Shown piece by piece: positions 1-64,000 of a stretch of DNA of 64,000 nt (position 1 is its first letter; each line of letters begins with the position of its first letter). The notes below the pieces were generated by a model. That model saw only the letters and a program-made list of their open reading frames with translations, was not told the origin of the DNA and ran no database searches. Source of the DNA: Phycisphaerae bacterium (lineage in GTDB: Bacteria; Planctomycetota; Phycisphaerae; UBA1845); the NCBI GenBank assembly GCA_029260075.1, contig JAJDDY010000041.1, forward strand, positions 1-64,000, read 5' to 3'. The position numbers and the translations under genes were made by a program.

Positions 1-226
1 GGAGTCGAATCCGGTGCCGATTCGACTCCCCCCACGGCCAAAGCCATGGGCCACCCAAGTCGTCAATGGACCACTGACCGAGCACCGGCATTCCGGACGC
101 TTACAGCGTGTTCAATAAGCCTCATTCCGGGCCGCGCGCCCATAAGGAATTGGTCTGGTTTCGTGGGCGAAAACCACTCCCTTACGGTCGCGGCTCGGTT
201 TGTCATAAACCTCCCTGTACGCGCTC
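1..226. repeat. Repeat-filled intergenic start of window
   Basis: No gene is supported here. Positions 1-29 form a palindrome (arms GGAGTCGAATC and GATTCGACTCC). It is followed by ATGGGCCACCC, the arm of a repeat that recurs at 6061-6141. Positions about 103-220 carry a second repeat (CTCCCTTACGG and CGCGGCTCGG) that recurs in inverted form at 35547-35621. The short overlapping reading frames here run across these palindromes and are not gene-like. Confidence 0.6.
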
Positions 227-2701
227 TTACAGAAGTCCGTTCGCCTTTCGAACAATCCACTCTATAGATATCATTACAACGAAAAGGCCAAAGGCCAGTT
301 TCGAGTCCCACAATGGTTCGACAATATCGTCAGGAATCATCACGCTACGGTCGCCAATGCCGGCAAACACCGATTCGAGTTGATCGAGGTCGACCACCTT
401 GCCGCCTGTGGCAAGCGCCAGACGTGCGAGAACGTCATGATCAGCCTCGGGGTGTTGAGCTTCGAGGTTGGGTCGGTTGATGTGGATACGCACCGATGGT
501 GTGCGCGATCCCTCTGTAGAGGCGAACGCCGCCAGCTCGAGCGCGAAGCGTCCGGGGCGCGGAGCGAGCCAGGTACCCTCGAAGGTCTCCGATTCCGAAC
601 CGATCCGCTGCAGGTCCATTTTGGCGATTGGCGTGCGCATTTCTTCGGCTGACGGCGCCGCCCGTTGGTCGTCAGCACCTGGAGACGCGGCCGCGCCGGA
701 TTGCGTCCGAAGCTCGCTGACCGTGACGGTGAGGGTGTCTTGCTGTTGGCTAAGCAAACGAGCGTCGTATACATCAACTTGCACGCGAACCGGTTGACCG
801 TAGGCGTAAGTTCTTCGATCGGTTTGCAGGAGATAGCGACGATCCTGTTCGATGCGGGCGCGGCGCGTCAGCTCACGCACGACCCGAACCCAGTAGGTGT
901 CGTGTACGAATTCGCCCGTGTGTCGCCGCCAACGCCAGGTATCATCGGTCGCTTGAAAGAACACGCGACCCGCGCCGTATCGACCGGTCACGACAATGGG
1001 CAAACTCTCCATTGCACTATCGCCCACGGCATGTTGAGCGAGTATGGTCGCGCCCGGCGCCGCGCCGCCGGTCCGTGCATACCAATACAGTTTCGGCAGC
1101 GCGTTGAATAAGGTCTGACTCGCTTCGCGATCGGCGGCCAATCGAAAGACCCGGCTGTGCCGACCTTCGGGCGTCAGCGTCGGCAGAAATCCGGATGTCA
1201 ACAGCGCTCGATGGTCGACGCCGCGGGACGACTCGATTCGCACGGGTATGAGTTTCTCCAGGACCGTGCCGGCGAAGCGGTGGGGCGCAGCGCGCGGTCC
1301 GGCGATCAGACCGAAACCGCCGCCGTCGTTGGCAACGAAGTCCACGAGCATGTTCATCTGCGCATTGGTTAACCATCCACCGAGCGGATCAACGTCGCCG
1401 AACAGCACCACGTCGAAGCGATTGAGTTCTTCGGGCGTCTTTGGGAATCGGCGAATCGGACTGGTACCCTCTTGTACAAAACGCTCGTCCGCTTCGATCA
1501 GCAGCACGCTGAGTTCGATCGTTTCCTCGCGGAGCAACGCATTCTTCAAGTAGCGGTATTCGTACCTGGGATAGGCGTCGACATAGAGAACACGCAGGTG
1601 GTTGTCCATCACGACCACTTCGAAATGTTCAGCGTTGTCATCGATCGATTCCTCTCCGGGTACAGGAGCCACTTCGACTCGGTATCGCGCTGTTCCCGGT
1701 TGGTCGGTTCGAATGTGCAGCTCGACCGTGGCCGTCGATTGCTCGGGCGTTAAGTCGACGGTCTCGGAAGCCAGCACGGTGTTCGTGTCTCGGTCAATCA
1801 AGCGAACCGTCGTGTGCATAGCCGCGGTCAAACCCTTTGCGGACACGTTGGTTTCGATCGCGAGAAGATCGTTAACGAATACTGAATCTTGATGCCGTGG
1901 GGGGCTAATGTGCAGGTTCTGCGGAATCACCGGCGATCCGATTCTGACTGGAAACAGCGGAATCTTCCGGTCGCGCGCCGTATCGAGTACGTCGTCGAGG
2001 TCCGCGGGGTGTGTGGTCTGACCGTCGGAGACCAGCACGATCGCGGCCAGTCGGCGCCCGGTCGACTGTGCGAGCACAGTGCCGATGGCGCCGGCTACGT
2101 CTGTGGTCGTGCCGTCCGGTTCGACTGTGCGAAGCGACGTGGAAAGGGCGGTCAGGTCATCGGCGGCAGGATAGAACCCGACGGATTCCACATCGCCGGC
2201 GAACGTGGCCAGATGGACGCCGTTGCGTTGTTGGAGCGCGCGCAAGGAGGACGCATCGAGGCGAAGCAGGGCGGCGGTAGCGAGATTCGATCGCGTGTGG
2301 TTTCGAAGGGCGTTGACGTCAGCAACGTCGGCGCCGGTTGCGATTGACTCAGCCAATGCGGCGTCGCGGTAGTTGTCCGTCGACGCCATGCTCGACGAAC
2401 GATCGACCAGGAGCGTTACGTAGGAACGCTCGACGCGGTTGCGTTGCAGTGCGAGCAGCGGTTGTGCGAGCACGATAATTGCCAACGCCACGAGTGCACA
2501 GCGAAGTGCAATGAGCAAGACGCGCCGCACCGGCGTGACCTGTTCTCGCGTGTAGGTGAAGACGATCCAGGCGAGGGCGATCAGTCCGAGAAGAAAGACG
2601 ATCCACGGTTCGATGGGGTTGCCCCAGCGCAGCATCAACGGGGCATCACGCCCCAGGCGTATGCCGTCCAGATCAAGCAGCCATTCGAGCACCGACGTCA
2701 T
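227..2701 (-). CDS. Membrane-anchored von Willebrand factor A domain protein
   Basis: An 824-residue inner-membrane protein. Two membrane segments lie near residues 33-50 and 61-83, followed by a VWA domain with an intact MIDAS start (DRSSS, about residues 100-104). A long periplasmic or extracytoplasmic region with a glutamine-amidotransferase-like fold is likely for the middle (FDVVLFGDVDPLGG). A last hydrophobic segment (KLAFGLFVVMISIEW) sits near the C-terminus. It is the last gene of the MoxR-DUF58-BatA-VWA cluster, 69 bases after the BatA gene. In the families involved, MoxR ATPases act with VWA proteins as chaperone-like assembly or stress factors. The substrate here is unknown. Confidence 0.85.
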   Translation of the reverse strand: MTSVLEWLLDLDGIRLGRDAPLMLRWGNPIEPWIVFLLGLIALAWIVFTYTREQVTPVRRVLLIALRCALVALAIIVLAQPLLALQRNRVERSYVTLLVDRSSSMASTDNYRDAALAESIATGADVADVNALRNHTRSNLATAALLRLDASSLRALQQRNGVHLATFAGDVESVGFYPAADDLTALSTSLRTVEPDGTTTDVAGAIGTVLAQSTGRRLAAIVLVSDGQTTHPADLDDVLDTARDRKIPLFPVRIGSPVIPQNLHISPPRHQDSVFVNDLLAIETNVSAKGLTAAMHTTVRLIDRDTNTVLASETVDLTPEQSTATVELHIRTDQPGTARYRVEVAPVPGEESIDDNAEHFEVVVMDNHLRVLYVDAYPRYEYRYLKNALLREETIELSVLLIEADERFVQEGTSPIRRFPKTPEELNRFDVVLFGDVDPLGGWLTNAQMNMLVDFVANDGGGFGLIAGPRAAPHRFAGTVLEKLIPVRIESSRGVDHRALLTSGFLPTLTPEGRHSRVFRLAADREASQTLFNALPKLYWYARTGGAAPGATILAQHAVGDSAMESLPIVVTGRYGAGRVFFQATDDTWRWRRHTGEFVHDTYWVRVVRELTRRARIEQDRRYLLQTDRRTYAYGQPVRVQVDVYDARLLSQQQDTLTVTVSELRTQSGAAASPGADDQRAAPSAEEMRTPIAKMDLQRIGSESETFEGTWLAPRPGRFALELAAFASTEGSRTPSVRIHINRPNLEAQHPEADHDVLARLALATGGKVVDLDQLESVFAGIGDRSVMIPDDIVEPLWDSKLAFGLFVVMISIEWIVRKANGLL

Positions 2702-2770
2702 CGAGTCATCCTACGTTGCAACCGCGGTCGCCCCAGTCGTTTTGAGATCGCGGAGGCATCTTCACGTTTC

Positions 2771-5071
2771 CTACGTCGCGGTCGCAACAACCGCACGATG
2801 TGAACCGAGGCGCATGGCCGTCCACATCTCCACCAACAGTAGCACGACCACGACACATAGCGCCGCGCGTGCCAGTTCCTTCGAACGCTGGGCGGCCGAA
2901 ACTTGTTCCGCGCCGAAGTCGTTCGTTCCAATATGAATCGGCATCCCGATATCAGCCACAAGCGTGGCCAGATCAATTGATGCGAGGTCGGACTCCGACG
3001 GATCGATGTTGATGGCGAACACAAGGGATTCCTTACCGATGGTTACGGTCACCGGCATGGCCACTTCGATTGGTCCGTATCGCAAGGCGAGCGCGTCACC
3101 ATTTGGAACGAGCGCCGGTGTTTCCACAGTGGCCGAACCGCCGGACGTATCGTGTCGGGCGAGCACGGACAGGGGCAGGGCACTTTGCGTTGGGGTTAGT
3201 GGTTCCAAGATCGACGCGCCCACGAGGAGGTTGCGGTGGGCGCCTTGCGTTGGCGCGAGAAAGGATGTTGCGCTCATCGCGATCGATACGAAGTCGCCGC
3301 GCGCTGGGAGGTTTGTCCAATCCATGTTCGCGGTGGTCGTCCATAGCAGCACGCGACCCCGTCCGAACGACGAAGCTACCAACGCGGCGTCGCCGTTGCT
3401 GAACTGCAATACGACATTGCTGCCGTTGGAGCGCTGATCCACCGGGAAGTAGCGATCGACGCGGGCGGTGAACAGGCCGCTTTCGGCATAGTCGGCAAAC
3501 TCAGCCACCATGACGTGAACCGGTTGCGCCAATTCGAACGTCGGCGCATCCGATGTGTTGTTCGTGGCTCGGAGGGCGTCCACCGAGGAACGAAGCCTGG
3601 CCGGAATCAGTCCGGCGCCCTCAGCGAAACCATACCGATTGTAATGATCGACCGCGACGCGATCACCCAGGTAGATTTGAAGACCGCCGCCCTGTTCGAC
3701 GTACGCCTCGAGCTGTGCCCACGTCTGGCGCGACAACCGTGCGACGTTGCACAACATGACGGCGCTGTAGTCCGCCAACGACTCACCGGCGAGTTCGGAC
3801 TCGGCGATGACCTTGGGTGATACCAAGAGTTTGCCCTCGCCGGGAAGCGCAGGTGACAGCGCCGTAGCCAAGTAGGCGGCGTCGCCATCGAGGGCGGTCG
3901 AACCGCGCCGCCCCTCGACGAGCAAGACCGGAATGCCGTCGCGCACGTCAATAGATAGGTAGCGGCTGTCGTCCACACTCAATGCGTCGCCGCCCTGTCC
4001 CGTGATTTTCGCCTCGATCAATCGGGTGCCCGCCCTGGAAAACTCCGTGGTCATGTGAAGCAGCGCGGTGGCGCCGGGCTTCAACGGCGGAAGCGGATCG
4101 CTCCGGATGATTTGTCCGTCGCGTCGTACCTGAAGGAATCGATCACGCGCGGTGACGCGGCTGTAGTTGATGACTTCCGTCGACACGCGAATGGGATGGC
4201 GAACGCCGACGAGGGACGACGTCACCTCCATCCGACTGATCGCCAGGTTCGGGCGCGCTTCGTGCGCGACGTTGATCACCGTCAGGTCGGTAGCTGGATC
4301 GTGCAATGCGTTCGCGAGTCGTGTGAGTGCGAGCGTCGCGGCGGTTGATTGGCCTGAGGCCTTGCTTTGCCAGATCGTCTGTGGAAAGTCAGAAACCAGA
4401 TAGACCGCGCGGTTCGCAGGCGGAAACGGTGAGTCTCGAAGGATATCGATCGCCGCGGTCATCGACCCAACCACGTCCGTGCTGCGGTGCGTAGGCTGAA
4501 TGGCGCCCACGCGATCGCGGACTTGGCGCCGATCGAATGCAGCCTGTTCGACGACAGGCGTCGCGGGGTTCGCTGTGGTGACGACGCTGATGCCATCCGT
4601 TGGCGCGAACGAATCGAGCAGCCGAAGCACGCATCGTTTGGCACGCAGAAACCGCGTCGCCGCCTCGTCGCCGGCCACGCCACCAGACGTTGTCGCGCGC
4701 ATCGACAGGGAGTTGTCCAAGATGACGATACGGTGAACGCGCGAATCGCCGAGAATGGGCATGGTCGCCGCCGAGAGGTAGGGCCGCGCGATCCCCAGCC
4801 CGAACAGCACGATCACGGCGATTCGTAGCGCCAGGAGAAGAAACTGTTCGATCCGGACGCGGCGCGCACGCCCGCGCTTGGCCGCGAGAAGAAACCTCAT
4901 CGCCGCCCATGGAACCTTGACATATCGGCGCCGGTTGATCAGATGAATCAATACGGGAATTAGTGCCAGACCAAGGGCACCCGCAGCAAGCGTGGGATGC
5001 AGAAACGGTGCGGCGGCGAGATGATTCACATTGGTGTTCGCGACCAACTCAACAGCATGCAAGGGGTTCAT
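2771..5071 (-). CDS. BatA-type (aerotolerance regulator N-terminal) VWA membrane protein
   Basis: A 766-residue protein opening with a BatA N-terminal module. The first hydrophobic helix ends in the typical LIHLINRRR turn, followed by the VPWAAMRFL motif and a second helix near residues 80-97. A VWA-like domain follows with DNSLSM as the MIDAS start, then a GATase1-like section (LLVEGRRG) and a C-terminal membrane helix (ALCVVVVLLLVEM) before a short tail. It starts 6 bases after the DUF58 gene stop, so the two are certainly co-transcribed. Role inferred from family: membrane partner of the MoxR ATPase. Confidence 0.85.
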   Translation of the reverse strand: MNPLHAVELVANTNVNHLAAAPFLHPTLAAGALGLALIPVLIHLINRRRYVKVPWAAMRFLLAAKRGRARRVRIEQFLLLALRIAVIVLFGLGIARPYLSAATMPILGDSRVHRIVILDNSLSMRATTSGGVAGDEAATRFLRAKRCVLRLLDSFAPTDGISVVTTANPATPVVEQAAFDRRQVRDRVGAIQPTHRSTDVVGSMTAAIDILRDSPFPPANRAVYLVSDFPQTIWQSKASGQSTAATLALTRLANALHDPATDLTVINVAHEARPNLAISRMEVTSSLVGVRHPIRVSTEVINYSRVTARDRFLQVRRDGQIIRSDPLPPLKPGATALLHMTTEFSRAGTRLIEAKITGQGGDALSVDDSRYLSIDVRDGIPVLLVEGRRGSTALDGDAAYLATALSPALPGEGKLLVSPKVIAESELAGESLADYSAVMLCNVARLSRQTWAQLEAYVEQGGGLQIYLGDRVAVDHYNRYGFAEGAGLIPARLRSSVDALRATNNTSDAPTFELAQPVHVMVAEFADYAESGLFTARVDRYFPVDQRSNGSNVVLQFSNGDAALVASSFGRGRVLLWTTTANMDWTNLPARGDFVSIAMSATSFLAPTQGAHRNLLVGASILEPLTPTQSALPLSVLARHDTSGGSATVETPALVPNGDALALRYGPIEVAMPVTVTIGKESLVFAINIDPSESDLASIDLATLVADIGMPIHIGTNDFGAEQVSAAQRSKELARAALCVVVVLLLVEMWTAMRLGSHRAVVATAT

Positions 5072-5077
5072 GTGCGT

Positions 5078-6025
5078 CTACCCTTTGCCCATGATTCGTG
5101 CGGACCGCTGTCGGAGTCGAGCGCTTCGTGTGGCCAGGTAACCACTAAGCGCGACGTCGAGGGGTGTGGCCGTATCGAAGAACGCCAGGTCCACCTGCAT
5201 CTTGCCGCACCCCGTCTTGAGTTGATCGCGAAATGCGTTGACCTCTTCGACGTAGCGTTCGCGCAGTGACCGGGGGTCGATGAGCAGTCGGCCGCTCGAC
5301 TCCAATCCTTCGAAGAGCATGGGCCCGGAGAAGGGAAGGGTTAGCTCCGCCGGATCCCAGATGTTCCAGACAATCAGTTCATGTCGACGATAGCGCAACT
5401 GCCTGAGCCCGTTGAGAACTGCGTCGGCGTCATCGAAGAGGTCTCCAATGATGATGATGAGCGTCCGTCCGGGCAATCGCTCAGAGAGTTCGTCAAGAAT
5501 CCGCTTCATCGATGTTTTCGTTCGCCCGGTTTGGGCGGCCAATTCCCGAACCACCAACCGCCACTGATGACCGGAGTTGGACGGTCTGATGAACGATCGG
5601 ATGTTCTCGTCGAACACCGCAAGACCCACCGAGTCTTGCTGCTTTAGCGCGAGATAGGAAATAGCCGCGGCGACGGACGTGGCGTAGTCGTACTTGCTCA
5701 TGAGGTCGTTGTGGGATCGATAGCGCATCGATTCACTCGCATCGACCACGACCATGAGCGTCAGGTTGGTCTCCTGTTCATATTCCTTGATATAATACTT
5801 GTCCGTCTTGCCGTAGACCTTCCAGTCGATGTGGCGGAGGTCGTCACCCTGAACGTACGCGCGATGGTCGGCAAACTCGACGGAGGCGCCGTGGTGAGGG
5901 CTGCGGTGCATGCCGCTGAAAAAGCCTTCGACGATCATCCGAGCGCGCAACTCCAACCCACGAACCCGGGCGAGCGCCTTGGGGTCTAGATATTTTCGAT
6001 AATCGATTTCGGCTTCTGTCATCAT
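5078..6025 (-). CDS. DUF58 domain protein
   Basis: About 315 residues from the tandem ATG at 6025/6022. A longer in-frame reading to 6286 is possible but would run through a palindromic repeat and into moxR, and the conserved sequence begins at EIDYRKYLDP. DUF58 hallmarks are visible: GxHRSPHHGASVEFADHR, the GDDLRHIDWKVYG motif, and a VWA-like DASESM. It lies between moxR and the BatA gene, the standard arrangement in which DUF58 proteins accompany MoxR ATPases. Cytoplasmic; molecular activity is not established for the family. Confidence 0.9.
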   Translation of the reverse strand: MMTEAEIDYRKYLDPKALARVRGLELRARMIVEGFFSGMHRSPHHGASVEFADHRAYVQGDDLRHIDWKVYGKTDKYYIKEYEQETNLTLMVVVDASESMRYRSHNDLMSKYDYATSVAAAISYLALKQQDSVGLAVFDENIRSFIRPSNSGHQWRLVVRELAAQTGRTKTSMKRILDELSERLPGRTLIIIIGDLFDDADAVLNGLRQLRYRRHELIVWNIWDPAELTLPFSGPMLFEGLESSGRLLIDPRSLRERYVEEVNAFRDQLKTGCGKMQVDLAFFDTATPLDVALSGYLATRSARLRQRSARIMGKG

Positions 6026-6060
6026 CACGTTGTCGCGCGGTGTTCCAGATATTGCGTGTC

Positions 6061-6141
6061 GGGTGGCCCATGGCTTTGGCCGTCGGGGACACCAATCGAC
6101 GTTGGATTCGACTCCGCCACCTCTAAAGAGATGGGCCACCC
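6061..6141. repeat. Palindromic repeat between moxR and DUF58 gene
   Basis: GGGTGGCCCAT (6061-6071) is matched by ATGGGCCACCC (6131-6141), making an inverted repeat with about 59 bases between arms. The internal GGATTCGACTCC matches the palindrome at 1-29, and the outer arm matches ATGGGCCACCC at about 46-56. It lies in the 208-base gap inside the moxR cluster, where it could attenuate downstream expression. A longer relative is seen at 19700-19840. Confidence 0.7.
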
Positions 6142-6233
6142 GGTGCGGCTTCGCTACCCGACGCGGCGTCGCCTTCCGGACGGTATTGTCACTCGTCGCT
6201 GCACGCTTGCGCCAACGCGCTTCGGTGCGACGA

Positions 6234-7343
6234 TTACGTCTTGGTATCGCCCTCGGCACTCCGGTCGACAGAGTTCGCGAATACACGATCGGCCATGGCG
6301 TCGCCCATGTCGGATGAGCGTTCTACCGGTACGTCTTCGATCAGGCGTGCAATCACATCGTCAGTGGAAATACCGTCCGCTTCGGCGTTGAAGTTGGTCA
6401 GCACGCGATGGCGCATGACCGGGTACGCGGCCGCGCGTACGTCGTCGGTCGTCACGTGAAGCCGGCCCTTCAAGATGGCCCTGGCTTTGCCGGCCAGAAT
6501 CAGGTGCTGAGACGCGCGAGGCCCGGCGCCCCACGATACGTATTTTCTGATAAATGCCGGGACGTCGCCGCCGCGGACGCGCGTGGATCGCGCCAAGCGG
6601 GCGGCGTAGCGTACGACGTGGTCGGCACAGGGTACGCGACGCACCGTCTCCTGTAGTCCGATCACGTCGCGTGCGCTCAGCGTACGCTCGAACTTCAGAT
6701 CGCGCGTTGTCGTCGTCGTCTTGACGATCAACACTTCCTCTTCTTCCGATGGGTAGTCGACCAGAATCTTGAACATGAAACGGTCGAGTTGCGCCTCGGG
6801 CAGTGGGTATGTACCCTCTTGTTCGATGGGGTTCTGTGTGGCCAATACGAAAAACGGCCTGGGAAGCTTATGCGGAAAACCTGCGGCGGTGACCTGGTTT
6901 TCCTGCATGGCTTCGAGCAGCGCCGCCTGCGTCTTCGGCGGTGTGCGGTTGATCTCGTCGGCCAGAATGACGTTGGCAAACACCGGACCTTGAACGAACC
7001 GTAGCGATCGCGAACCGGTGCCTCGATCTTCCTCGATGACCTCGGTGCCCGTAATGTCCGAGGGCATGAGGTCCGGCGTGAATTGAATACGCGAAAAGCT
7101 TAGCGACAGTTGTTTGGCGAGCGTGCTGATCAGCAGCGTCTTCGCGAGGCCCGGAACGCCTTCGAGAATACAGTGACCGCTCGCAAACATGGCCACCAGC
7201 AGTTGCTCGATCACCTCTTCCTGACCGATGATGACCTCGCCGAGCTGTGTTCGGATTTTGTCGTATGCAGCCACCAGCGATTCAGCGGCGGCTACATCGT
7301 CACGCGGAGGACTCGATTCGGATGACGGACTTGGCGAAGTCAT
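6234..7343 (-). CDS. moxR: MoxR family AAA+ ATPase
   Basis: A 369-residue cytoplasmic AAA+ ATPase. Walker A is GVPGLAKT (about residues 62-69), Walker B is VILADEINR (about 125-133), and the sensor region reads [23 protein letters not shown], which is diagnostic for MoxR. A C-terminal lid follows. It is first in the cluster that continues with DUF58, BatA and VWA proteins. MoxR proteins act as chaperone-like ATPases for maturation of VWA-containing complexes; the client here is not known. Confidence 0.95.
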
Positions 7344-7415
7344 GCCTTAACCCCCAAAGATAGAAACGATGTTGGATGTCGTGAGTCATAGGTGGCCATG
7401 CACACCAAACCCTAT

Positions 7416-7554
7416 CAGCCCGTCCAAGAAAGTGTGGCACCGGCTTCCAGCCGGTGATCCATTAGCGCTCTTCGCCTCTTCATCGGGATGCGGCCCGTCG
7501 TCACGGGCGAGCTCGAGGCAACATCCTTGAATACAAGCATTGTTCAGCAACCTG
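7416..7554 (+). repeat. MITE-like element, copy a (near full length)
   Basis: About 139 bases. The left end CAGCCCGTCCAA and right end TTCAGCAACCTG are imperfect inverted repeats, and an internal hairpin CACCGGCTTCCAGCCGGTG lies at 7438-7456. It shares ends, hairpin and length with the copy at 55021-55158. It lies between moxR and the LOG-family gene, about 50 bases downstream of the latter's stop codon. Confidence 0.65.
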
Positions 7555-7604
7555 CTATGGATACCCATCGCGACGGGCCATGTCTTCAACGATCCGACGC
7601 CATG

Positions 7605-8669
7605 TTATGAACCATCAGTCGACGGCTCGTTGGCGTTGACCCGGTCGATCAACTGCCGCAAACGTCCGGCATTCTTGCGATTGAACGTAAACACCAGCCG
7701 CACAAGATCGGGGTATGCGTCGGCCTCTCCCGATAAGGGTCCGAGAACTTGCTGATACCGTCCCGCCGTAATGATATCGGCGAACGTATCGTTGATCTCT
7801 TCGAGACTTTCGTCACTGAGCGGGGTCTTGAGGCGCATCACGAGCTGGTCACCAACGTATCGAGACGAGTGGTAGCAGCGATAATATCGCACGACATGGT
7901 CGACCGCGTTTTCCGCGCGATCGGTTACGTGGAAAAGTCCCATATCGACGTCGTCTATCATGCCGTTGGCGAGGCATTCATCTTTGACGAACGTCCGCCA
8001 ATTCTTCCAATAGCTGCCGCCCGGCTCGTCGCACATGACGACAGGCACCATGGACGCCTTGAGTGTTTGGATCAACGTGAGCGATTCGAACCCTTCGTCC
8101 TGAGTGCCGAACCCGCCCGGGAACAGGACGATCGCCATGGCCTCCTTAACGAATAAGAGTTTCCGTGTGAAGAAATACTTGAAGTTGACCAACTTCTGAT
8201 CGTCGGCAATGATCGTGTTCGTAGCCTGCTCGAACGGCAGGCTGATGGCCACACCGAAGCTGGCCTTGCGACTCGCCCCATGGTGTCCCGCACGCATAAT
8301 GCCGTCACCCGCGCCGGTGATCACCATCCACCCCGCTCGCTGTATGAGCTCCGCAAACTTCTTGGCTTCCAAATACTGCGGGTGATCTTCCGCCGTGCGC
8401 GAGGAGCCGAAAATGCTCACCTTGGGAATGTCCGCGTAGGGCGCGAACGTCTTGAATCCGTAACGCAGTTCGTTCAGCGCGGTGTTGAGAATCTTAATAT
8501 CGCCTCGGTCGGTTCCGTCGGCTGCGAGTCGACAGACCGTTACCATCATCTGGAATAACAGATCTTCGTCGTCGCCGGGGGCGTATTCAGCCAACAGTTT
8601 CTTGATCGCTGCGGTCCGGCCCTTCCGCCACTCTTCCCTCGACTTATGCTTTCCTGCCAATTCATCCAT
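7605..8669 (-). CDS. LOG-family Rossmann-fold protein (TIGR00730-type)
   Basis: About 354 residues. The LOG motif is present as PGGFGTQDE preceded by the nucleotide-binding GSSR and TGAGDGIMRAGHHGA segments. LOG proteins hydrolyse nucleoside 5'-monophosphates to free base and ribose 5-phosphate (cytokinin-activating type in plants and some bacteria; general nucleotide phosphoribohydrolase otherwise). The protein is longer than the usual 180-200 residues, with a helical N-terminal extension of about 90 residues and a C-terminal extension, like the long bacterial PpnN-type group. Start uncertain: ATG at 8669 is chosen, but a GTG at 8714 sits 7-8 bases after a TATAGA box and could be a leaderless start. 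Confidence 0.85.
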   Translation of the reverse strand: MDELAGKHKSREEWRKGRTAAIKKLLAEYAPGDDEDLLFQMMVTVCRLAADGTDRGDIKILNTALNELRYGFKTFAPYADIPKVSIFGSSRTAEDHPQYLEAKKFAELIQRAGWMVITGAGDGIMRAGHHGASRKASFGVAISLPFEQATNTIIADDQKLVNFKYFFTRKLLFVKEAMAIVLFPGGFGTQDEGFESLTLIQTLKASMVPVVMCDEPGGSYWKNWRTFVKDECLANGMIDDVDMGLFHVTDRAENAVDHVVRYYRCYHSSRYVGDQLVMRLKTPLSDESLEEINDTFADIITAGRYQQVLGPLSGEADAYPDLVRLVFTFNRKNAGRLRQLIDRVNANEPSTDGS

Positions 8670-8837
8670 CAACGTCTCACTTTCGCGCTGGGCATCGAAG
8701 CCGGCGCCGGCCACACAATTCTATAGAGTGATTATCGATGAAGGCCACTCCCCGGCTTGACGGATTCCGCCGCGAAGAACATGTTCAGCGCGCACGGAAA
8801 GGCGTGTGTGGACGGAATCTACCGTTCCGCATAGTTC

Positions 8838-10304
8838 TCAGACGGGTCGGACACCCAAGACGAGGGCTCCGACGCCGCCGCTTTGTAGGATGGTGGCGGT
8901 GCGCGATGTGCGGTTTCCATACTCATCGACGACGCCGCGGATGGCGTCGGCCGCGCGGTCGGTGTTCTCCATGAGCACGGCCACCACGCCACCGCAACCG
9001 TGGCCCGTAATCCGTGCGCCTAAGATTCCTGCGTCCACGTCGGCGCTACGAATGAGGCGTACGAGAAGATCCGTCTCGATACTACCGAGTCCGCACCGCT
9101 GCCCATAGCTCCAGTGGGAGGCGTACATCAGCTCGCCGGCTTGGCGGAGGGACGATAGGTCGCCTTCTGTGGCCGCACGCTGCATGCATCGCGCGAACGA
9201 CTGGGCCCGGTCGTTTTCGTAGACGTGGTGCTCCGTTCGCGATCGGACCTTGTAAAGGACGTCCGGATCGATGCGTGTGATTGTGTCGCCGGTTTCCCCG
9301 AACAGCTTGAGGAACTCGCTGCCCTTGAGTTTCGTGGGCAGACGGTCGCGAAATCGGTTGACGTAGTCTGCGACGGAGACCTCGGCGAGGCGCCCGGACC
9401 AAGGAATTCGGTTCTTGTTTTCGTGCCGGATGATCCGGTCGACAAGGGTGCCTCCCATGTGGCTTGCGATGCGAACGGCGTCGTACTTCCGTTGCGCGTT
9501 GCCGCACAGCGTGCCGGTGGCCATTCCGAAGAGTGCGATTCCATCGGGCAGTTCGATCGCGTCGTTGATCGTTAGCGGTTCGGCGCAAACGCAAGTCAGG
9601 CCGGTGGGTGCGGCGCGCAGAACGCAGGCTGCGTCAGCCAAGCCCACAGGGAGGCCCATCCAACAGCGCACGACACGATGAACGATATTCACGGCCGTGG
9701 TCACGTCGAGTGATCGACCGGAGGCACCTGTGACCGCGACCAATGTGGCCGCTGACGCAGCCGCCTCGGCGCCGGTGCCGGGCAACTCGTCCAGACCCGT
9801 CGACAAGACAACGGACATCCCCTCGGCGGTTCGGTCGATCACGCCGTCGCGGAAGAGTTCGACCAGCGTGGCGATCACGCAGCGTGATGTCTTACTGAGT
9901 TCGCCGGGTAATATGGCCGGTAAGTCGTCGCAGCCGATCGGTTCACCGCCGTCCTGAAACAGGGCGGATATCGGTAGGCACTGCGTAGGATCGCTCTTGT
10001 TTGACGACGCCCACGCGATCTTGATCGTGATATTCGAATCTGCGGCGCGAGCAGCACTGACGCATACGTGTCGATCGATGGGCAAGGAAAGTGTTAGCGA
10101 ACCGGTATAGTCAGCCGACCCGCCGAACACGTCCAAATGCCCACAGGCGCAGCCGAGGAAGCGGGCGACACCGGAAGACGCCTCGTTGATTACGGCGTCG
10201 ATCGTTGGCGAGGTCGGCCAAGTGGGCGCTGAAACCGCCGGACGCCTAAGATTGGATCGACTGACGTGAGGACGCGACAGCGGCGACTTGGGCTCTACTT
10301 TCAT
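8838..10304 (-). CDS. GHMP-family sugar kinase, L-arabinokinase/galactokinase-like
   Basis: 488 residues. Motif 1 reads HLDVFGGSADYTGSL (about residues 56-70), which fits the kinase half of plant L-arabinokinase (DVMGG.ADYSGS) better than classical galactokinase (GEHTDY). Motif 2 is PGTGAEAAASAAT (about 174-187) and motif 3 is GHGCGGVV (about 434-441), so the ATP-binding GHMP fold is complete. Likely reaction: ATP-dependent phosphorylation of C1 of an aldose such as L-arabinose or galactose. The plant enzyme's N-terminal glycosyltransferase-like domain is absent. Only 24 bases separate its start from the following minus-strand gene on the 3' side of that gene's reading, so co-transcription with the BFN gene is likely. 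Confidence 0.8.
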   Translation of the reverse strand: MKVEPKSPLSRPHVSRSNLRRPAVSAPTWPTSPTIDAVINEASSGVARFLGCACGHLDVFGGSADYTGSLTLSLPIDRHVCVSAARAADSNITIKIAWASSNKSDPTQCLPISALFQDGGEPIGCDDLPAILPGELSKTSRCVIATLVELFRDGVIDRTAEGMSVVLSTGLDELPGTGAEAAASAATLVAVTGASGRSLDVTTAVNIVHRVVRCWMGLPVGLADAACVLRAAPTGLTCVCAEPLTINDAIELPDGIALFGMATGTLCGNAQRKYDAVRIASHMGGTLVDRIIRHENKNRIPWSGRLAEVSVADYVNRFRDRLPTKLKGSEFLKLFGETGDTITRIDPDVLYKVRSRTEHHVYENDRAQSFARCMQRAATEGDLSSLRQAGELMYASHWSYGQRCGLGSIETDLLVRLIRSADVDAGILGARITGHGCGGVVAVLMENTDRAADAIRGVVDEYGNRTSRTATILQSGGVGALVLGVRPV

Positions 10305-10328
10305 TCGAGCATCCCAACAAACGCGAAA

Positions 10329-10727
10329 CTAGCAGACTTCGCGTAGGACCGATTCATCAACAAAAATAGGTGTGTCCGTTCCGGCGCCGACGGCGATGGC
10401 GTCGGACGGACGCGAGTCGATCTCAAAGGTTTCACCGCCCCGACGAACAACCAACTTCGCGAAGAACGTCGATTCTCTCAATTCGCTGATAACAATCTGG
10501 TCGAGTTGGCATTCGAGTCCGTCAAGAAGGCGCTCGATCAAATCGTGTGTCAGCGGGCGGTGCGTCGGGACCATGCGCGTGCGCCGATCGATGGCGCGGC
10601 CCTCGTGAATCCCGATCAGAATCGGGAACGCCCGATCGCCGTCAGTCTCACGGAGCACAACCATGGCCATCTTCTCCTCGTCGGAGTCGACGAGGACGAT
10701 GCGCGCTACAGCCATTTTTACGAGCAT
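10329..10727 (-). CDS. Bifunctional nuclease family (DUF151/BFN) protein
   Basis: About 132 residues. The domain fits DUF151/BFN throughout: VVLRETDGDRAFPILIGIHEG, then RPLTHDLIERLLDGL, then the characteristic SRPSDAIAVGAGTDTPIFV near the end. Plant and bacterial members have been described with combined RNase and DNase activity. ATG at 10727 is preferred because GGAG lies 8 bases upstream; an in-frame GTG at 10754 would add nine residues without such support. It lies directly upstream of the GHMP kinase gene on the same strand. Confidence 0.9.
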   Translation of the reverse strand: MLVKMAVARIVLVDSDEEKMAMVVLRETDGDRAFPILIGIHEGRAIDRRTRMVPTHRPLTHDLIERLLDGLECQLDQIVISELRESTFFAKLVVRRGGETFEIDSRPSDAIAVGAGTDTPIFVDESVLREVC

Positions 10728-10929
10728 GCCGAATGCTCCGCTTGTCAGAAGCACCTTGCCGATGCTTTGATTAACGAACGACGCTAAGTTGCAACCGCGG
10801 CGGCCACAGGCGATGGCTCAAGACTTCGCAGCGCCGACAATCATTCGTCGGCACCTGCTGAGCAGCGTGAACGGTTTTCGCTCGTGCCATCACAGTCGCG
10901 TTCCGATTGAGACGCGGAGCTTACGTGAC

Positions 10930-11793
10930 TTATTCAGACCGGCCAGCCAATGCGTGTTGGAGGCGGTCCAACTGATTCGCATCCATCGACACGCCTTGTT
11001 CCACCGTGGGAAACCCTCCCGTCCGAACGTCTTCGCCATAAGCACGAAAAGCGTCAACCAGCACGCTGCGCAACTGTGCATACTGCTTGACCGAAGGCGG
11101 CGGATGACCGGCGCCGTAGCCAAGCATATCGTGCATGACCAAGACCTGCCCGTCGCAGAACGGCCCGGATACGATGCCGATCACCGGGAGGTCTGTCGAT
11201 TCCGAGATGATCTTGGCTACCTCAACCGGTACAGCTTCAAGAAGCAGGGCGATGGCCCCCGCCTTCTCCATGATCTTGGCGTCTTCAATAATGCGTTGAG
11301 CGTCGGGCGCCAACTTTCCTTGTACGCGGTATCCGCCTGCGCTTTGAATCGATTGTGGCTTCAAACCCAGATGGGCCATGACCGGAATCGTCGCCGCCGA
11401 CATGGCTTCGACCGTGCCGACAAGGCGGCGGTCGACCTCAACCTTGACCGCGTCGCAACCGGCCTGCGCCATGAACAAGCCCGCGTTGCGAATGGCGTCC
11501 TCGTGGCAGACTTGGTAACTCAAGTAGGGCATATCACCGACGAGGTAAGTCGACGGCGCACCACGCCGAACCGCTTCTGTTATGGTTACCATATGTTCTA
11601 CGGTGGCGGGAAGCGTAGTGGCGTGGCCCAGACACACTTCGGCGTAGGTGTCACCGACAAGGAGTGTGTCGATCTCGGCCTGTTCCATCAGCAGGGCCAT
11701 ACTGTAGTCGTAGCAGGTGAGCATGGAGATCTTGCGACCCTCGCGCTTATGGGCTCGCAATGTGCCGATGGTTGTTTTTCTGCGCACGGTCAT
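10930..11793 (-). CDS. panB: 3-methyl-2-oxobutanoate hydroxymethyltransferase
   Basis: About 287 residues from ATG 11793 (a start 13 residues further up is possible). PanB hallmarks: KISMLTCYDYSMALLMEQAEIDTLLVGD, GHATTLPATVEHM, and the DMPYLSY segment; HLGLKPQS and GIGSGP-like IGIVSGPFCDGQVLV complete the TIM-barrel active site. It converts 2-oxoisovalerate plus 5,10-methylene-THF to ketopantoate, the first committed step to pantothenate and CoA. No panC or panD is adjacent in this window. Cytoplasmic. Confidence 0.95.
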   Translation of the reverse strand: MTVRRKTTIGTLRAHKREGRKISMLTCYDYSMALLMEQAEIDTLLVGDTYAEVCLGHATTLPATVEHMVTITEAVRRGAPSTYLVGDMPYLSYQVCHEDAIRNAGLFMAQAGCDAVKVEVDRRLVGTVEAMSAATIPVMAHLGLKPQSIQSAGGYRVQGKLAPDAQRIIEDAKIMEKAGAIALLLEAVPVEVAKIISESTDLPVIGIVSGPFCDGQVLVMHDMLGYGAGHPPPSVKQYAQLRSVLVDAFRAYGEDVRTGGFPTVEQGVSMDANQLDRLQHALAGRSE

Positions 11794-11846
11794 AGTACCA
11801 AGCAAGATACGCGAATCACAGCCACCGATCAAGAACCGTGTCGCTA

Positions 11847-12025
11847 CGGGTGCATGACACTATGGGCGGCTTGCGAATCATCGAACCTGTGCTCGATTCA
11901 ATCTGCGCCGTAGTTCTTGTCAGAGCCCCGAGCGCAAGCGAGCGGATCCCAACACGCTTGATTGACCGCCCAAGCTCCGGCGCTGGCGTTTAGGGCTCTG
12001 AAAGCTGGCCGCCGATTGTGTCACG
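11847..12025 (+). repeat. 179-bp dispersed repeat, copy 1
   Basis: This stretch matches, in reverse complement and over the same length, positions 36883-37061, with most bases conserved. It contains the inverted pair CAGAGCCC (11921-11928) and GGGCTCTG (11993-12000). It fills most of the 328-base gap between panB and selD. No reading frame is conserved between the copies, so it looks like a non-coding mobile or structural element. Confidence 0.8.
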
Positions 12026-12121
12026 TTCCCGTCGCCATGCCGGCGTCTTCAGCGACGAATTCGCCCGTGTCCGCGCACAGTCTTCTTCGTAATGATGGGC
12101 AAGAATCGTCGAATCGCTGCG

Positions 12122-13171
12122 CTACGACATCGCCACAACCGTTCGATCTGAATGCGGTCGAATGTCTCCGATGATCGCGGCGGCGCGAGTCTTGCGCCGC
12201 TTGAGACCGGCTACCAGGTCATCGGCTTTGTCGGGCGCTACTGCAATCAGCAAGCCGCCCGAAGTTTGTGCGTCGGCCAAGACATTGAGCAAGAGCCCGT
12301 CGGCGCCGGTGGAATCAATCCGGTCTCCCACATACGCCAGATTGGATTGGTACGCCCGTGTCAGCATGCCCTTGCCGGCTAGCTTCATTGTTTGTTCGAG
12401 GAGCGGGACCACGTTGGTGTTGATTCGGAGTGTCACGTTGGCGGCATCGCCCATTTCGTGGGCATGGCCGATCAATCCGAAACCGGTGATGTCCGTCGCA
12501 GCGTGGATGCCGACCTCAAGCATAGCCTCGCACGCGCCGGCGTTGAGATCGGTCATGACGTCGATCGCCTCAGCAAGATCCTCGTCTCCGATCTTGTTGG
12601 CTTTGGCCGCTGACGTCAGCACGCCGCTGCCGATTGGCTTGGTCAGCACCAACGCATCGCCCTCGCGCGCGCCGCCGTTGGTGACGATCTGGTCCGGGTG
12701 AATCAAACCGGTTACCGACAGGCCGAACTTGATTTCGGTATCGCGCACGCTGTGTCCGCCCGCGACGACGGCGCCAGCCGCCCTCACGCGCTCTCCGCCG
12801 CCGCGTAGAATGTCGCCGAGAATCTCCGCCGGGAGTTCCTCGTCGGGGAAGCCCACGATGTTGAGCGCGGTAAGTGGGCGACCGCCCATTGCGTAGATGT
12901 CCGACAGGCTGTTGGCGGCGGCGATCTGCCCGAATGTGTACGGATCGTCCACGAGGGGCGGAAAGAAGTCGACGGTAACGACGATCGCCGTCAGGTCGTC
13001 GAGCCTGTAGACGCCAGCGTCTTCAAAATGCTCAGTGCCCACCAAGAGGTTCGGGTCCGACTGTTTGGGTAATGCACGCAGTACCTGCGCCATGGCTTCC
13101 ACCGGAAGCTTACCCGCTCACCCGGCGCAGCTTGCGTAGTCGGTCAGACGGTGTTTTTTTGCTAGATTCAT
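12122..13171 (-). CDS. selD: Selenide, water dikinase with in-frame selenocysteine codon
   Basis: SelD makes selenophosphate from selenide and ATP. Reading from ATG 13171, codon 18 is TGA (13120-13118) and the frame continues without another stop to 12122 (349 residues). Around it the protein reads HRLTDYASCAG-U-AGKLP, where U falls at the catalytic Cys17 of E. coli SelD and K21 at the essential Lys20. Downstream are the ATP-binding VVTVDFFPPLVDDPYTFGQ and AANSLSDIYAMGG segments. A perfect hairpin (GCTTCC-GGT-GGAAGC, 13109-13095) lies 11 bases after the TGA, in the place of a bacterial SECIS. An automatic caller would start at GTG 13102 and lose the active site. No Shine-Dalgarno is visible; a TATACT box ends 7 bases upstream, so a leaderless message is possible. 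Confidence 0.88.
13095..13109 (-). promoter_or_regulatory. Candidate bacterial SECIS hairpin in selD
   Basis: Directly downstream of the in-frame TGA at 13120-13118, the minus strand forms a 6-bp perfect stem with a GGU loop (GCTTCC-GGT-GGAAGC). Bacterial SECIS elements are small stem-loops inside the coding region just 3' of UGA, with a G (often GU) in the loop that SelB reads. The loop begins 14 bases after the UGA, slightly closer than usual, so the exact pairing may differ. Confidence 0.6.
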
Positions 13172-13510
13172 ACCGGAAGTATATGCTGGGGAAGCGGATT
13201 TGCCCATTTTTCCGGACGCCCGCGTCAAGCCGCTGACCCAACCGGACCGATGCAGAAAGGGAAGCAGCAGTCGAAACTGGCGTATCGAGTCGACTACTTG
13301 GGTTCCGGCCCAGCTTGGCGTTGCCGTCCGCAGTAGCGTGGTGGGCGACGTTGTGCAACCGCGTCCGCCCATCGGGTATATAACCCAGTGGGTATGTCGA
13401 CGTTCGGCGTGGCGTGCCCGTGTTGGTTGCCGCATGGCGGTGGAGCGAGCCGGTCGCGTTTGTAATAAGGATAATCCGCTCCGCAGCCCGGTGCGGCTTC
13501 CACAATTAAC
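13172..13510. other. Divergent intergenic region, selD / cyclophilin
   Basis: 339 bases between divergent genes. A TATACT box on the minus strand (13184-13179) could serve selD. A small palindrome GGGTATATAACCC (13374-13386) contains TATAAC and could be a -10 or operator for the plus-strand cyclophilin gene. No tRNA, riboswitch or coding feature is seen. Confidence 0.35.
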
Positions 13511-14521
13511 ATGAACAATCGATTTCAACGACAAGCAGCGGCTGCCAGCCTATTCGCTTCGCTATGGCTGGCCGTCCCGGTGTGTGCGCAGCAGATGACC
13601 ATGATTTCGGGCGTTCGCGCGGAGCTGCGACCGGTTTCTTACCGCGTGCCCGTGGGTCGACCCGTGCTCGTCCGGTTCATCCTGGAGAACACTTCGGATA
13701 AACCAAAGACGCTGACGGTACCCGGTACGAATCCAGCCATCCCCTCGCCAGAGTCCGGCCTGCCAATCGCGCACATATTCAGTAGTGGTGATAATAATGG
13801 AGTGTCGATTACAACTCCGACTGGTCGTCAGTTTACCGACGCTAACGGTTATCATGCGAGCGAGGAGGCTCCGATTCTCATGATCGCGCCCCACGGGAGC
13901 GTCGGCGCCTCGCTTGATCTTCGAGAATACTTCCCTACGCTCCGCGGCGCTGGTCAGTACCGCGTGACGTGGAACCCCTATGGCGGAGCGTTGGGCTCGG
14001 TGTCTGTCGTGCTGAATATCGCTTCCCTTCGCCGCGCCGAAATCGTCACCGATTTGGGTACCATGTCTGTCCGTTTCTTCTACCGCGACGCTCCCGTTCA
14101 CGTCGCCAACTTCATCGAGTTGGCGCAGTCCGGTTTCTACAACGGGCGTACGTTCCACCGCCTAGAACCGGGCTACCTGATTCAAGGCGGGTGCCCGCGT
14201 GGCGACGGCACGGGAATTCGGTCTGACGGGAAGCGATTGAAAGCCGAGTTCAACAGCCAGGCCATGCGCAAGGGTAGCCTGGCGATGGCGTTGTTAGACG
14301 ACGATCCCGACTCCGCCAGTTGTCAGTTTTTCATCTGCAACACACGGCAGAAGGATTGGGACGGGCGATACACAATCTTCGGCGAACTGGTCGGTGACGA
14401 GTCGCTTGACGTGCTCGATCGACTCATGGGCTCACCCGTCGATGACTCCGGGTCTCCCGTCAGTCCCATCAACATGCGGTCCGTTCGTATTGTAGACGCG
14501 CCGTTGGAAGACCTTCCCTAG
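13511..14521 (+). CDS. Secreted cyclophilin-type peptidyl-prolyl isomerase
   Basis: 336 residues. A signal peptide (hydrophobic AAAASLFASLWLAVPVCA, cleaved before QQ) directs it to the periplasm or outside. Residues about 25-175 form a beta-rich N-terminal domain of unknown role (VLVRFILENTSDKPKTL resembles an intracellular-protease-inhibitor/Ig-like strand pattern). The cyclophilin domain covers about 180-325 with HVANFIELAQSGFYNGRTFHR, GYLIQGGCPRGDGTG, SLAMAL and SCQFFI, all standard. The active-site Arg of FHR is present. It likely assists folding of exported proteins. A MITE-like element begins exactly after the stop codon. Confidence 0.92.
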   Translation: MNNRFQRQAAAASLFASLWLAVPVCAQQMTMISGVRAELRPVSYRVPVGRPVLVRFILENTSDKPKTLTVPGTNPAIPSPESGLPIAHIFSSGDNNGVSITTPTGRQFTDANGYHASEEAPILMIAPHGSVGASLDLREYFPTLRGAGQYRVTWNPYGGALGSVSVVLNIASLRRAEIVTDLGTMSVRFFYRDAPVHVANFIELAQSGFYNGRTFHRLEPGYLIQGGCPRGDGTGIRSDGKRLKAEFNSQAMRKGSLAMALLDDDPDSASCQFFICNTRQKDWDGRYTIFGELVGDESLDVLDRLMGSPVDDSGSPVSPINMRSVRIVDAPLEDLP

Positions 14522-14580
14522 CAGGCCGTCGAGCGAGTGTGGCACCGGCGCACCGGCATCCAGCCCGTGATCCATTGGCG
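14522..14580 (+). repeat. MITE-like element, copy b (partial)
   Basis: CAGGCCGTCGAG begins at the base after the cyclophilin stop codon (TAG, 14519-14521). It is followed by GTGTGGCACCGG, a slightly longer hairpin and TGATCCATT. The left end and hairpin match the family; the right end is not recognised. The next 220 bases up to the promoter of the polyamine operon show nothing gene-like. Confidence 0.6.
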
Positions 14581-14798
14581 GTTTTGCCCTTCAAACGGCG
14601 ACGCAGTACGTCACCACGGTCGGGCTCGCCGCGACGCGCTCGAATCCCCGCCTTGTCCAACAGACTGCTCACGAAGTCCGCCGCCGTTGAGCCCATCCGG
14701 CGACCCAAATCGGGTTGACGCCTCTCGAATAGGTTGTGAGTCGCGTGCGCGCGGGTTCCGGGGAACGTCTTGAGCTACGTTCCATCGCCGGTCGCGTG

Positions 14799-14826
14799 TT
14801 GTTCCCGCACGTCGACCCTGTATAAT
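14799..14826 (+). promoter_or_regulatory. Promoter of the polyamine operon
   Basis: A perfect -10 hexamer TATAAT (14821-14826) lies 16 bases after TTGTTC (14799-14804). Transcription would start near 14833, about 47 bases before the TTG start of the arginine decarboxylase gene. This is the clearest sigma-70-type promoter in the first half of the window. Confidence 0.6.
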
Positions 14827-14879
14827 CCCGCCGCTCGCATTGACGCAAGAAGTCGATTCCAACGACAGGAGTACGAAGG

Positions 14880-15434
14880 TTGCAATCAGCACTTGTCCCG
14901 AAGCGCATGTTCTTCACCAAGGGCACGGGGAAACATCGGGAAAACCTCCAGTCGTTTGAGGAAGCCCTACGCGAGGCCGGCATTGCCGGGTTCAACCTCG
15001 TTCGGGTCAGCAGTATCTACCCATCCGCGTGCACGATTATCTCCAGAAAGCGGGGGTTGGATGCACTGACGCCAGGTCAGATCGTCTTCTGTGTTATGGC
15101 CGAGTGTCGCACCAACGAGCCCAACCGCCTCGCCGGCGCCGGCATCGGCCTCGCCGTCCCGGCAGACAAGACGATACACGGGTACATTTCCGAGTTCCAC
15201 GGATTCGGCATGAGGAATCGCGTGCTCGGCGACTACGTTGAGGACATGGCTGCGACAATGCTTGCGACGACGCAAGGTATCGATTTGGATCCGGACAAGG
15301 CCTACAACGAGCGCAAAGAGATATACCAGGCCAAGGGTTTGGTCGTGAATACGCGGGCCGTAGTGCAGACTGCGGAGGGTGACAAAAACGGCTTGTGGAC
15401 CACGGCTGTCGCGGCGGCTGTCTTCCTGTTTTGA
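14880..15434 (+). CDS. Pyruvoyl-dependent arginine decarboxylase
   Basis: 184 residues from a TTG start with AGGAG 8 bases upstream. The proenzyme cleavage site is the Ser pair in RVSSIYPSA (Ser44-Ser45); self-cleavage leaves a pyruvoyl group on the larger subunit. MFFTKGTGKHRENLQSFEEAL and GAGIGLAVPADKTIHGYISEFHG fit the PvlArgDC family, including the conserved Glu in SEFHG. It decarboxylates arginine to agmatine. It is followed 23 bases later by the deoxyhypusine-synthase-like gene and then by agmatinase, which fixes its role as the entry step of polyamine synthesis. Confidence 0.93.
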   Translation: MQSALVPKRMFFTKGTGKHRENLQSFEEALREAGIAGFNLVRVSSIYPSACTIISRKRGLDALTPGQIVFCVMAECRTNEPNRLAGAGIGLAVPADKTIHGYISEFHGFGMRNRVLGDYVEDMAATMLATTQGIDLDPDKAYNERKEIYQAKGLVVNTRAVVQTAEGDKNGLWTTAVAAAVFLF

Positions 15435-15457
15435 CCGAGGCGAGGGGTAGAGCGCAC

Positions 15458-16618
15458 ATGCACGATCACAAGCACCAACACGATTGTCCCGGTCCCGAAG
15501 CTTGGCTTGACGGACCTTCCATCGAGCCGCTCGTTCTCGAACACAACGAAGCCGTCGCGGACCTGATCGACAACGTGTTCGCACGGAGCGGGTTCAACGC
15601 TCGGCGGTTGGCGGAGGGGGCGAAGCTTTACGCACGCATGCTCGAAGCCGACGCGACCGTGGCGCTTACCATTGCCGGGGCGATGACGCCCATTGGTCTC
15701 AGCGGTGTGTTTACTACGTTGATCGAGCGTGGATTCGTGGACTTCATCATTTCCACCGGCGCCAACATTTTTCATGACCTGGCCCGTCCGTTCGATCTTC
15801 CGATGGTGCAGGGCAGCGCTGACGTCGACGATAACGTGCTCGAACGAGACGGCGTGGCCCGCATCTACGACGTGTTCATCTCGAACGACGATACGCTGGG
15901 CGGTGCCGATGAGATTGTCCACGACACGCTGGCCCGCATGGATCTTAGCAAGCCGTTTTCGACGGCGACGTTTCATCATGCCCTTGGAAAGCTAATTTGG
16001 GACAAGGCCGCCCATCCGGAAAAATCGTTCGTGGCGCAGGCGGCGAAGTATGATGTGCCGATCTACACGTCGTCACCAGGCGATTCGGCGATCGGCATGA
16101 ACATGATCGTTTCGCAGTTGCTCGCCGACACGATTCCGCTCAACCCGCTTATGGACGTGATCGAGACGACGGCTATCGTGCGTGATGCGAAGAAGAACGG
16201 CGTCGTCGAAATCGGTGGCGGATCCCCCAAGAATTTCTATCTGCAAACACAACCGACGCTTCATCAGATGCTGTTCGACAAGACCAGCGGCGGCCATGAC
16301 TACTGCTTACAACTCACGACGGATTCGCCGCATTGGGGTGGTCTCTCCGGGGCGACGTTCTCTGAGGCGAAGAGCTGGGGCAAGGTCCGTGATGCGCACC
16401 TCGATAACGTCGTGGTTTACTCCTGTGCTTCGATTACGATGCCGATGATCGCGCAGTACGCGCTTGTTCGGGCGAAGCCAAGATCGCACCGCCGACTGAT
16501 GGGCCGCATCGACGAAATGACGGCGGCGCTGCGCGAGGTGGCTTCTCAAAGTCCGGAACTTCGTGCGGAACACCCCGAGTTGTTCGTCGACGCAGAGCCG
16601 AGTGACGTGAAGGCTTGA
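15458..16618 (+). CDS. speY: Deoxyhypusine-synthase-like enzyme, probable homospermidine synthase
   Basis: 386 residues from ATG 15458, with GAGGGG about 9 bases upstream. The deoxyhypusine synthase fold is clear (LTIAGAMTPIGLSGVF, STGANIFHDLARPF, EIGGGSPKNF), and the catalytic lysine of the SWGK motif is present (AKSWGKV, Lys about 309). Bacteria lack eIF5A. Bacterial homologs such as that of Anabaena make homospermidine from putrescine by the same NAD-dependent aminobutyl transfer. Sitting between arginine decarboxylase and agmatinase, it most likely acts on the putrescine made here. The N-terminal His-rich tail (HDHKHQHD) is unusual and might bind metal. Confidence 0.85.
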   Translation: MHDHKHQHDCPGPEAWLDGPSIEPLVLEHNEAVADLIDNVFARSGFNARRLAEGAKLYARMLEADATVALTIAGAMTPIGLSGVFTTLIERGFVDFIISTGANIFHDLARPFDLPMVQGSADVDDNVLERDGVARIYDVFISNDDTLGGADEIVHDTLARMDLSKPFSTATFHHALGKLIWDKAAHPEKSFVAQAAKYDVPIYTSSPGDSAIGMNMIVSQLLADTIPLNPLMDVIETTAIVRDAKKNGVVEIGGGSPKNFYLQTQPTLHQMLFDKTSGGHDYCLQLTTDSPHWGGLSGATFSEAKSWGKVRDAHLDNVVVYSCASITMPMIAQYALVRAKPRSHRRLMGRIDEMTAALREVASQSPELRAEHPELFVDAEPSDVKA

Positions 16619-16625
16619 CCCGGAG

Positions 16626-16676
16626 TAGCCCGTTGAACTTGTGTGGCAACGGCTTCCAGCCGGTGAATCATCGGCG
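16626..16676 (+). repeat. MITE-like element, copy c (partial)
   Basis: TAGCCCGTTGAAC, then GTGTGGCAACGGCTTCCAGC and CGGTGAATCAT: the left end and hairpin of the family. It begins 8 bases after the stop of the deoxyhypusine-synthase-like gene and precedes agmatinase, so it lies inside the polyamine operon. Confidence 0.6.
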
Positions 16677-16706
16677 AGTTCCCCTTCTTGATGCGCTGAT
16701 CGCAAA

Positions 16707-17588
16707 ATGGAAACGATCTCCAACAATTTCCTAGGTTTGCCCGAAAAGTACAGCCGGTATGATGATGCACGGTTTGTCGTGCTGCCGATTCCGTACGATT
16801 CAGCCGCTTCATATCAACCCGGCGCCCGCAACGGGCCGGCTGCCATCGTGTCGTCGTCGTTCCACCTCGAGTGGTTCGATGAGGAGTTGGAAGCGGAGAT
16901 GTACAAGTGCGGCATCGCGACACTGGACGCGCTCGAGCCCAATCTCGACGGCCCCGAAGCCATGCAGAAGGACATCTTCACCTACGCGCGGCGCGTGGTT
17001 CGTGACGGCAAGCTCGTATTCGGGCTGGGCGGTGACCATAGTGTCACGCTCGGTCTCTATCGTGCGGCCAAGACCAAGCATAAGACGCTCTCGATTCTGC
17101 AGATCGACGCCCACCTTGACCTGCGGGATGACTTCATGGGCAGCTCTTATGCTCACGCCTGCGTGATGCGCCGGGCTGTCGACCTTGGTGCCCACGTCGT
17201 GCCCGTGGGCATTCGCGCCGTGTCTCCGGAGGAGCATCGGTTCCTCAAACGTAGGACAACCCAGCCCATTTCGCCCGTCACCGCCCGCGACTGCTACATG
17301 CAAGACGATTGGGTCGACCGCGTACTCGGCGATCTTGGCGACAACGTCTATGTGACGATTGACATCGATGGGTTCGATCCGTCGTTCGCGCCGGGTACGG
17401 GCACGCCGGAACCGGGGGGGCTTGACTGGTATCAGGTGACGGGATTATTGCGGTTGGTTGCGGCGGAGAAGAACATCGTCGGCGCCGACATCGTCGAAGT
17501 GATGCCGATTCCAGGACAGGTCGTTACGGAGTTTCTTGCGGCGAGGTTGGCGTACAAACTAATGGCGTACATACAAGCCGGGGAGTGA
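16707..17588 (+). CDS. speB: Agmatinase
   Basis: 293 residues of the ureohydrolase family. The binuclear manganese site is complete: GGDHSVTLG, DAHLDLRDD, and DIDGFDPSFAPGTGTPEPGG. It hydrolyses agmatine to putrescine and urea, the step between the decarboxylase and the homospermidine synthase encoded just upstream. The pair plus SpeY gives a self-contained arginine-to-homospermidine route. Cytoplasmic. Confidence 0.95.
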   Translation: METISNNFLGLPEKYSRYDDARFVVLPIPYDSAASYQPGARNGPAAIVSSSFHLEWFDEELEAEMYKCGIATLDALEPNLDGPEAMQKDIFTYARRVVRDGKLVFGLGGDHSVTLGLYRAAKTKHKTLSILQIDAHLDLRDDFMGSSYAHACVMRRAVDLGAHVVPVGIRAVSPEEHRFLKRRTTQPISPVTARDCYMQDDWVDRVLGDLGDNVYVTIDIDGFDPSFAPGTGTPEPGGLDWYQVTGLLRLVAAEKNIVGADIVEVMPIPGQVVTEFLAARLAYKLMAYIQAGE

Positions 17589-17592
17589 GCCC

Positions 17593-17880
17593 GCGAAGCA
17601 CAGGTGCGAGAAAGGATTCACGCACCAGCGGTTCCTCGGAAGGCACGCTGGGACGAGATTCCTATCGTGCTGGGACGAGATTCCTATCGTGCTGGGACGA
17701 GATTCCTATCGTGCTGGGACGAGATTCCTATCTCGTCCCTGAAGCTCAAGCGGCCTGGCGATTGAGGCTGCGGCGATTCTTAGAACAGGATGCCGCGAAG
17801 CATAGGTGCGAGAAAGGATTCACGCACCAGCGGGGGTATCGGGAAGCGTAGGTGCGAGAAAAGAATTACGCTCCAGCAGG
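17593..17880. repeat. Cluster of tandem and palindromic repeats
   Basis: Two parts. First, a 22-base unit (GCTGGGACGAGATTCCTATC plus GT) occurs four times head to tail at 17647-17734; the last unit runs into a perfect palindrome with arms GGGACGAGAT and ATCTCGTCCC (17716-17739). Second, a 39-base unit (17593-17631 and 17795-17833, one mismatch; a diverged third at 17842-17880) contains the inverted pair GGTGCG and CGCACC. The region fills the gap between the convergent agmatinase and phosphodiesterase genes. Confidence 0.8.
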
Positions 17881-17895
17881 ACGCACCAGCAGAAG

Positions 17896-18387
17896 TTACC
17901 CTCCTGTGATTTCGTGGTACGTGAGTTGGTCGGTTGCTGTGTCGAGGGTAGCGACCGTTTTCGTTCTTGCGCGTTGCAGTGCGCCGGGGTTGATGATTCG
18001 CGTGTTGCCTCGGGATTCGTCGCGAGCGATGTGTGTGTGGCCATGGAGTAGGTAGTCCACCTGAAGGTTCTCGACCGCCTCGTCAAACCCTTGTTCGTGA
18101 CCGTGGAATACTGCGAAGGATTTTCCTTCGAGGGTGACGCGCGTGGGTTTGGCGTGGGGTGCGGACAATCCTACTGAGTTCAGGTAGGTCAAGAGGGCGT
18201 CGTCGGGGAAGTCCATATTGCCCCAGACGAATGTACACGGTCGGTCGACCAATTCGTCGAAGACGTTCATGCCACAGACATCGCCGCAGTGAATGGTGTG
18301 CCCCACGCCATGTCGATCAAAAACCTCGACAGCGCGACGCACGGCCAGATGTCTACCGTGGCTATCCGAAAGAATTCCGACAAGCAT
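17896..18387 (-). CDS. YfcE/MJ0936-type metallophosphoesterase
   Basis: About 163 residues from ATG 18387; an in-frame start at 18498 would add 37 residues without family similarity. Calcineurin-like motifs are complete: GILSDSHG, HCGDVC, GNMD, HGHEQG, and LHGHTHIAR, which together ligate two metal ions. Family members act as phosphodiesterases on small or nucleic acid substrates; the substrate here is not inferable from context. It is convergent with agmatinase across a repeat cluster. Confidence 0.9.
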   Translation of the reverse strand: MLVGILSDSHGRHLAVRRAVEVFDRHGVGHTIHCGDVCGMNVFDELVDRPCTFVWGNMDFPDDALLTYLNSVGLSAPHAKPTRVTLEGKSFAVFHGHEQGFDEAVENLQVDYLLHGHTHIARDESRGNTRIINPGALQRARTKTVATLDTATDQLTYHEITGG

Positions 18388-18501
18388 AAGGGGAGGCCCT
18401 CCTCGTAGTTTGCTGAAACGATGTGCCGCATTTTTGGCCGCACGCCGCACGATTAGTGCAGTGCTACACCTTAATCTTCGGGTTGTCGCCGCCCGCACGA
18501 C

Positions 18502-18540
18502 CGGAACCAGGCGCGCGGGTCAGAGCCCACCGCGCTAGCG
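18502..18540. repeat. Short palindrome
   Basis: CCACCGCGCTAGCGGTGG (within 18517-18543), preceded by GTCAGAGCCC, which also occurs in the 179-bp repeat at 11847. It lies in the 336-base gap between the pseudopilin and phosphodiesterase genes, where otherwise only the MITE-like copy d is seen. Confidence 0.4.
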
Positions 18541-18659
18541 GTGGACCCACAGTCCGTTGGCTGGCGCCCACGGCCCTGATGCCGCACGAACCGACGGGCC
18601 AATCCGAAAACCCACAAAAGGACGTGTGAACCTGCACTAGGTGGGACCGCTAGGTTGAG

Positions 18660-18723
18660 TTTTTCAACGGGCTGCTAACGGCTCACCGGCTGGAAGCCGG
18701 TGCCACACTTCATCAACCGGCTG
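18660..18723 (-). repeat. MITE-like element, copy d (short)
   Basis: On the minus strand CAGCCGGTTGATG starts at the base immediately after the pseudopilin stop codon (18726-18724, TAG). It is followed by GTGTGG, the hairpin CACCGGCTTCCAGCCGGTG, and then a second end-like sequence TAGCAGCCCGTTGAAAAA. This looks like an internally deleted copy or two nested ends. Confidence 0.65.
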
Positions 18724-19542
18724 CTACGGTTGCGGGTATCCCCAGTAGAGCTTCGGGTCATTCCAAACGACGTCGCCGTATCGAAAGTTTCGATCGGTCA
18801 CCAGGTTATCGGTCTTGCAGTGTCCCACGGAGCCATCGATGTATAGCATGTTGGCGTAGTCTCCGTGAAACTCGCCGATCGGGCGACCTTGGTAGCTTCG
18901 TTGATACTTCGTCGCCACCTGTCGCGGCGTGCCGGCTGGCGAGTTTGGCGCGATATCGAACAATAACACAGTCGACGGTTTCGTGCGATAGATCGTCGCG
19001 TGTACGAAGTGCGTACCTTGATCCGGGAACCCCGGCGCGTCGCGCGATCCGTCCGGCGCTTTGCCGAGACCGTCGAGAACCTGGTTCATGCCGTAGTGTA
19101 TTTGGTTTTTTCCGCTTCCGCTCTTGAACGCATCCGTTCGGTTTTTTGACGGGCAAATCCACGCATGAACATTGGGCAACTCGCGGATCGCGTCATTGGC
19201 GCCGTCCAAGTCGCGGTACGCCGGGAGGCCGAGGTAGGATGGCAACTCGTTGTACCACGTGCCTGATGCATAGATTCCGCCGCGAAGGAACGTACCCTCG
19301 GTGGGCAGGCGTTCTTTGTAGTCCTCCAAGTAGAACTGCGTGGCCGTGCCCCACTGTCGCAGGTTGTTCGAGCAGACGACCCGCCGAACCTGTTCGCGCG
19401 CTTTGTCTAAGCTCGGAACAAGAAGCGCTACGAGGAATGCTATGATCGAGAAAACGACGAGCAACTCTAGGATGGTGAATGCGCGGAGGCGGCCCGCGCC
19501 GGCGAAGTGCAATTCACTGGTTGTCGCGCGGCGCTTGGACAT
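18724..19542 (-). CDS. Prepilin-type cleavage/methylation domain protein
   Basis: 272 residues. A type IV prepilin-like N-terminus: basic leader, then [25 protein letters not shown] in which Glu5 of the mature protein is present, but the residue before the cleavage site is Ala instead of the usual Gly. The C-terminal part ends in the planctomycete pattern [16 protein letters not shown] typical of DUF1559-like pseudopilins (variable domain, then DG-hydrophobic H motif). Probably a minor pseudopilin exported and anchored in a type II-like filament. It is a single gene with no pilus genes adjacent. Confidence 0.88.
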
Positions 19543-19699
19543 GTTGCAGGCGATCCCGACTAAACTTTGGCGATGACCTTGCTACTCGTGGGTCCGGCCC
19601 CGATATGCTTCGACCGTGTCCGAGAGGCTAACGCGCAACGACGATGATTCCAAGAGAATTCCGTGGTGCTTTGGGAAGCGGCTGCATCACACGGTCGCC

Positions 19700-19840
19700 G
19701 GGTGCCCCATTCTTCACCGTAGGCGAAGGGTGGGGGACGGACAGAATACGGGAAGTCCAGCAGTGCCCCGCCCTTCGCGTCACCGGACACCTGTGCTTTC
19801 GTGTGGCGCGTTACAACGTGACGCGAAGAATGGGGCACCC
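19700..19840. repeat. Long inverted repeat element in pseudopilin upstream region
   Basis: GGGTGCCCCATTCTTC (19700-19715) and its exact reverse complement (19825-19840) bound a 141-base segment, which also has an inner pair GCGAAGGG / CCCTTCGC. The downstream TTTGACTCCGCC resembles the flank of the 6061-6141 repeat. The 531-base gap 19543-20073 holds this element, two hairpins near its end, and no convincing gene. Confidence 0.7.
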
Positions 19841-20032
19841 ACATCGGTTTTGACTCCGCCCAATCTGTCTTGCAGCCTTGGGAAGCGACTTGGGTGCTAC
19901 CTAGGCCGTTTCCCAGAAGGCGTCGCCGCACTCGGTTCCTACTTCTTGCGGTCTTGGACAATAGGGGGATTGTGCAAAGTCTGAAAAATTTATCCGGGTT
20001 AACTTGGTGCTGAGCGGAAGAAGGGGCGGCCT

Positions 20033-20067
20033 CTCTTTTGAGAGTGGAACGAGCGTTCTGGCACGCT
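20033..20067 (-). terminator. Hairpin pair downstream of the membrane-anchored protein gene
   Basis: Two stem-loops, GAGCGT-TCTGGC-ACGCTC (20050-20067) and CTCTC-TTTT-GAGAG (20033-20046), lie just past the stop codon of the minus-strand gene ending at 20074. No clear U-run follows, so intrinsic termination is only a possibility; RNA 3'-end protection is another. Confidence 0.35.
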
Positions 20068-20073
20068 CCAGGG

Positions 20074-20751
20074 TTATTGCTCATCGAAGGTGAATGAGTC
20101 GCACATCTGGTCGAAATCCTCGGCGATGTCGACCGGTATGGATGCGGTGTCCACGCCCAGCCAGACAGCGTAGGCGACGCCTGAGGGCAGCACGACGGAG
20201 CGGACCAGGGCGCCCAAGGAGTCGACGCGAATTTCGACTGCGCGAAGCGCGCCGACGGATTGGTCGAAGCGGGTCTGATGTTCGGTCTCGTCCAGCGATC
20301 GGCCGCTGAGATGCATTCGGAAGACACGTTCGCAAACCTGTCGCTCCTCACCGCGATCGAACCCTTCGATTTGGTACACGGCGATCGTCGCAGGCAGTGC
20401 CGACCGTGTGGTGCCCTGCATCATCAGCGTCGGACCGATGAGCGTGCGGCCGGACTGTACCGACTCGAACCCCGTCGGCGGCTGAAACGAAAGCGACCAA
20501 TCACGCACGACGACGGGGGGACGTAGCGGGGTGGTATGCGCGCGGCCGGTAAGCGACCAAGCCAGCCCACAGCTCATCGCAAGCAGGGCGACAGTGGCGG
20601 CGAGTGTTCGGGTGGCGTACGCGGGGTCTTCTCGTTGCTGGGCAATGTTCAATTCATACACCTTTGTGGCGAGCGGACACGCCGGATTCGGTTGACGGTT
20701 CGCGCGGCGGCCCATAGAGTAGCCTGTGGAGCTAGTTAGGCCGTATTTCAT
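20074..20751 (-). CDS. Membrane-anchored protein of unknown function
   Basis: 225 residues (an ATG at 20715 would shorten it by 12). One transmembrane segment near residues 47-67 (TLAATVALLAMSCGLAWSL) is followed by an extracytoplasmic domain of about 150 residues beginning WSLSFQPPTGFESV. The pattern resembles proteins that compare a signal to a fitted threshold, but I do not recognise the family. Convergent/adjacent neighbours give no functional clue; it is divergent from the DUF502 gene, 41 bases apart. Confidence 0.75.
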   Translation of the reverse strand: MKYGLTSSTGYSMGRRANRQPNPACPLATKVYELNIAQQREDPAYATRTLAATVALLAMSCGLAWSLTGRAHTTPLRPPVVVRDWSLSFQPPTGFESVQSGRTLIGPTLMMQGTTRSALPATIAVYQIEGFDRGEERQVCERVFRMHLSGRSLDETEHQTRFDQSVGALRAVEIRVDSLGALVRSVVLPSGVAYAVWLGVDTASIPVDIAEDFDQMCDSFTFDEQ

Positions 20752-20792
20752 GGACCGAGACGGTCGGCCCTGAATGCGGACACGGTCTCCGC

Positions 20793-21701
20793 TTGGCGAA
20801 GGATCGCGTGGCAGGCCAACGATTTTCCGATGACTTCCGGCGATTCTTCCTGAGGGGCCTTGGCGCCCTCGTCCCTACCCTCCTTACGTTTGCCCTCATG
20901 GTGTGGGCGTACCGACTGATCAACGATAACGTGGGTTTCTACATCACGGAAGGTCTTCGCGGTCTTTGTTCGGTGATTCGTGAGGAACCGTCACCAGCGC
21001 TCGTGAATCCGGAGCAGGATTCGTTGACGTACGGTACGGCGATCAACGAATGGGACAACCTCGGTCGCCGGCTTACCGTCGAATACAAGATTATCGTCAA
21101 TTATGAAGGGTTGCTTCAAGACAGGCCAGACGGGTCTGACGCATCCATCCTCGAAGTCGCTCGCCGCGCTCGGAACGATGCTGCGTGGAAGATCGCGTTC
21201 GCGAAATACCACTTCCATGTTGTTGGTTTCCTGATCGCCATCATTCTCGTATACTTCACTGGCTTTTTCCTTGCCAGCTTTCTCGGTCGTGCGTCATGGC
21301 GAGCGGTGGAAGGGATACTGAAGAAAATACCGGTCATCCGGGCTGTGTATTCCAATATCAAGCAGGTTACGGATTTCCTGCTGACGGATGGAACCGTTGA
21401 GTTTTCCGGTGTCGTGGCGGTTGAGTACCCGAGGAAGGGCGTTTGGTCGCTCGGGCTTCGGACGGGTACACCGATGAGGAACGTGCAGCGGCGGGTCGAC
21501 GGTGATCTCGCGACTGTTTTCATTCCGAGTTCGCCAACGCCGGTGACCGGCTATGTGATACAGGTTCCGAAGACGGACGTGATTGATTTGGATATGACGA
21601 TCGACGAGGCTCTTCGTTTCACGATCAGCGGTGGTGTCATCAAGCCGGATGGCGAATCGATGGTCTTGGAGACGGGACGTTCTGGTGGTTCTTCCGCGTG
21701 A
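20793..21701 (+). CDS. DUF502 family membrane protein
   Basis: 302 residues from TTG 20793; GTG at 20808 with AAGGA four bases upstream is an equally good start. FLRGLGALVPTLLTFALMVWAYRLI is the DUF502 signature and first membrane helix. A second helix lies near residues 145-170 (HVVGFLIAIILVYFTGFFLA), followed by RAVEGILKKIPVIRAVYSNIKQVTDFLL and the VFIPSSPTPVTGYVIQVPK motif. A plant homolog (COV1/LCV) is a membrane protein of the secretory pathway; the bacterial function is not known. It precedes hpf and the PTS genes in the same direction. Confidence 0.9.
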   Translation: MAKDRVAGQRFSDDFRRFFLRGLGALVPTLLTFALMVWAYRLINDNVGFYITEGLRGLCSVIREEPSPALVNPEQDSLTYGTAINEWDNLGRRLTVEYKIIVNYEGLLQDRPDGSDASILEVARRARNDAAWKIAFAKYHFHVVGFLIAIILVYFTGFFLASFLGRASWRAVEGILKKIPVIRAVYSNIKQVTDFLLTDGTVEFSGVVAVEYPRKGVWSLGLRTGTPMRNVQRRVDGDLATVFIPSSPTPVTGYVIQVPKTDVIDLDMTIDEALRFTISGGVIKPDGESMVLETGRSGGSSA

Positions 21702-21768
21702 AGGGGCCGGGCGCAGTGGGCGCCGGCCACGCTCTTGAAGTAGGCTCAAACGATGCGGGAGGGTTTCC

Positions 21769-22104
21769 TTGCAGATCAAAGTAACTGGACGCCATGTCAA
21801 GGTGAATGACCAAGTACGCGCGTATATCGACGACAAAGCTGGGAAGCTGACGAAATTCTATGATCGGATCCACGAGATCGAAGTGATTGTGGATCACGAG
21901 GCGGAGCAGTTCAAGTTGGAAATAATCGTGCGTGCGGATCAGAAAAATACCTTTGTCGCCCACGACTCAGGACCAGAAACTATGGTTCTGGTTGATCAAG
22001 TCGTGGACAAACTCGAGCGGCAGCTGCGCCGACACAAGGAAAAAACTCGCGACCACAAGCATGACGGCAAGACGGATACGTCCGGAGATGTTGTCAGTGA
22101 GTAA
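21769..22104 (+). CDS. hpf: Ribosome hibernation promoting factor (short form)
   Basis: 111 residues from a TTG start with GGGAGGG 6 bases upstream. The RaiA/HPF fold is evident: QIKVTGRHVKVNDQVRAYIDDKAGKLTKFYDRI, then the second helix LVDQVVDKLERQLRRHKEKTRDH. It lacks the C-terminal dimerisation domain of long HPF. It binds the 30S decoding site and inactivates ribosomes in stationary phase. It is followed by EIIA, HPr and EI, a grouping also seen around rpoN in proteobacteria. Confidence 0.93.
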   Translation: MQIKVTGRHVKVNDQVRAYIDDKAGKLTKFYDRIHEIEVIVDHEAEQFKLEIIVRADQKNTFVAHDSGPETMVLVDQVVDKLERQLRRHKEKTRDHKHDGKTDTSGDVVSE

Positions 22105-22182
22105 TCGCAAGTATTCGATGAGCCATCGTTGGCGCACGACCCTAGGCATGTCGGGCGGACGTATTACGGGAGTGGGTTTTTC

Positions 22183-22656
22183 ATGAAGCTTTCCGAGCTA
22201 ATACACGGCCCTTCGATCATCGCTGACCTTCAGGCGACCGATCGAAACGGCGTCATTAGAGAATTGACCGAGTCGCTGGCGGAGCACGGCGCTATTCAAC
22301 AGGAGCACGTTGAGACGGTGGTGCGGGCGACGATTGCGCGAGAGAAGTCGGGTAGTACCGGTTTCGGCAAAGGCGTGGCGGTGCCGCACGTCAAACACGC
22401 CTGCGTCGAGAAGATGGTTGCGACGATCGGGCGTTCGAGCCACGGTGTCGATTTTGCAGCATTGGATCGTTCGCCGGTCTATACAGTAGTAATGTTGCTC
22501 AGCCCTCAAGACGCCCAAGATGATCATCTGGCCGCAATGGAGAAGGTTTTTCGATGCTTGCAGCGCGAGACCTACCGCCGATTCCTTCGGCAATCGGAAA
22601 CGCGCGAGGCCATCGTTGACCTCATCTCGGAAGTGGACGACGCCCCAAGTTCGTAA
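22183..22656 (+). CDS. ptsN: PTS EIIA (PtsN-like, fructose/nitrogen type)
   Basis: 157 residues from ATG 22183 with GGGAG about 10 bases upstream. The phosphorylated histidine is in GKGVAVPHVKHA; TVVMLLSPQDAQDDHLAAMEKVF is the typical PtsN second motif. As no sugar permease domain (EIIB or EIIC) is encoded nearby, it probably serves as a regulatory phosphoprotein. It lies between hpf and the HPr gene. Confidence 0.93.
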   Translation: MKLSELIHGPSIIADLQATDRNGVIRELTESLAEHGAIQQEHVETVVRATIAREKSGSTGFGKGVAVPHVKHACVEKMVATIGRSSHGVDFAALDRSPVYTVVMLLSPQDAQDDHLAAMEKVFRCLQRETYRRFLRQSETREAIVDLISEVDDAPSS

Positions 22657-22717
22657 CATGCTTGGGCTGGTTCGGAGCCCGACCGGTCTCAAGGGATTTT
22701 CAGTAGGTGGATGCCGA

Positions 22718-23032
22718 GTGTCTGACGCCGAGACCACGTATGTGCGCGAAGTCGAGATACCGAACAAAGCAGGTTTGCACGCGCGGCCGGTGATGCAGTT
22801 CGTTGACCTTGCGTCACGATTCAAGTCGCAGGTTGTGGTAATTAACGTGACGCGCGCAGGTGGCGAGCGGGTCGACGGGAAGAGCGCCATGCAGATGATG
22901 CTTCTTGAGGCGACGAAAGGATGTACGTTGCGCATCGCAACCGATGGACCGGATGCTCAAGCGGCTGCAGACGCATTGGCTGAGCTGGTTTGTCATGGCT
23001 TCGGCGTTCATCCAGAGTCGGCGTCTGAATAA
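22718..23032 (+). CDS. ptsH: Phosphocarrier protein HPr
   Basis: 104 residues from GTG 22718 with AGGTGG about 8 bases upstream; an ATG at 22658, directly after the ptsN stop, would add 20 residues. The catalytic His is in NKAGLHARPVMQF. The Ser46 region reads VDGKSAMQMMLLEA, so a regulatory phosphorylation by an HPr kinase is possible, though no hprK is in the window. It accepts phosphate from EI (encoded next) and passes it to EIIA. Confidence 0.93.
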   Translation: MSDAETTYVREVEIPNKAGLHARPVMQFVDLASRFKSQVVVINVTRAGGERVDGKSAMQMMLLEATKGCTLRIATDGPDAQAAADALAELVCHGFGVHPESASE

Positions 23033-23158
23033 ATTGGCTGTGGGGATGGAGCAGGCACGGCCAGCGTATCCTCGTACGGCGCGGCGCCGGCCGCGGACGC
23101 ACGACGGCGTCGACTTGGCAAACGAGTCGATCGCACGGACCGGAGGTCCGAATCACAC

Positions 23159-24901
23159 ATGGAGATTCTTCGAGGCATTTCGGTTGCTACCGGCGTCGCC
23201 ATAGGCGAAGCCGTGGTTCTGGAGGCTGAGCAGTTTCGCATACCCTTCCGCGCTGTCTCTGCAAATGCGGTTCCTGCTGAAGTTGACCGTGTCGTTCTCG
23301 CCTGCGAGGCATCGATTGTTGAGTTGGGGCATCAGGCGGAGACGCTCAACGCGAACTGGGGAAGCGACGCCGCCAACGTGTTTCAATGGCATATTGGTAT
23401 TCTCAAAGATGCGCGCTTGCGCTCGAACATCGAGACGCTGATTCGCGATCGCCTCTGGTCGGCCGCATACGCGACGAGCCGCGTCATGCGCGACTATCAA
23501 CGCCGCTTCCTCCAGATGAAAGACCCGCTATTGGTGGAACGTATTCGTGATGTGCAGGATATCGAGCGGCGTCTGCTACGCAGCATTTTGGGTGAAACGC
23601 GAGAGGATCTATCGAAGCTGACCAAGCCCGTCGTCCTCATCGCGCACGATTTGACGCCGAGTCAGACAGCCCGCCTTGCGGATACGAAGGTGATCGGCGT
23701 AGCGCTCGACGCGGGTGCCGCCACGTCGCACACCGCCATCTTGCTGCGATCGTGGGGCAAACCCGGTGTCGTGGGTCTCAAGGATATTTCCACTCGGGTT
23801 AGCGGTGGGGAGTGGGTGGTTATCGATGGCACAAATCAGATCGTCGTCACCAACCCCAACGAACCGGCGCTCTTGGAGTATCGCGCGCGCGAAGCGGCCC
23901 ATATCCGCCTTAGCGGACAACTTGACGAAATGCGCGGGCTCGCGGCCGTCACACGCGATGGCGTTCCGATCGACCTGCATTGCAACATCGAATTCCCGTA
24001 TGAGGTCGCGATTGGCGTGAACAAGGGCGCGGCTGGCGTGGGACTATACCGGACGGAGTTTCTATTCCTCAGACCGGAAGGGGCGCCGTCAGAGGACGAA
24101 CAATACAGCGCCTATCGCGAAGCGATTCTAAGCGCCGGTGGCCGTCCTGTTACGATTCGTACGTTCGATCTCGGTGCGGACAAGTACACGCAAGAGCGAA
24201 GTTATGAGCAGGAGCGCAATCCGATGTTGGGATTGCGATCGATTCGCTACAGCCTGCAAAGTTTGGACTTGTTCAAGGTGCAGTTGCGGGCGATCCTCCG
24301 TGCGTCTGTCGAAGGCGACGTTCGTGTGATGTTCCCGCTCATCACCAGCCTGATGGAGTTTCGCCAGGCCAAGATGACACTGCACGACGCCATGGAGGAT
24401 TTGGAGGAGGAAGGGATTCCCTGGAATCGCGACATCAAGGTGGGGATGATGCTCGAAACACCTGCGGCTGCGATTCAGATCAAGGAATTCTGTCGCGAGG
24501 TCGACTTCATCAGTATCGGGACCAACGATCTGGTGCAGTATCTTCTGGCGGTGGACCGGGGCAATGAGCGCGTGTCTCAGTTTTACACTGCTTCGCATCC
24601 GGCGGTGTTGCGCGTTCTACGCGACGTGGTGCGCGTATGCAAGCGAGCCGAGGTCGATTGTGGGATTTGCGGAGAGATGGCGGGCGAACCGTTGTATGCG
24701 ATATTCCTCGTCGGTATCGGTCTGCGACAGTTTTCTATGGCGCCGGCGAACATCGGCGAGATCAAGAAACTCATTCGATTGATCACCGTGCCGCAGGCGC
24801 AGCGTCTTGCCGGTCGAGCGTTGGGGTTTGAGACGGCACGGCAGGTATCGAACTATCTGCGGAGCAGAACACGAAAGATCCTCCCGGAGGAACCGGTGTA
24901 G
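23159..24901 (+). CDS. ptsI: Phosphoenolpyruvate-protein phosphotransferase (PTS enzyme I)
   Basis: 580 residues, full length, with GGAGG 12 bases before ATG 23159. The phospho-histidine domain has DAGAATSHTAILLRS; the PEP-binding barrel has TEFLFL, RTFDLGADK, ERNPMLGLRSIRYSL, SIGTNDLVQYLLAVDR and the active Cys in DCGICGEMAG. It starts the PEP -> EI -> HPr -> EIIA relay. Complete enzyme I, HPr and EIIA without permease genes point to a regulatory PTS. Confidence 0.96.
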   Translation: MEILRGISVATGVAIGEAVVLEAEQFRIPFRAVSANAVPAEVDRVVLACEASIVELGHQAETLNANWGSDAANVFQWHIGILKDARLRSNIETLIRDRLWSAAYATSRVMRDYQRRFLQMKDPLLVERIRDVQDIERRLLRSILGETREDLSKLTKPVVLIAHDLTPSQTARLADTKVIGVALDAGAATSHTAILLRSWGKPGVVGLKDISTRVSGGEWVVIDGTNQIVVTNPNEPALLEYRAREAAHIRLSGQLDEMRGLAAVTRDGVPIDLHCNIEFPYEVAIGVNKGAAGVGLYRTEFLFLRPEGAPSEDEQYSAYREAILSAGGRPVTIRTFDLGADKYTQERSYEQERNPMLGLRSIRYSLQSLDLFKVQLRAILRASVEGDVRVMFPLITSLMEFRQAKMTLHDAMEDLEEEGIPWNRDIKVGMMLETPAAAIQIKEFCREVDFISIGTNDLVQYLLAVDRGNERVSQFYTASHPAVLRVLRDVVRVCKRAEVDCGICGEMAGEPLYAIFLVGIGLRQFSMAPANIGEIKKLIRLITVPQAQRLAGRALGFETARQVSNYLRSRTRKILPEEPV

Positions 24902-24961
24902 GGAATAGTCTCTCGGCGCGCGAGCGTTGACGGTGGCTGTCTTTGTGATGAGAACTACGTT

Positions 24962-25657
24962 ATGGGATGTCCAGTGAATTCACCGTCGGAAGAGTTGACG
25001 ATTCGCCCACGGTTGGCGTTTACGTTCAGCGTGGACGGTGATCTCAGATTCATTTCGCACCATGACACGGCGCGTCTATTTCAGCGCGCTCTGGCTCGGG
25101 CTGCGTTACCCGTACACTTTACGCAGGGGTTCAATCCGCACCCGCGAATCTCGCTTCCGTTGCCCCGTCCGGTCGGCATAGGCACTGACGTCGACGTGCT
25201 TGTCGTCGAATTCGATCGGGATGTCGACGGGGCGGAAGCTTGCCGCGCGTTGGCGAGGCAGATGCCCGCAGGGATTACAATGACTGATGTACGCTTGCTC
25301 GAACAGGGTGCGCGTATGCAACCAAATCGTGTCCGGTACCGACTGAATGTGGAAGGGTTGGAAACAGCTAGTCTTGAGTCGCGTGTGGGGGAGCTCCTCA
25401 GCGCGACCGAGCTTCCGATTCAGCGTACCGGTCCTGACAATAAACCAGCCAAGTCGATGGATGTTCGTCCGTTCCTGGATCGTATTGAGGTCTTGGATCG
25501 GGTCGTCGAGTTTACGTTGATCGTCACGCAGGCGGGAACCGCAAAGCCGGCGGAAGTCGCCGCCCTTTTAGGTTTCGATGACACGTCGATCAACAACCGA
25601 ATTCGGCGCATATCCGTCGACTGGCAAGTGCAAACGAAGAAGAGTAGCAATTCATGA
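24962..25657 (+). CDS. TIGR03936/DUF2344 family protein
   Basis: 231 residues. LAFTFSVDGDLRFISHHDTARLFQRALARA and HFTQGFNPHPRISLPLPRPVGIGTD are the family signature. In many bacteria the domain follows, or is fused to, a B12-binding radical SAM protein; no such partner is encoded here. The stop codon overlaps the RNase E/G start by four bases (ATGA), a pairing seen in several phyla, which suggests a link to RNA or ribosome maturation. Function is not established. Confidence 0.88.
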   Translation: MGCPVNSPSEELTIRPRLAFTFSVDGDLRFISHHDTARLFQRALARAALPVHFTQGFNPHPRISLPLPRPVGIGTDVDVLVVEFDRDVDGAEACRALARQMPAGITMTDVRLLEQGARMQPNRVRYRLNVEGLETASLESRVGELLSATELPIQRTGPDNKPAKSMDVRPFLDRIEVLDRVVEFTLIVTQAGTAKPAEVAALLGFDDTSINNRIRRISVDWQVQTKKSSNS

Positions 25658-27936
25658 CTGAAACATCAAAAGAGATTAAGAAACCCAAAAGAAAGAAGAG
25701 TGTACGGCGTCGTTCGCCAAAGAAAACTGAGCCGGTTGACGCCAAGGTCGCGCCGGTCGATTCTGCGCCGGCGGTGGCGCAACAAGTCGAGTTGGCTGAC
25801 GTCAAGATTTCGGCCGGCGCTCCTGCGACCAAGGTCGAGGATTCGGCGCCGGTGGACTTGCCGAGCGCACCGCGCCGCCGAAAACGACGTACTAAAAAAG
25901 TGGCGGCCGCCGAGAAGGTTGCAGTGTCGCCAGAGTCGCCGGAATCGACGGACTCTCCCAATGAGCTTACTCCGTCTGTTCCGGTCGCCGCGGAGGTCCG
26001 CGCAGCCCCTGCGGACGATGCGTCGGCAGCGAGACCGTCGAGGCGGCGGCGTGGGAGCCGAGGGCGCGGTGGGTCGGCCGCGAAGGCCAAGGCACACGCT
26101 GAAGAAGCGGCGGCCGAGCCGGAGGTTGAAGCGAGCGAGGGAGATCGCGCTGACGTTCCTGCTCAGCCGGAGTCGGCGGAGGTCAAGGAGCGACGCGCCA
26201 GACCTCGAAGAAGATCAGGTCGAGGGGGGCGAACCGCCGAATCCGCGAACCGCGAAGAAACTGCTGAATCAGCCACACCGAAGCGAACCGCGAACGCCGA
26301 GACCGGCCATGAGACCGCCGCCAAGACGGCGGCAAAGGAACGAACGAAGAAAGCGAGCGAGTCGACCACATCCGCCGAGCGCGGCACGCGAATACTTCTA
26401 GTCAATACGATCGCCGGCGATGAGTGCCGTATCGCCGTGCTTCATCAGAAACGCCTCGAAGAACTGTTCATCGAGCGCACGGCCACGCAGTCCCACGTGG
26501 GCAGTATTTACAAGGGTCGAATCTGCAACGTCGAGCCGAGCATACAGGCTGTGTTCGTCGAGTTTGGGCTTCCGCAAAATGGGTTCCTGCACATCTCTGA
26601 TGTGCAGCCGCAATATTTTCCCGACCCGACTTCCGGTTCTGAGGAAGTGGGGCGCAAAATCCCGCGACACCAGCGACCGCCCATCCAAGACTGTTTTCGG
26701 CGCGGCGACGAGGTGATCGTTCAGGTGACCAAGGAAGGCGTGGGCACCAAAGGGCCAACGTTGACCACGTACCTTTCCATTCCCGGTCGGTTCCTGGTCA
26801 TGATGCCTGGAATGAGTCGCCACGGGGTCTCTCGAAAAATCGAGGACGAGATGGATCGGCGAACGATGCGCGATCTTCTCGCCGACTTGGAACTTCCCAG
26901 CGGTATCGGTTTCATTCTGCGAACAGCCGGTCTTGGTCGAACTAAGCGAGAGCTGCAACGAGACTTGCAATACCTCATGCGGTTGTGGCGCAACGTGGCT
27001 GATCGCGTTAAGAAATCTCGAACGCCGGCGGCGTTGTATCAGGAAACGGACTTGGTGGCGCGAACGCTTCGCGACGTCGTCACGACGGACTTCCGCCGCA
27101 TCGTCGTGGATAACGCGGAGACCGTGCCGCAGGTGACCGAGTTCCTGCGCATCGCCATGCCCCGATCGAAGGTGGCCGTAGAGTTGTACGACGAACGCGA
27201 GCCCATGTTCCATCGATACGGTATTGAAGACGAGATCGAGCGGATTCACTCGCGACACGTTCCGCTCGCGTCGGGCGGATCGCTCGTGATTGATTCGACG
27301 GAGGCGTTGGTCGCCATCGATGTGAACAGCGGGCGAGCGCGTTTGAATGACGACGCGGAAGATGCGGCCTATCGCCTGAACATGGAAGCCGCTGAGGAAA
27401 TAGCGCGGCAACTTCGTCTTCGTGACCTCGGCGGGCTGATCGTTTGTGACTTCGTGGATATGCGTGCGGCGCGACACAACCGAGACGTGGAGCGGACGAT
27501 GCGTGAATCGCTGAAACGACACAAGGAGGCCGCTAAGATTCTTCCCATCAGCAAGTATGGGCTTATGCAGATGACGCGGCAGCGCCGCGGGCCTTCGATC
27601 ACGCAGAATATTTTCGACGACTGTCCGCATTGCAAAGGAAGCGGCGTCGTAAAAATGGCTGAGTCTGTTGTGCTCGACGTGATGCGTGTGATTCAGGTGG
27701 CGACCAATCGGCAGAACGTCGACAAGGTTGTGGTCACGGTAGCCAGTGAAGTGGCGTACCGTATTCTTAACCTGAAGCGAGCCGCCCTTGGTCAGATTGA
27801 GTCGGAAACCAAGAAGCAAATCGTCATCAAGGGCGATGCGTCGTTTACGAGCGATCAGGTGGAGTATGTCTGCGAAGACTCGCGCGGGCGTGCCGTTGAT
27901 GCCGTCGGTCCGCAACGACAACGGCGTCGAAACTAG
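25654..27936 (+). CDS. rng: Ribonuclease E/G with long disordered N-terminal extension
   Basis: 760 residues. Residues 1 to about 245 are low-complexity, rich in Lys, Arg, Glu, Ala and Pro (PSRRRRGSRGRGG), with no domain. The catalytic region begins RILLVNTIAGDECRIAVLHQKRLEELFIER, carries an S1 domain (GSIYKGRICNVEPSIQAVFV), and the two metal-binding aspartates in LVAIDVNSG and VCDFVDM. The zinc-link is CPHCKGSG (about residue 657 on). It initiates mRNA decay and processes rRNA. In E. coli RNase E the disordered scaffold is C-terminal; here it is N-terminal. Translationally coupled to the DUF2344 gene. Confidence 0.95.
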   Translation: MTETSKEIKKPKRKKSVRRRSPKKTEPVDAKVAPVDSAPAVAQQVELADVKISAGAPATKVEDSAPVDLPSAPRRRKRRTKKVAAAEKVAVSPESPESTDSPNELTPSVPVAAEVRAAPADDASAARPSRRRRGSRGRGGSAAKAKAHAEEAAAEPEVEASEGDRADVPAQPESAEVKERRARPRRRSGRGGRTAESANREETAESATPKRTANAETGHETAAKTAAKERTKKASESTTSAERGTRILLVNTIAGDECRIAVLHQKRLEELFIERTATQSHVGSIYKGRICNVEPSIQAVFVEFGLPQNGFLHISDVQPQYFPDPTSGSEEVGRKIPRHQRPPIQDCFRRGDEVIVQVTKEGVGTKGPTLTTYLSIPGRFLVMMPGMSRHGVSRKIEDEMDRRTMRDLLADLELPSGIGFILRTAGLGRTKRELQRDLQYLMRLWRNVADRVKKSRTPAALYQETDLVARTLRDVVTTDFRRIVVDNAETVPQVTEFLRIAMPRSKVAVELYDEREPMFHRYGIEDEIERIHSRHVPLASGGSLVIDSTEALVAIDVNSGRARLNDDAEDAAYRLNMEAAEEIARQLRLRDLGGLIVCDFVDMRAARHNRDVERTMRESLKRHKEAAKILPISKYGLMQMTRQRRGPSITQNIFDDCPHCKGSGVVKMAESVVLDVMRVIQVATNRQNVDKVVVTVASEVAYRILNLKRAALGQIESETKKQIVIKGDASFTSDQVEYVCEDSRGRAVDAVGPQRQRRRN

Positions 27937-28153
27937 CTCTGTCTCAGATCGGATGATGGGTATACCGAGCCGCGCCGGCAATGAAGCGGACGTCTTGAAG
28001 CCGGTAGTGACCGCTGGACATCGCTCCCTCACGGTGGCGACTCGGATCGGACGAACCCGTTACGTGAGTCGTGACGACGCACGTGAGCTGCGGCACACCT
28101 GTAGATTCAGGTCGGGCGATTGTGTGGATGATTGATAATTGGAGTGAATCCCC

Positions 28154-28504
28154 TTGCGCGATGATACGACGACGGTGGCGGAACTGATCCAGCTCGTGGA
28201 CGCGTTTGTCGCCGAACGCGCGTGGGAACCGTTCCACGATCCGAAGAACCTTTCGAGTTCCATCGCCATCGAAGCCGCCGAGTTGATGGAGCATTTCCAG
28301 TGGCTTCGTTCGGACGAGCTTGATGCGGTTCGAGACGACGACACCAAGATGGCGGCGATCGGCGAAGAGCTTGCCGACATTCTGGCGTATGTCCTGTCCT
28401 TTGCACAAACGATGGACATCGACTTGTCGTCGACGTTGCGCGACAAGATGAAGAAGAACGCCGTGAAGTATCCGGCGTTGCGTTATCGAGGCCGATTCGA
28501 GTAA
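28154..28504 (+). CDS. MazG-like nucleotide pyrophosphohydrolase
   Basis: 116 residues from a TTG start with GGAG 9 bases upstream. All-alpha NTP pyrophosphatase features: WEPFHDPKNLSSSIAIEAAELMEHFQW, with acidic EAAELME for metal binding, and EELADILAYVLSFA. It fits the RS21-C6/dCTP pyrophosphatase group, which cleans non-canonical dNTPs. The 217-base gap before it shows nothing further. Confidence 0.9.
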   Translation: MRDDTTTVAELIQLVDAFVAERAWEPFHDPKNLSSSIAIEAAELMEHFQWLRSDELDAVRDDDTKMAAIGEELADILAYVLSFAQTMDIDLSSTLRDKMKKNAVKYPALRYRGRFE

Positions 28505-28520
28505 GTGCGTCGGTCGGTCT

Positions 28521-29162
28521 CTATGGAGCCGGAGATTCGGTCGTTTTTCTTGCGGCCTCTTCCTCGATCCAGCCGACAAGTTTATGCCACGATTGTGTCA
28601 CTTCGCCGAATTCGTATTGCAGGATGTCGGCAAGCAACACAAAGTCTTGAGACTCTAACGCACCCTTGATTTGGAGTAGCGTTTCTTTGGGACGGGTGAT
28701 CAGGCTCGCGATCGGATCGCCGTTGACGTGGCTGTCTTCGATATCGATGTCGAGCATTTGAATGGATTGGGCGACGGCTTGATGGATTTGCTGCCAGACG
28801 GCGAAGCATTCCCCAAGTGTTTGACTTGCCTCGGTCGTCTTGCCTTCCGTGAGTAGTTCGGCGATACGCTCGCGAGCTGTGTCACTCTCGTCGATGCATT
28901 GTGCGGATTGGGCCATCGCGTCTGCTACGAGGCTGGCTTTGGCTCCCGTGACGACGTCCAGAAGTCCGAACGAATCGACAGTTTTCTCCAGCGCGGCGGA
29001 CATCGCTTCTGCGGGAACTTCCGCGCCATCGCAACTAAACGTGACGATCACGCTGTCGTCGTCGCAGTGGTCGGCTTGGACAGTTCGTAGTGCCTGCTCC
29101 AGCGTTGTTTCTGGAGACATGGCGTTCGATTCTATCGGTTGACCGTTGAGTAGAATATCCAC
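28521..29162 (-). CDS. Conserved-looking protein of unknown function
   Basis: 213 residues from a GTG start with AAGGAG 7 bases upstream. The first half (MDILLNGQPIE, then an acidic helix-rich region) and the second half (WQQIHQAVAQSIQMLDIDI, LADILQYEFGEVTQSWHKLVGWI) are predicted helical and soluble. No family recognised. It follows the PIG-L gene on the same strand, 36 bases apart, so the two are probably co-transcribed. The strong Shine-Dalgarno and codon pattern support a real gene. Confidence 0.75.
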   Translation of the reverse strand: MDILLNGQPIESNAMSPETTLEQALRTVQADHCDDDSVIVTFSCDGAEVPAEAMSAALEKTVDSFGLLDVVTGAKASLVADAMAQSAQCIDESDTARERIAELLTEGKTTEASQTLGECFAVWQQIHQAVAQSIQMLDIDIEDSHVNGDPIASLITRPKETLLQIKGALESQDFVLLADILQYEFGEVTQSWHKLVGWIEEEAARKTTESPAP

Positions 29163-29198
29163 GCGAAACTCCTTCCCCGCGTCGGGGCGTACGTTGAC

Positions 29199-29966
29199 CT
29201 ACGTTGTCGCGGGTTGGTCTGTGGTCTTGAACGGCGGTGGGATCTTCCAATCTCCCAGCGCGGACATCATGTCGCTGACGCCCAGGGGTCTTGGCAGGGC
29301 GTATCGTTCGCCGAAGCGAACGCCCACCGATGACCCTTCGACGCCGGCGCCGGAGCGAACGTAATGCTCCAAACCCTCCAGGCGTTCGCCGTCGAACTGC
29401 GTACGGTAGCAGCGGATGGCGTCGATCTGTTGGTCGATCGTGTCTGTTATGTCGACCACAAACTGAGTGTGCCAGTGGGGAATGTCCGCCGCGATGCGGA
29501 CCGGCCTGTATACCAAGTGGTCCATTCGCCATGGTTCCGTGTCGTCGAAACGATCATTCCACTTGGTGAGTTGCGAATAGAAACGCGACGCTTCGGTGAT
29601 AAGTTGGGCTTGGTAGTGGTCCGGCGATGCGCCCGGCGTTCGTCCGGCCATCCCGACCACAATCTTGGGACGGTATCGGCGTAGAGCCGTGGCGAGTGCG
29701 TAGCGCGCTTCGGGTCCGTCCATGAGTACGCGGTTGGTCAAACCCAACATGTCGCATGTTTGAACGCCAAGCACGTCGGCTGCTGCGCGCATTTCCTTCA
29801 TGCGCGTCTCGGGCGTGCCTCGTGGTGTAGGCTCGCCGTTGGTCATGTGAATCATGCCGACGCGGTAGCCCTGATGAACCATTTTTGCGATGGTGCCGCC
29901 CATGCCGATCTCGAGATCGTCCGGATGCGGCGCGGTGAATATGATGTCGAGTTGTTTGTCAGCCAT
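29199..29966 (-). CDS. PIG-L family deacetylase (BshB1-like)
   Basis: 255 residues from ATG 29966 with AAGGA 5 bases upstream. The zinc site and catalytic Asp are in FTAPHPDDLEIGMGG; HMTNGE and the PDHYQAQLI segment (third His) complete it. The family removes N-acetyl groups from GlcNAc-containing substrates; BshB1 members act in bacillithiol synthesis on GlcNAc-malate. No bshA or bshC is nearby, so the substrate is open. Confidence 0.9.
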   Translation of the reverse strand: MADKQLDIIFTAPHPDDLEIGMGGTIAKMVHQGYRVGMIHMTNGEPTPRGTPETRMKEMRAAADVLGVQTCDMLGLTNRVLMDGPEARYALATALRRYRPKIVVGMAGRTPGASPDHYQAQLITEASRFYSQLTKWNDRFDDTEPWRMDHLVYRPVRIAADIPHWHTQFVVDITDTIDQQIDAIRCYRTQFDGERLEGLEHYVRSGAGVEGSSVGVRFGERYALPRPLGVSDMMSALGDWKIPPPFKTTDQPATT

Positions 29967-30374
29967 TGTGTTCCTTAGTTTCTTTTGCGTCGACCCAAAG
30001 ACTCCTATGCGCCGTACTATATCCGTGAGCGGTCCGGTGGGCAAAACAGGGTGCGCTAGGATTTCCAGATTGCGGGTTTTCGGCCGTTCGCCACGTGCCG
30101 TGCTTCCGTGTTACGAAATCCTGACACAAGGCGTTGCAAGCGTGTGCCGGGGCGATTGATGTAGCGTATCGCTCCCGACGATGGTGTTGGGGTCGCTGGC
30201 TGTGCGCGTGTGAACGTGGTACAATCTCCGCACAAAGTTGACGTTCATGCTTGCGTTGCGGCTTGATCGCAAACGGTGGGGCGGTGGAGCCGCGTCCCGG
30301 CGTGTCGATCTGGCGGGTGAATCGCCCCTGTCGTTTCAGCCCATCGATATCGACTCACAGAGGACCAACAACCG
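29967..30374. other. Intergenic region with possible upstream ORF
   Basis: Between divergent PIG-L and GNAT genes. A TACAAT hexamer near 30219-30224 could be a -10. A 43-codon reading frame (30247-30378) begins shortly after and ends in TGA overlapping the GNAT start codon (ATGA). It may be a translated leader or chance; no Shine-Dalgarno is visible before it. Confidence 0.3.
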
Positions 30375-30866
30375 ATGACACGAGGGCAAGTCCAGGACGG
30401 TGACCGCGAAGAGGTGGCTCTTTTCATCGAGCGACATTGGCAAAGCCGCAAGGTGATGAGCCGTGGTCACGAGTTCTATCCGCACCGGGAGCAGGGCTTG
30501 CTCGAACGTCGCGACGGCGACATCGTCGGTTTGCTCACCTTTCACGTCGAAGACAAAGTCATGGAAATTCTTACGCTCAACAGCACGCTGGATGGCGAGC
30601 GGATTGGTTCATCCCTCATGTTGCAGGCGGTGGAACACGCCAGATCAGAACACTGGAATCGTATTTGGTTGACCACGACGAACGATCGACTTCGCGCGAT
30701 CAAGTTTTATCAGCGTCTCGGGTTTCGCATGACCGCAGTAAACGTCGGTGTTGTGGACGAAGCGCGAATGCAGAAGCCGGAAATCCCGTTGGTCGGCGAG
30801 GGTGGCGTCCAAATCCACGACGAGATCGTGATGGAGCTTCCCATCGAACCCTATCTGGATGCGTAG
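30375..30866 (+). CDS. GNAT family N-acetyltransferase
   Basis: 163 residues, with AGAGGA 8 bases before the ATG. GNAT features: beta4-beta5 with LLTFHVEDKVMEILTLNSTLDGERIGSSLMLQAVEHAR (acetyl-CoA loop E-R-I-G-S-S) and the final NDRLRAIKFYQRLGFRMTAVN motif. Substrate not inferable; DEARMQKPEIPLVGEGG in the last third resembles a group with other small-molecule targets. Confidence 0.9.
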   Translation: MTRGQVQDGDREEVALFIERHWQSRKVMSRGHEFYPHREQGLLERRDGDIVGLLTFHVEDKVMEILTLNSTLDGERIGSSLMLQAVEHARSEHWNRIWLTTTNDRLRAIKFYQRLGFRMTAVNVGVVDEARMQKPEIPLVGEGGVQIHDEIVMELPIEPYLDA

Positions 30867-30916
30867 GCTTGGCGTCTGCGCGTCCACGCCCGCTTGATTG
30901 GCCGTTCGATTGTGCG

Positions 30917-32269
30917 TTACGCGACAGAAATGACTGTGGGCGTGTTATCCTCTGACAGGTCGAGAATCTGACCGATCGGGCTTCCGTCTGCCGAGAGTTG
31001 CTCCACGACGGGGGCGGTGTGGGCCCTTGGGTTCGCCCTCATAACGCGTGCGATCGATCCGTCGCTGAGTCCGACACGACTGCCGATTGGAAACAGTGAC
31101 AGCGTGTCCAGGAACGTCCGCACCAAGTCTCGATCAAACTTGTCGACCGAAGCGTCTATCACCATGCTCTTGGCGGCGACGTAGGGTACCATGGCCTCCC
31201 GGTATGGCCTCGATCGGGTCATGGCGGCGTACACGTCTGCGATCGCGATAATTTTGGCTAGGGTGTGTAGCTGATTCCCCGATCGTCCACGTGGGTAACC
31301 GGTTCCGTTGAGTCGTTCGTGGGCCTGGTACGCGACGAAGCGGACCGGCTGTGGCACGCCGCGCAGCGAGGTGAGCATGTCCAGCGTGTGCAAAGGGTGA
31401 CGATAAATCTCGTGCCACTCGCGCTCGGAGAGTTCGCCACGGCCCATGCGGATGGTCAACGGTACGCGGAGCATGCCGATGTCGTGGAGCAGCCCACCGA
31501 GTCCGAGCGTTGTGATGCACTCTCGGTCGAGGCCAAGCTGCGATCCAATGGCCATGCTGAGCATGGCGGTGTTGACGCAGTGATCGAACAGGTATTCGGG
31601 GCCGGAATGTTGTAACGCCACGACGAGTGGAAGCAGATCGAAGTCTACCGTCGCCCAGTCCACGAAACATCCCAAGTTGTGTTTTAGTTCGTGGACCGCA
31701 ATCCTACGACCAACGCGCAGTGAGTCGCACACGTCGGACACGGCGGTGCTGACGGATTCGTGGTGTTCGACACCGCGACGCGCTTGGGCCTTGAAGTCAT
31801 CGATGGGTAGTCGCGGGCGGCGCCAACCGGGTACCGAGCTAAGCGGAATCGTGATCAGCAGTTCGCCAGCGAGGCGTTCATCCAACTGTTGACTGGGGAC
31901 CGTGTGCGGGATGCCGGCGATCGAGCTGTCGTGTTCGATCGGTGGTGTCGTCGTCGGACGCAGCCAGACCGTGGCGATATCGCGGTCCCGAAGTATTTGC
32001 ACGAATCGCTTCGTAAGTTCGGTGCGCGCCGGCAAGAGCAGTTCGTCGTGCTCGTCGTACACGTCGTGGCGAAGTACGAGCCCCTCGGTCAGCGATCGTG
32101 TGACCTCAAGGTGTAGCGAGCTGACCGAGACTCGGCGCCCGCGCCGGGCCTTGTCGGCGTCTGCGTCGTCCTGCGGTTGGGCGACGCATTGCGATTTCTT
32201 CAGCGGGAGCTTGGCCACAGCGATCTCGCGGTCGAGCAGTTCCTCCCACTGAGTGTCGGCATCGGTCAT
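30917..32269 (-). CDS. HD-GYP domain protein (probable c-di-GMP phosphodiesterase)
   Basis: About 450 residues from ATG 32269. The N-terminal half is unknown. The C-terminal HD-GYP domain has LLHDIGMLRVP (HD), HPLHTLDML, and QAHERLNGTGYPRG, the GYP motif intact. Such proteins hydrolyse c-di-GMP to pGpG or GMP. No receiver domain is visible, so input may come through the N-terminal half. It lies downstream of polA on the same strand with a 445-base gap. Confidence 0.9.
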   Translation of the reverse strand: MTDADTQWEELLDREIAVAKLPLKKSQCVAQPQDDADADKARRGRRVSVSSLHLEVTRSLTEGLVLRHDVYDEHDELLLPARTELTKRFVQILRDRDIATVWLRPTTTPPIEHDSSIAGIPHTVPSQQLDERLAGELLITIPLSSVPGWRRPRLPIDDFKAQARRGVEHHESVSTAVSDVCDSLRVGRRIAVHELKHNLGCFVDWATVDFDLLPLVVALQHSGPEYLFDHCVNTAMLSMAIGSQLGLDRECITTLGLGGLLHDIGMLRVPLTIRMGRGELSEREWHEIYRHPLHTLDMLTSLRGVPQPVRFVAYQAHERLNGTGYPRGRSGNQLHTLAKIIAIADVYAAMTRSRPYREAMVPYVAAKSMVIDASVDKFDRDLVRTFLDTLSLFPIGSRVGLSDGSIARVMRANPRAHTAPVVEQLSADGSPIGQILDLSEDNTPTVISVA

Positions 32270-32714
32270 TCGGTCAGGGCTCCCACGCGGTTGTCTTCGC
32301 AGCATTCGTAACGAACGGTTTCGCCATTAGGCCAGGGGGAACGGCGGACGCATTCGTCAACGTCTACCCAGCAAGTCGTGCGGCATCAGCAACATAGAAG
32401 CCCCGAGGAACATCGGATTCTCGCGGTGGCCTCCATGAGCGATCTCGATGTTCGTGTAACACGGTTATCACACTCTTCCGGCGCAAAGCGTTCATCGATC
32501 CGACGTCCGCAGATTGAAGCGCATGATGACGGTGCGGGCGGTGACCGATGTTATGGGAACCAGGTTGAGCAGTGTTGTTTCGATGCGCAAACGTGAATCC
32601 TGATCAAACATAGTTCGCTGTCGGCGTGTCCGATAGCTCGACGTTGTGGACCCGTGACGTTGATCGGAGCGATTGGGATTGGACGTCACTCGCGAGCGCG
32701 GTCGAAGCCTTAGG
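32270..32714. other. Intergenic region between polA and HD-GYP gene
   Basis: No gene, tRNA or repeat copy recognised. Short frames on both strands do not show protein-like composition. It may hold the promoter of the HD-GYP gene, but no convincing -35/-10 pair is seen. Confidence 0.4.
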
Positions 32715-35429
32715 TTACTTGGTGTCTGCCCATGTGGCCCCCCATGCGATGTCGACAACCAGCGGTACGGACAGGGACATGGCGCCCTCCATACGCTTTC
32801 GGATGAGACTTGCGGCGGCATCGGTTTCGTCGAGTGATACCTCGAACACGAGTTCGTCGTGTACTTGGATGAGCAAGTCGGCGTTGTGTGTACCCTGCTT
32901 GCGGTCACTATGGATGTTAATCATGGCTCGTTTGATCAGGTCTGCGGCAGAGCCTTGGACGATCGTGTTCACCGCGATGCGCTCGCCCAGTGACACCTGT
33001 TGCCGATTGCGCGATTGCAGTTCGGGCACGGGACGCCTTCTTCCGAGGATGGTCTCGACGTAGCCGAGCTCGCGGGCGCGGGCGACGCACTCGTCGATGA
33101 AGGTTCGAATGCCGGCGTACCGATCGAAATAGGCATCGATAAAAGCGCGAGCCTCCGAAACACCGATACCAAGTCCTTTCGCGAGACCGAATGCGGACTG
33201 CCCGTAGATGATGCCGAAGTTCACCGCTTTGGCTGCGCTCCGTTGCTCGCTGGTGACGGCGTCAAGCTCTACGCCGTGTACTTGCGCGGCGACTGTCTTG
33301 TGAATGTCTAACCCGCTGTGGAACGCAGCCTGCAGCGCTTCGTCTTTGCAAAAATGGGCGAGCAGGCGGAGCTCGACTTGCGAGTAGTCAGCGGCGAGCA
33401 GCACAGAATTGGCCGAACTCGGAATGATGGCCTGTCGAATACGACGCCCCATCTCGGTTCGGATGGGTATGTTTTGGAGGTTGGGGTTGCTTGACGACAA
33501 GCGGCCGGTGACGGCGCCGGTTTGGTCGAACGATCCGTGAATGCGTCCGGTTCGATCGCTAACCATTTTCGGTAGTGTTTCGACGTAGGTGCTCTTGAGC
33601 TTGGCCAACTCGCGGTATTCGAGCACGAGCTTGGGGATCGGATGATCGGTTTGGGTGACGAGCGTACGGAGCGTTTCCGCGTCGGTACTGCGACCGGTCT
33701 TGGTTCTTCTGACGGGGGTGAGCCCTTGTTCGTCGAACAGGACAGCCGCAATTTGCTTCGTGGAATCGATGTTGAATTCATGTTCGGCGGCTTTGTGGAT
33801 GTCGCGCGTCAGTTCGATCATCCGATCGCCCATCGATTCGCCCAACCGCTTGAGCAACGGTTGATCGAGCGCAATGCCCGTGTGCTCCATTTCCGCGAGC
33901 ACCTCAACCAGTGGCATTTCTGTCTCGCGAAAGAGTCTCTCGACGTGACTCCCGGTCATTTGTGGTTCGAGCGATTCGTAGAGACGCCACGTGAAGTCCG
34001 CATCTTCGGCTGCGTAATCGCCGACCACCGCAGCGTCCAACTGATCCAGCGTGATCTGGTTCTTACCCTTGCCGATTAACTCGGTGATTGGGATCATGTC
34101 GTGCCCGAAGAATCGTTTGACCATGCCGTCCAGTGAATGCGAGCGGGCCAGCGGGTCGAGTAGGAAATTTGCGATCATTGTATCGAACGCCAGACCGTTC
34201 ACGTCCATGCCGACTTGCCGCAATACGAGCACGTCGTACTTGAGGTTTTGCCCGATCTTGAGAATCGAGGGGTTGGCCATGATCGGCGCGAGTTGCTGCA
34301 CGACGAGAGGGACGGGAAGCACGCTTCCCATGGCGGCGCGTATGGGAATGTAGTACGCCTCTCCCGACTTCCAGGAAAACGAGAGCCCGACTAGCTGAGC
34401 CGTGACCGGGTTGAGCCCCGTGGTTTCCGTATCGAAGGCGAATGTTTTTTGTGATCCGAGCTGCTGCGCAAATTCGTCCAATGCGGCTTCCGTATTGACC
34501 AGCTTGTACGTTCCGGGCTTTGCGGAATCGGGCTGCGGCGGTGGCGTGTCTGTTGAATCACTTTCGCCGTCGCACAATTCGTCGATGCGTTCACTCAGTC
34601 GATGGAAATCCAGCTCGGCGAAGATTGGACGCAGTGCGGCGAAGTTCAGCGCTGTCGTTGTGCAATCGTCGAGCGAGAATTTCATCGGCGCGTCGCGGCG
34701 GAGTGTGACGAGTGTTCTGGTCAAGTCGATTTGGTCGGCGAACGCACGCACGCGCTCGCTCATCTTCGGTGTCAGCTCGTTCGCGTGTTCGAGCACGGCG
34801 CCGGCTGAGCCGTACTTGTTGATCAGCTTGACGGCTGTCTTGTTGCCGATTCCGGGCACGCCGGGGATGTTGTCGGTACCGTCACCCGTTAATGTCTGAA
34901 TGTCGACGGCTTGCGTCGGGCTGAAGCCTTTCTTTTCCACGAGAGCACCGGCATCTAGGAACTCATCGTTGGCGACATCGAACAGATGAACACGGTCGGT
35001 GATGAGCTGCTCCAGATCCTTGTCGCGGCTAACGAGAAGGACCTGCACGTCTTGGTCGTTCACTCGTTCCGCCATGGTGGCCATCAGGTCGTCCGCTTCG
35101 AAGCCTCTCAGGGCGTACGTGGGGATGCCCAGTGCTTTGACGATCTGGATGATGCGGTCCGCCTGGATGTGCAGCCCCTCGGGCGCCGGGTCTCGTGTGG
35201 CTTTGTATTGCGGGTCGAGCTCTCGTCGGAAGGTCGTGGCGTCGTCAATATCCAGCGCCATGGCCAGGAAGTCCGGTTGACGATCGCGGATGAGCTTAAG
35301 GAGCATCTGGCAAAAGACGTGTGTGGCTCGGGTTGGTTCGCCCGAGGGGCTGGTGAGTTCACGGAACGGCGCATAGAACGCGCGGTAAATCTGGTAGAAG
35401 CCGTCGAGGATGTAGAAAGATTTAGACAT
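32715..35429 (-). CDS. polA: DNA polymerase I
   Basis: 904 residues, all three domains. The 5' nuclease (residues 1 to about 290) begins FYILDGFYQIYRAFYAPF with GDGTDNIPGVPGIGNKTA. The 3'-5' exonuclease retains FAFDTETTGLNP and later acidic residues (LAFDTMIANFLLDP, YAAEDADF), so proofreading should be active, unlike in many Firmicutes. Polymerase motifs: A, LAADYSQVELRLLAH; B, RSAAKAVNFGIIYGQSAFGL; C, QVHDELVFEV. It fills gaps in repair and removes Okazaki primers. Confidence 0.97.
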   Translation of the reverse strand: MSKSFYILDGFYQIYRAFYAPFRELTSPSGEPTRATHVFCQMLLKLIRDRQPDFLAMALDIDDATTFRRELDPQYKATRDPAPEGLHIQADRIIQIVKALGIPTYALRGFEADDLMATMAERVNDQDVQVLLVSRDKDLEQLITDRVHLFDVANDEFLDAGALVEKKGFSPTQAVDIQTLTGDGTDNIPGVPGIGNKTAVKLINKYGSAGAVLEHANELTPKMSERVRAFADQIDLTRTLVTLRRDAPMKFSLDDCTTTALNFAALRPIFAELDFHRLSERIDELCDGESDSTDTPPPQPDSAKPGTYKLVNTEAALDEFAQQLGSQKTFAFDTETTGLNPVTAQLVGLSFSWKSGEAYYIPIRAAMGSVLPVPLVVQQLAPIMANPSILKIGQNLKYDVLVLRQVGMDVNGLAFDTMIANFLLDPLARSHSLDGMVKRFFGHDMIPITELIGKGKNQITLDQLDAAVVGDYAAEDADFTWRLYESLEPQMTGSHVERLFRETEMPLVEVLAEMEHTGIALDQPLLKRLGESMGDRMIELTRDIHKAAEHEFNIDSTKQIAAVLFDEQGLTPVRRTKTGRSTDAETLRTLVTQTDHPIPKLVLEYRELAKLKSTYVETLPKMVSDRTGRIHGSFDQTGAVTGRLSSSNPNLQNIPIRTEMGRRIRQAIIPSSANSVLLAADYSQVELRLLAHFCKDEALQAAFHSGLDIHKTVAAQVHGVELDAVTSEQRSAAKAVNFGIIYGQSAFGLAKGLGIGVSEARAFIDAYFDRYAGIRTFIDECVARARELGYVETILGRRRPVPELQSRNRQQVSLGERIAVNTIVQGSAADLIKRAMINIHSDRKQGTHNADLLIQVHDELVFEVSLDETDAAASLIRKRMEGAMSLSVPLVVDIAWGATWADTK

Positions 35430-35856
35430 TGATGCAGTAATGAGTGATCGGACTATCGTGCGGTGACGGTAGGTTGCGCGGCCCGACGTGTCAAGCGGTT
35501 GTGGCGCGTGTGTCGATCTACGAGCGTGTTCACGAAGCGGTGCCTCGAACCGAGCCGCGACTGTCAGGGAGCGGTTTTCGCGCTTGAAACCGGACCGCCT
35601 CCTTACGGGCGCGGCTCGGAAGAAGACGTCCTAAACACGTTCCAAGCCGTGCCGTAGCGACGGTGAGTTCGGGCGGTCGACCTGATCCCCGATCGGGTCC
35701 GCTTCTGCGCAACGATGCTTGGTTGCCGCGGGCGATAACATCGTACTCTGTGGATTCTGGCATAGGGGTGTCACGTACCCGACCGCAAGTTGATCGCAGC
35801 ATGCGTCGATACACGTGCCGTACAACATCATCGAACGTATCGCTGGAGAGTCACCA
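35430..35856. repeat. Intergenic region with inverted repeat element
   Basis: An inverted repeat is formed by 35547-35579 (CGAACCGAGCCGCG and GGAGCGGTTTTCG) and 35592-35621 (CTCCTTACGGGCGCGGCTCGG). The same family occurs at about 165-202. It lies between the divergent polA and cheV genes. No gene is seen; the AGGAG-like site GGAG at 35844 belongs to cheV. Confidence 0.6.
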
Positions 35857-36789
35857 ATGAGCAACGCCACCGGGCATGCCATCCTGCTTGAATCTGGAAC
35901 GAACGAAGTGGAAGTGCTTGTGTTTGCGCTGCGCAAGCAGCGCTACGGTGTGAACGTCGCTAAGGTACGCGAGGTGATCGAGCCGCTCAACGTGACGGTG
36001 CTGCCGCAGTTGCACGATGCGGTTGCTGGAGTTTTTCAACTTCGTGACACTGTGACGCCGCTGATCGATTTGCAGCGCTGCCTTGGCCACGGGGATAATG
36101 ATCTGGCCAAAGGGAAGATCATGATCCTAGAGTTCAATGACGCCCGCGTTGGCTTTCTGGTCGACAGCGTCGAGCAAATCCATCGCGTCAGTTGGAGTAA
36201 GGTCACCGCGGTGCCGGATATCGATGGTCTGCGCGAGGCGCCGGTGACTTCCGTAGTACACATCGGCGACGATATGGTGTTGATGATCGACTTCGAGAAG
36301 CTGATGTTCGATGTTGGTGGTGTGGATCTCTTCGAACAAAGTGCGAAGTCCATCAGTTGCGACGAAGGTCGTGGCCACCAGCGTATTCTCATGGCCGAGG
36401 ATTCGCACGTAATGCAGATGCTCATTAAGAACAACCTTGCCAAGGCCGGATACGTCAACGTCGAAGTCTGCAACGATGGACAGGAAGCGTGGGAGCGGCT
36501 GGAAGCTGAACTGGCGACCGGAGTGTCACCGGTGTTCGACATGATTATCACCGACATCGAAATGCCACGCATCGACGGCCTGCACCTTACGCAGCGTATT
36601 AAGGAACACCCGCAACTCGGCAGTATTCCGGTGGTCATCTTCAGTTCGCTCGTGAGCATCGACAACCAAAAGAAATGCGAGGCTGTCGGCGCCAACGCAC
36701 AGATCACAAAACCCCAACTCGGTGAACTGGTCGATCTTTGTGATCGGCTTACCGGGATGACGAGTCAGCCTGCCGCCGCGCTGGCGTAG
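35857..36789 (+). CDS. cheV: CheV-type chemotaxis coupling protein
   Basis: 310 residues from ATG 35857, GGAG 9 bases upstream. A CheW domain (about 15-155: LVFALRKQRYGVNVAKVREVIEPLNVTVLP, VAGVFQLRDTVTPLIDL) is followed by a receiver domain (about 180-300: RILMAEDSHVMQMLIKNNL, with phosphoacceptor Asp in MIITDIEMPRIDG and Lys in ITKPQ). It couples chemoreceptors to CheA and adapts through phosphorylation. No other chemotaxis or flagellar gene is in the window. Confidence 0.93.
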   Translation: MSNATGHAILLESGTNEVEVLVFALRKQRYGVNVAKVREVIEPLNVTVLPQLHDAVAGVFQLRDTVTPLIDLQRCLGHGDNDLAKGKIMILEFNDARVGFLVDSVEQIHRVSWSKVTAVPDIDGLREAPVTSVVHIGDDMVLMIDFEKLMFDVGGVDLFEQSAKSISCDEGRGHQRILMAEDSHVMQMLIKNNLAKAGYVNVEVCNDGQEAWERLEAELATGVSPVFDMIITDIEMPRIDGLHLTQRIKEHPQLGSIPVVIFSSLVSIDNQKKCEAVGANAQITKPQLGELVDLCDRLTGMTSQPAAALA

Positions 36790-36882
36790 TAGGTTTCGGC
36801 TAGAGGCCTACCCATTCACGTATAGGGCAACGTCTACGTACCGCGCGCACCGTGCGTTTGCCGACGCCGCACGTACAGGGTG

Positions 36883-37061
36883 CGTTACACAATCGGCGGG
36901 CAGCTTTCAGAGCCCGAAGCGCCAGCGCCGGGTCTTGGGTGGTCAATCAAGCGTGCTGGGATCCGCTCGTTTGCGCTCGGGGTTCTGACAAGAACCACGG
37001 CGCAAACTGAATCCCGCACAGGTTCGATGATCCGCGAGCCGCCCCAAATGTCATGCACCCG
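36883..37061 (-). repeat. 179-bp dispersed repeat, copy 2
   Basis: Reverse complement of 11847-12025 over the full 179 bases with scattered substitutions. It lies between convergent cheV and the IPTL-CTERM-like gene, followed after about 77 bases by MITE-like copy e, so two different repeat families share one 410-base gap. Confidence 0.8.
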
Positions 37062-37137
37062 CAGTGTGGCTCCGATCTCTAGCCACGAACCTCGAAGCCG
37101 CGGATCCGCCCGCGACAACGGGCTACATCCGCATCCA

Positions 37138-37199
37138 AAGGGGGAAATCGCGAATGGATCACCGGCTGGGAGCCGGTGCCACACTCTTTCCACAGGCTG
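37138..37199 (-). repeat. MITE-like element, copy e (left part)
   Basis: On the minus strand CAGCCTGTGGAA begins at the base immediately after the stop codon of the IPTL-CTERM-like gene (TAA, 37202-37200). It is followed by GTGTGG and the hairpin CACCGGCTCCCAGCCGGTG, then GATCCATTCGCGATTTCCCCC. The right terminal repeat is not found, and the element probably grades into older sequence near 37080. Confidence 0.65.
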
Positions 37200-37808
37200 T
37201 TAGGGGCTGCTGTGCGCTCGCCGAAGGGCGTACGGGCTACGCCGAACCATGACTGTGCCTGCTGCAAGCGTCAAGAGCACGAGTGCGCCAAGGCCCCAGC
37301 TTGATACAGCGGGTACCGGTGCTGTCACTTCAAAGCTCGCCGAGCCGTTCAGCGTCTCGGTGTTGCCACCGAGTGTAAGTCCACTGATTCCGTCGATGCT
37401 GTTGTCGATGGCGACGACGTGATTTCCGGAAATCGTGTTGCTGGTCTTGATGGTCACTCGTCCGAGAACGACGGTTGTGCCCACGGATGATGCGTTGTTA
37501 CCGCCGACAAAGACGTCCTGTGCGTAGAAGCCGACGTCGCTTGACGGCGGGGTGGTGTTGGAAAACGCTGACGTCCAGTTGACGTCATACACAAACTGGA
37601 TATCCGTCGCGCTGTTGGATCCGATCACGACATCGGCTGCATCAAAGGACGCCAGCGAAGCGACCGAAACGGTGACTTCGAAGACCACGTCGGCACCACG
37701 CTCGACGATCACCGGACCGATAGGCGTGAACGTGGCGGTTGCTGCAAGGGCGGGTTGACAGACAAGGCCCAGCAGGACCAGGGCGGCTCGGTGTCTATTG
37801 GTGTTCAC
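37200..37808 (-). CDS. Secreted protein with IPTL-CTERM-like sorting tail
   Basis: 202 residues from GTG 37808 with AGGAG 10 bases upstream. It has a signal peptide (ALVLLGLVCQPALA), a beta-rich domain (ATFTPIGPVIVERGADVVFEV to about residue 160), and a C-terminal tail PAVSSWGLGALVLLTLAAG followed by RRSP and RR. The S-x-W-G-L-x-A-L then helix then Arg cluster fits IPTL-CTERM sorting signals that anchor proteins during export. The core domain is paralogous to that of the next gene (ADVVIGSN/ADIIIGAN, NW..AFSN, DVGFY.QDVFVGGNN), indicating duplication. Confidence 0.85.
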   Translation of the reverse strand: MNTNRHRAALVLLGLVCQPALAATATFTPIGPVIVERGADVVFEVTVSVASLASFDAADVVIGSNSATDIQFVYDVNWTSAFSNTTPPSSDVGFYAQDVFVGGNNASSVGTTVVLGRVTIKTSNTISGNHVVAIDNSIDGISGLTLGGNTETLNGSASFEVTAPVPAVSSWGLGALVLLTLAAGTVMVRRSPYALRRAHSSP

Positions 37809-37823
37809 AATTCCCGAACTCCT

Positions 37824-38594
37824 CTATTTGCAGTTAGTAAAACCCTTGGTGATTGCGGCGTGGTCTTGGACGTCCACGTCACCGTCACCGTTGAGGTCAA
37901 ATACGCGGCACGGAGGCGACACGGCGACACCCGGTCCGGACAGGCAGGTCAAGAACGGTTTGTGGTCAGCCAGGTCGACGTGCCCGTCGCAGTTCGCGTC
38001 CGCATCCACACACTCCACGGTGAACACGGATGAACCGAGTAGCATTTCCTGCACGCCTTCAAACGTCAAGTTGCTCGATCCCCCGTCGCTCTTGCTGTCG
38101 ACCTGGACAGTGTAGACGCCCGGGGCCATACACGTCGTCGACAGTGTGACCGTTCCCACGGTGGCTGTTGTGCCCACGGAATTGGGGTTGCTTCCGTTGT
38201 TGCCGCCGACGAAAACGTCTTGGTCGTAAAAACCGACGTCCGGCGTCACCGGTGATACGTTGCTGAAGGCGTTCCGCCAATTCTGGCTGTATACGAACGC
38301 TAGATCAGTGACGCCGTTCGCGCCGATGATGATGTCCGCGGTCGAGAACCCGCTAAGGTCGACGGTCGAAACGGCGAGGTCAAACGAAATCGGCGTTCCA
38401 GGTTGTACGCTCGTCGCACTATTCGGCGTAAACGTTGCCGACCCGCCCATGGCGACGGCGCTGATGGCTGCGACGGCGAGCACGCCGACGGTCGAGCGGG
38501 ACAGGGTTCGGCGGGACAAAGGCGCACACGTACACTGGCGTATTGCCGGCACGTCCTGTCCACACGGTCGAGAGGTCGGTTTGTTGCTATTCAT
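37824..38594 (-). CDS. Secreted cohesin-like/dockerin-type protein
   Basis: 256 residues from ATG 38594 (an in-frame start at 38642 is possible). A hydrophobic signal segment (TVGVLAVAAISAVAMG) precedes a beta-rich domain paralogous to the preceding secreted protein. The C-terminus has dockerin-like EF-hand repeats: DADANCDGHVDLADHKPFL and DLNGDGDVDVQDHAAI. Dockerin-like repeats bind calcium and may mediate attachment to other exported proteins. In contrast to its paralog it lacks an IPTL-CTERM tail. Confidence 0.85.
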   Translation of the reverse strand: MNSNKPTSRPCGQDVPAIRQCTCAPLSRRTLSRSTVGVLAVAAISAVAMGGSATFTPNSATSVQPGTPISFDLAVSTVDLSGFSTADIIIGANGVTDLAFVYSQNWRNAFSNVSPVTPDVGFYDQDVFVGGNNGSNPNSVGTTATVGTVTLSTTCMAPGVYTVQVDSKSDGGSSNLTFEGVQEMLLGSSVFTVECVDADANCDGHVDLADHKPFLTCLSGPGVAVSPPCRVFDLNGDGDVDVQDHAAITKGFTNCK

Positions 38595-38739
38595 TTCAGT
38601 GTCTCGGTTCGCTTCTTCCATTCGTTCCAAAACGTAAGGCAAGTTTCTGCTTCCCTCTGCTCATCGGAGCCCACTCGGCGCTGCACCGCCTGATCGCGAT
38701 GTCCAGCACGATGGTCGCGCCCCGCGCTTATCCCTCAAT

Positions 38740-41700
38740 CTAGTGTCCGCCTGGTTTGGGCACCACGAATGATGGAATGTTGCCGTTCATGAACCCGACG
38801 TCGTCGTTGAGGATCGTTCCATCTCCGTCAATGTCGCGGCGATCGTCATCACTGACGCTGAACGATGGAACGGCGGCGTTGATTACGCTTGCGTCTGTGT
38901 TCACAACAGAACCGTTGTTGTCGGCGTCGCCAACTTGCACAACGTAGTGCAGCTCAAAAGGTGATACGCCGAACCAGGCTCCGATTTGTCGAATCGCATA
39001 CCACCGACCATGGGCCAGGTTCGGCGGACCGGTGTCGACGATCTTCAGGATGCGCGGGTTGCCAACTAGGTCATTCTCGATCGTGAACGAGAAACCATTC
39101 GATACATCGTTGCCGAACGCACCGTTGGGCAGGAGCTCCTGGATCATTACGTCTCCCTGCGCGGGGGCGGTGATGTTCGAGTCAAACGTTAGGCGTGCGA
39201 CGTTGCCATTGGTTCGCCAGAGCGATTCGCCATGCGCAGGAGTCGCCGAAGTGACAAATGAACCGGGGGCGGCTGATAGATTCAGGCTGAAGACCTCGAT
39301 AACGTCGGGCTCGCTCGTGCCGCTTCCATCGATGACGAAGATTTGTTCTATGGTCCGAATGCCCAGCACATCGTGCAGGTTGTCGAGGTCCAGGTAGATC
39401 AGCTGCAACAGGACGTTGCCCAGCTGTCCGACGAGCATGTCGATGTCCGCACCCTGAAGCCCGCCGCTGAAACTGAGGAAGACGAATTCGCCGACCGCGA
39501 TGGGTGACTCGGGTTCGGTCGCGGCCACTTCCATGACCAATCCGAAGTCGTCGGAAAATCCCGTCCCGATCGAGCCGTCAAAGTCGTTCAGGTTCGTCTC
39601 GACGATGACCATCTCGAACGTGCGCGATGTCGTCGCGTTGGACAGACCGCTGCGAACGTTTCCGGTGACACCCTGAGCGTCGGCGAAGAACAGCAGTTCT
39701 GACGGCGAGAATGCGCCACCGAACGTCAGCGTATCGGGATTGTTGAACCTGCGGGCTTGCACACGGTTGACGACGACGCCGCAATTCACTCCGGGTGCCA
39801 GTGAGCTATCGTAGCTCGCTGCGCCGCTCTGCACCTCGCCCGAGTTGACAATCGTGTCGAAAAGGTCGAGTCGTCCGATCGGTCCGACGGGGTTGATCCA
39901 GTTCGTGCATTCTTCACCAGGCGCCGGAAGCTCGCGGGCCAACACCGTGCCCGGAACCGCGATATTCGCCAGCGGATTGAGCAGAGCCGTGCCGTTGCCT
40001 ACCGTTTCCACGGCAATGACCGGGGGACCGGCCGCCAGAAACGCACTAACGTCGGTTGTAAGAAACTCGTTGGCGACAGCAGGGTCGTCCATAACAGCTT
40101 GGATAGCCAGGAAAACGGTGGCTTGAAACGCCTGACCGCCGGCGTCGAGTCCCGTCGTCGGATCAATTATCGTGGCTGTTACGGTCACGGGTTGTGCTGC
40201 AACAATCGCACCGCCAACAGTCTTAGTGGCGGTCGCGGTGACGATTGCTGTCGCGACGCCGAGATGCGGCGCGGCCGCAGCGGGCGTCACAGCGACGGAT
40301 GGAAACGCGATGGCTTGTCCGGGTACGTTGGTCGCCGTGATTCCTGTTGAAAACGTAGCGATCGCCGAATTACTGGAAGTGCCTCCGGATACGGAAATGT
40401 CGATGCCCGCGAGGCCGCCGGTGTTGGCCGAGAAAAGTCCCGGTCGCCCGACGGTTTGGGAAAGCACCTGGAAGTGCTGCTCGATGTCTGAGGCCACACT
40501 CAGTTCAGGCTCGCTCGTGGTGAGCGCGACGACGCCGGGACTTGGAAAAAACGGTCCGTCGTTTCGAATAAGCCGGTATGCGGTCGTCGCATCCAGAAAC
40601 GCGTCGGGACAGGGGAACGTCGGGATGCATACGGTTGCGTCTTCTGAAGTCTTGGGCTGGTCGGGAAAGACTCGAGCATATCCGTTGCCGATTGTCGGCG
40701 TGATGCGCGTCTTGTCTTTCTCTGGTATCTGTGGGACAAGCGGACCGAAGGGACTGGTATCGGGCAGCACAGTCTGCAAATCCACGCAGTTGCTCGGCGT
40801 GTTTCCACACACCTGCAACGGCTGGTTTTCTATGCGAAACTGTTTGTCGTCGTTACCAGCTACTGCGTCCAGAAGCGACGTGACGCCGAGCACGGTGCCG
40901 GTGGCCAGGGACGGATCGGCGTTGGCGAGGTTGCCGCCAACATTGGCGGTGTCTTTGTCGTCGTAGAGTTCGACGTAGTTAAGGTCATCACGATTCACAA
41001 GCAGGTAAGCGTCGGAACCATTCTGTACCAAGCCGCTGTTGGCTTCGCTGGGTCGATGGATCAACGAGATCGCTGCGGGTACGGGGAAGTTCGTCGTGTC
41101 GCCGGCGCTGAAGTCCGCGCCGTTGATGGCGATGAAGTCGAACGGTCCGTCCGCGAGGATGCCCCCGTTGATGAGGCCGACGCGTGTGCTGGGTGTTCCG
41201 AGCAGGCCGGTTGGCGTGCCGATACAACGTTCAAGACTCACGCAGTTCTGTGCGGCCACGCTACACGGTGCGTTCGACACGTCGTCGCAGACGCCCAAGT
41301 CCGGGAACGCATAGTCCGCCCAACCCATCACCACGACGCCGTTCGCAGGGCGCGGTCGTGCGCCAGCGGTGATGCCGTTGATTGAGTTGAGGTCGTAGGT
41401 TGGCAGATCGATTCGGTAGTTGACCAACTCGACGCCGGAACTGGTCGCGTCGCCTTCGACGGAGTAGATCGCGAGATTCAGGTTGTCACAGTTCAGTCCA
41501 GAGCCCGTCAGCTGGGCGCACGTCGGCAGGTAGATTTCGATGAATTCCTGGTGCGCGTTTGTCGGATCTCTACCGATGGGGCCGTCGTTGCCACCAGGCG
41601 GATCGGTGTAGACTTCGGTGATTACTGGATGGTTGGGTACTTGGGCCGATGCGCGGGACGTCATCCCGCTGCTAATTGCTATCGCCAGGGCAATCGAGAG

Positions 41701-41745
41701 CGGCGCAATCGATCCACGCACCGTGGGCGTCCGACCTAAACACAT
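38740..41745 (-). CDS. Large secreted lamin-tail-like protein with dockerin-type C-terminus
   Basis: About 1001 residues from ATG 41745, with GGGGAAGAAG directly upstream; a longer frame to 42024 lacks a signal peptide. The signal peptide is SIAPLSIALAIAISSG plus ASAQ. A lamin-tail-like domain follows (VITEVYTDPPGGNDGPIG, HQEFIEIYLP), then several beta-rich sections of unknown family. The C-terminus has two calcium-loop repeats, VGDADNNGSVVNTDASVINAAVPSF and DIDGDGTILNDDVGFMNGNIPSF, dockerin-like with a repeated PSF. Exported; probably cell-surface. It is downstream of nothing obvious, but its strand matches the two preceding secreted-protein genes. Confidence 0.85.
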   Translation of the reverse strand: MCLGRTPTVRGSIAPLSIALAIAISSGMTSRASAQVPNHPVITEVYTDPPGGNDGPIGRDPTNAHQEFIEIYLPTCAQLTGSGLNCDNLNLAIYSVEGDATSSGVELVNYRIDLPTYDLNSINGITAGARPRPANGVVVMGWADYAFPDLGVCDDVSNAPCSVAAQNCVSLERCIGTPTGLLGTPSTRVGLINGGILADGPFDFIAINGADFSAGDTTNFPVPAAISLIHRPSEANSGLVQNGSDAYLLVNRDDLNYVELYDDKDTANVGGNLANADPSLATGTVLGVTSLLDAVAGNDDKQFRIENQPLQVCGNTPSNCVDLQTVLPDTSPFGPLVPQIPEKDKTRITPTIGNGYARVFPDQPKTSEDATVCIPTFPCPDAFLDATTAYRLIRNDGPFFPSPGVVALTTSEPELSVASDIEQHFQVLSQTVGRPGLFSANTGGLAGIDISVSGGTSSNSAIATFSTGITATNVPGQAIAFPSVAVTPAAAAPHLGVATAIVTATATKTVGGAIVAAQPVTVTATIIDPTTGLDAGGQAFQATVFLAIQAVMDDPAVANEFLTTDVSAFLAAGPPVIAVETVGNGTALLNPLANIAVPGTVLARELPAPGEECTNWINPVGPIGRLDLFDTIVNSGEVQSGAASYDSSLAPGVNCGVVVNRVQARRFNNPDTLTFGGAFSPSELLFFADAQGVTGNVRSGLSNATTSRTFEMVIVETNLNDFDGSIGTGFSDDFGLVMEVAATEPESPIAVGEFVFLSFSGGLQGADIDMLVGQLGNVLLQLIYLDLDNLHDVLGIRTIEQIFVIDGSGTSEPDVIEVFSLNLSAAPGSFVTSATPAHGESLWRTNGNVARLTFDSNITAPAQGDVMIQELLPNGAFGNDVSNGFSFTIENDLVGNPRILKIVDTGPPNLAHGRWYAIRQIGAWFGVSPFELHYVVQVGDADNNGSVVNTDASVINAAVPSFSVSDDDRRDIDGDGTILNDDVGFMNGNIPSFVVPKPGGH

Positions 41746-42282
41746 ACTTCTTCCCCTTGTGCCGTGATGCTCGCACCCCGTGTGCGATCGCGAGAACCAG
41801 CCGGCAACTGTCGTCATGAATCCAATGTAACCAGACGCCCTGGAACCCCTACGATTGCAAGTATCGTGCCACCGGTCGTCGCACGATATTAGGCGTATCA
41901 CAGCGGTTTGCCTACGTCCGATGGTGTTCTTACGCGGAATTGTTTCAAGGGAGCTTCTACCGGTCCTTGTTGTGGTGCGACCATAGTCACAGGTGTCGGA
42001 CCGATTGTGCGAGTATGGTCGCATCTTTCGTTATCGGCCGGTCGCGAGTCGTGGTCGAAAGTGAACGCCTGCCCCAGAACGACCCTTTTATCGATGCACA
42101 AGAAGAATCGGGTCTGGAACGCGGCGTGCATTAACTGCACCTGAGTCTTGGGTCCGGGTTCCGCAATCTGTTGCTTGACGTTCGCGGCGACGGGATTCTG
42201 AGGCTGTGTGTCGCCTACTTCGGCGGCGCGCGTTCGGCGGCGATCGGATTACCCGGTCGATTCGCTATGGGAAAGGGACGAG
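41746..42282. other. Divergent intergenic region before the glycan operon
   Basis: 537 bases. A 10-base inverted repeat TGCGACCATA (41976-41985) / TATGGTCGCA (42014-42023) could be an operator for the operon that starts at 42283. No gene or structured RNA recognised; the small frame at 41940-42134 is not protein-like. Confidence 0.35.
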
Positions 42283-43494
42283 ATGGTTCAGCGTGACGGA
42301 GCTAGACTGTATGCCTATTGCCACGACAGCGTGGGAATAGGTCATTTGGCACGTACGACGAATATTTGCCATCGAGTCAATCGCGACTTTCCTAGCGCCA
42401 GCTTCTTAATCGCTACGGGCACACCGTACGTGCCGTTGTTCGATGGGCTGGCGAGCGCGGATTACATCAAACTTCCCGCGTTGGAAAAGACGAAAGCGCA
42501 GACCTACCGGAGCAAGTTTTTCACGGCGCCGATTAGCCGGCTGATGCACTGCCGGCAGGAAATGTTGCGCCACAGCGTGGAATACTTCGATCCAACCATT
42601 GTTCTGGTGGACAAGGCGCCACTTGGCGTGTGCGGCGAATTCCTTCCGGCGCTCAGGTGGCTTCGGATCAATCGACCGAACACGAAAATAGTTTTTGGCA
42701 TGCGCGACATCGAGGACGCCCCGGAGCCGACGATTGATCAGTGGGCACGACTCGATGTAGTGAAACGGCTCGAGGATACGTTCGACGAAATCTGGGTCTA
42801 CGGCATGCGCGACGTGTTCGACGTCGTGCAGGAGTATCGCTTGCCGTCCGGTGTAGCGTCGAAGATCAAGTATACGGGCTACGTGGCTCCGGCGTCCGAG
42901 CCACGGGTTCCTTCTAAGCCGACCGCCGACGGTGCGAGTGAGTATGTCCTCGTCACCGTTGGCGGCGGCACGGATGGAGAGTCGTTGCTGCGATGTTATC
43001 TCGACGCCGCCGCCTCCCGTTTGTCTAGCGAGGGCATGCGCTCCGTAATCGTTGGTGGACCGGACTTGCCGGCTCACGTTGCCCATGAGCTACGCACCCG
43101 AGCCGCAGGCATTGATAAGGTTGAGTGGGTTGACTTTGATCCGAACATGGGGCGTACGATTCGAGATGCCACGGCTGTCGTGTCCATGGGAGGATACAAC
43201 ACGCTGTGTCAGATTGCCTCGCAAAACATGCCCGCACTGATCATTCCGCGCACAAAGCCGCGGATGGAACAAGCCATCCGCGCGAAGCTGTGGTCCGCGC
43301 GGGGTGTGGTCGAGGTGGCTGACGCTGCCGAGCTGACGCCGGCGATGCTCGCCGATCGGGTGTGTGCGTTGCTTCGCAACGAGCGTGGCGGCGTTGGCCA
43401 CGACCTCGATTTCACCGGTCTGGAGCGCGTCTCCAAGCGTTTTGAATCATTACTCGCGGCGGAGGGCGAATATGCGTCTTCTGTACGTTTGTAA
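42283..43494 (+). CDS. Glycosyltransferase of the GT28/MurG-like superfamily
   Basis: 403 residues from ATG 42283 with AGGGA about 7 bases upstream. The N-terminus (ARLYAYCHDSVGIGHLARTTNICHRV) fits COG4671 predicted glycosyltransferases (YSHDxxGxGHLRR). A C-terminal donor-binding half follows (VTVGGGTDGESLL, VVSMGGYNTLCQIASQNMPALIIPRTKPRMEQAIRA), as in GT-B fold MurG relatives. Donor and acceptor unknown. First gene of a ten-gene operon; the next gene overlaps it by 23 bases. Confidence 0.85.
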   Translation: MVQRDGARLYAYCHDSVGIGHLARTTNICHRVNRDFPSASFLIATGTPYVPLFDGLASADYIKLPALEKTKAQTYRSKFFTAPISRLMHCRQEMLRHSVEYFDPTIVLVDKAPLGVCGEFLPALRWLRINRPNTKIVFGMRDIEDAPEPTIDQWARLDVVKRLEDTFDEIWVYGMRDVFDVVQEYRLPSGVASKIKYTGYVAPASEPRVPSKPTADGASEYVLVTVGGGTDGESLLRCYLDAAASRLSSEGMRSVIVGGPDLPAHVAHELRTRAAGIDKVEWVDFDPNMGRTIRDATAVVSMGGYNTLCQIASQNMPALIIPRTKPRMEQAIRAKLWSARGVVEVADAAELTPAMLADRVCALLRNERGGVGHDLDFTGLERVSKRFESLLAAEGEYASSVRL

Positions 43495-44779
43495 TGATTT
43501 CGGAATTCCGCCGACGGGAACGAAGGGTGCTTCGGTTCACCTTCGAGCGATCACGCGTGCGCTGGTCGAGTTCGGGCACGATGTTGAGTTGCTAAGCCCC
43601 AAGGATGGACCGGGAGCGGATCATCCGGTTGGTTGCTTTTCTCTACCCGGGCGATCGCCCGCTAAGCAGGTCGCAGGCCGCCTGAAACGGTGGCTGTCCG
43701 ATCGCGGGCTTGATGAAGGTGTCGCTCGCGCGCTACGTCCGCTGTTGTTCAACGAGTGGGTCGACGACCAGACTTCCCAACACGATGATACGGATCGCCC
43801 GCGCCCGGATGCGGTGATCGAACGTCTTGCGATGTTCAGTCACGTGGGCATCGATCTTGCGGATCGCTTTGATGTGCCGCTTGTCGTCGAGGTGAACGCC
43901 CCGATAACACAGGAAGCGTGTACCTACCGCTCTTCGAGTTTGCAGACATTGGCCGCCGAGATCGAGCACCGAGTGTTGGAGCGTGCGGATGCATTGACGG
44001 TCGTGTCGGCTCAGCTTGCTGATCATATCGTGGCGCGGGGTATCGATCGGGGTAAGATTCACGTCGTACCCAACGGGGCGAACGCTTCCGTCTACGCCGA
44101 CTTGCCCCCTCGCGAGGTTTGCCGCGAAGCCCTCGGGCTCGATGGGCGTTTCGTTATCGGATTCGTCGGGAGTCTCAAGCCTTGGCACGGTGTGGACTTG
44201 CTGATCGAAGCCTTCGACGATTTCGTGAAGCGTGCGCCCGAGGCCACGCTCTTGATCGTCGGCACCGGTCCACAGGAGGGTCAGCTCAAGTCGCTTGTTG
44301 AGCGGTTGAATCTTACCCGTTCGGTTGTTTTTCATGGCGCTGTGGCGCACGACGACGTCCCTGCGTTGCTCCAAGCTGTAGATGTTGCGGTTGCACCGTT
44401 CCAACCGGTAAAAGATTTCTACTTTTCGCCCATCAAATTGTTTGAGTACATGGCGTCGGGCGCGTGCGTGATCGCTTCGAACCTCGGACAGATCGCCGAG
44501 GTTATCGTCGACGACGCCAATGGTTTGCTCTATGACGCCGGCGACGTTGTCCAATTGACCGCACTGTTGGATCGCGTACACACGTCGCAGGATTTACGCG
44601 ATCGCTTAGGGGCTGCCGGGTATGCGACCGTACACGATCGGTTCACATGGGCGCGGGCGGCGCGAGACACGATGGACGCCGTGGATACCGCAGTCCGACG
44701 GCGTGGTGTCCAACCCGACCGACGCACGGTCGAACCCGCCGGCATCTCCAAGCCTGCGGACTCGGTGACGCCGTCATGA
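43472..44779 (+). CDS. Glycosyltransferase family 4 protein
   Basis: 435 residues from ATG 43472, GGAGG 7 bases upstream. GT-B fold: N-terminal RLLYVCNDFGIPPTGTKGASVHLRAITRAL, C-terminal FVIGFVGSLKPWHGVDLLIEAF and the EX7E-type PIKLFEYMASGACVIASNLGQIAEVI (Glu residues at both ends). Retaining sugar transfer from a nucleotide donor is expected. Overlaps the previous gene (23 bases) and the next (ATGA, 4 bases). Confidence 0.92.
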   Translation: MRLLYVCNDFGIPPTGTKGASVHLRAITRALVEFGHDVELLSPKDGPGADHPVGCFSLPGRSPAKQVAGRLKRWLSDRGLDEGVARALRPLLFNEWVDDQTSQHDDTDRPRPDAVIERLAMFSHVGIDLADRFDVPLVVEVNAPITQEACTYRSSSLQTLAAEIEHRVLERADALTVVSAQLADHIVARGIDRGKIHVVPNGANASVYADLPPREVCREALGLDGRFVIGFVGSLKPWHGVDLLIEAFDDFVKRAPEATLLIVGTGPQEGQLKSLVERLNLTRSVVFHGAVAHDDVPALLQAVDVAVAPFQPVKDFYFSPIKLFEYMASGACVIASNLGQIAEVIVDDANGLLYDAGDVVQLTALLDRVHTSQDLRDRLGAAGYATVHDRFTWARAARDTMDAVDTAVRRRGVQPDRRTVEPAGISKPADSVTPS

Positions 44780-46155
44780 GTGCCGAAGAAACATTCTCGC
44801 CGAATGGCGTGCCGAAGCGCCATCGCGTTGGCTACCTGCTGCGCATGTACCCTCGTTTCAGTCAGACGTTTGTCGTCAACGAGATTCTAGAGCTGGAGCG
44901 GCAGGGCGTTGATCTTCGGATCGCGTCGCTTCGCAAGCCCAATGAGGGCGTCTTCCACGAATCAATTTCCCGCGTCCGGGCCCATGTTGACTATTTTCCT
45001 GACCGGGTGATGGGTCAAGTTCGAAAGAACCTTCGCACTCAGTGGTCGCGATGGCGACAGTCGCCGCGTCGCTACCGGCGTGCCGCCGCCATTGTGCGGA
45101 AGTACGAAACCGAAAACTGGTTCGAGATGGTGCAAGCCGTCGAACTGCTTCGCTGGGTTGGCAAGCGTCGTGTCGGGCACGTTCACGTACACTTTGGTAC
45201 CGACGAAGCCACGGTGGCGCTGCTCGCGGCGGTTCTGGGTAACCTTTCCTATAGTCTGACGTTGCATGCGTTCGATATCTTCCGTGACACGGTGGATCGA
45301 TCGCTCCTGGCGCAAAAAATCAACCATTCGCGGTTTGCGGTCACGGTGTGCGAGTCGAACCGGCGATACATGATCGAGAATCTACCCGGTGTGGATCCGG
45401 ACAAAGTGATTGTGAACTACAACGGCATCGACCTTACGCGATTCAATCCGGACGGCGGGCTCGAGTCGGTCGCCGCGAGCGAAACGGTGCAACCGAGCGT
45501 TGCCCGCAAGCCGATGTCGATTTTCAGCGTGGGTCGTCTCATTGAGAAGAAGGGTTTCATACACTTGATTCATGCCGTGGCCCATCTTCGCGACGACGGG
45601 TTTGTCGTTTCATGCGACATCGCCGGTGACGGTCGCGAGCAGGCGACGCTCGAACGTGCGATCAAGGAACTCGATCTTAGGAAACAGGTCCGACTGATCG
45701 GGCCGATCGACCAAGATCGCGTTCGACAACGACTGCGTGAGGCGGCCTGTTTCGCGCTACCCTGTGTGTGCGCCCGCGACGGTAACGTCGACGCGTTGCC
45801 GACCGTATTGCTCGAGTCGCTCGCATCGGGCTGTCCCACAGTGAGCACGCGCCTTAGCGGCATACCGGAAATCTTGGAAGACAATGTCAGCGGCCTGTTG
45901 GTCGAGCCGGAGGACTCGCGTTCGCTTGCGACCGCCATCCGCCGCGTGCTAGAAGACGGTGCGCTATCGACGCGGCTGGCCGAGGGTGGTTTGCAGCGTG
46001 CGTCCGAGCGATTCGACGTGACCGCCAACGTCGCCGTCATGCGCGAGCTGTTCACTGCAGCGACGCAGGACGCTCGAGTGAAGATTTCGCCTAAGCGTGC
46101 GCTCTCGTCTACCGAGCCGTTGACGCGGAGTCGATCCGGTCGCGAGGTGGCGTGA
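44776..46155 (+). CDS. Glycosyltransferase family 4 protein
   Basis: 459 residues. VGYLLRMYPRFSQTFVVNEILELERQGVDLRIASLRKP is typical of GT4 enzymes of the colanic acid / exopolysaccharide type. The donor site reads SIFSVGRLIEKKGFIHLIHAVAHL, with CVCARDGNVDALPTVLLESLASGCPTVSTRLSGIPEI in the C-terminal domain. Starts inside the previous stop codon (ATGA) and its own stop overlaps the ABC transporter start, so translation is coupled through the run. Confidence 0.92.
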   Translation: MSAEETFSPNGVPKRHRVGYLLRMYPRFSQTFVVNEILELERQGVDLRIASLRKPNEGVFHESISRVRAHVDYFPDRVMGQVRKNLRTQWSRWRQSPRRYRRAAAIVRKYETENWFEMVQAVELLRWVGKRRVGHVHVHFGTDEATVALLAAVLGNLSYSLTLHAFDIFRDTVDRSLLAQKINHSRFAVTVCESNRRYMIENLPGVDPDKVIVNYNGIDLTRFNPDGGLESVAASETVQPSVARKPMSIFSVGRLIEKKGFIHLIHAVAHLRDDGFVVSCDIAGDGREQATLERAIKELDLRKQVRLIGPIDQDRVRQRLREAACFALPCVCARDGNVDALPTVLLESLASGCPTVSTRLSGIPEILEDNVSGLLVEPEDSRSLATAIRRVLEDGALSTRLAEGGLQRASERFDVTANVAVMRELFTAATQDARVKISPKRALSSTEPLTRSRSGREVA

Positions 46156-48014
46156 TGTCCAAGTGGTCCATCAAGACAAACCGCGGCAAGCTCGAACTCA
46201 GTGACACTTCGGCCGTGTGGCATCGGTTCGCTAGATATGTGCGTCCCCATCGTGTCGCGCTGATCGGCGCCTCTGCGGCGTCGATAGGTGCGATCGTTGC
46301 CCAGATCCTCGCCCCCTGGCCTATCAAGGTGATTTTCGATTTCGTTCTGACGGACAAAATGGCATCGACGCGACTCGGTGCGTTCATGCGGAGCATCTCA
46401 TCGACGCCGACCACGGCGTTGTTGTGGGTTTGTGCCGCCATTTTGTTAATTGCGGTCATAGAGTCCGTCTTTTCCTATTATCGCGATGTGACGTTGGCGC
46501 AGACCGGTCAGCGCGTCGTCGGCGATCTCCGCCGCGACTTGTTCGCACACCTACAGACCCTTCCGCCCTCAGTGTTTGAGCGACGTCGAACCGGCGATTT
46601 GCTGATGCGTCTAACCGGCGACATTCAGATGCTCAGGCAGATGCTGGTCAATGCCGTCGTTACTGCGGGCCAAAGCGCGCTGACCATTGCCGTCATGATT
46701 GTGGTCATGTTCTTGCTCAACCCGGTGCTCGCTTGGCTTGCGATCATGACGATTCCGGTCACCCTGATTTTTGCGTGGCGGATTTCTCGCAAGATCAGGA
46801 AGGCCACCAAGCAGCAGCGTGAAAAGGAAAGCATGGTCGCCGGCATCGCCCACGACGTGATCGGCGCGATGTCGATCGTGCAGGCGTTCAATCGGGAGCC
46901 GGTCGAGCAAAAGCGATTCTCACGGGAGAATCGAAGCTCGATTCGCGCCAGCGTGCGCACCACCAAACTGCAGTCCAAGCTCTTTCGCGTTGTGGCCGTC
47001 GCCTCAGCGGCGGCCACGTGCATGATCCTTTTCGTCGGCGTGCGCGGCGTGCTCGATGGGGTGATGACCGCCGGGGACTTGCTCGTGTTTATATCCTACC
47101 TGCGTTCGTTGAACAAACCGATGCGGCGTATCACAAAGATTACCGCGCAGTTGGCCAAGGCTACCACGTGCGGCGAGCGCGTGGGGGAGTTGTTCGCGAT
47201 TAAGCCGGCCGTTCGCGATAGCGACGACGCAGGCGAACTTGAAGCCGTGCAAGGTGGCGTGCGGTTCGAGCGCGTTTCATTCCGCTACGACGATCACACG
47301 TGGGTGCTGACCGAGGTGTCGATGCGAATCGAACCGGGCCATCGCGTGGCCATCGTCGGTCGCAGTGGCGCGGGCAAGAGTACGCTGGCCAAGTTGCTCC
47401 TTCGGTTTCACGATCCTGTTGAGGGGGCGGTGCTCATTGATGACCAAGACGTGCGTGAGGTCCGCATGGCCGCGCTGCGCCGATCGATCGGTTGGGTGCA
47501 TCAGGATACGGTGCTGTTCGGTATGACTGTGGCTGAAAACATTGCGCTGGGTTGTCCTGATGCTGAAGACGCGACGATTCGTGAGGCCGCAGAGCGCGTA
47601 GGCGCTGACGGTTTTATCGAAGCGTTGCCCGACGGATATGATACGGTGTTGGGTCAGGGTGGGGCGACGCTGTCCGGAGGTGAGCGACAGCGGCTGGCAC
47701 TCGCTCGTGCCTTGCTCCCTGATCCGAAGGTTTTGCTCTTGGATGAACCCGCCACGGGCCTTGATGCGGCGTCGCGCGGGCTGGTGGAACAGGCCTGGAT
47801 GAATCCGACCAATCAGGCTACGACTATCGTAATCTGTCATCGTCTGCGGTCGATGGATCGCTTCGACAATATTTTCCTGCTGAAGGATGGGCGATTGGTG
47901 GAAAGCGGATCACACGCGGAGCTTGTGCAACGCGACGGTGAATATGCCATGTTGCACCGTCACAGTGAAGATCAGTTGACGCAGGATCACGAGGAAGAGT
48001 TTCAGACGTGCTAG
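46155..48014 (+). CDS. ABC exporter, fused membrane and ATPase domains (MsbA-like)
   Basis: About 619 residues from ATG 46155; a GTG three bases upstream is in frame. Six membrane helices in residues about 20-300, then an ABC ATPase with Walker A GRSGAGKST, Q-loop HQD, signature LSGGERQRLALARAL and Walker B VLLLDEPATGLD. Half-transporter expected to dimerise and export a lipid-linked or amphipathic product. Directly downstream of three glycosyltransferases, so the exported molecule is likely a glycolipid or glycan intermediate. Confidence 0.93.
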   Translation: MSKWSIKTNRGKLELSDTSAVWHRFARYVRPHRVALIGASAASIGAIVAQILAPWPIKVIFDFVLTDKMASTRLGAFMRSISSTPTTALLWVCAAILLIAVIESVFSYYRDVTLAQTGQRVVGDLRRDLFAHLQTLPPSVFERRRTGDLLMRLTGDIQMLRQMLVNAVVTAGQSALTIAVMIVVMFLLNPVLAWLAIMTIPVTLIFAWRISRKIRKATKQQREKESMVAGIAHDVIGAMSIVQAFNREPVEQKRFSRENRSSIRASVRTTKLQSKLFRVVAVASAAATCMILFVGVRGVLDGVMTAGDLLVFISYLRSLNKPMRRITKITAQLAKATTCGERVGELFAIKPAVRDSDDAGELEAVQGGVRFERVSFRYDDHTWVLTEVSMRIEPGHRVAIVGRSGAGKSTLAKLLLRFHDPVEGAVLIDDQDVREVRMAALRRSIGWVHQDTVLFGMTVAENIALGCPDAEDATIREAAERVGADGFIEALPDGYDTVLGQGGATLSGGERQRLALARALLPDPKVLLLDEPATGLDAASRGLVEQAWMNPTNQATTIVICHRLRSMDRFDNIFLLKDGRLVESGSHAELVQRDGEYAMLHRHSEDQLTQDHEEEFQTC

Positions 48015-49372
48015 TGGCTTCCAAACAAATACCGGTTGATGCATCGCTGCCGGTTCTGCCCGCTTGCCTCGATGGGCACGCGGTGTTGACCGCATGCCGT
48101 GCACAGTTGCCCCAACTTGAGGAGGGCGTCAAGGCGCAAGACTGGTGTAAGGCGCACCTGATCGAAGCACTCTATCATCCCGGTCGCTACGTCCGTGTTG
48201 TCTACGCGTTGCTGTCGGATCCGGAAACGCCGGAGCATCGATATTGGCCGGAGGGGCAGCTCGTCTATTTGCACGCGCCGGTTCGCCAGCCCGTTTCACG
48301 CCGCGGCACGGTGCTGCACCTCGCCGGCGAAGACGTCGAAGCTTATCGTTTTCCCAACGATCGTCGTTTGCGCGGGCTAAGGAACTTCGCACGTCGAGAC
48401 TCTTGCGTTCAAGCGATGGAAGGATGGATTGGCGGCGGTGTGGGTGGCGGGCGCATCGAACCGGATTCGCTGCAGCGCTTACTTGTTCGCTATGTGCCCG
48501 AGCAAAAGTGGATCGTGAGACTTCGCGCGGAGCTAACCGGGTCGAACCATGCGAAGCGCACGAAGTGTCGTCTCGCCGTTCGTGCTGCATCACCAACAGT
48601 CATCGCTGCCCTCGAAGCGCGTCACAACCTGCTCAACGAATCGCCCAAAGAAACTGGACCGCGTTTTCAGATTCCGCGTGTCGTTGGCGTCGATCGAGAC
48701 GGCGGTCTGTTGGCTACGCAGTGGATACGTGGGGACAACATCGTCGAGGCGCTGGATGGTGGCGACGTCGCCGGTGTGCTCGGGGAGGTGGCTTCGCGAT
48801 TGTTGTCGCTGCATGTGGAACCGGCGTCTGACTTGCCGCGTGTTGACCGGGTTGCGCTGCTTCAACGGGCCGAACATGCGGTGGGGGATCTTCAAGTCGT
48901 TGCTCCGAGTCGACGTGAACAGCTCGATAGCGTGTGGCAGCGGTTGCAATCAACGTTGAAAAGAGTGGTCGGTGCCCGTGTCGCGTTGATCCATAACGAT
49001 TTTCATTGGAAACAGTTGACCATCAAGCGAGATCGGTTTGCTCTGCTCGACTTGGAGCGGCTTGCGGCTGGCGATCCGCTGCTCGACGTCGTAAATTTCG
49101 CCACGCAGTTGCAGATGCTGGGTTATCGCCCGGAGTATTCCGTAGACGTCGCAACGGCCGACCGCTGGTGCCGGACGTTTCTTGATAAATGGGAACGCTG
49201 CGGTGGTGAGCCGGTCGACGAGACGCGACTCACGTGCTACGCCGCGCTGTTTCGACTTGAACTGGCCCGCGGTATGATGCGTCACCTTCGCACCGGTTGG
49301 CCGGACCTTCTGGCGTCGTGCGTGGATCGCTGTTCCGAAGAATTGGTCGACGGTGGGGGGGCGGCGTCGTGA
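48008..49372 (+). CDS. APH-fold kinase-like protein (HxDxxxxQ variant), copy 1
   Basis: 454 residues from GTG 48008, overlapping the ABC transporter stop. The C-terminal third is an aminoglycoside-phosphotransferase/choline-kinase fold: ALIHNDFHWKQLTI as the catalytic loop and LLDLERLAAGDPLLDVVNF as the DxD-type metal segment. Canonical proteins have HxDxxxxN; here the last position is Gln. The N-terminal 190 residues (YHPGRYVRVVYALL, GWIGGGVGGGRIEP) lack a familiar domain. Likely an ATP-dependent phosphotransferase on a sugar or lipid, or a pseudokinase. Confidence 0.8.
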   Translation: MLVASKQIPVDASLPVLPACLDGHAVLTACRAQLPQLEEGVKAQDWCKAHLIEALYHPGRYVRVVYALLSDPETPEHRYWPEGQLVYLHAPVRQPVSRRGTVLHLAGEDVEAYRFPNDRRLRGLRNFARRDSCVQAMEGWIGGGVGGGRIEPDSLQRLLVRYVPEQKWIVRLRAELTGSNHAKRTKCRLAVRAASPTVIAALEARHNLLNESPKETGPRFQIPRVVGVDRDGGLLATQWIRGDNIVEALDGGDVAGVLGEVASRLLSLHVEPASDLPRVDRVALLQRAEHAVGDLQVVAPSRREQLDSVWQRLQSTLKRVVGARVALIHNDFHWKQLTIKRDRFALLDLERLAAGDPLLDVVNFATQLQMLGYRPEYSVDVATADRWCRTFLDKWERCGGEPVDETRLTCYAALFRLELARGMMRHLRTGWPDLLASCVDRCSEELVDGGGAAS

Positions 49373-50733
49373 CATCACGTATTCCTCCCAGTGAATCGAC
49401 GCTTATCGCCGCCCTCAGGCCAGAGTGGGCGCAGAACGTGCTCGCCGAATCATTACCGCTCGACTGGTCGCGCGTGGGTCAACCGGCGGACGTGCGCATC
49501 GAGCGGTATTGGCCAAGCGGTGACGAGGGGCTTTCGGTCGAGTGGTCGTTTGGGTTGGATGATGGTTGTCGCTACCACGTATACGCGACGATGGGGTTAG
49601 CGACAGTCGTTTCGGCGGACGCGGCGGCGGTGGCGCCGCGCCTCGAGCACGGTTCATTGCGCGGCGTATCGGTCCGATTTTTGGACGGTCGAGGTCGGCT
49701 TCATTCTCCGGACTGCGACACGAGACTCACGCAACTGCCGAACTGCCTTAGTGCTGACGTGATGGCCGGTCGATTGAAGCAGCTATCTGCAGACGCGACG
49801 CGAGGGGATGGTACACCGCCGGTTTCCTTGCGCTGTCAATTGATGGGCTATCGCGCGGGGCGTAGGGCGGTCGTTCGGTACAGCGTTGATCCTCAAGGCG
49901 ACGCCGCCGTCGACATCGTCGGCAAGATGTTCCATGACGATCGCGGATCGCGGTTGGTTGATCTTCACACACAACTGAATGAGGAGTTTGCTAAACAAGG
50001 GGCTACGTGGCTGCACGTTCCCGAGCCCGTTGGTTACGACGCCGAGTTGCGCATGGCGTGGTTCTCGTGGGCTCCGACGGTCTCGGTCGAGTCATCCAAC
50101 GTCGATCGCGTGACACAGGCGACGCGTGCGTTGGCGTGGATACACAAAACAAGTTCGGATGGCCTTCCGGAGTTTGCGGTAGAGAACGAACGGGCGATCG
50201 TTCGTCGCTGGCTTAAGCTCATGACGCTGCTGGACGGTGTCAGACACCAATCGCTGGCCGCGCTGGCTGGCAAGATCGATGCCATGGCCGAGGCAGTAGA
50301 CGAAGCGGAGCTGTGTACGATCCATCGCGACTACTATCCGAGTCAAGTTGTCTTCCATGGGGACGACGTGACAGTGTTGGATATTGACACGCTGGCTACC
50401 GGTAGCCGTTGCGTCGACTTGGGTAACTACTTGGCCCATCTTTTTCTGTCGGAGCTCGATCGCGGTGGCTCGATGGCAGGTTGGGCGGGTGTCGCCGATG
50501 AGTGCCTCCGTCATTATGAGTCATTCGGCGCGGCCGTTTCTCGGTCTGAGCTGGCCTATTATTTGAGTACATCGCTCTTTCGCGTCGGCGCCGTGCACTT
50601 CTATCGTACGGCCAGTGGCCATTGCGCCGAATCGCTCTGGCGCGTCGCGGATGAGTTAGTTAGTTTGGGAACCTTTGACCCGTGTTCTTGGTCCGACACG
50701 AAACGATCTTGTTCCAAGGTGTCCACGTGCTGA
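49369..50733 (+). CDS. APH-fold kinase-like protein (HxDxxxxQ variant), copy 2
   Basis: 454 residues from GTG 49369, overlapping the previous stop (GTGA). Catalytic loop CTIHRDYYPSQVVF with Asp present and Gln in place of the usual Asn, then VLDIDTLATGSRCVDLGNYLAHLF for metal binding. Earlier LRCQLMGYRAGRRAVVRYSVD may be the ATP-lysine region. Same length and architecture as copy 1, so both probably arose by duplication. Ends with a prepilin gene 22 bases downstream. Confidence 0.8.
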   Translation: MTSRIPPSESTLIAALRPEWAQNVLAESLPLDWSRVGQPADVRIERYWPSGDEGLSVEWSFGLDDGCRYHVYATMGLATVVSADAAAVAPRLEHGSLRGVSVRFLDGRGRLHSPDCDTRLTQLPNCLSADVMAGRLKQLSADATRGDGTPPVSLRCQLMGYRAGRRAVVRYSVDPQGDAAVDIVGKMFHDDRGSRLVDLHTQLNEEFAKQGATWLHVPEPVGYDAELRMAWFSWAPTVSVESSNVDRVTQATRALAWIHKTSSDGLPEFAVENERAIVRRWLKLMTLLDGVRHQSLAALAGKIDAMAEAVDEAELCTIHRDYYPSQVVFHGDDVTVLDIDTLATGSRCVDLGNYLAHLFLSELDRGGSMAGWAGVADECLRHYESFGAAVSRSELAYYLSTSLFRVGAVHFYRTASGHCAESLWRVADELVSLGTFDPCSWSDTKRSCSKVSTC

Positions 50734-50755
50734 AGACTTCTCCAGGAGAACGGTC

Positions 50756-51442
50756 ATGATGCGTAGCCCCCGAAATCGAACAGGTTTTACGCTGCTCGAG
50801 CTGCTCGTGGTTATTGCCATATTGACGCTGCTGATCGGCATACTCATGCCGTCGATGCACCGCGCCAAGCTGCAAGCGCGCGACACGCAATGTCGAATAC
50901 GCCTACGCGCGATTCATATCGCCCACATGGTCTACCTCCACGACAACAAACGCTTTGCCGAACTCAACAACGACGAGGACGACGGCACCTGGCAGTACAA
51001 CTACCTCATCTACGACGGTCGCGATTTCGATAGCAATTTCGGTCCGCTGCTCAATGATACGGTGTCTCTGGACAGCGTGGAACAGCTTTTTTGCCCGCGT
51101 CAAACCGACCCCTATCATACTCTGGCCACGCCCGAGAATCCCTGGCCCGTAGTGCCATTGCTTGACACCCGATCTGCCTATGCGCGTCGTTATCATCTTA
51201 CCGGCCGAAGTCTCTCGCAAATGAAACGCAATCCGGCGCTGTTTTCCGACGTGTTCCATCTTCCAAAGGTTGTCAAGAGCGCCCATGGCGACGGCGTCAA
51301 TGTAGCCTACCTTGATGGGCACGTTCAGTTCGTTAGGGCGAAGAAACTCCTTACGGATAATGATTTGGCGCATCCGTTTGCGGTCGAGGACAACCCGGTC
51401 ATTGAAGATATTTGGGACGAGTTGAATAGGGCTCGAAAATGA
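50756..51442 (+). CDS. Prepilin-type cleavage/methylation domain protein
   Basis: 228 residues from ATG 50756 with AGGAG 8 bases upstream. Canonical prepilin start GFTLLELLVVIAILTLLIGILMPSM (Gly before the cut, Glu5 present), then a small globular domain ending VNVAYLDGHVQFVRAKK, the planctomycete pseudopilin DGH pattern. Being inside the glycan operon is unusual: it overlaps the SNase-like gene by four bases and follows a kinase gene. It may anchor an extracytoplasmic filament or tip to the exported product. Confidence 0.87.
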   Translation: MMRSPRNRTGFTLLELLVVIAILTLLIGILMPSMHRAKLQARDTQCRIRLRAIHIAHMVYLHDNKRFAELNNDEDDGTWQYNYLIYDGRDFDSNFGPLLNDTVSLDSVEQLFCPRQTDPYHTLATPENPWPVVPLLDTRSAYARRYHLTGRSLSQMKRNPALFSDVFHLPKVVKSAHGDGVNVAYLDGHVQFVRAKKLLTDNDLAHPFAVEDNPVIEDIWDELNRARK

Positions 51443-52131
51443 ATGGAGCAGTCGTCTTGACATCTCGCCGACGCCCCGCGATTTGGTATTGGCTTATCGT
51501 GATCGTTCTGGCCGGTGTCGCGTTGACGCTAGCGCTTTGGCCTCGATCGGGCGACGTGCAGCGACGCGATCCGGACCGTCGTTTGTACGTGAACGTGAAG
51601 CGTGCCGTCAGCGGAGGGAAGATCAAACTCGACGGGCGTGGCGATGCGGTCGACGAGTATGTGATCTACGCCGGCGTGCGTGCGCCCTTTCCCAAGGAAC
51701 CCTACTTTGAGGACTCGATGACGCGAAACGCCGAACTCGTGGTTGGAAAAGAGGTGCGGTTGCGTTTTGGCAAGCAGCGGACTGATGCGAAGGAAAGAAT
51801 GCTGGCTTACGTGTTTTGTGGCGACGAATTCGTTAACGAGACGTTGGTGCGCGAGGGGCTGGCGTACGTCCGGAGCACCAAGACCAATGATCGGTTTTCC
51901 AAACGTCTGTTGAAGGCGCAGAAGGAGGCTCGCAAACGCCGTCGTGGTATTTGGAAGGATCGCGTGTGGACGCGCGAGTCGTCCTATTTCGGTGATCCCA
52001 AGTACGGCAACTTCCATCGCCGGTCATGCGAGGAAACCGATCGCATCAACCCCGCACGCCTGCGCACCTTCAAGTCCGCCGGTCGCGCGCTTGATGAAGG
52101 TTTCGCGCCGTGCGCCAAGTGCAAACCGTAA
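51439..52131 (+). CDS. Membrane-anchored SNase-like protein with zinc-binding tail
   Basis: 230 residues. One N-terminal membrane helix (WYWLIVIVLAGVALTLAL) is followed by an SNase-like barrel (VIYAGVRAPFPKEPYFEDSMTRNAELVVGKEVRLRFGK, AYVFCGDEFVNETLVREGLAYV). The usual DxYGR catalytic loop reads DAKERMLAYVF, so catalysis is doubtful. The C-terminus has the HRRSCE and APCAKCKP pair, a CxxC/H zinc-binding tail found in some membrane SNases. Starts inside the previous stop and overlaps the next start (TAATG). Confidence 0.8.
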   Translation: MNGAVVLTSRRRPAIWYWLIVIVLAGVALTLALWPRSGDVQRRDPDRRLYVNVKRAVSGGKIKLDGRGDAVDEYVIYAGVRAPFPKEPYFEDSMTRNAELVVGKEVRLRFGKQRTDAKERMLAYVFCGDEFVNETLVREGLAYVRSTKTNDRFSKRLLKAQKEARKRRRGIWKDRVWTRESSYFGDPKYGNFHRRSCEETDRINPARLRTFKSAGRALDEGFAPCAKCKP

Positions 52132-53549
52132 TGGTTGCCGACCGCACGCAGTCGACCGGAACGCCATCCGGTCGACCCGATCTGCCCATGGCGATAGATA
52201 CCGCTGCCATCACGACGTGGCTTCGCGATCGTGTGGTCTGGCCGAGTGGCGCATCCCTTGAGTCGATTCGTCTTGGACGTTTCTGGACAAGCCGCAGGGA
52301 TTGCGGCACGTTCGAGTTGGCTCTCACGGTCGCAAGCGGTCACTCCGACTTATCATTGACGTTGCAAGGCGGTTTTCTTCCGCCGGTTTCGCCCGGAAGA
52401 ACGCACGACCATGCGACGATCACGCCGGTCGGTCTCTTTGGTCTGCGATTGGTCAGCACCGAACTGGGACTGTGGTTTTGCTCGCCCGACCGGGACCGAA
52501 AGCTCAGGTCGGCAGCCAAGCTTATGGATGGCCCTCGGGCTGCGGAGCTGCTTGAACAGGCTGGCGTGCTCGGCACGGAAGCCCATTCATCTACGCCCTT
52601 GGCAACGCGGGCGGTGGGATCGCGCTTGGTCAACTATCGCGTGCATCGCCGATGTGTGGCCCGTGTCTGGTTGGGCGATCCGTGGTGCTGCGGGGCGTAC
52701 TATCTGAAGGCTTTCCGTCGTCCGCCGACTGCGGATCGAGTGGCGTTTCTTGTTGACCTCGCGGGCCGTGTCGAAACATGCTCGGGTGGTCGCGTGGGTT
52801 TGTCGCGCATCGTGGCGCTGCTTCCCGATGAGCGCGTGTTGGTGACGGCGGAGATTTCCCACGGAGCCGTGCCAATTGGATCGACGTGTGAAGACCTCGC
52901 CGCTGCGGCCGTAGCGTTGGTGACGCTGCACGCCACGGATGCGCCCGCGCTGTTGGATGATCATACGCCGGCGCACGAAGTACACACCGTCGCGCGATGG
53001 CTCGACGCGCTGCCGCTACTCGGATATGAGTCCCGTCGGGGAGAACTTACACGGCTAACCGGCGCGCTGAGGCAACGCGCCGACGATCTTCCGCTCGCGT
53101 CGCGTACGCTCATTCACCGGGACTTTCACCATGGTCAGTTGCGCCGCGACGGGGATCGAGTTTGGTTGTTCGATTCGGATACGTTGTGCGTCGGCGATGC
53201 GGAGCAGGACGTCGCGGTGTTCATTGCTCATCACGTATTGGCTGACTTGACGGAACGGCGGACGTTCGAGATTGAGGCCACGGCCGTCAATACGTTTCTG
53301 GATGAGTACCGGTCGCACGGGGGACGGATCGATGCGGACCGACTCGGGTTCTATCTTTCGGCCGCACTGTTGCGTCTCGGAGCTATTCACCTTGCTCGTG
53401 GACTGCCTGGCAAGCTTGTGGAACGAATGTGGTCCGGTGCAGATCGCTTGCTTGCGGAACGAATGACGCTGGATGCTTTGGCGGCGGTCGCAGCGTCGGT
53501 ATCGAGTCGACAAGCGTCGGGTCAAAGTCGGATGTGTCGACCGAGTTGA
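52131..53549 (+). CDS. APH-fold kinase-like protein (HxDxxxxQ variant), copy 3
   Basis: 472 residues from ATG 52131, overlapping the previous stop. The fold shows RTLIHRDFHHGQLRRDG (again Gln for Asn) and WLFDSDTLCVGDAEQDVAVFIAHHVL. The N-terminal half contains GSRLVNYRVHRRCVARVWLG, perhaps the ATP-binding strands. Together with copies 1 and 2 it gives three members of one kinase subfamily in a single operon. Confidence 0.8.
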   Translation: MVADRTQSTGTPSGRPDLPMAIDTAAITTWLRDRVVWPSGASLESIRLGRFWTSRRDCGTFELALTVASGHSDLSLTLQGGFLPPVSPGRTHDHATITPVGLFGLRLVSTELGLWFCSPDRDRKLRSAAKLMDGPRAAELLEQAGVLGTEAHSSTPLATRAVGSRLVNYRVHRRCVARVWLGDPWCCGAYYLKAFRRPPTADRVAFLVDLAGRVETCSGGRVGLSRIVALLPDERVLVTAEISHGAVPIGSTCEDLAAAAVALVTLHATDAPALLDDHTPAHEVHTVARWLDALPLLGYESRRGELTRLTGALRQRADDLPLASRTLIHRDFHHGQLRRDGDRVWLFDSDTLCVGDAEQDVAVFIAHHVLADLTERRTFEIEATAVNTFLDEYRSHGGRIDADRLGFYLSAALLRLGAIHLARGLPGKLVERMWSGADRLLAERMTLDALAAVAASVSSRQASGQSRMCRPS

Positions 53550-53644
53550 CAGAGCGGGGAATGAAGAGGCTGAATGTGAGCACGTGCGTTCGGTCCATGT
53601 CGTAACTGACGTTGATGTCTACAACGTGTTGGAGTCCGATCGCC

Positions 53645-55012
53645 GTGGTGCGAAAAATCATACTGATTGTCATCGACTGTTTGCGAGCGGACCATGTCTC
53701 TGCCTATGGATATGGTCGGCCTACCACACCGACTATCGACTCGCTCGCAGAGCGGGGGCTGCTTTGGGAGCATGCGCACAGCGCATCTTCATGGACCAAG
53801 CCATCGGTGACCTCGTTGCTGACGGGTTTGTATCCGGGACAGCACGGCGTGTTTAGGGGTATCAAACGAAGTCGCGACCGACTGGACAACAGGACCGACG
53901 CCCTGTCACCTGAGTGTCCCACCGTGGCTGAAAGACTGTCGGCGTCGGGATGGGCGTGCGGCGCGTTCATCAACAACGCCCAACTCGACACCCACACGAA
54001 TCTGAATCGCGGATTCGCGACGTATGAGCCACACGCCGGCAAAGCTGACCCATTGTTGGAACGGTTCGAAGCTTGGTGGTTGGAAACGCGCGACCAACCG
54101 GCGTTCGCTTACCTTCATTTTCTCGAAGCTCATTGGCCGTACAAGCCGAGGCGGCGTCATGTAACCATGTTCGGGGGCGATCGAGACACCAACTGCTTTC
54201 GTGGCTTCAGTGCCAAAGACTTCGGAAAGATGCGTCGCGACATCAGTCGCGGCGAGCGAACGCTGAGCGATGACGAGCTTGTGCAACTCACACAGCTCTA
54301 CGACGGATCGATTCGTCGCCTCGATGGGAAGGTCAAGCGATTGTTGGGCATGCTTGATGGTTGGGGCGCCCGCCATGAAACGGCCGTTCTGGTGACGGCG
54401 GATCACGGCGACGAGTTGATGGACCATCACAGCATCGGCCATGGTCATACGCTCTACGATGAGTTGACGCACGTGCCGCTCATTGCGCAAATCCCCGGCC
54501 GGTCCACCGGTGTTCGCCACACGGCGCCGGTCAGTCATGTCGATTTGGCCGATACGATTACCGATATCGCGGGCATTGCATCGGACGGCGGGTCGCGGAG
54601 TCTGCTGAATGAGTACCGAACTGTCGACGACGTCGGCGCCGAGTTGTGCATTCGCAATCGCTATACGCAGACCGTGAGGCACGGTCGATGGAAGCTGTAC
54701 CGCCGCTTCAAGTTCCACCCTCCCGAGGGCTTGGTCACCGACTCGACGCACTCACCAAGGGCTTGGCTCGACGAGTTCCCCCACGACGTCACGTGCGAAT
54801 TGTATGACACCGAAAGCGATCCCAGCGAATCGAACGACCTAGCCGCCGCCGACTCAAACGGACGATTCGTCAATGACTTGAACGCCATGATCTTGCGCGC
54901 CGATCGCTGGTGGGACGAAACAACAGCCAACGCCCCGACTTCGGAAGCGATGGATATTGCCGTTGACGAACGCACAGTCCAGCGTCTTCGCGACTTGGGG
55001 TATATTGACTAG
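53645..55012 (+). CDS. Sulfatase-fold hydrolase/transferase lacking the Cys/Ser nucleophile motif
   Basis: About 455 residues from GTG 53645 (GGAG 9 bases upstream; a GTG three bases later is equivalent). Alkaline-phosphatase superfamily features: IVIDCLRADHVSAYGYGRPTTPTIDSLA at the start, LVTADHGDELMDHHSIGHGHTLYDE for metals, and SHVDLADTITDIAG. The classical C/S-x-P-x-R nucleophile site reads SSWTKPSVTSLLTG, with Thr or Ser at the nucleophile position and no Arg. Better read as a phosphoester hydrolase/transferase or Thr-dependent relative than a formylglycine sulfatase. Last gene of the operon. Confidence 0.85.
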   Translation: MVRKIILIVIDCLRADHVSAYGYGRPTTPTIDSLAERGLLWEHAHSASSWTKPSVTSLLTGLYPGQHGVFRGIKRSRDRLDNRTDALSPECPTVAERLSASGWACGAFINNAQLDTHTNLNRGFATYEPHAGKADPLLERFEAWWLETRDQPAFAYLHFLEAHWPYKPRRRHVTMFGGDRDTNCFRGFSAKDFGKMRRDISRGERTLSDDELVQLTQLYDGSIRRLDGKVKRLLGMLDGWGARHETAVLVTADHGDELMDHHSIGHGHTLYDELTHVPLIAQIPGRSTGVRHTAPVSHVDLADTITDIAGIASDGGSRSLLNEYRTVDDVGAELCIRNRYTQTVRHGRWKLYRRFKFHPPEGLVTDSTHSPRAWLDEFPHDVTCELYDTESDPSESNDLAAADSNGRFVNDLNAMILRADRWWDETTANAPTSEAMDIAVDERTVQRLRDLGYID

Positions 55013-55020
55013 CCGGCTGT

Positions 55021-55158
55021 CAGTCTGTTGAAAAAGTGTGGCACCGGCTTTCAGCTGGTGGTCCATTAGCGATTTCCGCCCCTCGACGGGGGCAAGTCCA
55101 GTCTGCACGTGCGGGTCCGCGGTGGCGCGCTTGAATACTTGAATTGTTCAACAGGCTG
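55021..55158 (+). repeat. MITE-like element, copy f (most complete)
   Basis: 138 bases. CAGTCTGTTGAA (55021-55032) and TTCAACAGGCTG (55147-55158) are terminal inverted repeats with one mismatch. The internal hairpin is GCACCGGCTTTCAGCTGGTG. It starts 8 bases after the sulfatase-fold gene's stop and lies between convergent genes. No coding capacity. Confidence 0.75.
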
Positions 55159-55211
55159 CCATGCGACGGCGCGGCGCGGTCTACGACGAGAGGAACACTC
55201 GTTCGATCGGA

Positions 55212-55970
55212 CTACTTGATCATCCCGTCGATCCAAGGGGCGAACGCGCTGATTCGGGTGTACACTTCGGTTACGCCGTAGCGGCCCGGTTTGCCGTTCA
55301 TCGCTGCAGAGCTCACTCCGATGAGCAGAGGGCGACCGTCGATCTCGACGAACGCCGGTCCTCCGCTGTCGCCGGGGCCGCTGACTCCTTCCAGGTCGGT
55401 CCCAGCCGGCGGCTTGGAGAAATCGAACAAGATTCGCGCCGGGCGAACGCTGTCGATCACGTTGGTGGCAGCGCGCAGCTTGCCGTCGGTGAACCGCGGT
55501 CGACTTGTTCCATCACCAAGGTCGCCATAGCCCGCGACGATAATGCTTTTTCCGGTCTCGTCATTCTTTCGATATAGCGCAGCGGGTGTGACGTCCTTAA
55601 CGGGGTCCGCCAGCTCGATCAGCGCCAGATCCACCTCCGGTGGTCGATGACCGCTCGGTTTGCAATCGGGGTGCATCACCACGCGTTTCACCGTGTACTT
55701 CTTGGTGCCGAAATACACGCTGTGAACGCCCGGTCGAATCTGGTGGGCTACATGCCCTGCGGTGACAATCCAGGTCGGGGCTACGAGTGTGCAGGAACCG
55801 TCGGGGTCGATCCTTCCGGTGGCGGGGAAACGTTGACCGAGCGCCAGTAACGCTTCGTCTTTGCGGTCATGTCGACCGACGAGGCCGCGAGCAGGGGCGC
55901 AAAGGACCGTAATCCAACTGAATACGAGCAGGCCCATTACGGTGGCGGCGTTTCTGTAACCGTTCTTCAT
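55212..55970 (-). CDS. Secreted trypsin-like serine protease
   Basis: 252 residues from ATG 55970 (nine bases after GGAG; an ATG two codons upstream is nearer the GGAG). The signal peptide is MGLLVFSWITVLCAPARG. The S1 triad is intact: WIVTAGHVAH, VDLALIELADP, SGPGDSGGPAFV. No PDZ domain, so not a DegP type. Exported peptidase, substrate unknown. Convergent with the sulfatase-fold gene. Confidence 0.92.
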   Translation of the reverse strand: MKNGYRNAATVMGLLVFSWITVLCAPARGLVGRHDRKDEALLALGQRFPATGRIDPDGSCTLVAPTWIVTAGHVAHQIRPGVHSVYFGTKKYTVKRVVMHPDCKPSGHRPPEVDLALIELADPVKDVTPAALYRKNDETGKSIIVAGYGDLGDGTSRPRFTDGKLRAATNVIDSVRPARILFDFSKPPAGTDLEGVSGPGDSGGPAFVEIDGRPLLIGVSSAAMNGKPGRYGVTEVYTRISAFAPWIDGMIK

Positions 55971-57172
55971 ATTCATTCGCTCCGCTCTCTTGGTGTGTAG
56001 GGCGCAATGGTGTCTGGCGCAGGCTGCCAGACGGTGACCCGTTCTCGCTTGCACCGACGCGAAGTGGCGCAGCCCAGTGTCCTGGCCATCTACGCGACCG
56101 TGCGCTTCAGTATTGCAACCCTTCCCCGAATGGACGTTGGACTATTTGCCCTTCTCTCACAGGGAAGGCCTTGGGGAGATTAGCGTTCGACCGAAGACCC
56201 CCCGTCGATCCGCCGCAGCAAGGGGGGATCGCAGTACGGCAATCTCTTCGGAAGCGGTGATAACCTTGATTCCGTTAGCCCTACGTCGCGAAGTAACTTG
56301 TAACGCGGGCTTCCAGCCTACATTACTCGCGAAACAATGCAGGCGAGAGGCCTGCGCTTCGGGTCCACAGCCACGTTGGGTTGTAGTGTTCGTATTCCCA
56401 ACGATCCTGCCAGCTAGAGACGTGTCGCCGGGTGTAATCCTGTCAAGAAAGGGTACGAAAAACACCGGGCAGTTAGGGAATGCGCCGACGTGGTCCATTG
56501 CGCGGTCACCGGAAAGTCCGAAAGAGTGGAGGCGTGCGCAATTGGAATCGGAGCACATGCTGCATGTTCGTGTCGACACAGGGAGCATCGTGCCCGCAGC
56601 GCTTGCCCATGAATCGGGCTTGCAAAGAACTCGGACTTGCGGCAAGGAGTGGTGCGCGTGAGACGAAGGCCAGCGGTCGTCAATTGTGCCTCCGCGTTGC
56701 CCCGGAGTGTGCGGGGGCCGCCTCGGCGATTTTCCGGTTCCAACCCTCCGCCTCCGATGGGGATATCCAAGCCAGCGAACGGTTCGGAGCGCCACATCGG
56801 TGCTATCCACCTTCAGGAAGGCCGTTTACATCACTGCCGGAGGAGGGACTTGAACCCTCACCCTGTTGCCAGGACGGGATTTTGAATCCCAGGGGGCTGC
56901 GAGATCAACCGTTCCAGGGGGTCGATCTTTACCTAAGTTACCGGTCGGTATCCATTCTCCGATAAAACCAACAGTATCGTTACACTTCGGTAAGCCTTTT
57001 CGGCACCAAGCGTGCCCAAAGGCGTGCCCAAGTCCTTCGACAAATCCATCATCAACGATGAGACCGGCGAGGTCAAGCGTCACATCCGCGTGGATGATCT
57101 CCCCTCCAACCGTAGGCACGCCCTCGGCTGCCGTACAAGCGCTTACGAGCGTTCACTACCTTGGAGGCATGC
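55971..57172. other. Intergenic region with repeat remnants and integration site
   Basis: No convincing gene over 1.2 kb. GCGGGCTTCCAGCCTACAT with the later GCAGGCGAGAGGCCTGCGC (56300-56370) resemble short palindromic repeats. A tRNA 3' fragment is annotated separately at 56835-56891. A 40-codon stretch from GTG 57012 (VPKSFDKSIINDETGEVKRH and on) is protein-like in composition and might be the remnant of a gene cut by integration, but it runs into the XRE gene in another frame and is not called. Confidence 0.5.
56835..56891 (-). pseudogene. 3' fragment of tRNA-Leu(CAA), likely attachment site
   Basis: On the minus strand, 57 bases read as the 3' half of a class II tRNA. Anticodon arm TGGGA-TTCAAAA-TCCCG (anticodon CAA, Leu), long variable arm CCTG-GCAA-CAGG, T arm GAGGG-TTCAAGT-CCCTC, acceptor strand CTCCGGC and discriminator A. 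The matching 5' acceptor strand GCCGGAG and a D arm are absent upstream (56892-56950). Integrases commonly leave such a displaced 3' fragment at the far end of the inserted element. CCA is not encoded. Confidence 0.7.
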
Positions 57173-57427
57173 ATGGACTCTGTGGTTCTCAACATCGAAC
57201 GAATTCGCATGGTACTGACCATGTTTCGGATCACCCAAGGTGAGCTTGCCCGCGCGTCCGGAATCAGCACCGCGATGGTCAGCCTGATGCTCGCCGGGAA
57301 GAAGCGACCGTCAATGCGGACGGCCGTAGCGCTGGTCTACGGGTTGGAGAATCTGCTGACGCGCGACCGTCGGTTGGACACAGCGTTCTTCGTCGAGAGC
57401 GCTATGGATACTGGTGATGCCGCATAG
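57173..57427 (+). CDS. XRE-family helix-turn-helix protein
   Basis: 84 residues from ATG 57173 with GGAGG 5 bases upstream. A single lambda-repressor-like HTH: MFRITQGELARASGISTAMVSLMLAGKKRPSMRTAVALVYGL. No additional domain. First gene on the island side of the tRNA fragment, as expected for a regulator of an integrated element. Confidence 0.88.
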   Translation: MDSVVLNIERIRMVLTMFRITQGELARASGISTAMVSLMLAGKKRPSMRTAVALVYGLENLLTRDRRLDTAFFVESAMDTGDAA

Positions 57428-57455
57428 TTTGGCGCCACAGAGTCTCGTGGAAGAT

Positions 57456-58772
57456 TCAAGCAATAGTGGCCGCATTGACCCTGATCTTCTTCAGGGATTC
57501 TTCCGCCAGCTCGCTAACGCGGTGGTCTTCATCGTTAAGAGTTTCGGATAGCCGCTCAACCACCGTCTCCGTCTCGACTCCAATTCCTCCCAGAGCATCA
57601 GTGCAGGCCGCGCGAACGCGCCAATTTTCGTGCCCAAGGAATCCGACGAGGATCGGAATAGCTTCGCTAGCGGCTGGACCAATTCTTCCCAGGGCGTAGG
57701 CAGATGGCCCAATATCATCTGTGTCTCCGCTCAACATCCGAATCAGCGCGGGCACCACTGCCTTTGCAACTGGTCCCATCTGGCCGAGGGTTCGCGCGGA
57801 GCGAAAGCGCACTTTGTATTTCGCATCAACCAGCGCTTCGCCGAGGGCTTCAACGGCCAACGAACCAATGCCGCATAATGCCTGGACTGCGAAATGTTGG
57901 ACGATCCTGTCCTTGTCGCCCAAGACGACGTTGAGCAGGAGAGAAAGCGTCGCTTGCGGCGCTGCCGTCACGATCTCCGCGAGCGCCTTGACACTGTTCT
58001 CGCAGACCTCCATGGAGGCAAGATCGTCCAGTGCCTCAATCAACGCAGGAACGGCATGTTCCGCCTCCGCCCCCATTCTGCCGAGCGCTTCGGCGGCTGT
58101 CGCGCGAATTTGTTCATCGTCGTCGCGAAGTGCGTGAATCAGGTCGGGTACTGCTTCTTTCGCCTCTGCTCCGAGCCTGCCAAGCGCCCAAATGGCACCG
58201 TCCCTGCCGGGTCTGCTTTCATCGCGAAGCACTGTGATGAGATCGGGAATCGCCCCCCGTGCTCCGATCTCGCCAAGGGCTATCGATGCCCAGCAACGAA
58301 CGCAATCATCATCCAGAACTCGCAAGAGGTCAGTTGCCGCCTGCGCTGCGCCCGGTCCGATCGCTCCGAGCGAACCTGCGGCAGTACGCCGAATGTCGTC
58401 ATCCTCGTCGGCCAGCAAGCCGATCAGGGCTGGTACGGCTTCGCATGCATCCGGTCCGATCTTGCCCAAGGCCTCGGCGACCAAGCGGTGGAATCCGGCT
58501 TCCCACTCCTCCGCTTCAGCCTGGTCCATCTCGGCATCGTCCTCCTCCTGCCCACAATCTACTTCCGCTGTCATGGTCAACGCTTTGATGAGAGCCGGGA
58601 CCGCATCCTTCGCATCCGCACCTAGATTACCGAGCGATTCCGCAGCGGCGTGACAAGCGTTTTCATCCTCTAACGCCTTGACGAGAGTTGGCACGCTATA
58701 GTCCCACTCCGCTCTCGCGGTAGAATCAATAGCCGTCCACTCTATGGGATGATGCGTCGGCGTCTTACTCAT
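57456..58772 (-). CDS. HEAT-repeat protein
   Basis: 438 residues from ATG 58772 (GGAG about 10 bases upstream). About a dozen tandem HEAT/PBS-type repeats of roughly 33 residues: AVPALIKAL, then GPDACEAVPALIGLLADEDDDIRRTAAGSLGAIG and similar. An alpha solenoid, probably protein-binding. Soluble. Its neighbours on the island are regulators and an AAA+ ATPase. Confidence 0.88.
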   Translation of the reverse strand: MSKTPTHHPIEWTAIDSTARAEWDYSVPTLVKALEDENACHAAAESLGNLGADAKDAVPALIKALTMTAEVDCGQEEDDAEMDQAEAEEWEAGFHRLVAEALGKIGPDACEAVPALIGLLADEDDDIRRTAAGSLGAIGPGAAQAATDLLRVLDDDCVRCWASIALGEIGARGAIPDLITVLRDESRPGRDGAIWALGRLGAEAKEAVPDLIHALRDDDEQIRATAAEALGRMGAEAEHAVPALIEALDDLASMEVCENSVKALAEIVTAAPQATLSLLLNVVLGDKDRIVQHFAVQALCGIGSLAVEALGEALVDAKYKVRFRSARTLGQMGPVAKAVVPALIRMLSGDTDDIGPSAYALGRIGPAASEAIPILVGFLGHENWRVRAACTDALGGIGVETETVVERLSETLNDEDHRVSELAEESLKKIRVNAATIA

Positions 58773-59222
58773 CAGCGTTACTCCGGGTCGGGTTCTCGCA
58801 CGGCAACCCACTTATCACATTCTTATGAGTGACATCGGCGGCTGGTGGCGGCAGCATGATCGGCACGACTCCGTAAACGGTGTGCGGAGAGTGGCGCTGC
58901 TCCAAAGATTCCTCAGCCCGTCGCCACAACCATCCGCGAAAAACAAACCCGATAATCGAGCGGAAGTGGATCAACCAAGTGCGGCTCAACACCAAGGTGG
59001 CCGCCTAACGCCGCGCGGAAGTGGTTCCGCACTATGCGGTCAGTCGCCCGAAACGCCCTATCCGAACGGCTCCTGGCTCCCCGCCACAATCACCACCCAC
59101 GAGAGAGGCCCTGGTCCCCCTCGCCCCGAACGCATCGGGAAAGGAGATGCCCGTATGTGGCAGGCATGCGTGGGATGCTACTCGGCCGCGTCGGGGACGA
59201 GTACGCCCAGCCACACGCTACG
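58773..59222. other. Intergenic region with palindrome
   Basis: 450 bases without a supported gene. A perfect palindrome GCGGAAGTGGTTCCGC (59015-59030) is repeated at 61285-61300, so the pair brackets the zinc-ribbon/AAA+ gene module. The two overlapping frames here (58765-58995 minus, 58825-59295 plus) show no protein-like pattern. Confidence 0.45.
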
Positions 59223-59705
59223 TCAGCACGCCGATGGCCCCCAACCACCCCCGACGACTTCAAACTCCCAGACATCCTTGAAGATGAGGGCGTGATCCAG
59301 CGTGTCCGCAGGTCGCATGTCCTTATTGTCGCGGTCGCGCCAGGCCTTGCGCGGCAGCGTGCCGACCACGACGTACTCGCTGCCGATGATCGCGGGATCG
59401 CGACTCTCGAACGCCATCGCCATCAGCGACTCGATCTCCGCTCGGCGTACGATTATCAGATCGCAGCCGACGCAGTAACGGCACTGCTTGTTCAGGATGA
59501 ATAGCTGGTCCGGTTCGATGTGAATCACCAGCGCAAACTTGCGTACCTTTGTCTTAGCGTCGCACTTTGGACATTTCGTGAAGGCCATATCCTCGTAGGG
59601 GTTGAGGAAGAATCGATGCCCGACCCCATCTACCGGCGAGCCAGCTATGCGATTCGATTTGGATTCTGCAGCCGCAGATTCCGTTTTCGGTCTCTGGTTC
59701 CTCAA
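59223..59705 (-). CDS. Zinc-ribbon protein of unknown function
   Basis: 160 residues. HRFFLNPYEDMAFTKCPKCDAKTKVRKFALVIHIEPD then CRYCVGCD make a zinc-ribbon with two CxxC pairs (CPKC, CRYC). I have seen the FLNPY..xxFTKCPKC pattern in hypothetical proteins of other bacteria but know no function. Its start overlaps the stop of the AAA+ gene by four bases, so the two form a unit. Confidence 0.8.
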   Translation of the reverse strand: MRNQRPKTESAAAESKSNRIAGSPVDGVGHRFFLNPYEDMAFTKCPKCDAKTKVRKFALVIHIEPDQLFILNKQCRYCVGCDLIIVRRAEIESLMAMAFESRDPAIIGSEYVVVGTLPRKAWRDRDNKDMRPADTLDHALIFKDVWEFEVVGGGWGPSAC

Positions 59706-61174
59706 ACTTCTTCACCAGCAGCGTTGTTATGCTCCAACTGAGACAGCCAGTAGCACGCCAGCGGTGCAGGAATCTTCAAGACGCTGGTACCGCCAGCATC
59801 GTCGTCGGCAGAGTGCGCCTTCGTCTGAATCATGCAGACCTCGAAGTCGGCCATGTCGCGTGTGATGACATACGCGCGGAAGATTTGCTTCTGGTCGCAC
59901 AGCATTCGTAGCCCTTTGAGGCTCGCAACATTGACGGTGCTTTCGCTGTATTTGACCTCGAACGGGATCAGCTTGCCGCCGACCTCGGCCACGATGTCCA
60001 CCTCGTGGTCTTTCTTGCCCCGCCAATACGAGAAGCCGACGCTAATCTGGTAGTAGTGGCTGAACATGTGCTTGAAGAAGGCTGTCTCGACGGCTGCGCC
60101 CAATCGCGTCCTATCTTCTAGGAGCGCCTTACCCTTGAGAAGCACACTTCCAGCGATGGCGGCGTCGGCCAGGTAAATTTTGTATCGCGCACGCAGAATC
60201 TCCTTGCCGTATCCAAACGGCGGCAGCTTGTAGATCAGGTGTGCCGCTTCCAGTAACGCAAGGAAGTTGTTGACGGTTGGCTTCTTCAAGTCAAGGTTGT
60301 TGCATAGCTGGGGCATGTCGAGAATGCCACCGTCGTGCAGGCACAGGTAGAGGAACGTCTTTTCGAGTTCCAGCACTCGTCGCACACCGAACAGCGCCGT
60401 CATGTCCCGTTTGAGAACTTTGTCAACGATGTCCTCACGCAGCAACCGCTGCGCCGTCCCGATGTTCTCCACCTGGGCCGTCTGCGGAAACCCGCCGCGC
60501 AAAAGATACTCGTGGAAGTGCGCGACCAAAGGCCGGGCAGTTTCTCCGACGCGAATGCGGTCGGGCTGCGACCAGTCGAATATCTCGGTGAGCGATGAAA
60601 CAGACGGTAGCTTTGGCGTTTCAATCTTCTTGATTTGCAGGTACTCGAAGAAGGACAAAGTTGGAAGTTTGATTGTGTGCCAGCGTCCGACACCAGACTC
60701 CGTTCCATCCGTGTTGATCGGGATGGCCGAGCCGGTGACGGCGATCCGGCGCTTCTTCTCGAAGTCAGCCTGGAGCTTGAGCCAAGTCGGCCACTCGCTC
60801 GTATTCTGGATTTCGTCGAGCAGCAGGTACTCCAACCCTTCGGGCGGCGGCTGTAGTTCGTGCCAGAGATCAAGCACGCCTTCGAGTCCGATCAGCTTCA
60901 TTAGAGGGTGGTCGAAAGTGACGTAGAGGATTTGCTCAGGGCGGATGCCTTTGCGGAGTAGCTCGTCGATGGCTTGAAGAAGCAGGGTAGTCTTGCCGAC
61001 CTGACGCGCCCCGCTGAGCTGGACGGCACGGGGGGCCGGGGGATCGGTCAGCCACTCCATCAACTGCGGAAAGATTGCCCGCCGCCACGGCGGAAGGTCT
61101 GGAACCTCCCCGCCATCCCACCAGGGGTTGTATTGCCGGAGAACCGCGAAAAGCTCATTCTTGGATGCGATCAT
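59702..61174 (-). CDS. AAA+ ATPase with DUF4143/nuclease-like C-terminus
   Basis: 490 residues. Walker A is GARQVGKTTLLLQ (about residues 54-66), Walker B LLLDEIQN, with TGSA as sensor. The C-terminal half carries a winged-helix/DUF4143 region and a PD-(D/E)xK-like motif (DHEVDIVAEVGGKLIPFEVKY), so nuclease activity is possible. Family members occur in mobile elements and with toxin-antitoxin or defence genes. It partners the zinc-ribbon gene (ATGA overlap). The pair is bracketed by two copies of the palindrome GCGGAAGTGGTTCCGC. Confidence 0.88.
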   Translation of the reverse strand: MIASKNELFAVLRQYNPWWDGGEVPDLPPWRRAIFPQLMEWLTDPPAPRAVQLSGARQVGKTTLLLQAIDELLRKGIRPEQILYVTFDHPLMKLIGLEGVLDLWHELQPPPEGLEYLLLDEIQNTSEWPTWLKLQADFEKKRRIAVTGSAIPINTDGTESGVGRWHTIKLPTLSFFEYLQIKKIETPKLPSVSSLTEIFDWSQPDRIRVGETARPLVAHFHEYLLRGGFPQTAQVENIGTAQRLLREDIVDKVLKRDMTALFGVRRVLELEKTFLYLCLHDGGILDMPQLCNNLDLKKPTVNNFLALLEAAHLIYKLPPFGYGKEILRARYKIYLADAAIAGSVLLKGKALLEDRTRLGAAVETAFFKHMFSHYYQISVGFSYWRGKKDHEVDIVAEVGGKLIPFEVKYSESTVNVASLKGLRMLCDQKQIFRAYVITRDMADFEVCMIQTKAHSADDDAGGTSVLKIPAPLACYWLSQLEHNNAAGEEV

Positions 61175-61284
61175 GGTTGAATTATGCTACGAATCGGACA
61201 GAAGGGCAAGTATACTTGACCTAAATGGCTCGAATAAGCCTATTATGGCGAAAACGGACCTGATTTGGCCCACTCACAGCCTCT

Positions 61285-61300
61285 GCGGAAGTGGTTCCGC
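61285..61300. repeat. Palindrome, second copy
   Basis: GCGGAAGTGGTTCCGC (61285-61300), with outer T and A extending the pairing to 18 bases, identical in core to 59015-59030. In the gap between the divergent AAA+ and acyl-carrier-like genes. Confidence 0.75.
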
Positions 61301-61391
61301 ATGCCGCGCCGAGGCTGGAGAACACGGATCAACGCGACTCGGGAAACCCTGGTCTCCACGACATCGCCCATTGAGAACTGAAGAACGTGGG

Positions 61392-61427
61392 TTGACACCA
61401 CACGGACCGCCGGTAAGATGATCTTAC
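61392..61427 (+). promoter_or_regulatory. Promoter and overlapping palindromic operator of the ACP-XRE-ImmA operon
   Basis: TTGACA (61392-61397) is followed after 16 bases by TAAGAT (61414-61419). The -10 is embedded in the perfect palindrome GTAAGATGATCTTAC (61413-61427). A further half-site GTAAGA lies at 61434-61439, just before the Shine-Dalgarno AAGGAG (61439-61444). Binding of the XRE protein encoded two genes downstream would block the promoter, the standard design of ImmR/ImmA-like switches. Confidence 0.65.
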
Positions 61428-61451
61428 GGTTCAGTAAGAAGGAGTAATCGC

Positions 61452-61754
61452 ATGACTCGAAAACAAGTGGAGGCCGCTGTGATCGGCGCGATCGCCGAGA
61501 TTCAAGAGATGAGCGGAAGGGAGTGCCTCAACATCGATGCGAAAACGATACCAATCTGCGATGTACCGGGGTTTGACAGTCTGAATGGCTTAGAGGCAAC
61601 GGTCGAGATCGCCGGGCGACTGAAGATGGAAATCCCCAACGAAACGAACATCTTCACGAACGAGGCTGGTGATAGAGCGTTGTCGGTGTGCGAGATCGGG
61701 GACCGCTTGATGGAGATCGCGGCCAGTAGTGAGGGTGTTGCTCATGTCGAGTGA
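61452..61754 (+). CDS. Acyl-carrier-protein-like domain protein
   Basis: 100 residues, AAGGAG 7 bases upstream. Helical, with DVPGFDSLNGLEATVEIAGRLKMEIPNET, where FDSL is the phosphopantetheine attachment Ser pattern of ACPs. Stand-alone ACP-like protein without a synthase nearby. It starts the operon ahead of the XRE regulator and overlaps it by 11 bases. Whether it carries phosphopantetheine or only has the fold is open. Confidence 0.75.
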   Translation: MTRKQVEAAVIGAIAEIQEMSGRECLNIDAKTIPICDVPGFDSLNGLEATVEIAGRLKMEIPNETNIFTNEAGDRALSVCEIGDRLMEIAASSEGVAHVE

Positions 61755-62091
61755 GGATAGGACGAGCAGGACTGCAATTGCCGCCCGCTTGCGGATGGCG
61801 CGTGAAGCAGCCGGACTGTCACAAGGCCAGGCTGCAAAACTGATGGACATGCACCGTCCAACCGTGTCCGAAATCGAGGCGGGGCGTCGTCGGCTGGCGG
61901 CAGATGAGATGGCCAAGTTTGCTAAGACTTATGGGATTGGCGTCGCGTGGCTCATCGGCGAGAACGATGATAGCGCGGATGATGATGTGAGCGACCGAAT
62001 CAAACTCGCGGCAAGACAGCTAAGCGGTCTCGATGACGAAGATCTCGACAAACTTATGCGTCTTTTCCAATCCATGCGGGGGGCCGAATGA
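61744..62091 (+). CDS. XRE-family regulator
   Basis: 115 residues from ATG 61744 (GAGGG 8 bases upstream). HTH in residues about 10-65: AARLRMAREAAGLSQGQAAKLMDMHRPTVSEIEAGRRRLAADEMAKFAKTYG. The C-terminal 45 residues are acidic and helical (LDDEDLDKLMRLFQSMRG). Overlaps the previous gene and is followed by the ImmA/IrrE gene with a four-base overlap, a pairing typical of an antirepressor-controlled repressor. Confidence 0.92.
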   Translation: MSSEDRTSRTAIAARLRMAREAAGLSQGQAAKLMDMHRPTVSEIEAGRRRLAADEMAKFAKTYGIGVAWLIGENDDSADDDVSDRIKLAARQLSGLDDEDLDKLMRLFQSMRGAE

Positions 62092-62969
62092 TGGTCTTGG
62101 CCTCTCGAAAGGACCTTGTGCTGAGTGCGATCAGCCAGGCGCTACGTTTGCGAAAAGCGGCGAACATCCCGCTCTCGGATGCCGTGTGCCCATTTGATCT
62201 TGCAGAGCAGCACGGCGTCGAGGTTCGTTTTCAGGCACTTGCGAGTTTTGACGGTATGCGTGGTCGGGCCTCAGACGGTTCCGCGATCATCGTGTCATCA
62301 CTTCGGCCTCCAGGTCGCAGAAGCTTCACATGCGCGCACGAACTTGGCCACGAGGTATTCGATCACGGCGTTCAGTTTGATGAACTGCTTGGCTGTCGGG
62401 ACGCGCCACGCCAGAATGAACCGGAGGAAATCATCGCCGACGCATTCGCCGGATTTCTACTTATGCCGAAGTCCGCGGTGGAGCGTGCGCTCGTGGTCCG
62501 AGGATGGCAACTCGGCTCATGCACTCCTCGTGAAGTGTATGCGCTGGCTAGTTGGCTCGGTGTTGGATACACGTCCCTGTTATGGCATTTGCAATGCGGG
62601 TTGAAGTTGCTGGGAGCCAGTCGCGCGAACGAATTGCGAAGAGTGCGACTGCCTCGACTTCGCAAAGAGTTTCTGGGCTATGATTGCCCCGGCGAACTTG
62701 TAATCGTGGACTCGCATTGGTGTGGACGTCCTGTTGACATCCAGGTCAACGACGTCGCACTGTTGCCGTCAGGCGGTCGAGCGGAGGGAATCTGCGTTGA
62801 GGCTGATCCGGATGCAACGGGCCAGGTGTTGGTCAGAGGTGTTACGCCAGGCATTGGTCGTTTGATTCTGGAGGAATCTGGCTGGTCAGGTTTCGTCCGG
62901 GTGTCTCGCCGAGATTATGTCGGTCGAAACAAGTACCGGCACCTTGAGGAAATACAGGATGACTGCTGA
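62088..62969 (+). CDS. ImmA/IrrE family metallopeptidase
   Basis: 293 residues. Zinc protease motif CAHELGHEVFDHG (HExxH) and a later ADAFAGFLLMP Glu-containing helix. The C-terminal 100 residues form a second, beta-rich domain (VIVDSHWCGRPVDIQVNDVALLP ... GFVRVSRRDYVGRNK) that is not part of the minimal ImmA fold. By analogy with ImmA it should cleave the partner XRE protein in response to a signal and so induce the operon. Confidence 0.92.
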   Translation: MMVLASRKDLVLSAISQALRLRKAANIPLSDAVCPFDLAEQHGVEVRFQALASFDGMRGRASDGSAIIVSSLRPPGRRSFTCAHELGHEVFDHGVQFDELLGCRDAPRQNEPEEIIADAFAGFLLMPKSAVERALVVRGWQLGSCTPREVYALASWLGVGYTSLLWHLQCGLKLLGASRANELRRVRLPRLRKEFLGYDCPGELVIVDSHWCGRPVDIQVNDVALLPSGGRAEGICVEADPDATGQVLVRGVTPGIGRLILEESGWSGFVRVSRRDYVGRNKYRHLEEIQDDC

Positions 62970-63753
62970 GCAATTCGTCGTGACTGGCCCGAACCTCTCG
63001 CATGTATGGGCGCAGGTTTTTCTTCGGTCCACAGCCGTCGGTGTTGGAGATTCTTGCCCCTTGGTGGTTACGATCACTGGATTCGATGATGACGGGAAGG
63101 TGGAGGAAGATACTACAATTCGCGAAGCACTGGATGATTCTCTGGAGACTCTCAAAACAGGGCTCGATTGTCGGCAAGTGGCAAGCACGATTTTTCCGGC
63201 CAGCCTGTGGAACCCTGACCGTCCTCGTGAAGAATTGTACGCCCGTTTCAACCGGATTTGGCCAAAGATCGCAAAGTGCTCGCGCAACCGTCGCGGCCAC
63301 TATTTCAGACGCCTTACGAAATTCGGCACCGGTCGTCACGCAAATCAACTCGAATACATCATCAAAACTTATCGCGGAGGAAACCATCGCCGAAGTGCGC
63401 TCCAGGCTGCCCTCCTTGACCCGGCGCTCGACCACACAGATAGTCGTCAACAGGGTTTCCCGTGCTTGCAACAGGTCTCATTCATTCCGCTTGGCAATGG
63501 CGAAATGTGCGTCACTGGTTTCTACGGCTTACAGTACTTGGTGAAGCGAGCCTATGGCAACTACCTTGGGCTGTGCAACCTTGGCCAGTTCATGGCACAC
63601 GAGATGGGCTTACGATTGGCGCGCGTCACCTGCATAGCTTCAGCGGCCAATTTGGATTTTACGAAAACCGGAATGAGCAGTCTCGCTACCAGTGTCCGTA
63701 AGGTGCTTCCCGTAACCGAATTCCAGACAGATGGCACGGGAGTTCTGCATTGA
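62959..63753 (+). CDS. Divergent thymidylate-synthase-fold protein
   Basis: 264 residues from ATG 62959 (GAGGA 8 bases upstream), the length of E. coli ThyA. The region NQLEYIIKTYRGGNHRRSALQAALLDP then GFPCLQQVSFIPLGNGEMCVTGFYGLQYLVKRAYGNYLGLCNLG aligns with ThyA SRR..APCH..FQF...L.C.L.QRS.D.FLGLPFN; the catalytic Cys (PC) is kept, but the QRS.D dUMP-phosphate and D/H segments are altered. Function therefore uncertain: a nucleotide C5-modifying enzyme on a different base or nucleotide is plausible. Confidence 0.7.
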   Translation: MTAEQFVVTGPNLSHVWAQVFLRSTAVGVGDSCPLVVTITGFDDDGKVEEDTTIREALDDSLETLKTGLDCRQVASTIFPASLWNPDRPREELYARFNRIWPKIAKCSRNRRGHYFRRLTKFGTGRHANQLEYIIKTYRGGNHRRSALQAALLDPALDHTDSRQQGFPCLQQVSFIPLGNGEMCVTGFYGLQYLVKRAYGNYLGLCNLGQFMAHEMGLRLARVTCIASAANLDFTKTGMSSLATSVRKVLPVTEFQTDGTGVLH

Positions 63754-64000
63754 ATCTTGGTGACCGTATGTTCGTGTTTGAAGGCCCAGACGGCGTGGGC
63801 AAGACCGAGTTGGCGCGCCGGCTTGCTGGCACGCTCCGTGGCCAAGGCGTGGAATGCGAGATGATTGCTTTCCCCGGAAACGAACCACGTACGCTCGGTA
63901 GTCATGTTTACCGCATACATCATGAACCAGCTTCGCTGGAGATCGACAATCTCCACGCCGCCAGTCTCCAGACCCTGCACATTGCCGCACACATCGACGA
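63750..64000 (+). CDS. Thymidylate-kinase-like P-loop protein (truncated at window end)
   Basis: TTG 63750 has GGGAG 7 bases upstream and overlaps the previous stop; ATG 63768 is the alternative. VFEGPDGVGKTELARRLA is the dTMP kinase P-loop, and FPGNEPRTLGSHVYRIH resembles the DR-type donor/phosphate segment. The 3' part lies outside the window. It follows the thymidylate-synthase-like gene, so the two probably act on the same nucleotide. Confidence 0.75.
   Translation, partial: MNLGDRMFVFEGPDGVGKTELARRLAGTLRGQGVECEMIAFPGNEPRTLGSHVYRIHHEPASLEIDNLHAASLQTLHIAAHID

Follow-up and report, generated by a model that had tools for sequence, protein, structure and literature searches.

What kind of system would join an acyl-carrier-like protein, a repressor with a protease partner and relatives of thymidylate synthase and thymidylate kinase? 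The question is raised by the end of a 64,000-nucleotide stretch of a Phycisphaerae genome (the whole stretch is called the window here). An original prediction had described five tightly overlapping genes between 61392 and 64000, and all five open reading frames are present there with overlapping ends. The operon extends past the window end (contig C36, 120081 bases), where TS2 is followed by HsdR, HsdS, an unknown open reading frame, HATPase and HsdM, a type I restriction-modification set. The features are as follows.

61392-61397, plus strand: -35 box TTGACA of the operon promoter, read from the sequence
61413-61427, plus strand: palindrome GTAAGAT-G-ATCTTAC over the -10 box TAAGAT (61414-61419), presumed XRE site
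61452-61754, plus strand: carrier protein (ACP-like, 100 aa), with the phosphopantetheine Ser43 codon at 61578-61580
61729-62091, plus strand: XRE-type repressor (HTH_3, E=5e-14; CapH-like)
62088-62969, plus strand: ImmA/IrrE metallopeptidase with a conserved C-terminal domain (PF06114, Peptidase_M78, E=6e-12)
62917-63753, plus strand: TS1, a divergent thymidylate-synthase-fold enzyme (Cys183 codon 63463-63465, Asn215 codon 63559-63561)
63750-64000 in the window, plus strand, ending at window-equivalent 65432: gene 5, a TMK domain (PF02223) fused to HMUDK_hel (PF18723)
Window-equivalent 65390-66442, beyond the window and after gene 5: TS2, a second ThyA-type gene (PF00303, E=2e-18)

Loci collected by the PF18723 domain numbered 84 distinct cases from 14 phyla. 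XRE, ImmA, TS1 and PF18723 occur together in 65 of the 84, and 64 of these also encode the carrier protein. All 64 complete loci present the genes in identical order, on one strand and overlapping. Because the loci with all five parts agree in gene order, strand and spacing (64/64), the five-gene neighbourhood is one linked system, as had been proposed, and not a chance association. Similarly, a search of 392 genomes of the phylum with TS1 gave four strong matches, all in genomes with a PF18723 gene, close to that gene and in the same operon order; the proposal had been staked on TS1 being linked to the carrier, XRE and ImmA genes elsewhere, and it withstood this test. The distribution of the module is patchy and its periphery varies. 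TS2 is present in 31 loci, 29 of which also have TMK; it is missing from more than half of the loci, TMK is missing from many, and about half have neither. Some variant loci carry a MazG-type pyrophosphohydrolase gene in place of the TS2/TMK supply, a radical-SAM gene substitutes for TS2 in others, and dCTP-deaminase-like genes are also among the nucleotide genes associated with the operon. That the core derives from a phage or prophage was considered and rejected, TS1 having only 3 matches in viral contigs.

The promoter upstream of the first gene is similarly conserved. A TTGACA-like hexamer lies 14-19 bp upstream of the -10 box in 41/62 relatives, and the palindrome GTAAGA-N3-TCTTAC is perfect in 44/64 loci and present with at most 2 mismatches in 62/64. 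Neither shuffled sequences nor 1165 random stretches of 200 bp from these loci contained a perfect copy, and the operator has a single perfect match in the whole 4.92 Mb genome. Viral contigs contained 23 stretches with the promoter and operator pattern and core genes in none of them; the pattern alone is therefore not diagnostic in viral contigs. We presume that XRE binds this palindrome, a candidate operator. The adjacent ImmA/IrrE protein matches the CapP model (E=3e-18), its HExxH motif and third Glu are invariant in 36 relatives, and its family profile finds the IrrE and CapP structures. An HTH repressor thus stands beside an HExxH metallopeptidase and ahead of effector genes, which is the arrangement of the CapP/CapH pair. 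CapP, activated by ssDNA, cleaves CapH (PMC13373217). By likeness to CapP and IrrE, a role of ImmA as antirepressor protease is plausible.

The first gene encodes an acyl or peptidyl carrier protein by family match and by its phosphopantetheine Ser, which lies in a DSL-type motif and is invariant in 67/67 relatives. Its family profile matches acyl carrier proteins in PDB (E=5e-7) and PF00550 matches 7/44 family members; the carrier protein of the window, searched singly, gave no PF00550 match. An AcpS (holo-ACP synthase) gene adjoins the core in 24 loci and is the sole common extra family among the recurrent neighbours, among which no enzyme that would charge the carrier was found.

TS1 has no Pfam match and was recognized by TIGR03283 (E=3e-8). 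Its AlphaFold2 model (pLDDT 90) gives it a thymidylate synthase fold, with Z scores of 14.5-17.5 against entries of that fold (MilA 17.5, 9iqc 17.4, 9iqu 17.2). The catalytic Cys183 and the base-reading Asn215 are invariant in 56 rows. The phosphate and sugar contacts of ThyA to dUMP (R166, S167, D169, H207, Y209) are absent; Gly204, Leu205 and Tyr207 are aligned in TS1 and there is no HxY motif. Kept Cys and lost dUMP-binding residues are what the original prediction had read in this gene. The residue register comes from a weak hhalign alignment to TS2 (probability 26%, E=7e-4) and an equal helix length, by which it is supported, not proven. The host genome carries its own ThyX for dTMP, and TS2 is its only PF00303 match. 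With ThyX in the host and the dUMP contacts lost, simple dTMP supply was rejected, in agreement with the original prediction.

Gene 5 had been called TMK-like, which describes one part of it: its 560 aa comprise a TMK domain (PF02223, E=2e-13), and this is fused to HMUDK_hel (PF18723, E=3e-109). The PF18723 match scores 365 bits against a cut-off of 25 and covers positions 1-280 of 281, so that this part is predicted to be of the 5-hmdU-DNA-kinase type. In a structure search with gene 5 the TMK domain took the whole match list. PF18723 is common to 482 phage records, with identity up to about 33% in the best rows, and the phage 5hmdU kinase acts on 5hmdU within DNA (PMC6449724). In TS2 the Cys, the Arg-Ser phosphate contacts, the uracil Asn and the sugar His/Tyr are all invariant in 24 rows. 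Its closest solved relative by sequence is the hydroxymethylase MilA, and the invariant Asn aligns with an Asp of MilA, which fits uracil and not cytosine. These residues suggest an enzyme of the dUMP hydroxymethylase type, with a hydroxymethyl product predicted. The connection to 5-hmdU was thus found in the sequence beyond 64000, where the original prediction had proposed to look.

Taken together, we favor, with confidence somewhat above even, a self-regulated and horizontally spread bacterial module that would make a 5-substituted uracil or thymine nucleotide or DNA base on phage infection or DNA damage, most likely against phage. The inducible nucleotide- or DNA-modifying module first proposed, possibly in phage defence, therefore stays the best reading. 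The sequence itself gives the parts and their order, the operator, the Ser of the carrier and the kept and lost residues, whereas defence, chemistry and product are deduced from family and context. By likeness to characterized pairs, XRE would occupy the palindrome that covers its own -10 box, keeping the operon off until ImmA, probably activated by ssDNA as in CapP, cleaved XRE and turned the operon on. In the variant described here, TS2 would convert dUMP to 5-hydroxymethyl-dUMP and the TMK domain would phosphorylate this towards the triphosphate, so that 5hmdU could enter replicating DNA; elsewhere the MazG-type or radical-SAM enzyme may take the place of this supply. To judge by their families, elaboration of the base would then fall to TS1 and the PF18723 domain together with the phosphopantetheinylated carrier. 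TS1 may form a Cys adduct and read the pyrimidine via Asn215 with no need of a free 5'-monophosphate, and the added group might be supplied or held by the carrier. The modified nucleotide or DNA could finally halt the phage, or tag phage DNA for a neighbouring nuclease, as suggested by genomic association and by validated E. coli relatives. A more specific version, which we offer tentatively and hold less likely than not, places at the centre of a widespread ImmA-switched immunity a thymidylate-synthase-fold enzyme that takes a group from a carrier and not from folate, acting on a pyrimidine that is no free 5'-monophosphate but sits in DNA or is bound in some other way, that is, thiotemplated base hypermodification.

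In weighing the module we counted in its favor the order kept in 64/64, the operator, conserved across phyla and unique in this genome, the CapP/CapH-type pair, ThyX, the patchy spread and the defence flanks, and against it the loci without TS2 or TMK and the missing carrier-charging enzyme. The best of the alternatives, although we hold it unlikely, is a poison nucleotide, a free modified deoxynucleoside triphosphate that would block phage polymerases like the products of prokaryotic viperins, with no enzymatic work on DNA. As this explanation would expect, the TMK-type kinase and TS2 work on free nucleotides, as do the MazG and dCTP-deaminase-like genes, and a radical-SAM gene can replace TS2. 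PF18723, however, is also a domain of phages whose bases are modified once they are in DNA, and the residues for binding a free 5'-monophosphate are missing from TS1. Alternatively, PF18723 and TS1 might act on the phage's own base as a counter-measure to 5hmdU or hypermodified phages, and TS2 would therefore be unnecessary in most loci. Consistent with this, the ACP-XRE-ImmA-TS1-PF18723 core is kept in the loci that have neither TS2 nor TMK. The 31 loci that bring their own ThyA-type enzyme, mostly with a kinase, would however do so needlessly, and it is unlikely that hosts from as many as 14 phyla would all encounter such phages; we find the counter-measure improbable. Lower still stands an anti-restriction module derived from a mobile element or phage and modifying the element's own DNA, with XRE-ImmA as an ICE-type switch. 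In its favor, XRE/ImmA pairs are known to control integrative elements, TS1 was found on 5 plasmids and some loci have an integrase gene nearby. Against it, viral contigs contain almost no TS1, no mobility gene recurs at the loci and AcpS is the only widely shared extra gene, which makes it very improbable. Ordinary thymidylate supply or a nucleoside natural-product operon, which the ThyA and TMK relatives, the carrier protein and the origin of MilA in mildiomycin synthesis might bring to mind, is scarcely credible given ThyX in the host, the lost dUMP-binding residues of TS1, the absence of recurrent transporter or tailoring genes and a repressor/protease control kept across phyla.

The preferred reading, an inducible module against phage, is consistent with the genomic surroundings: a PADLOC scan of 85 flanking proteins, made without a matched control set, detected type I R-M, pAgo, DISARM, CRISPR and MADS genes. 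Among the PADLOC 2023 families, none matched TS1 or the carrier (E up to 1) or TS2 (E up to 0.01). The original prediction knew of no described system with this composition. For the ACP-XRE-ImmA-TS1 core this stands, in that no description was found in the literature, where coverage of papers on base-modification neighbourhoods was incomplete and an earlier mention is possible; it does not extend to PF18723, a family of phage thymidine-hypermodification pathways, and the DefensePredictor units (PMC13092281) have thymidylate synthase and 5hmdU kinase domains. Phages are known to shield themselves by thymidine hypermodification, and here the same chemistry families occur in repressor-controlled bacterial operons of many phyla. 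An invariant-Ser carrier, with its own AcpS in 24 loci, beside a thymidylate synthase relative unable to bind dUMP normally points to a base-modification reaction that is not known to have been described. With its conserved operator and compact core, the system lends itself to direct tests of induction, product and protection.

Among known systems, CapP-CapH, which controls CBASS and other immune operons, likewise has a repressor and a metallopeptidase adjacent to each other before the effectors. The pair described here differs in being a separate family that has a conserved operator and a conserved C-terminal domain, and in having the carrier gene before it; activation by ssDNA, as in CapP, is predicted for it. 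DefensePredictor (2026) validated defence units of E. coli that contain thymidylate synthase, dNMP kinase and 5-hmdU DNA kinase domains (PMC13092281). These units protect E. coli from phage with the same enzyme families, but the text and the legend of Fig. 3C name no carrier protein, XRE/ImmA or TS1. From that text we infer that the three domains belong to one unit, which may match another PF18723 context (TIR-Nmad2-TS2) rather than the core described here; two PF18723 genes from relatives, compared with E. coli genomes by DNA similarity, gave no match. The CMP hydroxymethylase MilA and the flavin-dependent dCMP hydroxylases 9iqc and 9iqu have the fold of TS1 in common (Z about 17), yet identity is only 11-13%, and TS1, which is linked to a carrier protein, has lost the phosphate and sugar contacts. 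Finally, thymidine hypermodification in phages M6, ViI and phi W-14, which proceeds through 5hmdU, 5-HMUDK and transfer enzymes, shares with the operon a dUMP hydroxymethylase-type enzyme, a kinase and a PF18723-type domain, whereas the operon is bacterial, repressor-controlled and equipped with a carrier protein and TS1.

The source genome of the window comprises 4.92 Mb in 93 contigs, and both the contig (C36, of which the window is 1-64000) and the operon extend past 64000. The five genes reported in the original prediction are real, with ends overlapping one into the next. The fifth encodes a fusion of a thymidylate kinase (TMK) domain with PF18723 "HMUDK_hel" (E=3e-109); its end is overlapped by TS2 (65390-66442), a second thymidylate-synthase gene (PF00303, E=2e-18). 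Downstream of TS2, on the same strand, come the type I restriction genes HsdR, HsdS and HsdM together with a HATPase gene. The features upstream of the carrier protein gene are as follows:

59702-61174, minus strand: AAA_14/DUF4143 ATPase, PADLOC PDC-S01 candidate family (E=3e-50), directly upstream and divergent
from 61392 (first base of the reported finding), plus strand: -35 box TTGACA
61413-61427, plus strand: palindrome GTAAGAT-G-ATCTTAC, candidate operator
61414-61419, plus strand: -10 box TAAGAT, inside the palindrome

Two extra genes were also observed within the restriction set (10653-13870 of L002, the contig continued; window-equivalent 71652-74869): one is an open reading frame that no Pfam family matches, the other a GHKL ATPase whose C-terminus is weakly Shedu-like (PF14082, E=0.003). 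The island is flanked by HEAT/PBS-lyase-like repeat proteins (window 57456-58811 and L002 19262-19999, both minus strand) that, judged by eye, resemble each other.

The PF18723 family was scanned against 84,980 species genomes and the best 80 of 523 relatives were retained; together with loci from a phylum search they gave 84 distinct loci, a sample biased towards window-like loci because matches were ranked by likeness. Using profiles built from the operon proteins, we located XRE, ImmA, TS1 (62917-63753) and PF18723 in 65/84 loci and the carrier protein as well in 64, several of the loci without the full core being truncated by contig ends. Order and strand were identical in all 64 complete loci, with median gaps between successive genes of -4, -4, -32 and -1 bases. 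Beyond doubt, the core is more than chance. PF18723 loci represent 14 named phyla and their tree requires 22 phylum changes versus a minimum of 13, a count that would be in line with horizontal transfer. PF18723 C-termini are identical in L013, from a genome of the window's phylum, and L033, a Planctomycetota locus; such relatives assign the window's genome to Planctomycetota. An even draw of 392 phylum genomes yielded PF18723 in 7 and strong TS1 in 4; in all 4, TS1 accompanied PF18723 in the same order, so the linkage of the ThyA-like gene to ACP, XRE and ImmA genes recurs elsewhere. Distribution of the operon is patchy, since TS1 occurs in only 4/60 closer relatives, the window's genome included.

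The palindrome was first noticed in the window and by an inverted-repeat search, and the counts come from those same relatives: GTAAGA-N3-TCTTAC precedes the carrier gene perfectly in 44/64 loci and with at most 2 mismatches in 62/64. None of 1165 stretches drawn at random from these loci held a perfect copy, nor did the shuffles, and the operon holds the only one in the whole genome. A TTGACA-like -35 box is correctly spaced in 41 of the 62 sites, and loci lacking XRE and TS1 have no copy within 1 mismatch. We infer that the palindrome is the XRE binding site. Four viral contigs (L202, L209, L212, L219) carry four or five copies each without the operon, perhaps serving a phage repressor that is unrelated but recognizes an identical site.

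The carrier family evolves fast (20-62% identity to the window's protein), the motif Ser being its only invariant residue, and its profile retrieves acyl carrier proteins (E=5e-7). An AcpS-type holo-ACP synthase gene adjoins 24 loci; the first instance noticed was the annotated acpS on Sinorhizobium fredii plasmid NZ_CP024308. In phage SP-15, an acyl carrier protein reductase is among the genes thought to serve dihydroxypentyluracil (PMC5977210), which may offer a precedent for carrier-based chemistry in modifying thymine. In ImmA relatives, HExxH and the third Glu are invariant, and the profile matches the IrrE and CapP structures; CapP, once activated by ssDNA, cleaves the repressor CapH (PMC13373217).

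TS1 is modeled with a thymidylate synthase fold (pLDDT 90), closest to MilA (Z 17.5) and to the flavin-dependent dCMP hydroxylases 9iqc (Z 17.4) and 9iqu (Z 17.2). All 56 sequences compared share Cys183 and Asn215. In a weak profile comparison (probability 26%), Asn215 pairs with TS2 Asn188 and ThyA R166, S167 and D169 become Gly204, Leu205 and Tyr207; the helix running from Asn215 to the position of ThyA His207 matches in length and is gap-free. TS2 retains every substrate-binding residue, and its Asn188 is the counterpart of the uracil-reading Asn177 of ThyA. TS2 is closest to MilA but has Asn where MilA has Asp, which makes uracil the likely base for TS2. For dTMP, the host has ThyX.

Variants were counted in 87 loci, before three near-duplicates were removed; the neighbor names MazG, DCD, radical-SAM, TIR-like and Nmad2 come from sequence reading and partly from plasmid-record annotation rather than a Pfam scan. 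The core is followed by one of three supply modules: TS2 (31/87, with TMK in 29 of the 31), a MazG-type pyrophosphohydrolase (48/87, together with TS2 in only 5) or a radical-SAM protein (9/87). A dCTP-deaminase/dUTPase-fold (DCD) gene lies near 30/87 loci; two such proteins (L015 10913-11602 and L013 8783-9616) have a hydrophobic C-terminal stretch and, by eye, have seemingly lost the deaminase Glu. In a second context (for example stretches L032, L049, L055, L084, L012 and L016), PF18723 occurs with TIR-like and Nmad2 genes plus DCD-like, TMK and TS2, without ACP-XRE-ImmA-TS1.

PF18723 is shared with 482 phage records, the best rows reaching about 26-33% identity; some of these phages infect Salmonella, Pseudomonas, Vibrio and Bacillus. 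M6, ViI and phi W-14, phages with hypermodified thymidine, use a kinase to phosphorylate 5hmdU in DNA before substitution (PMC6449724). According to the DefensePredictor paper, newly validated E. coli anti-phage units include 5-hydroxymethyluracil kinase and thymidylate synthase domains, and a figure legend also names dNMP kinase and NMAD (PMC13092281); which domains share one unit is our grouping from the text and legend. The 85 flanking proteins, sampled without a control set, include pAgo, type I methylases, DISARM DrmD, AriAB, SoFic, Cas5e and MADS parts. The phage kinship, the DefensePredictor units and the defense-gene flanks together favor an inducible base- or nucleotide-modifying defense, and we consider defense by hypermodification the best, reasonably probable reading of the operon. 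The original prediction described a real system and interpreted it in the right direction. Its statement that no such system had been described holds in part: we found no description of the core or operator in the accessible literature, while thymidylate synthase and 5hmdU kinase domains had already been validated in defense.
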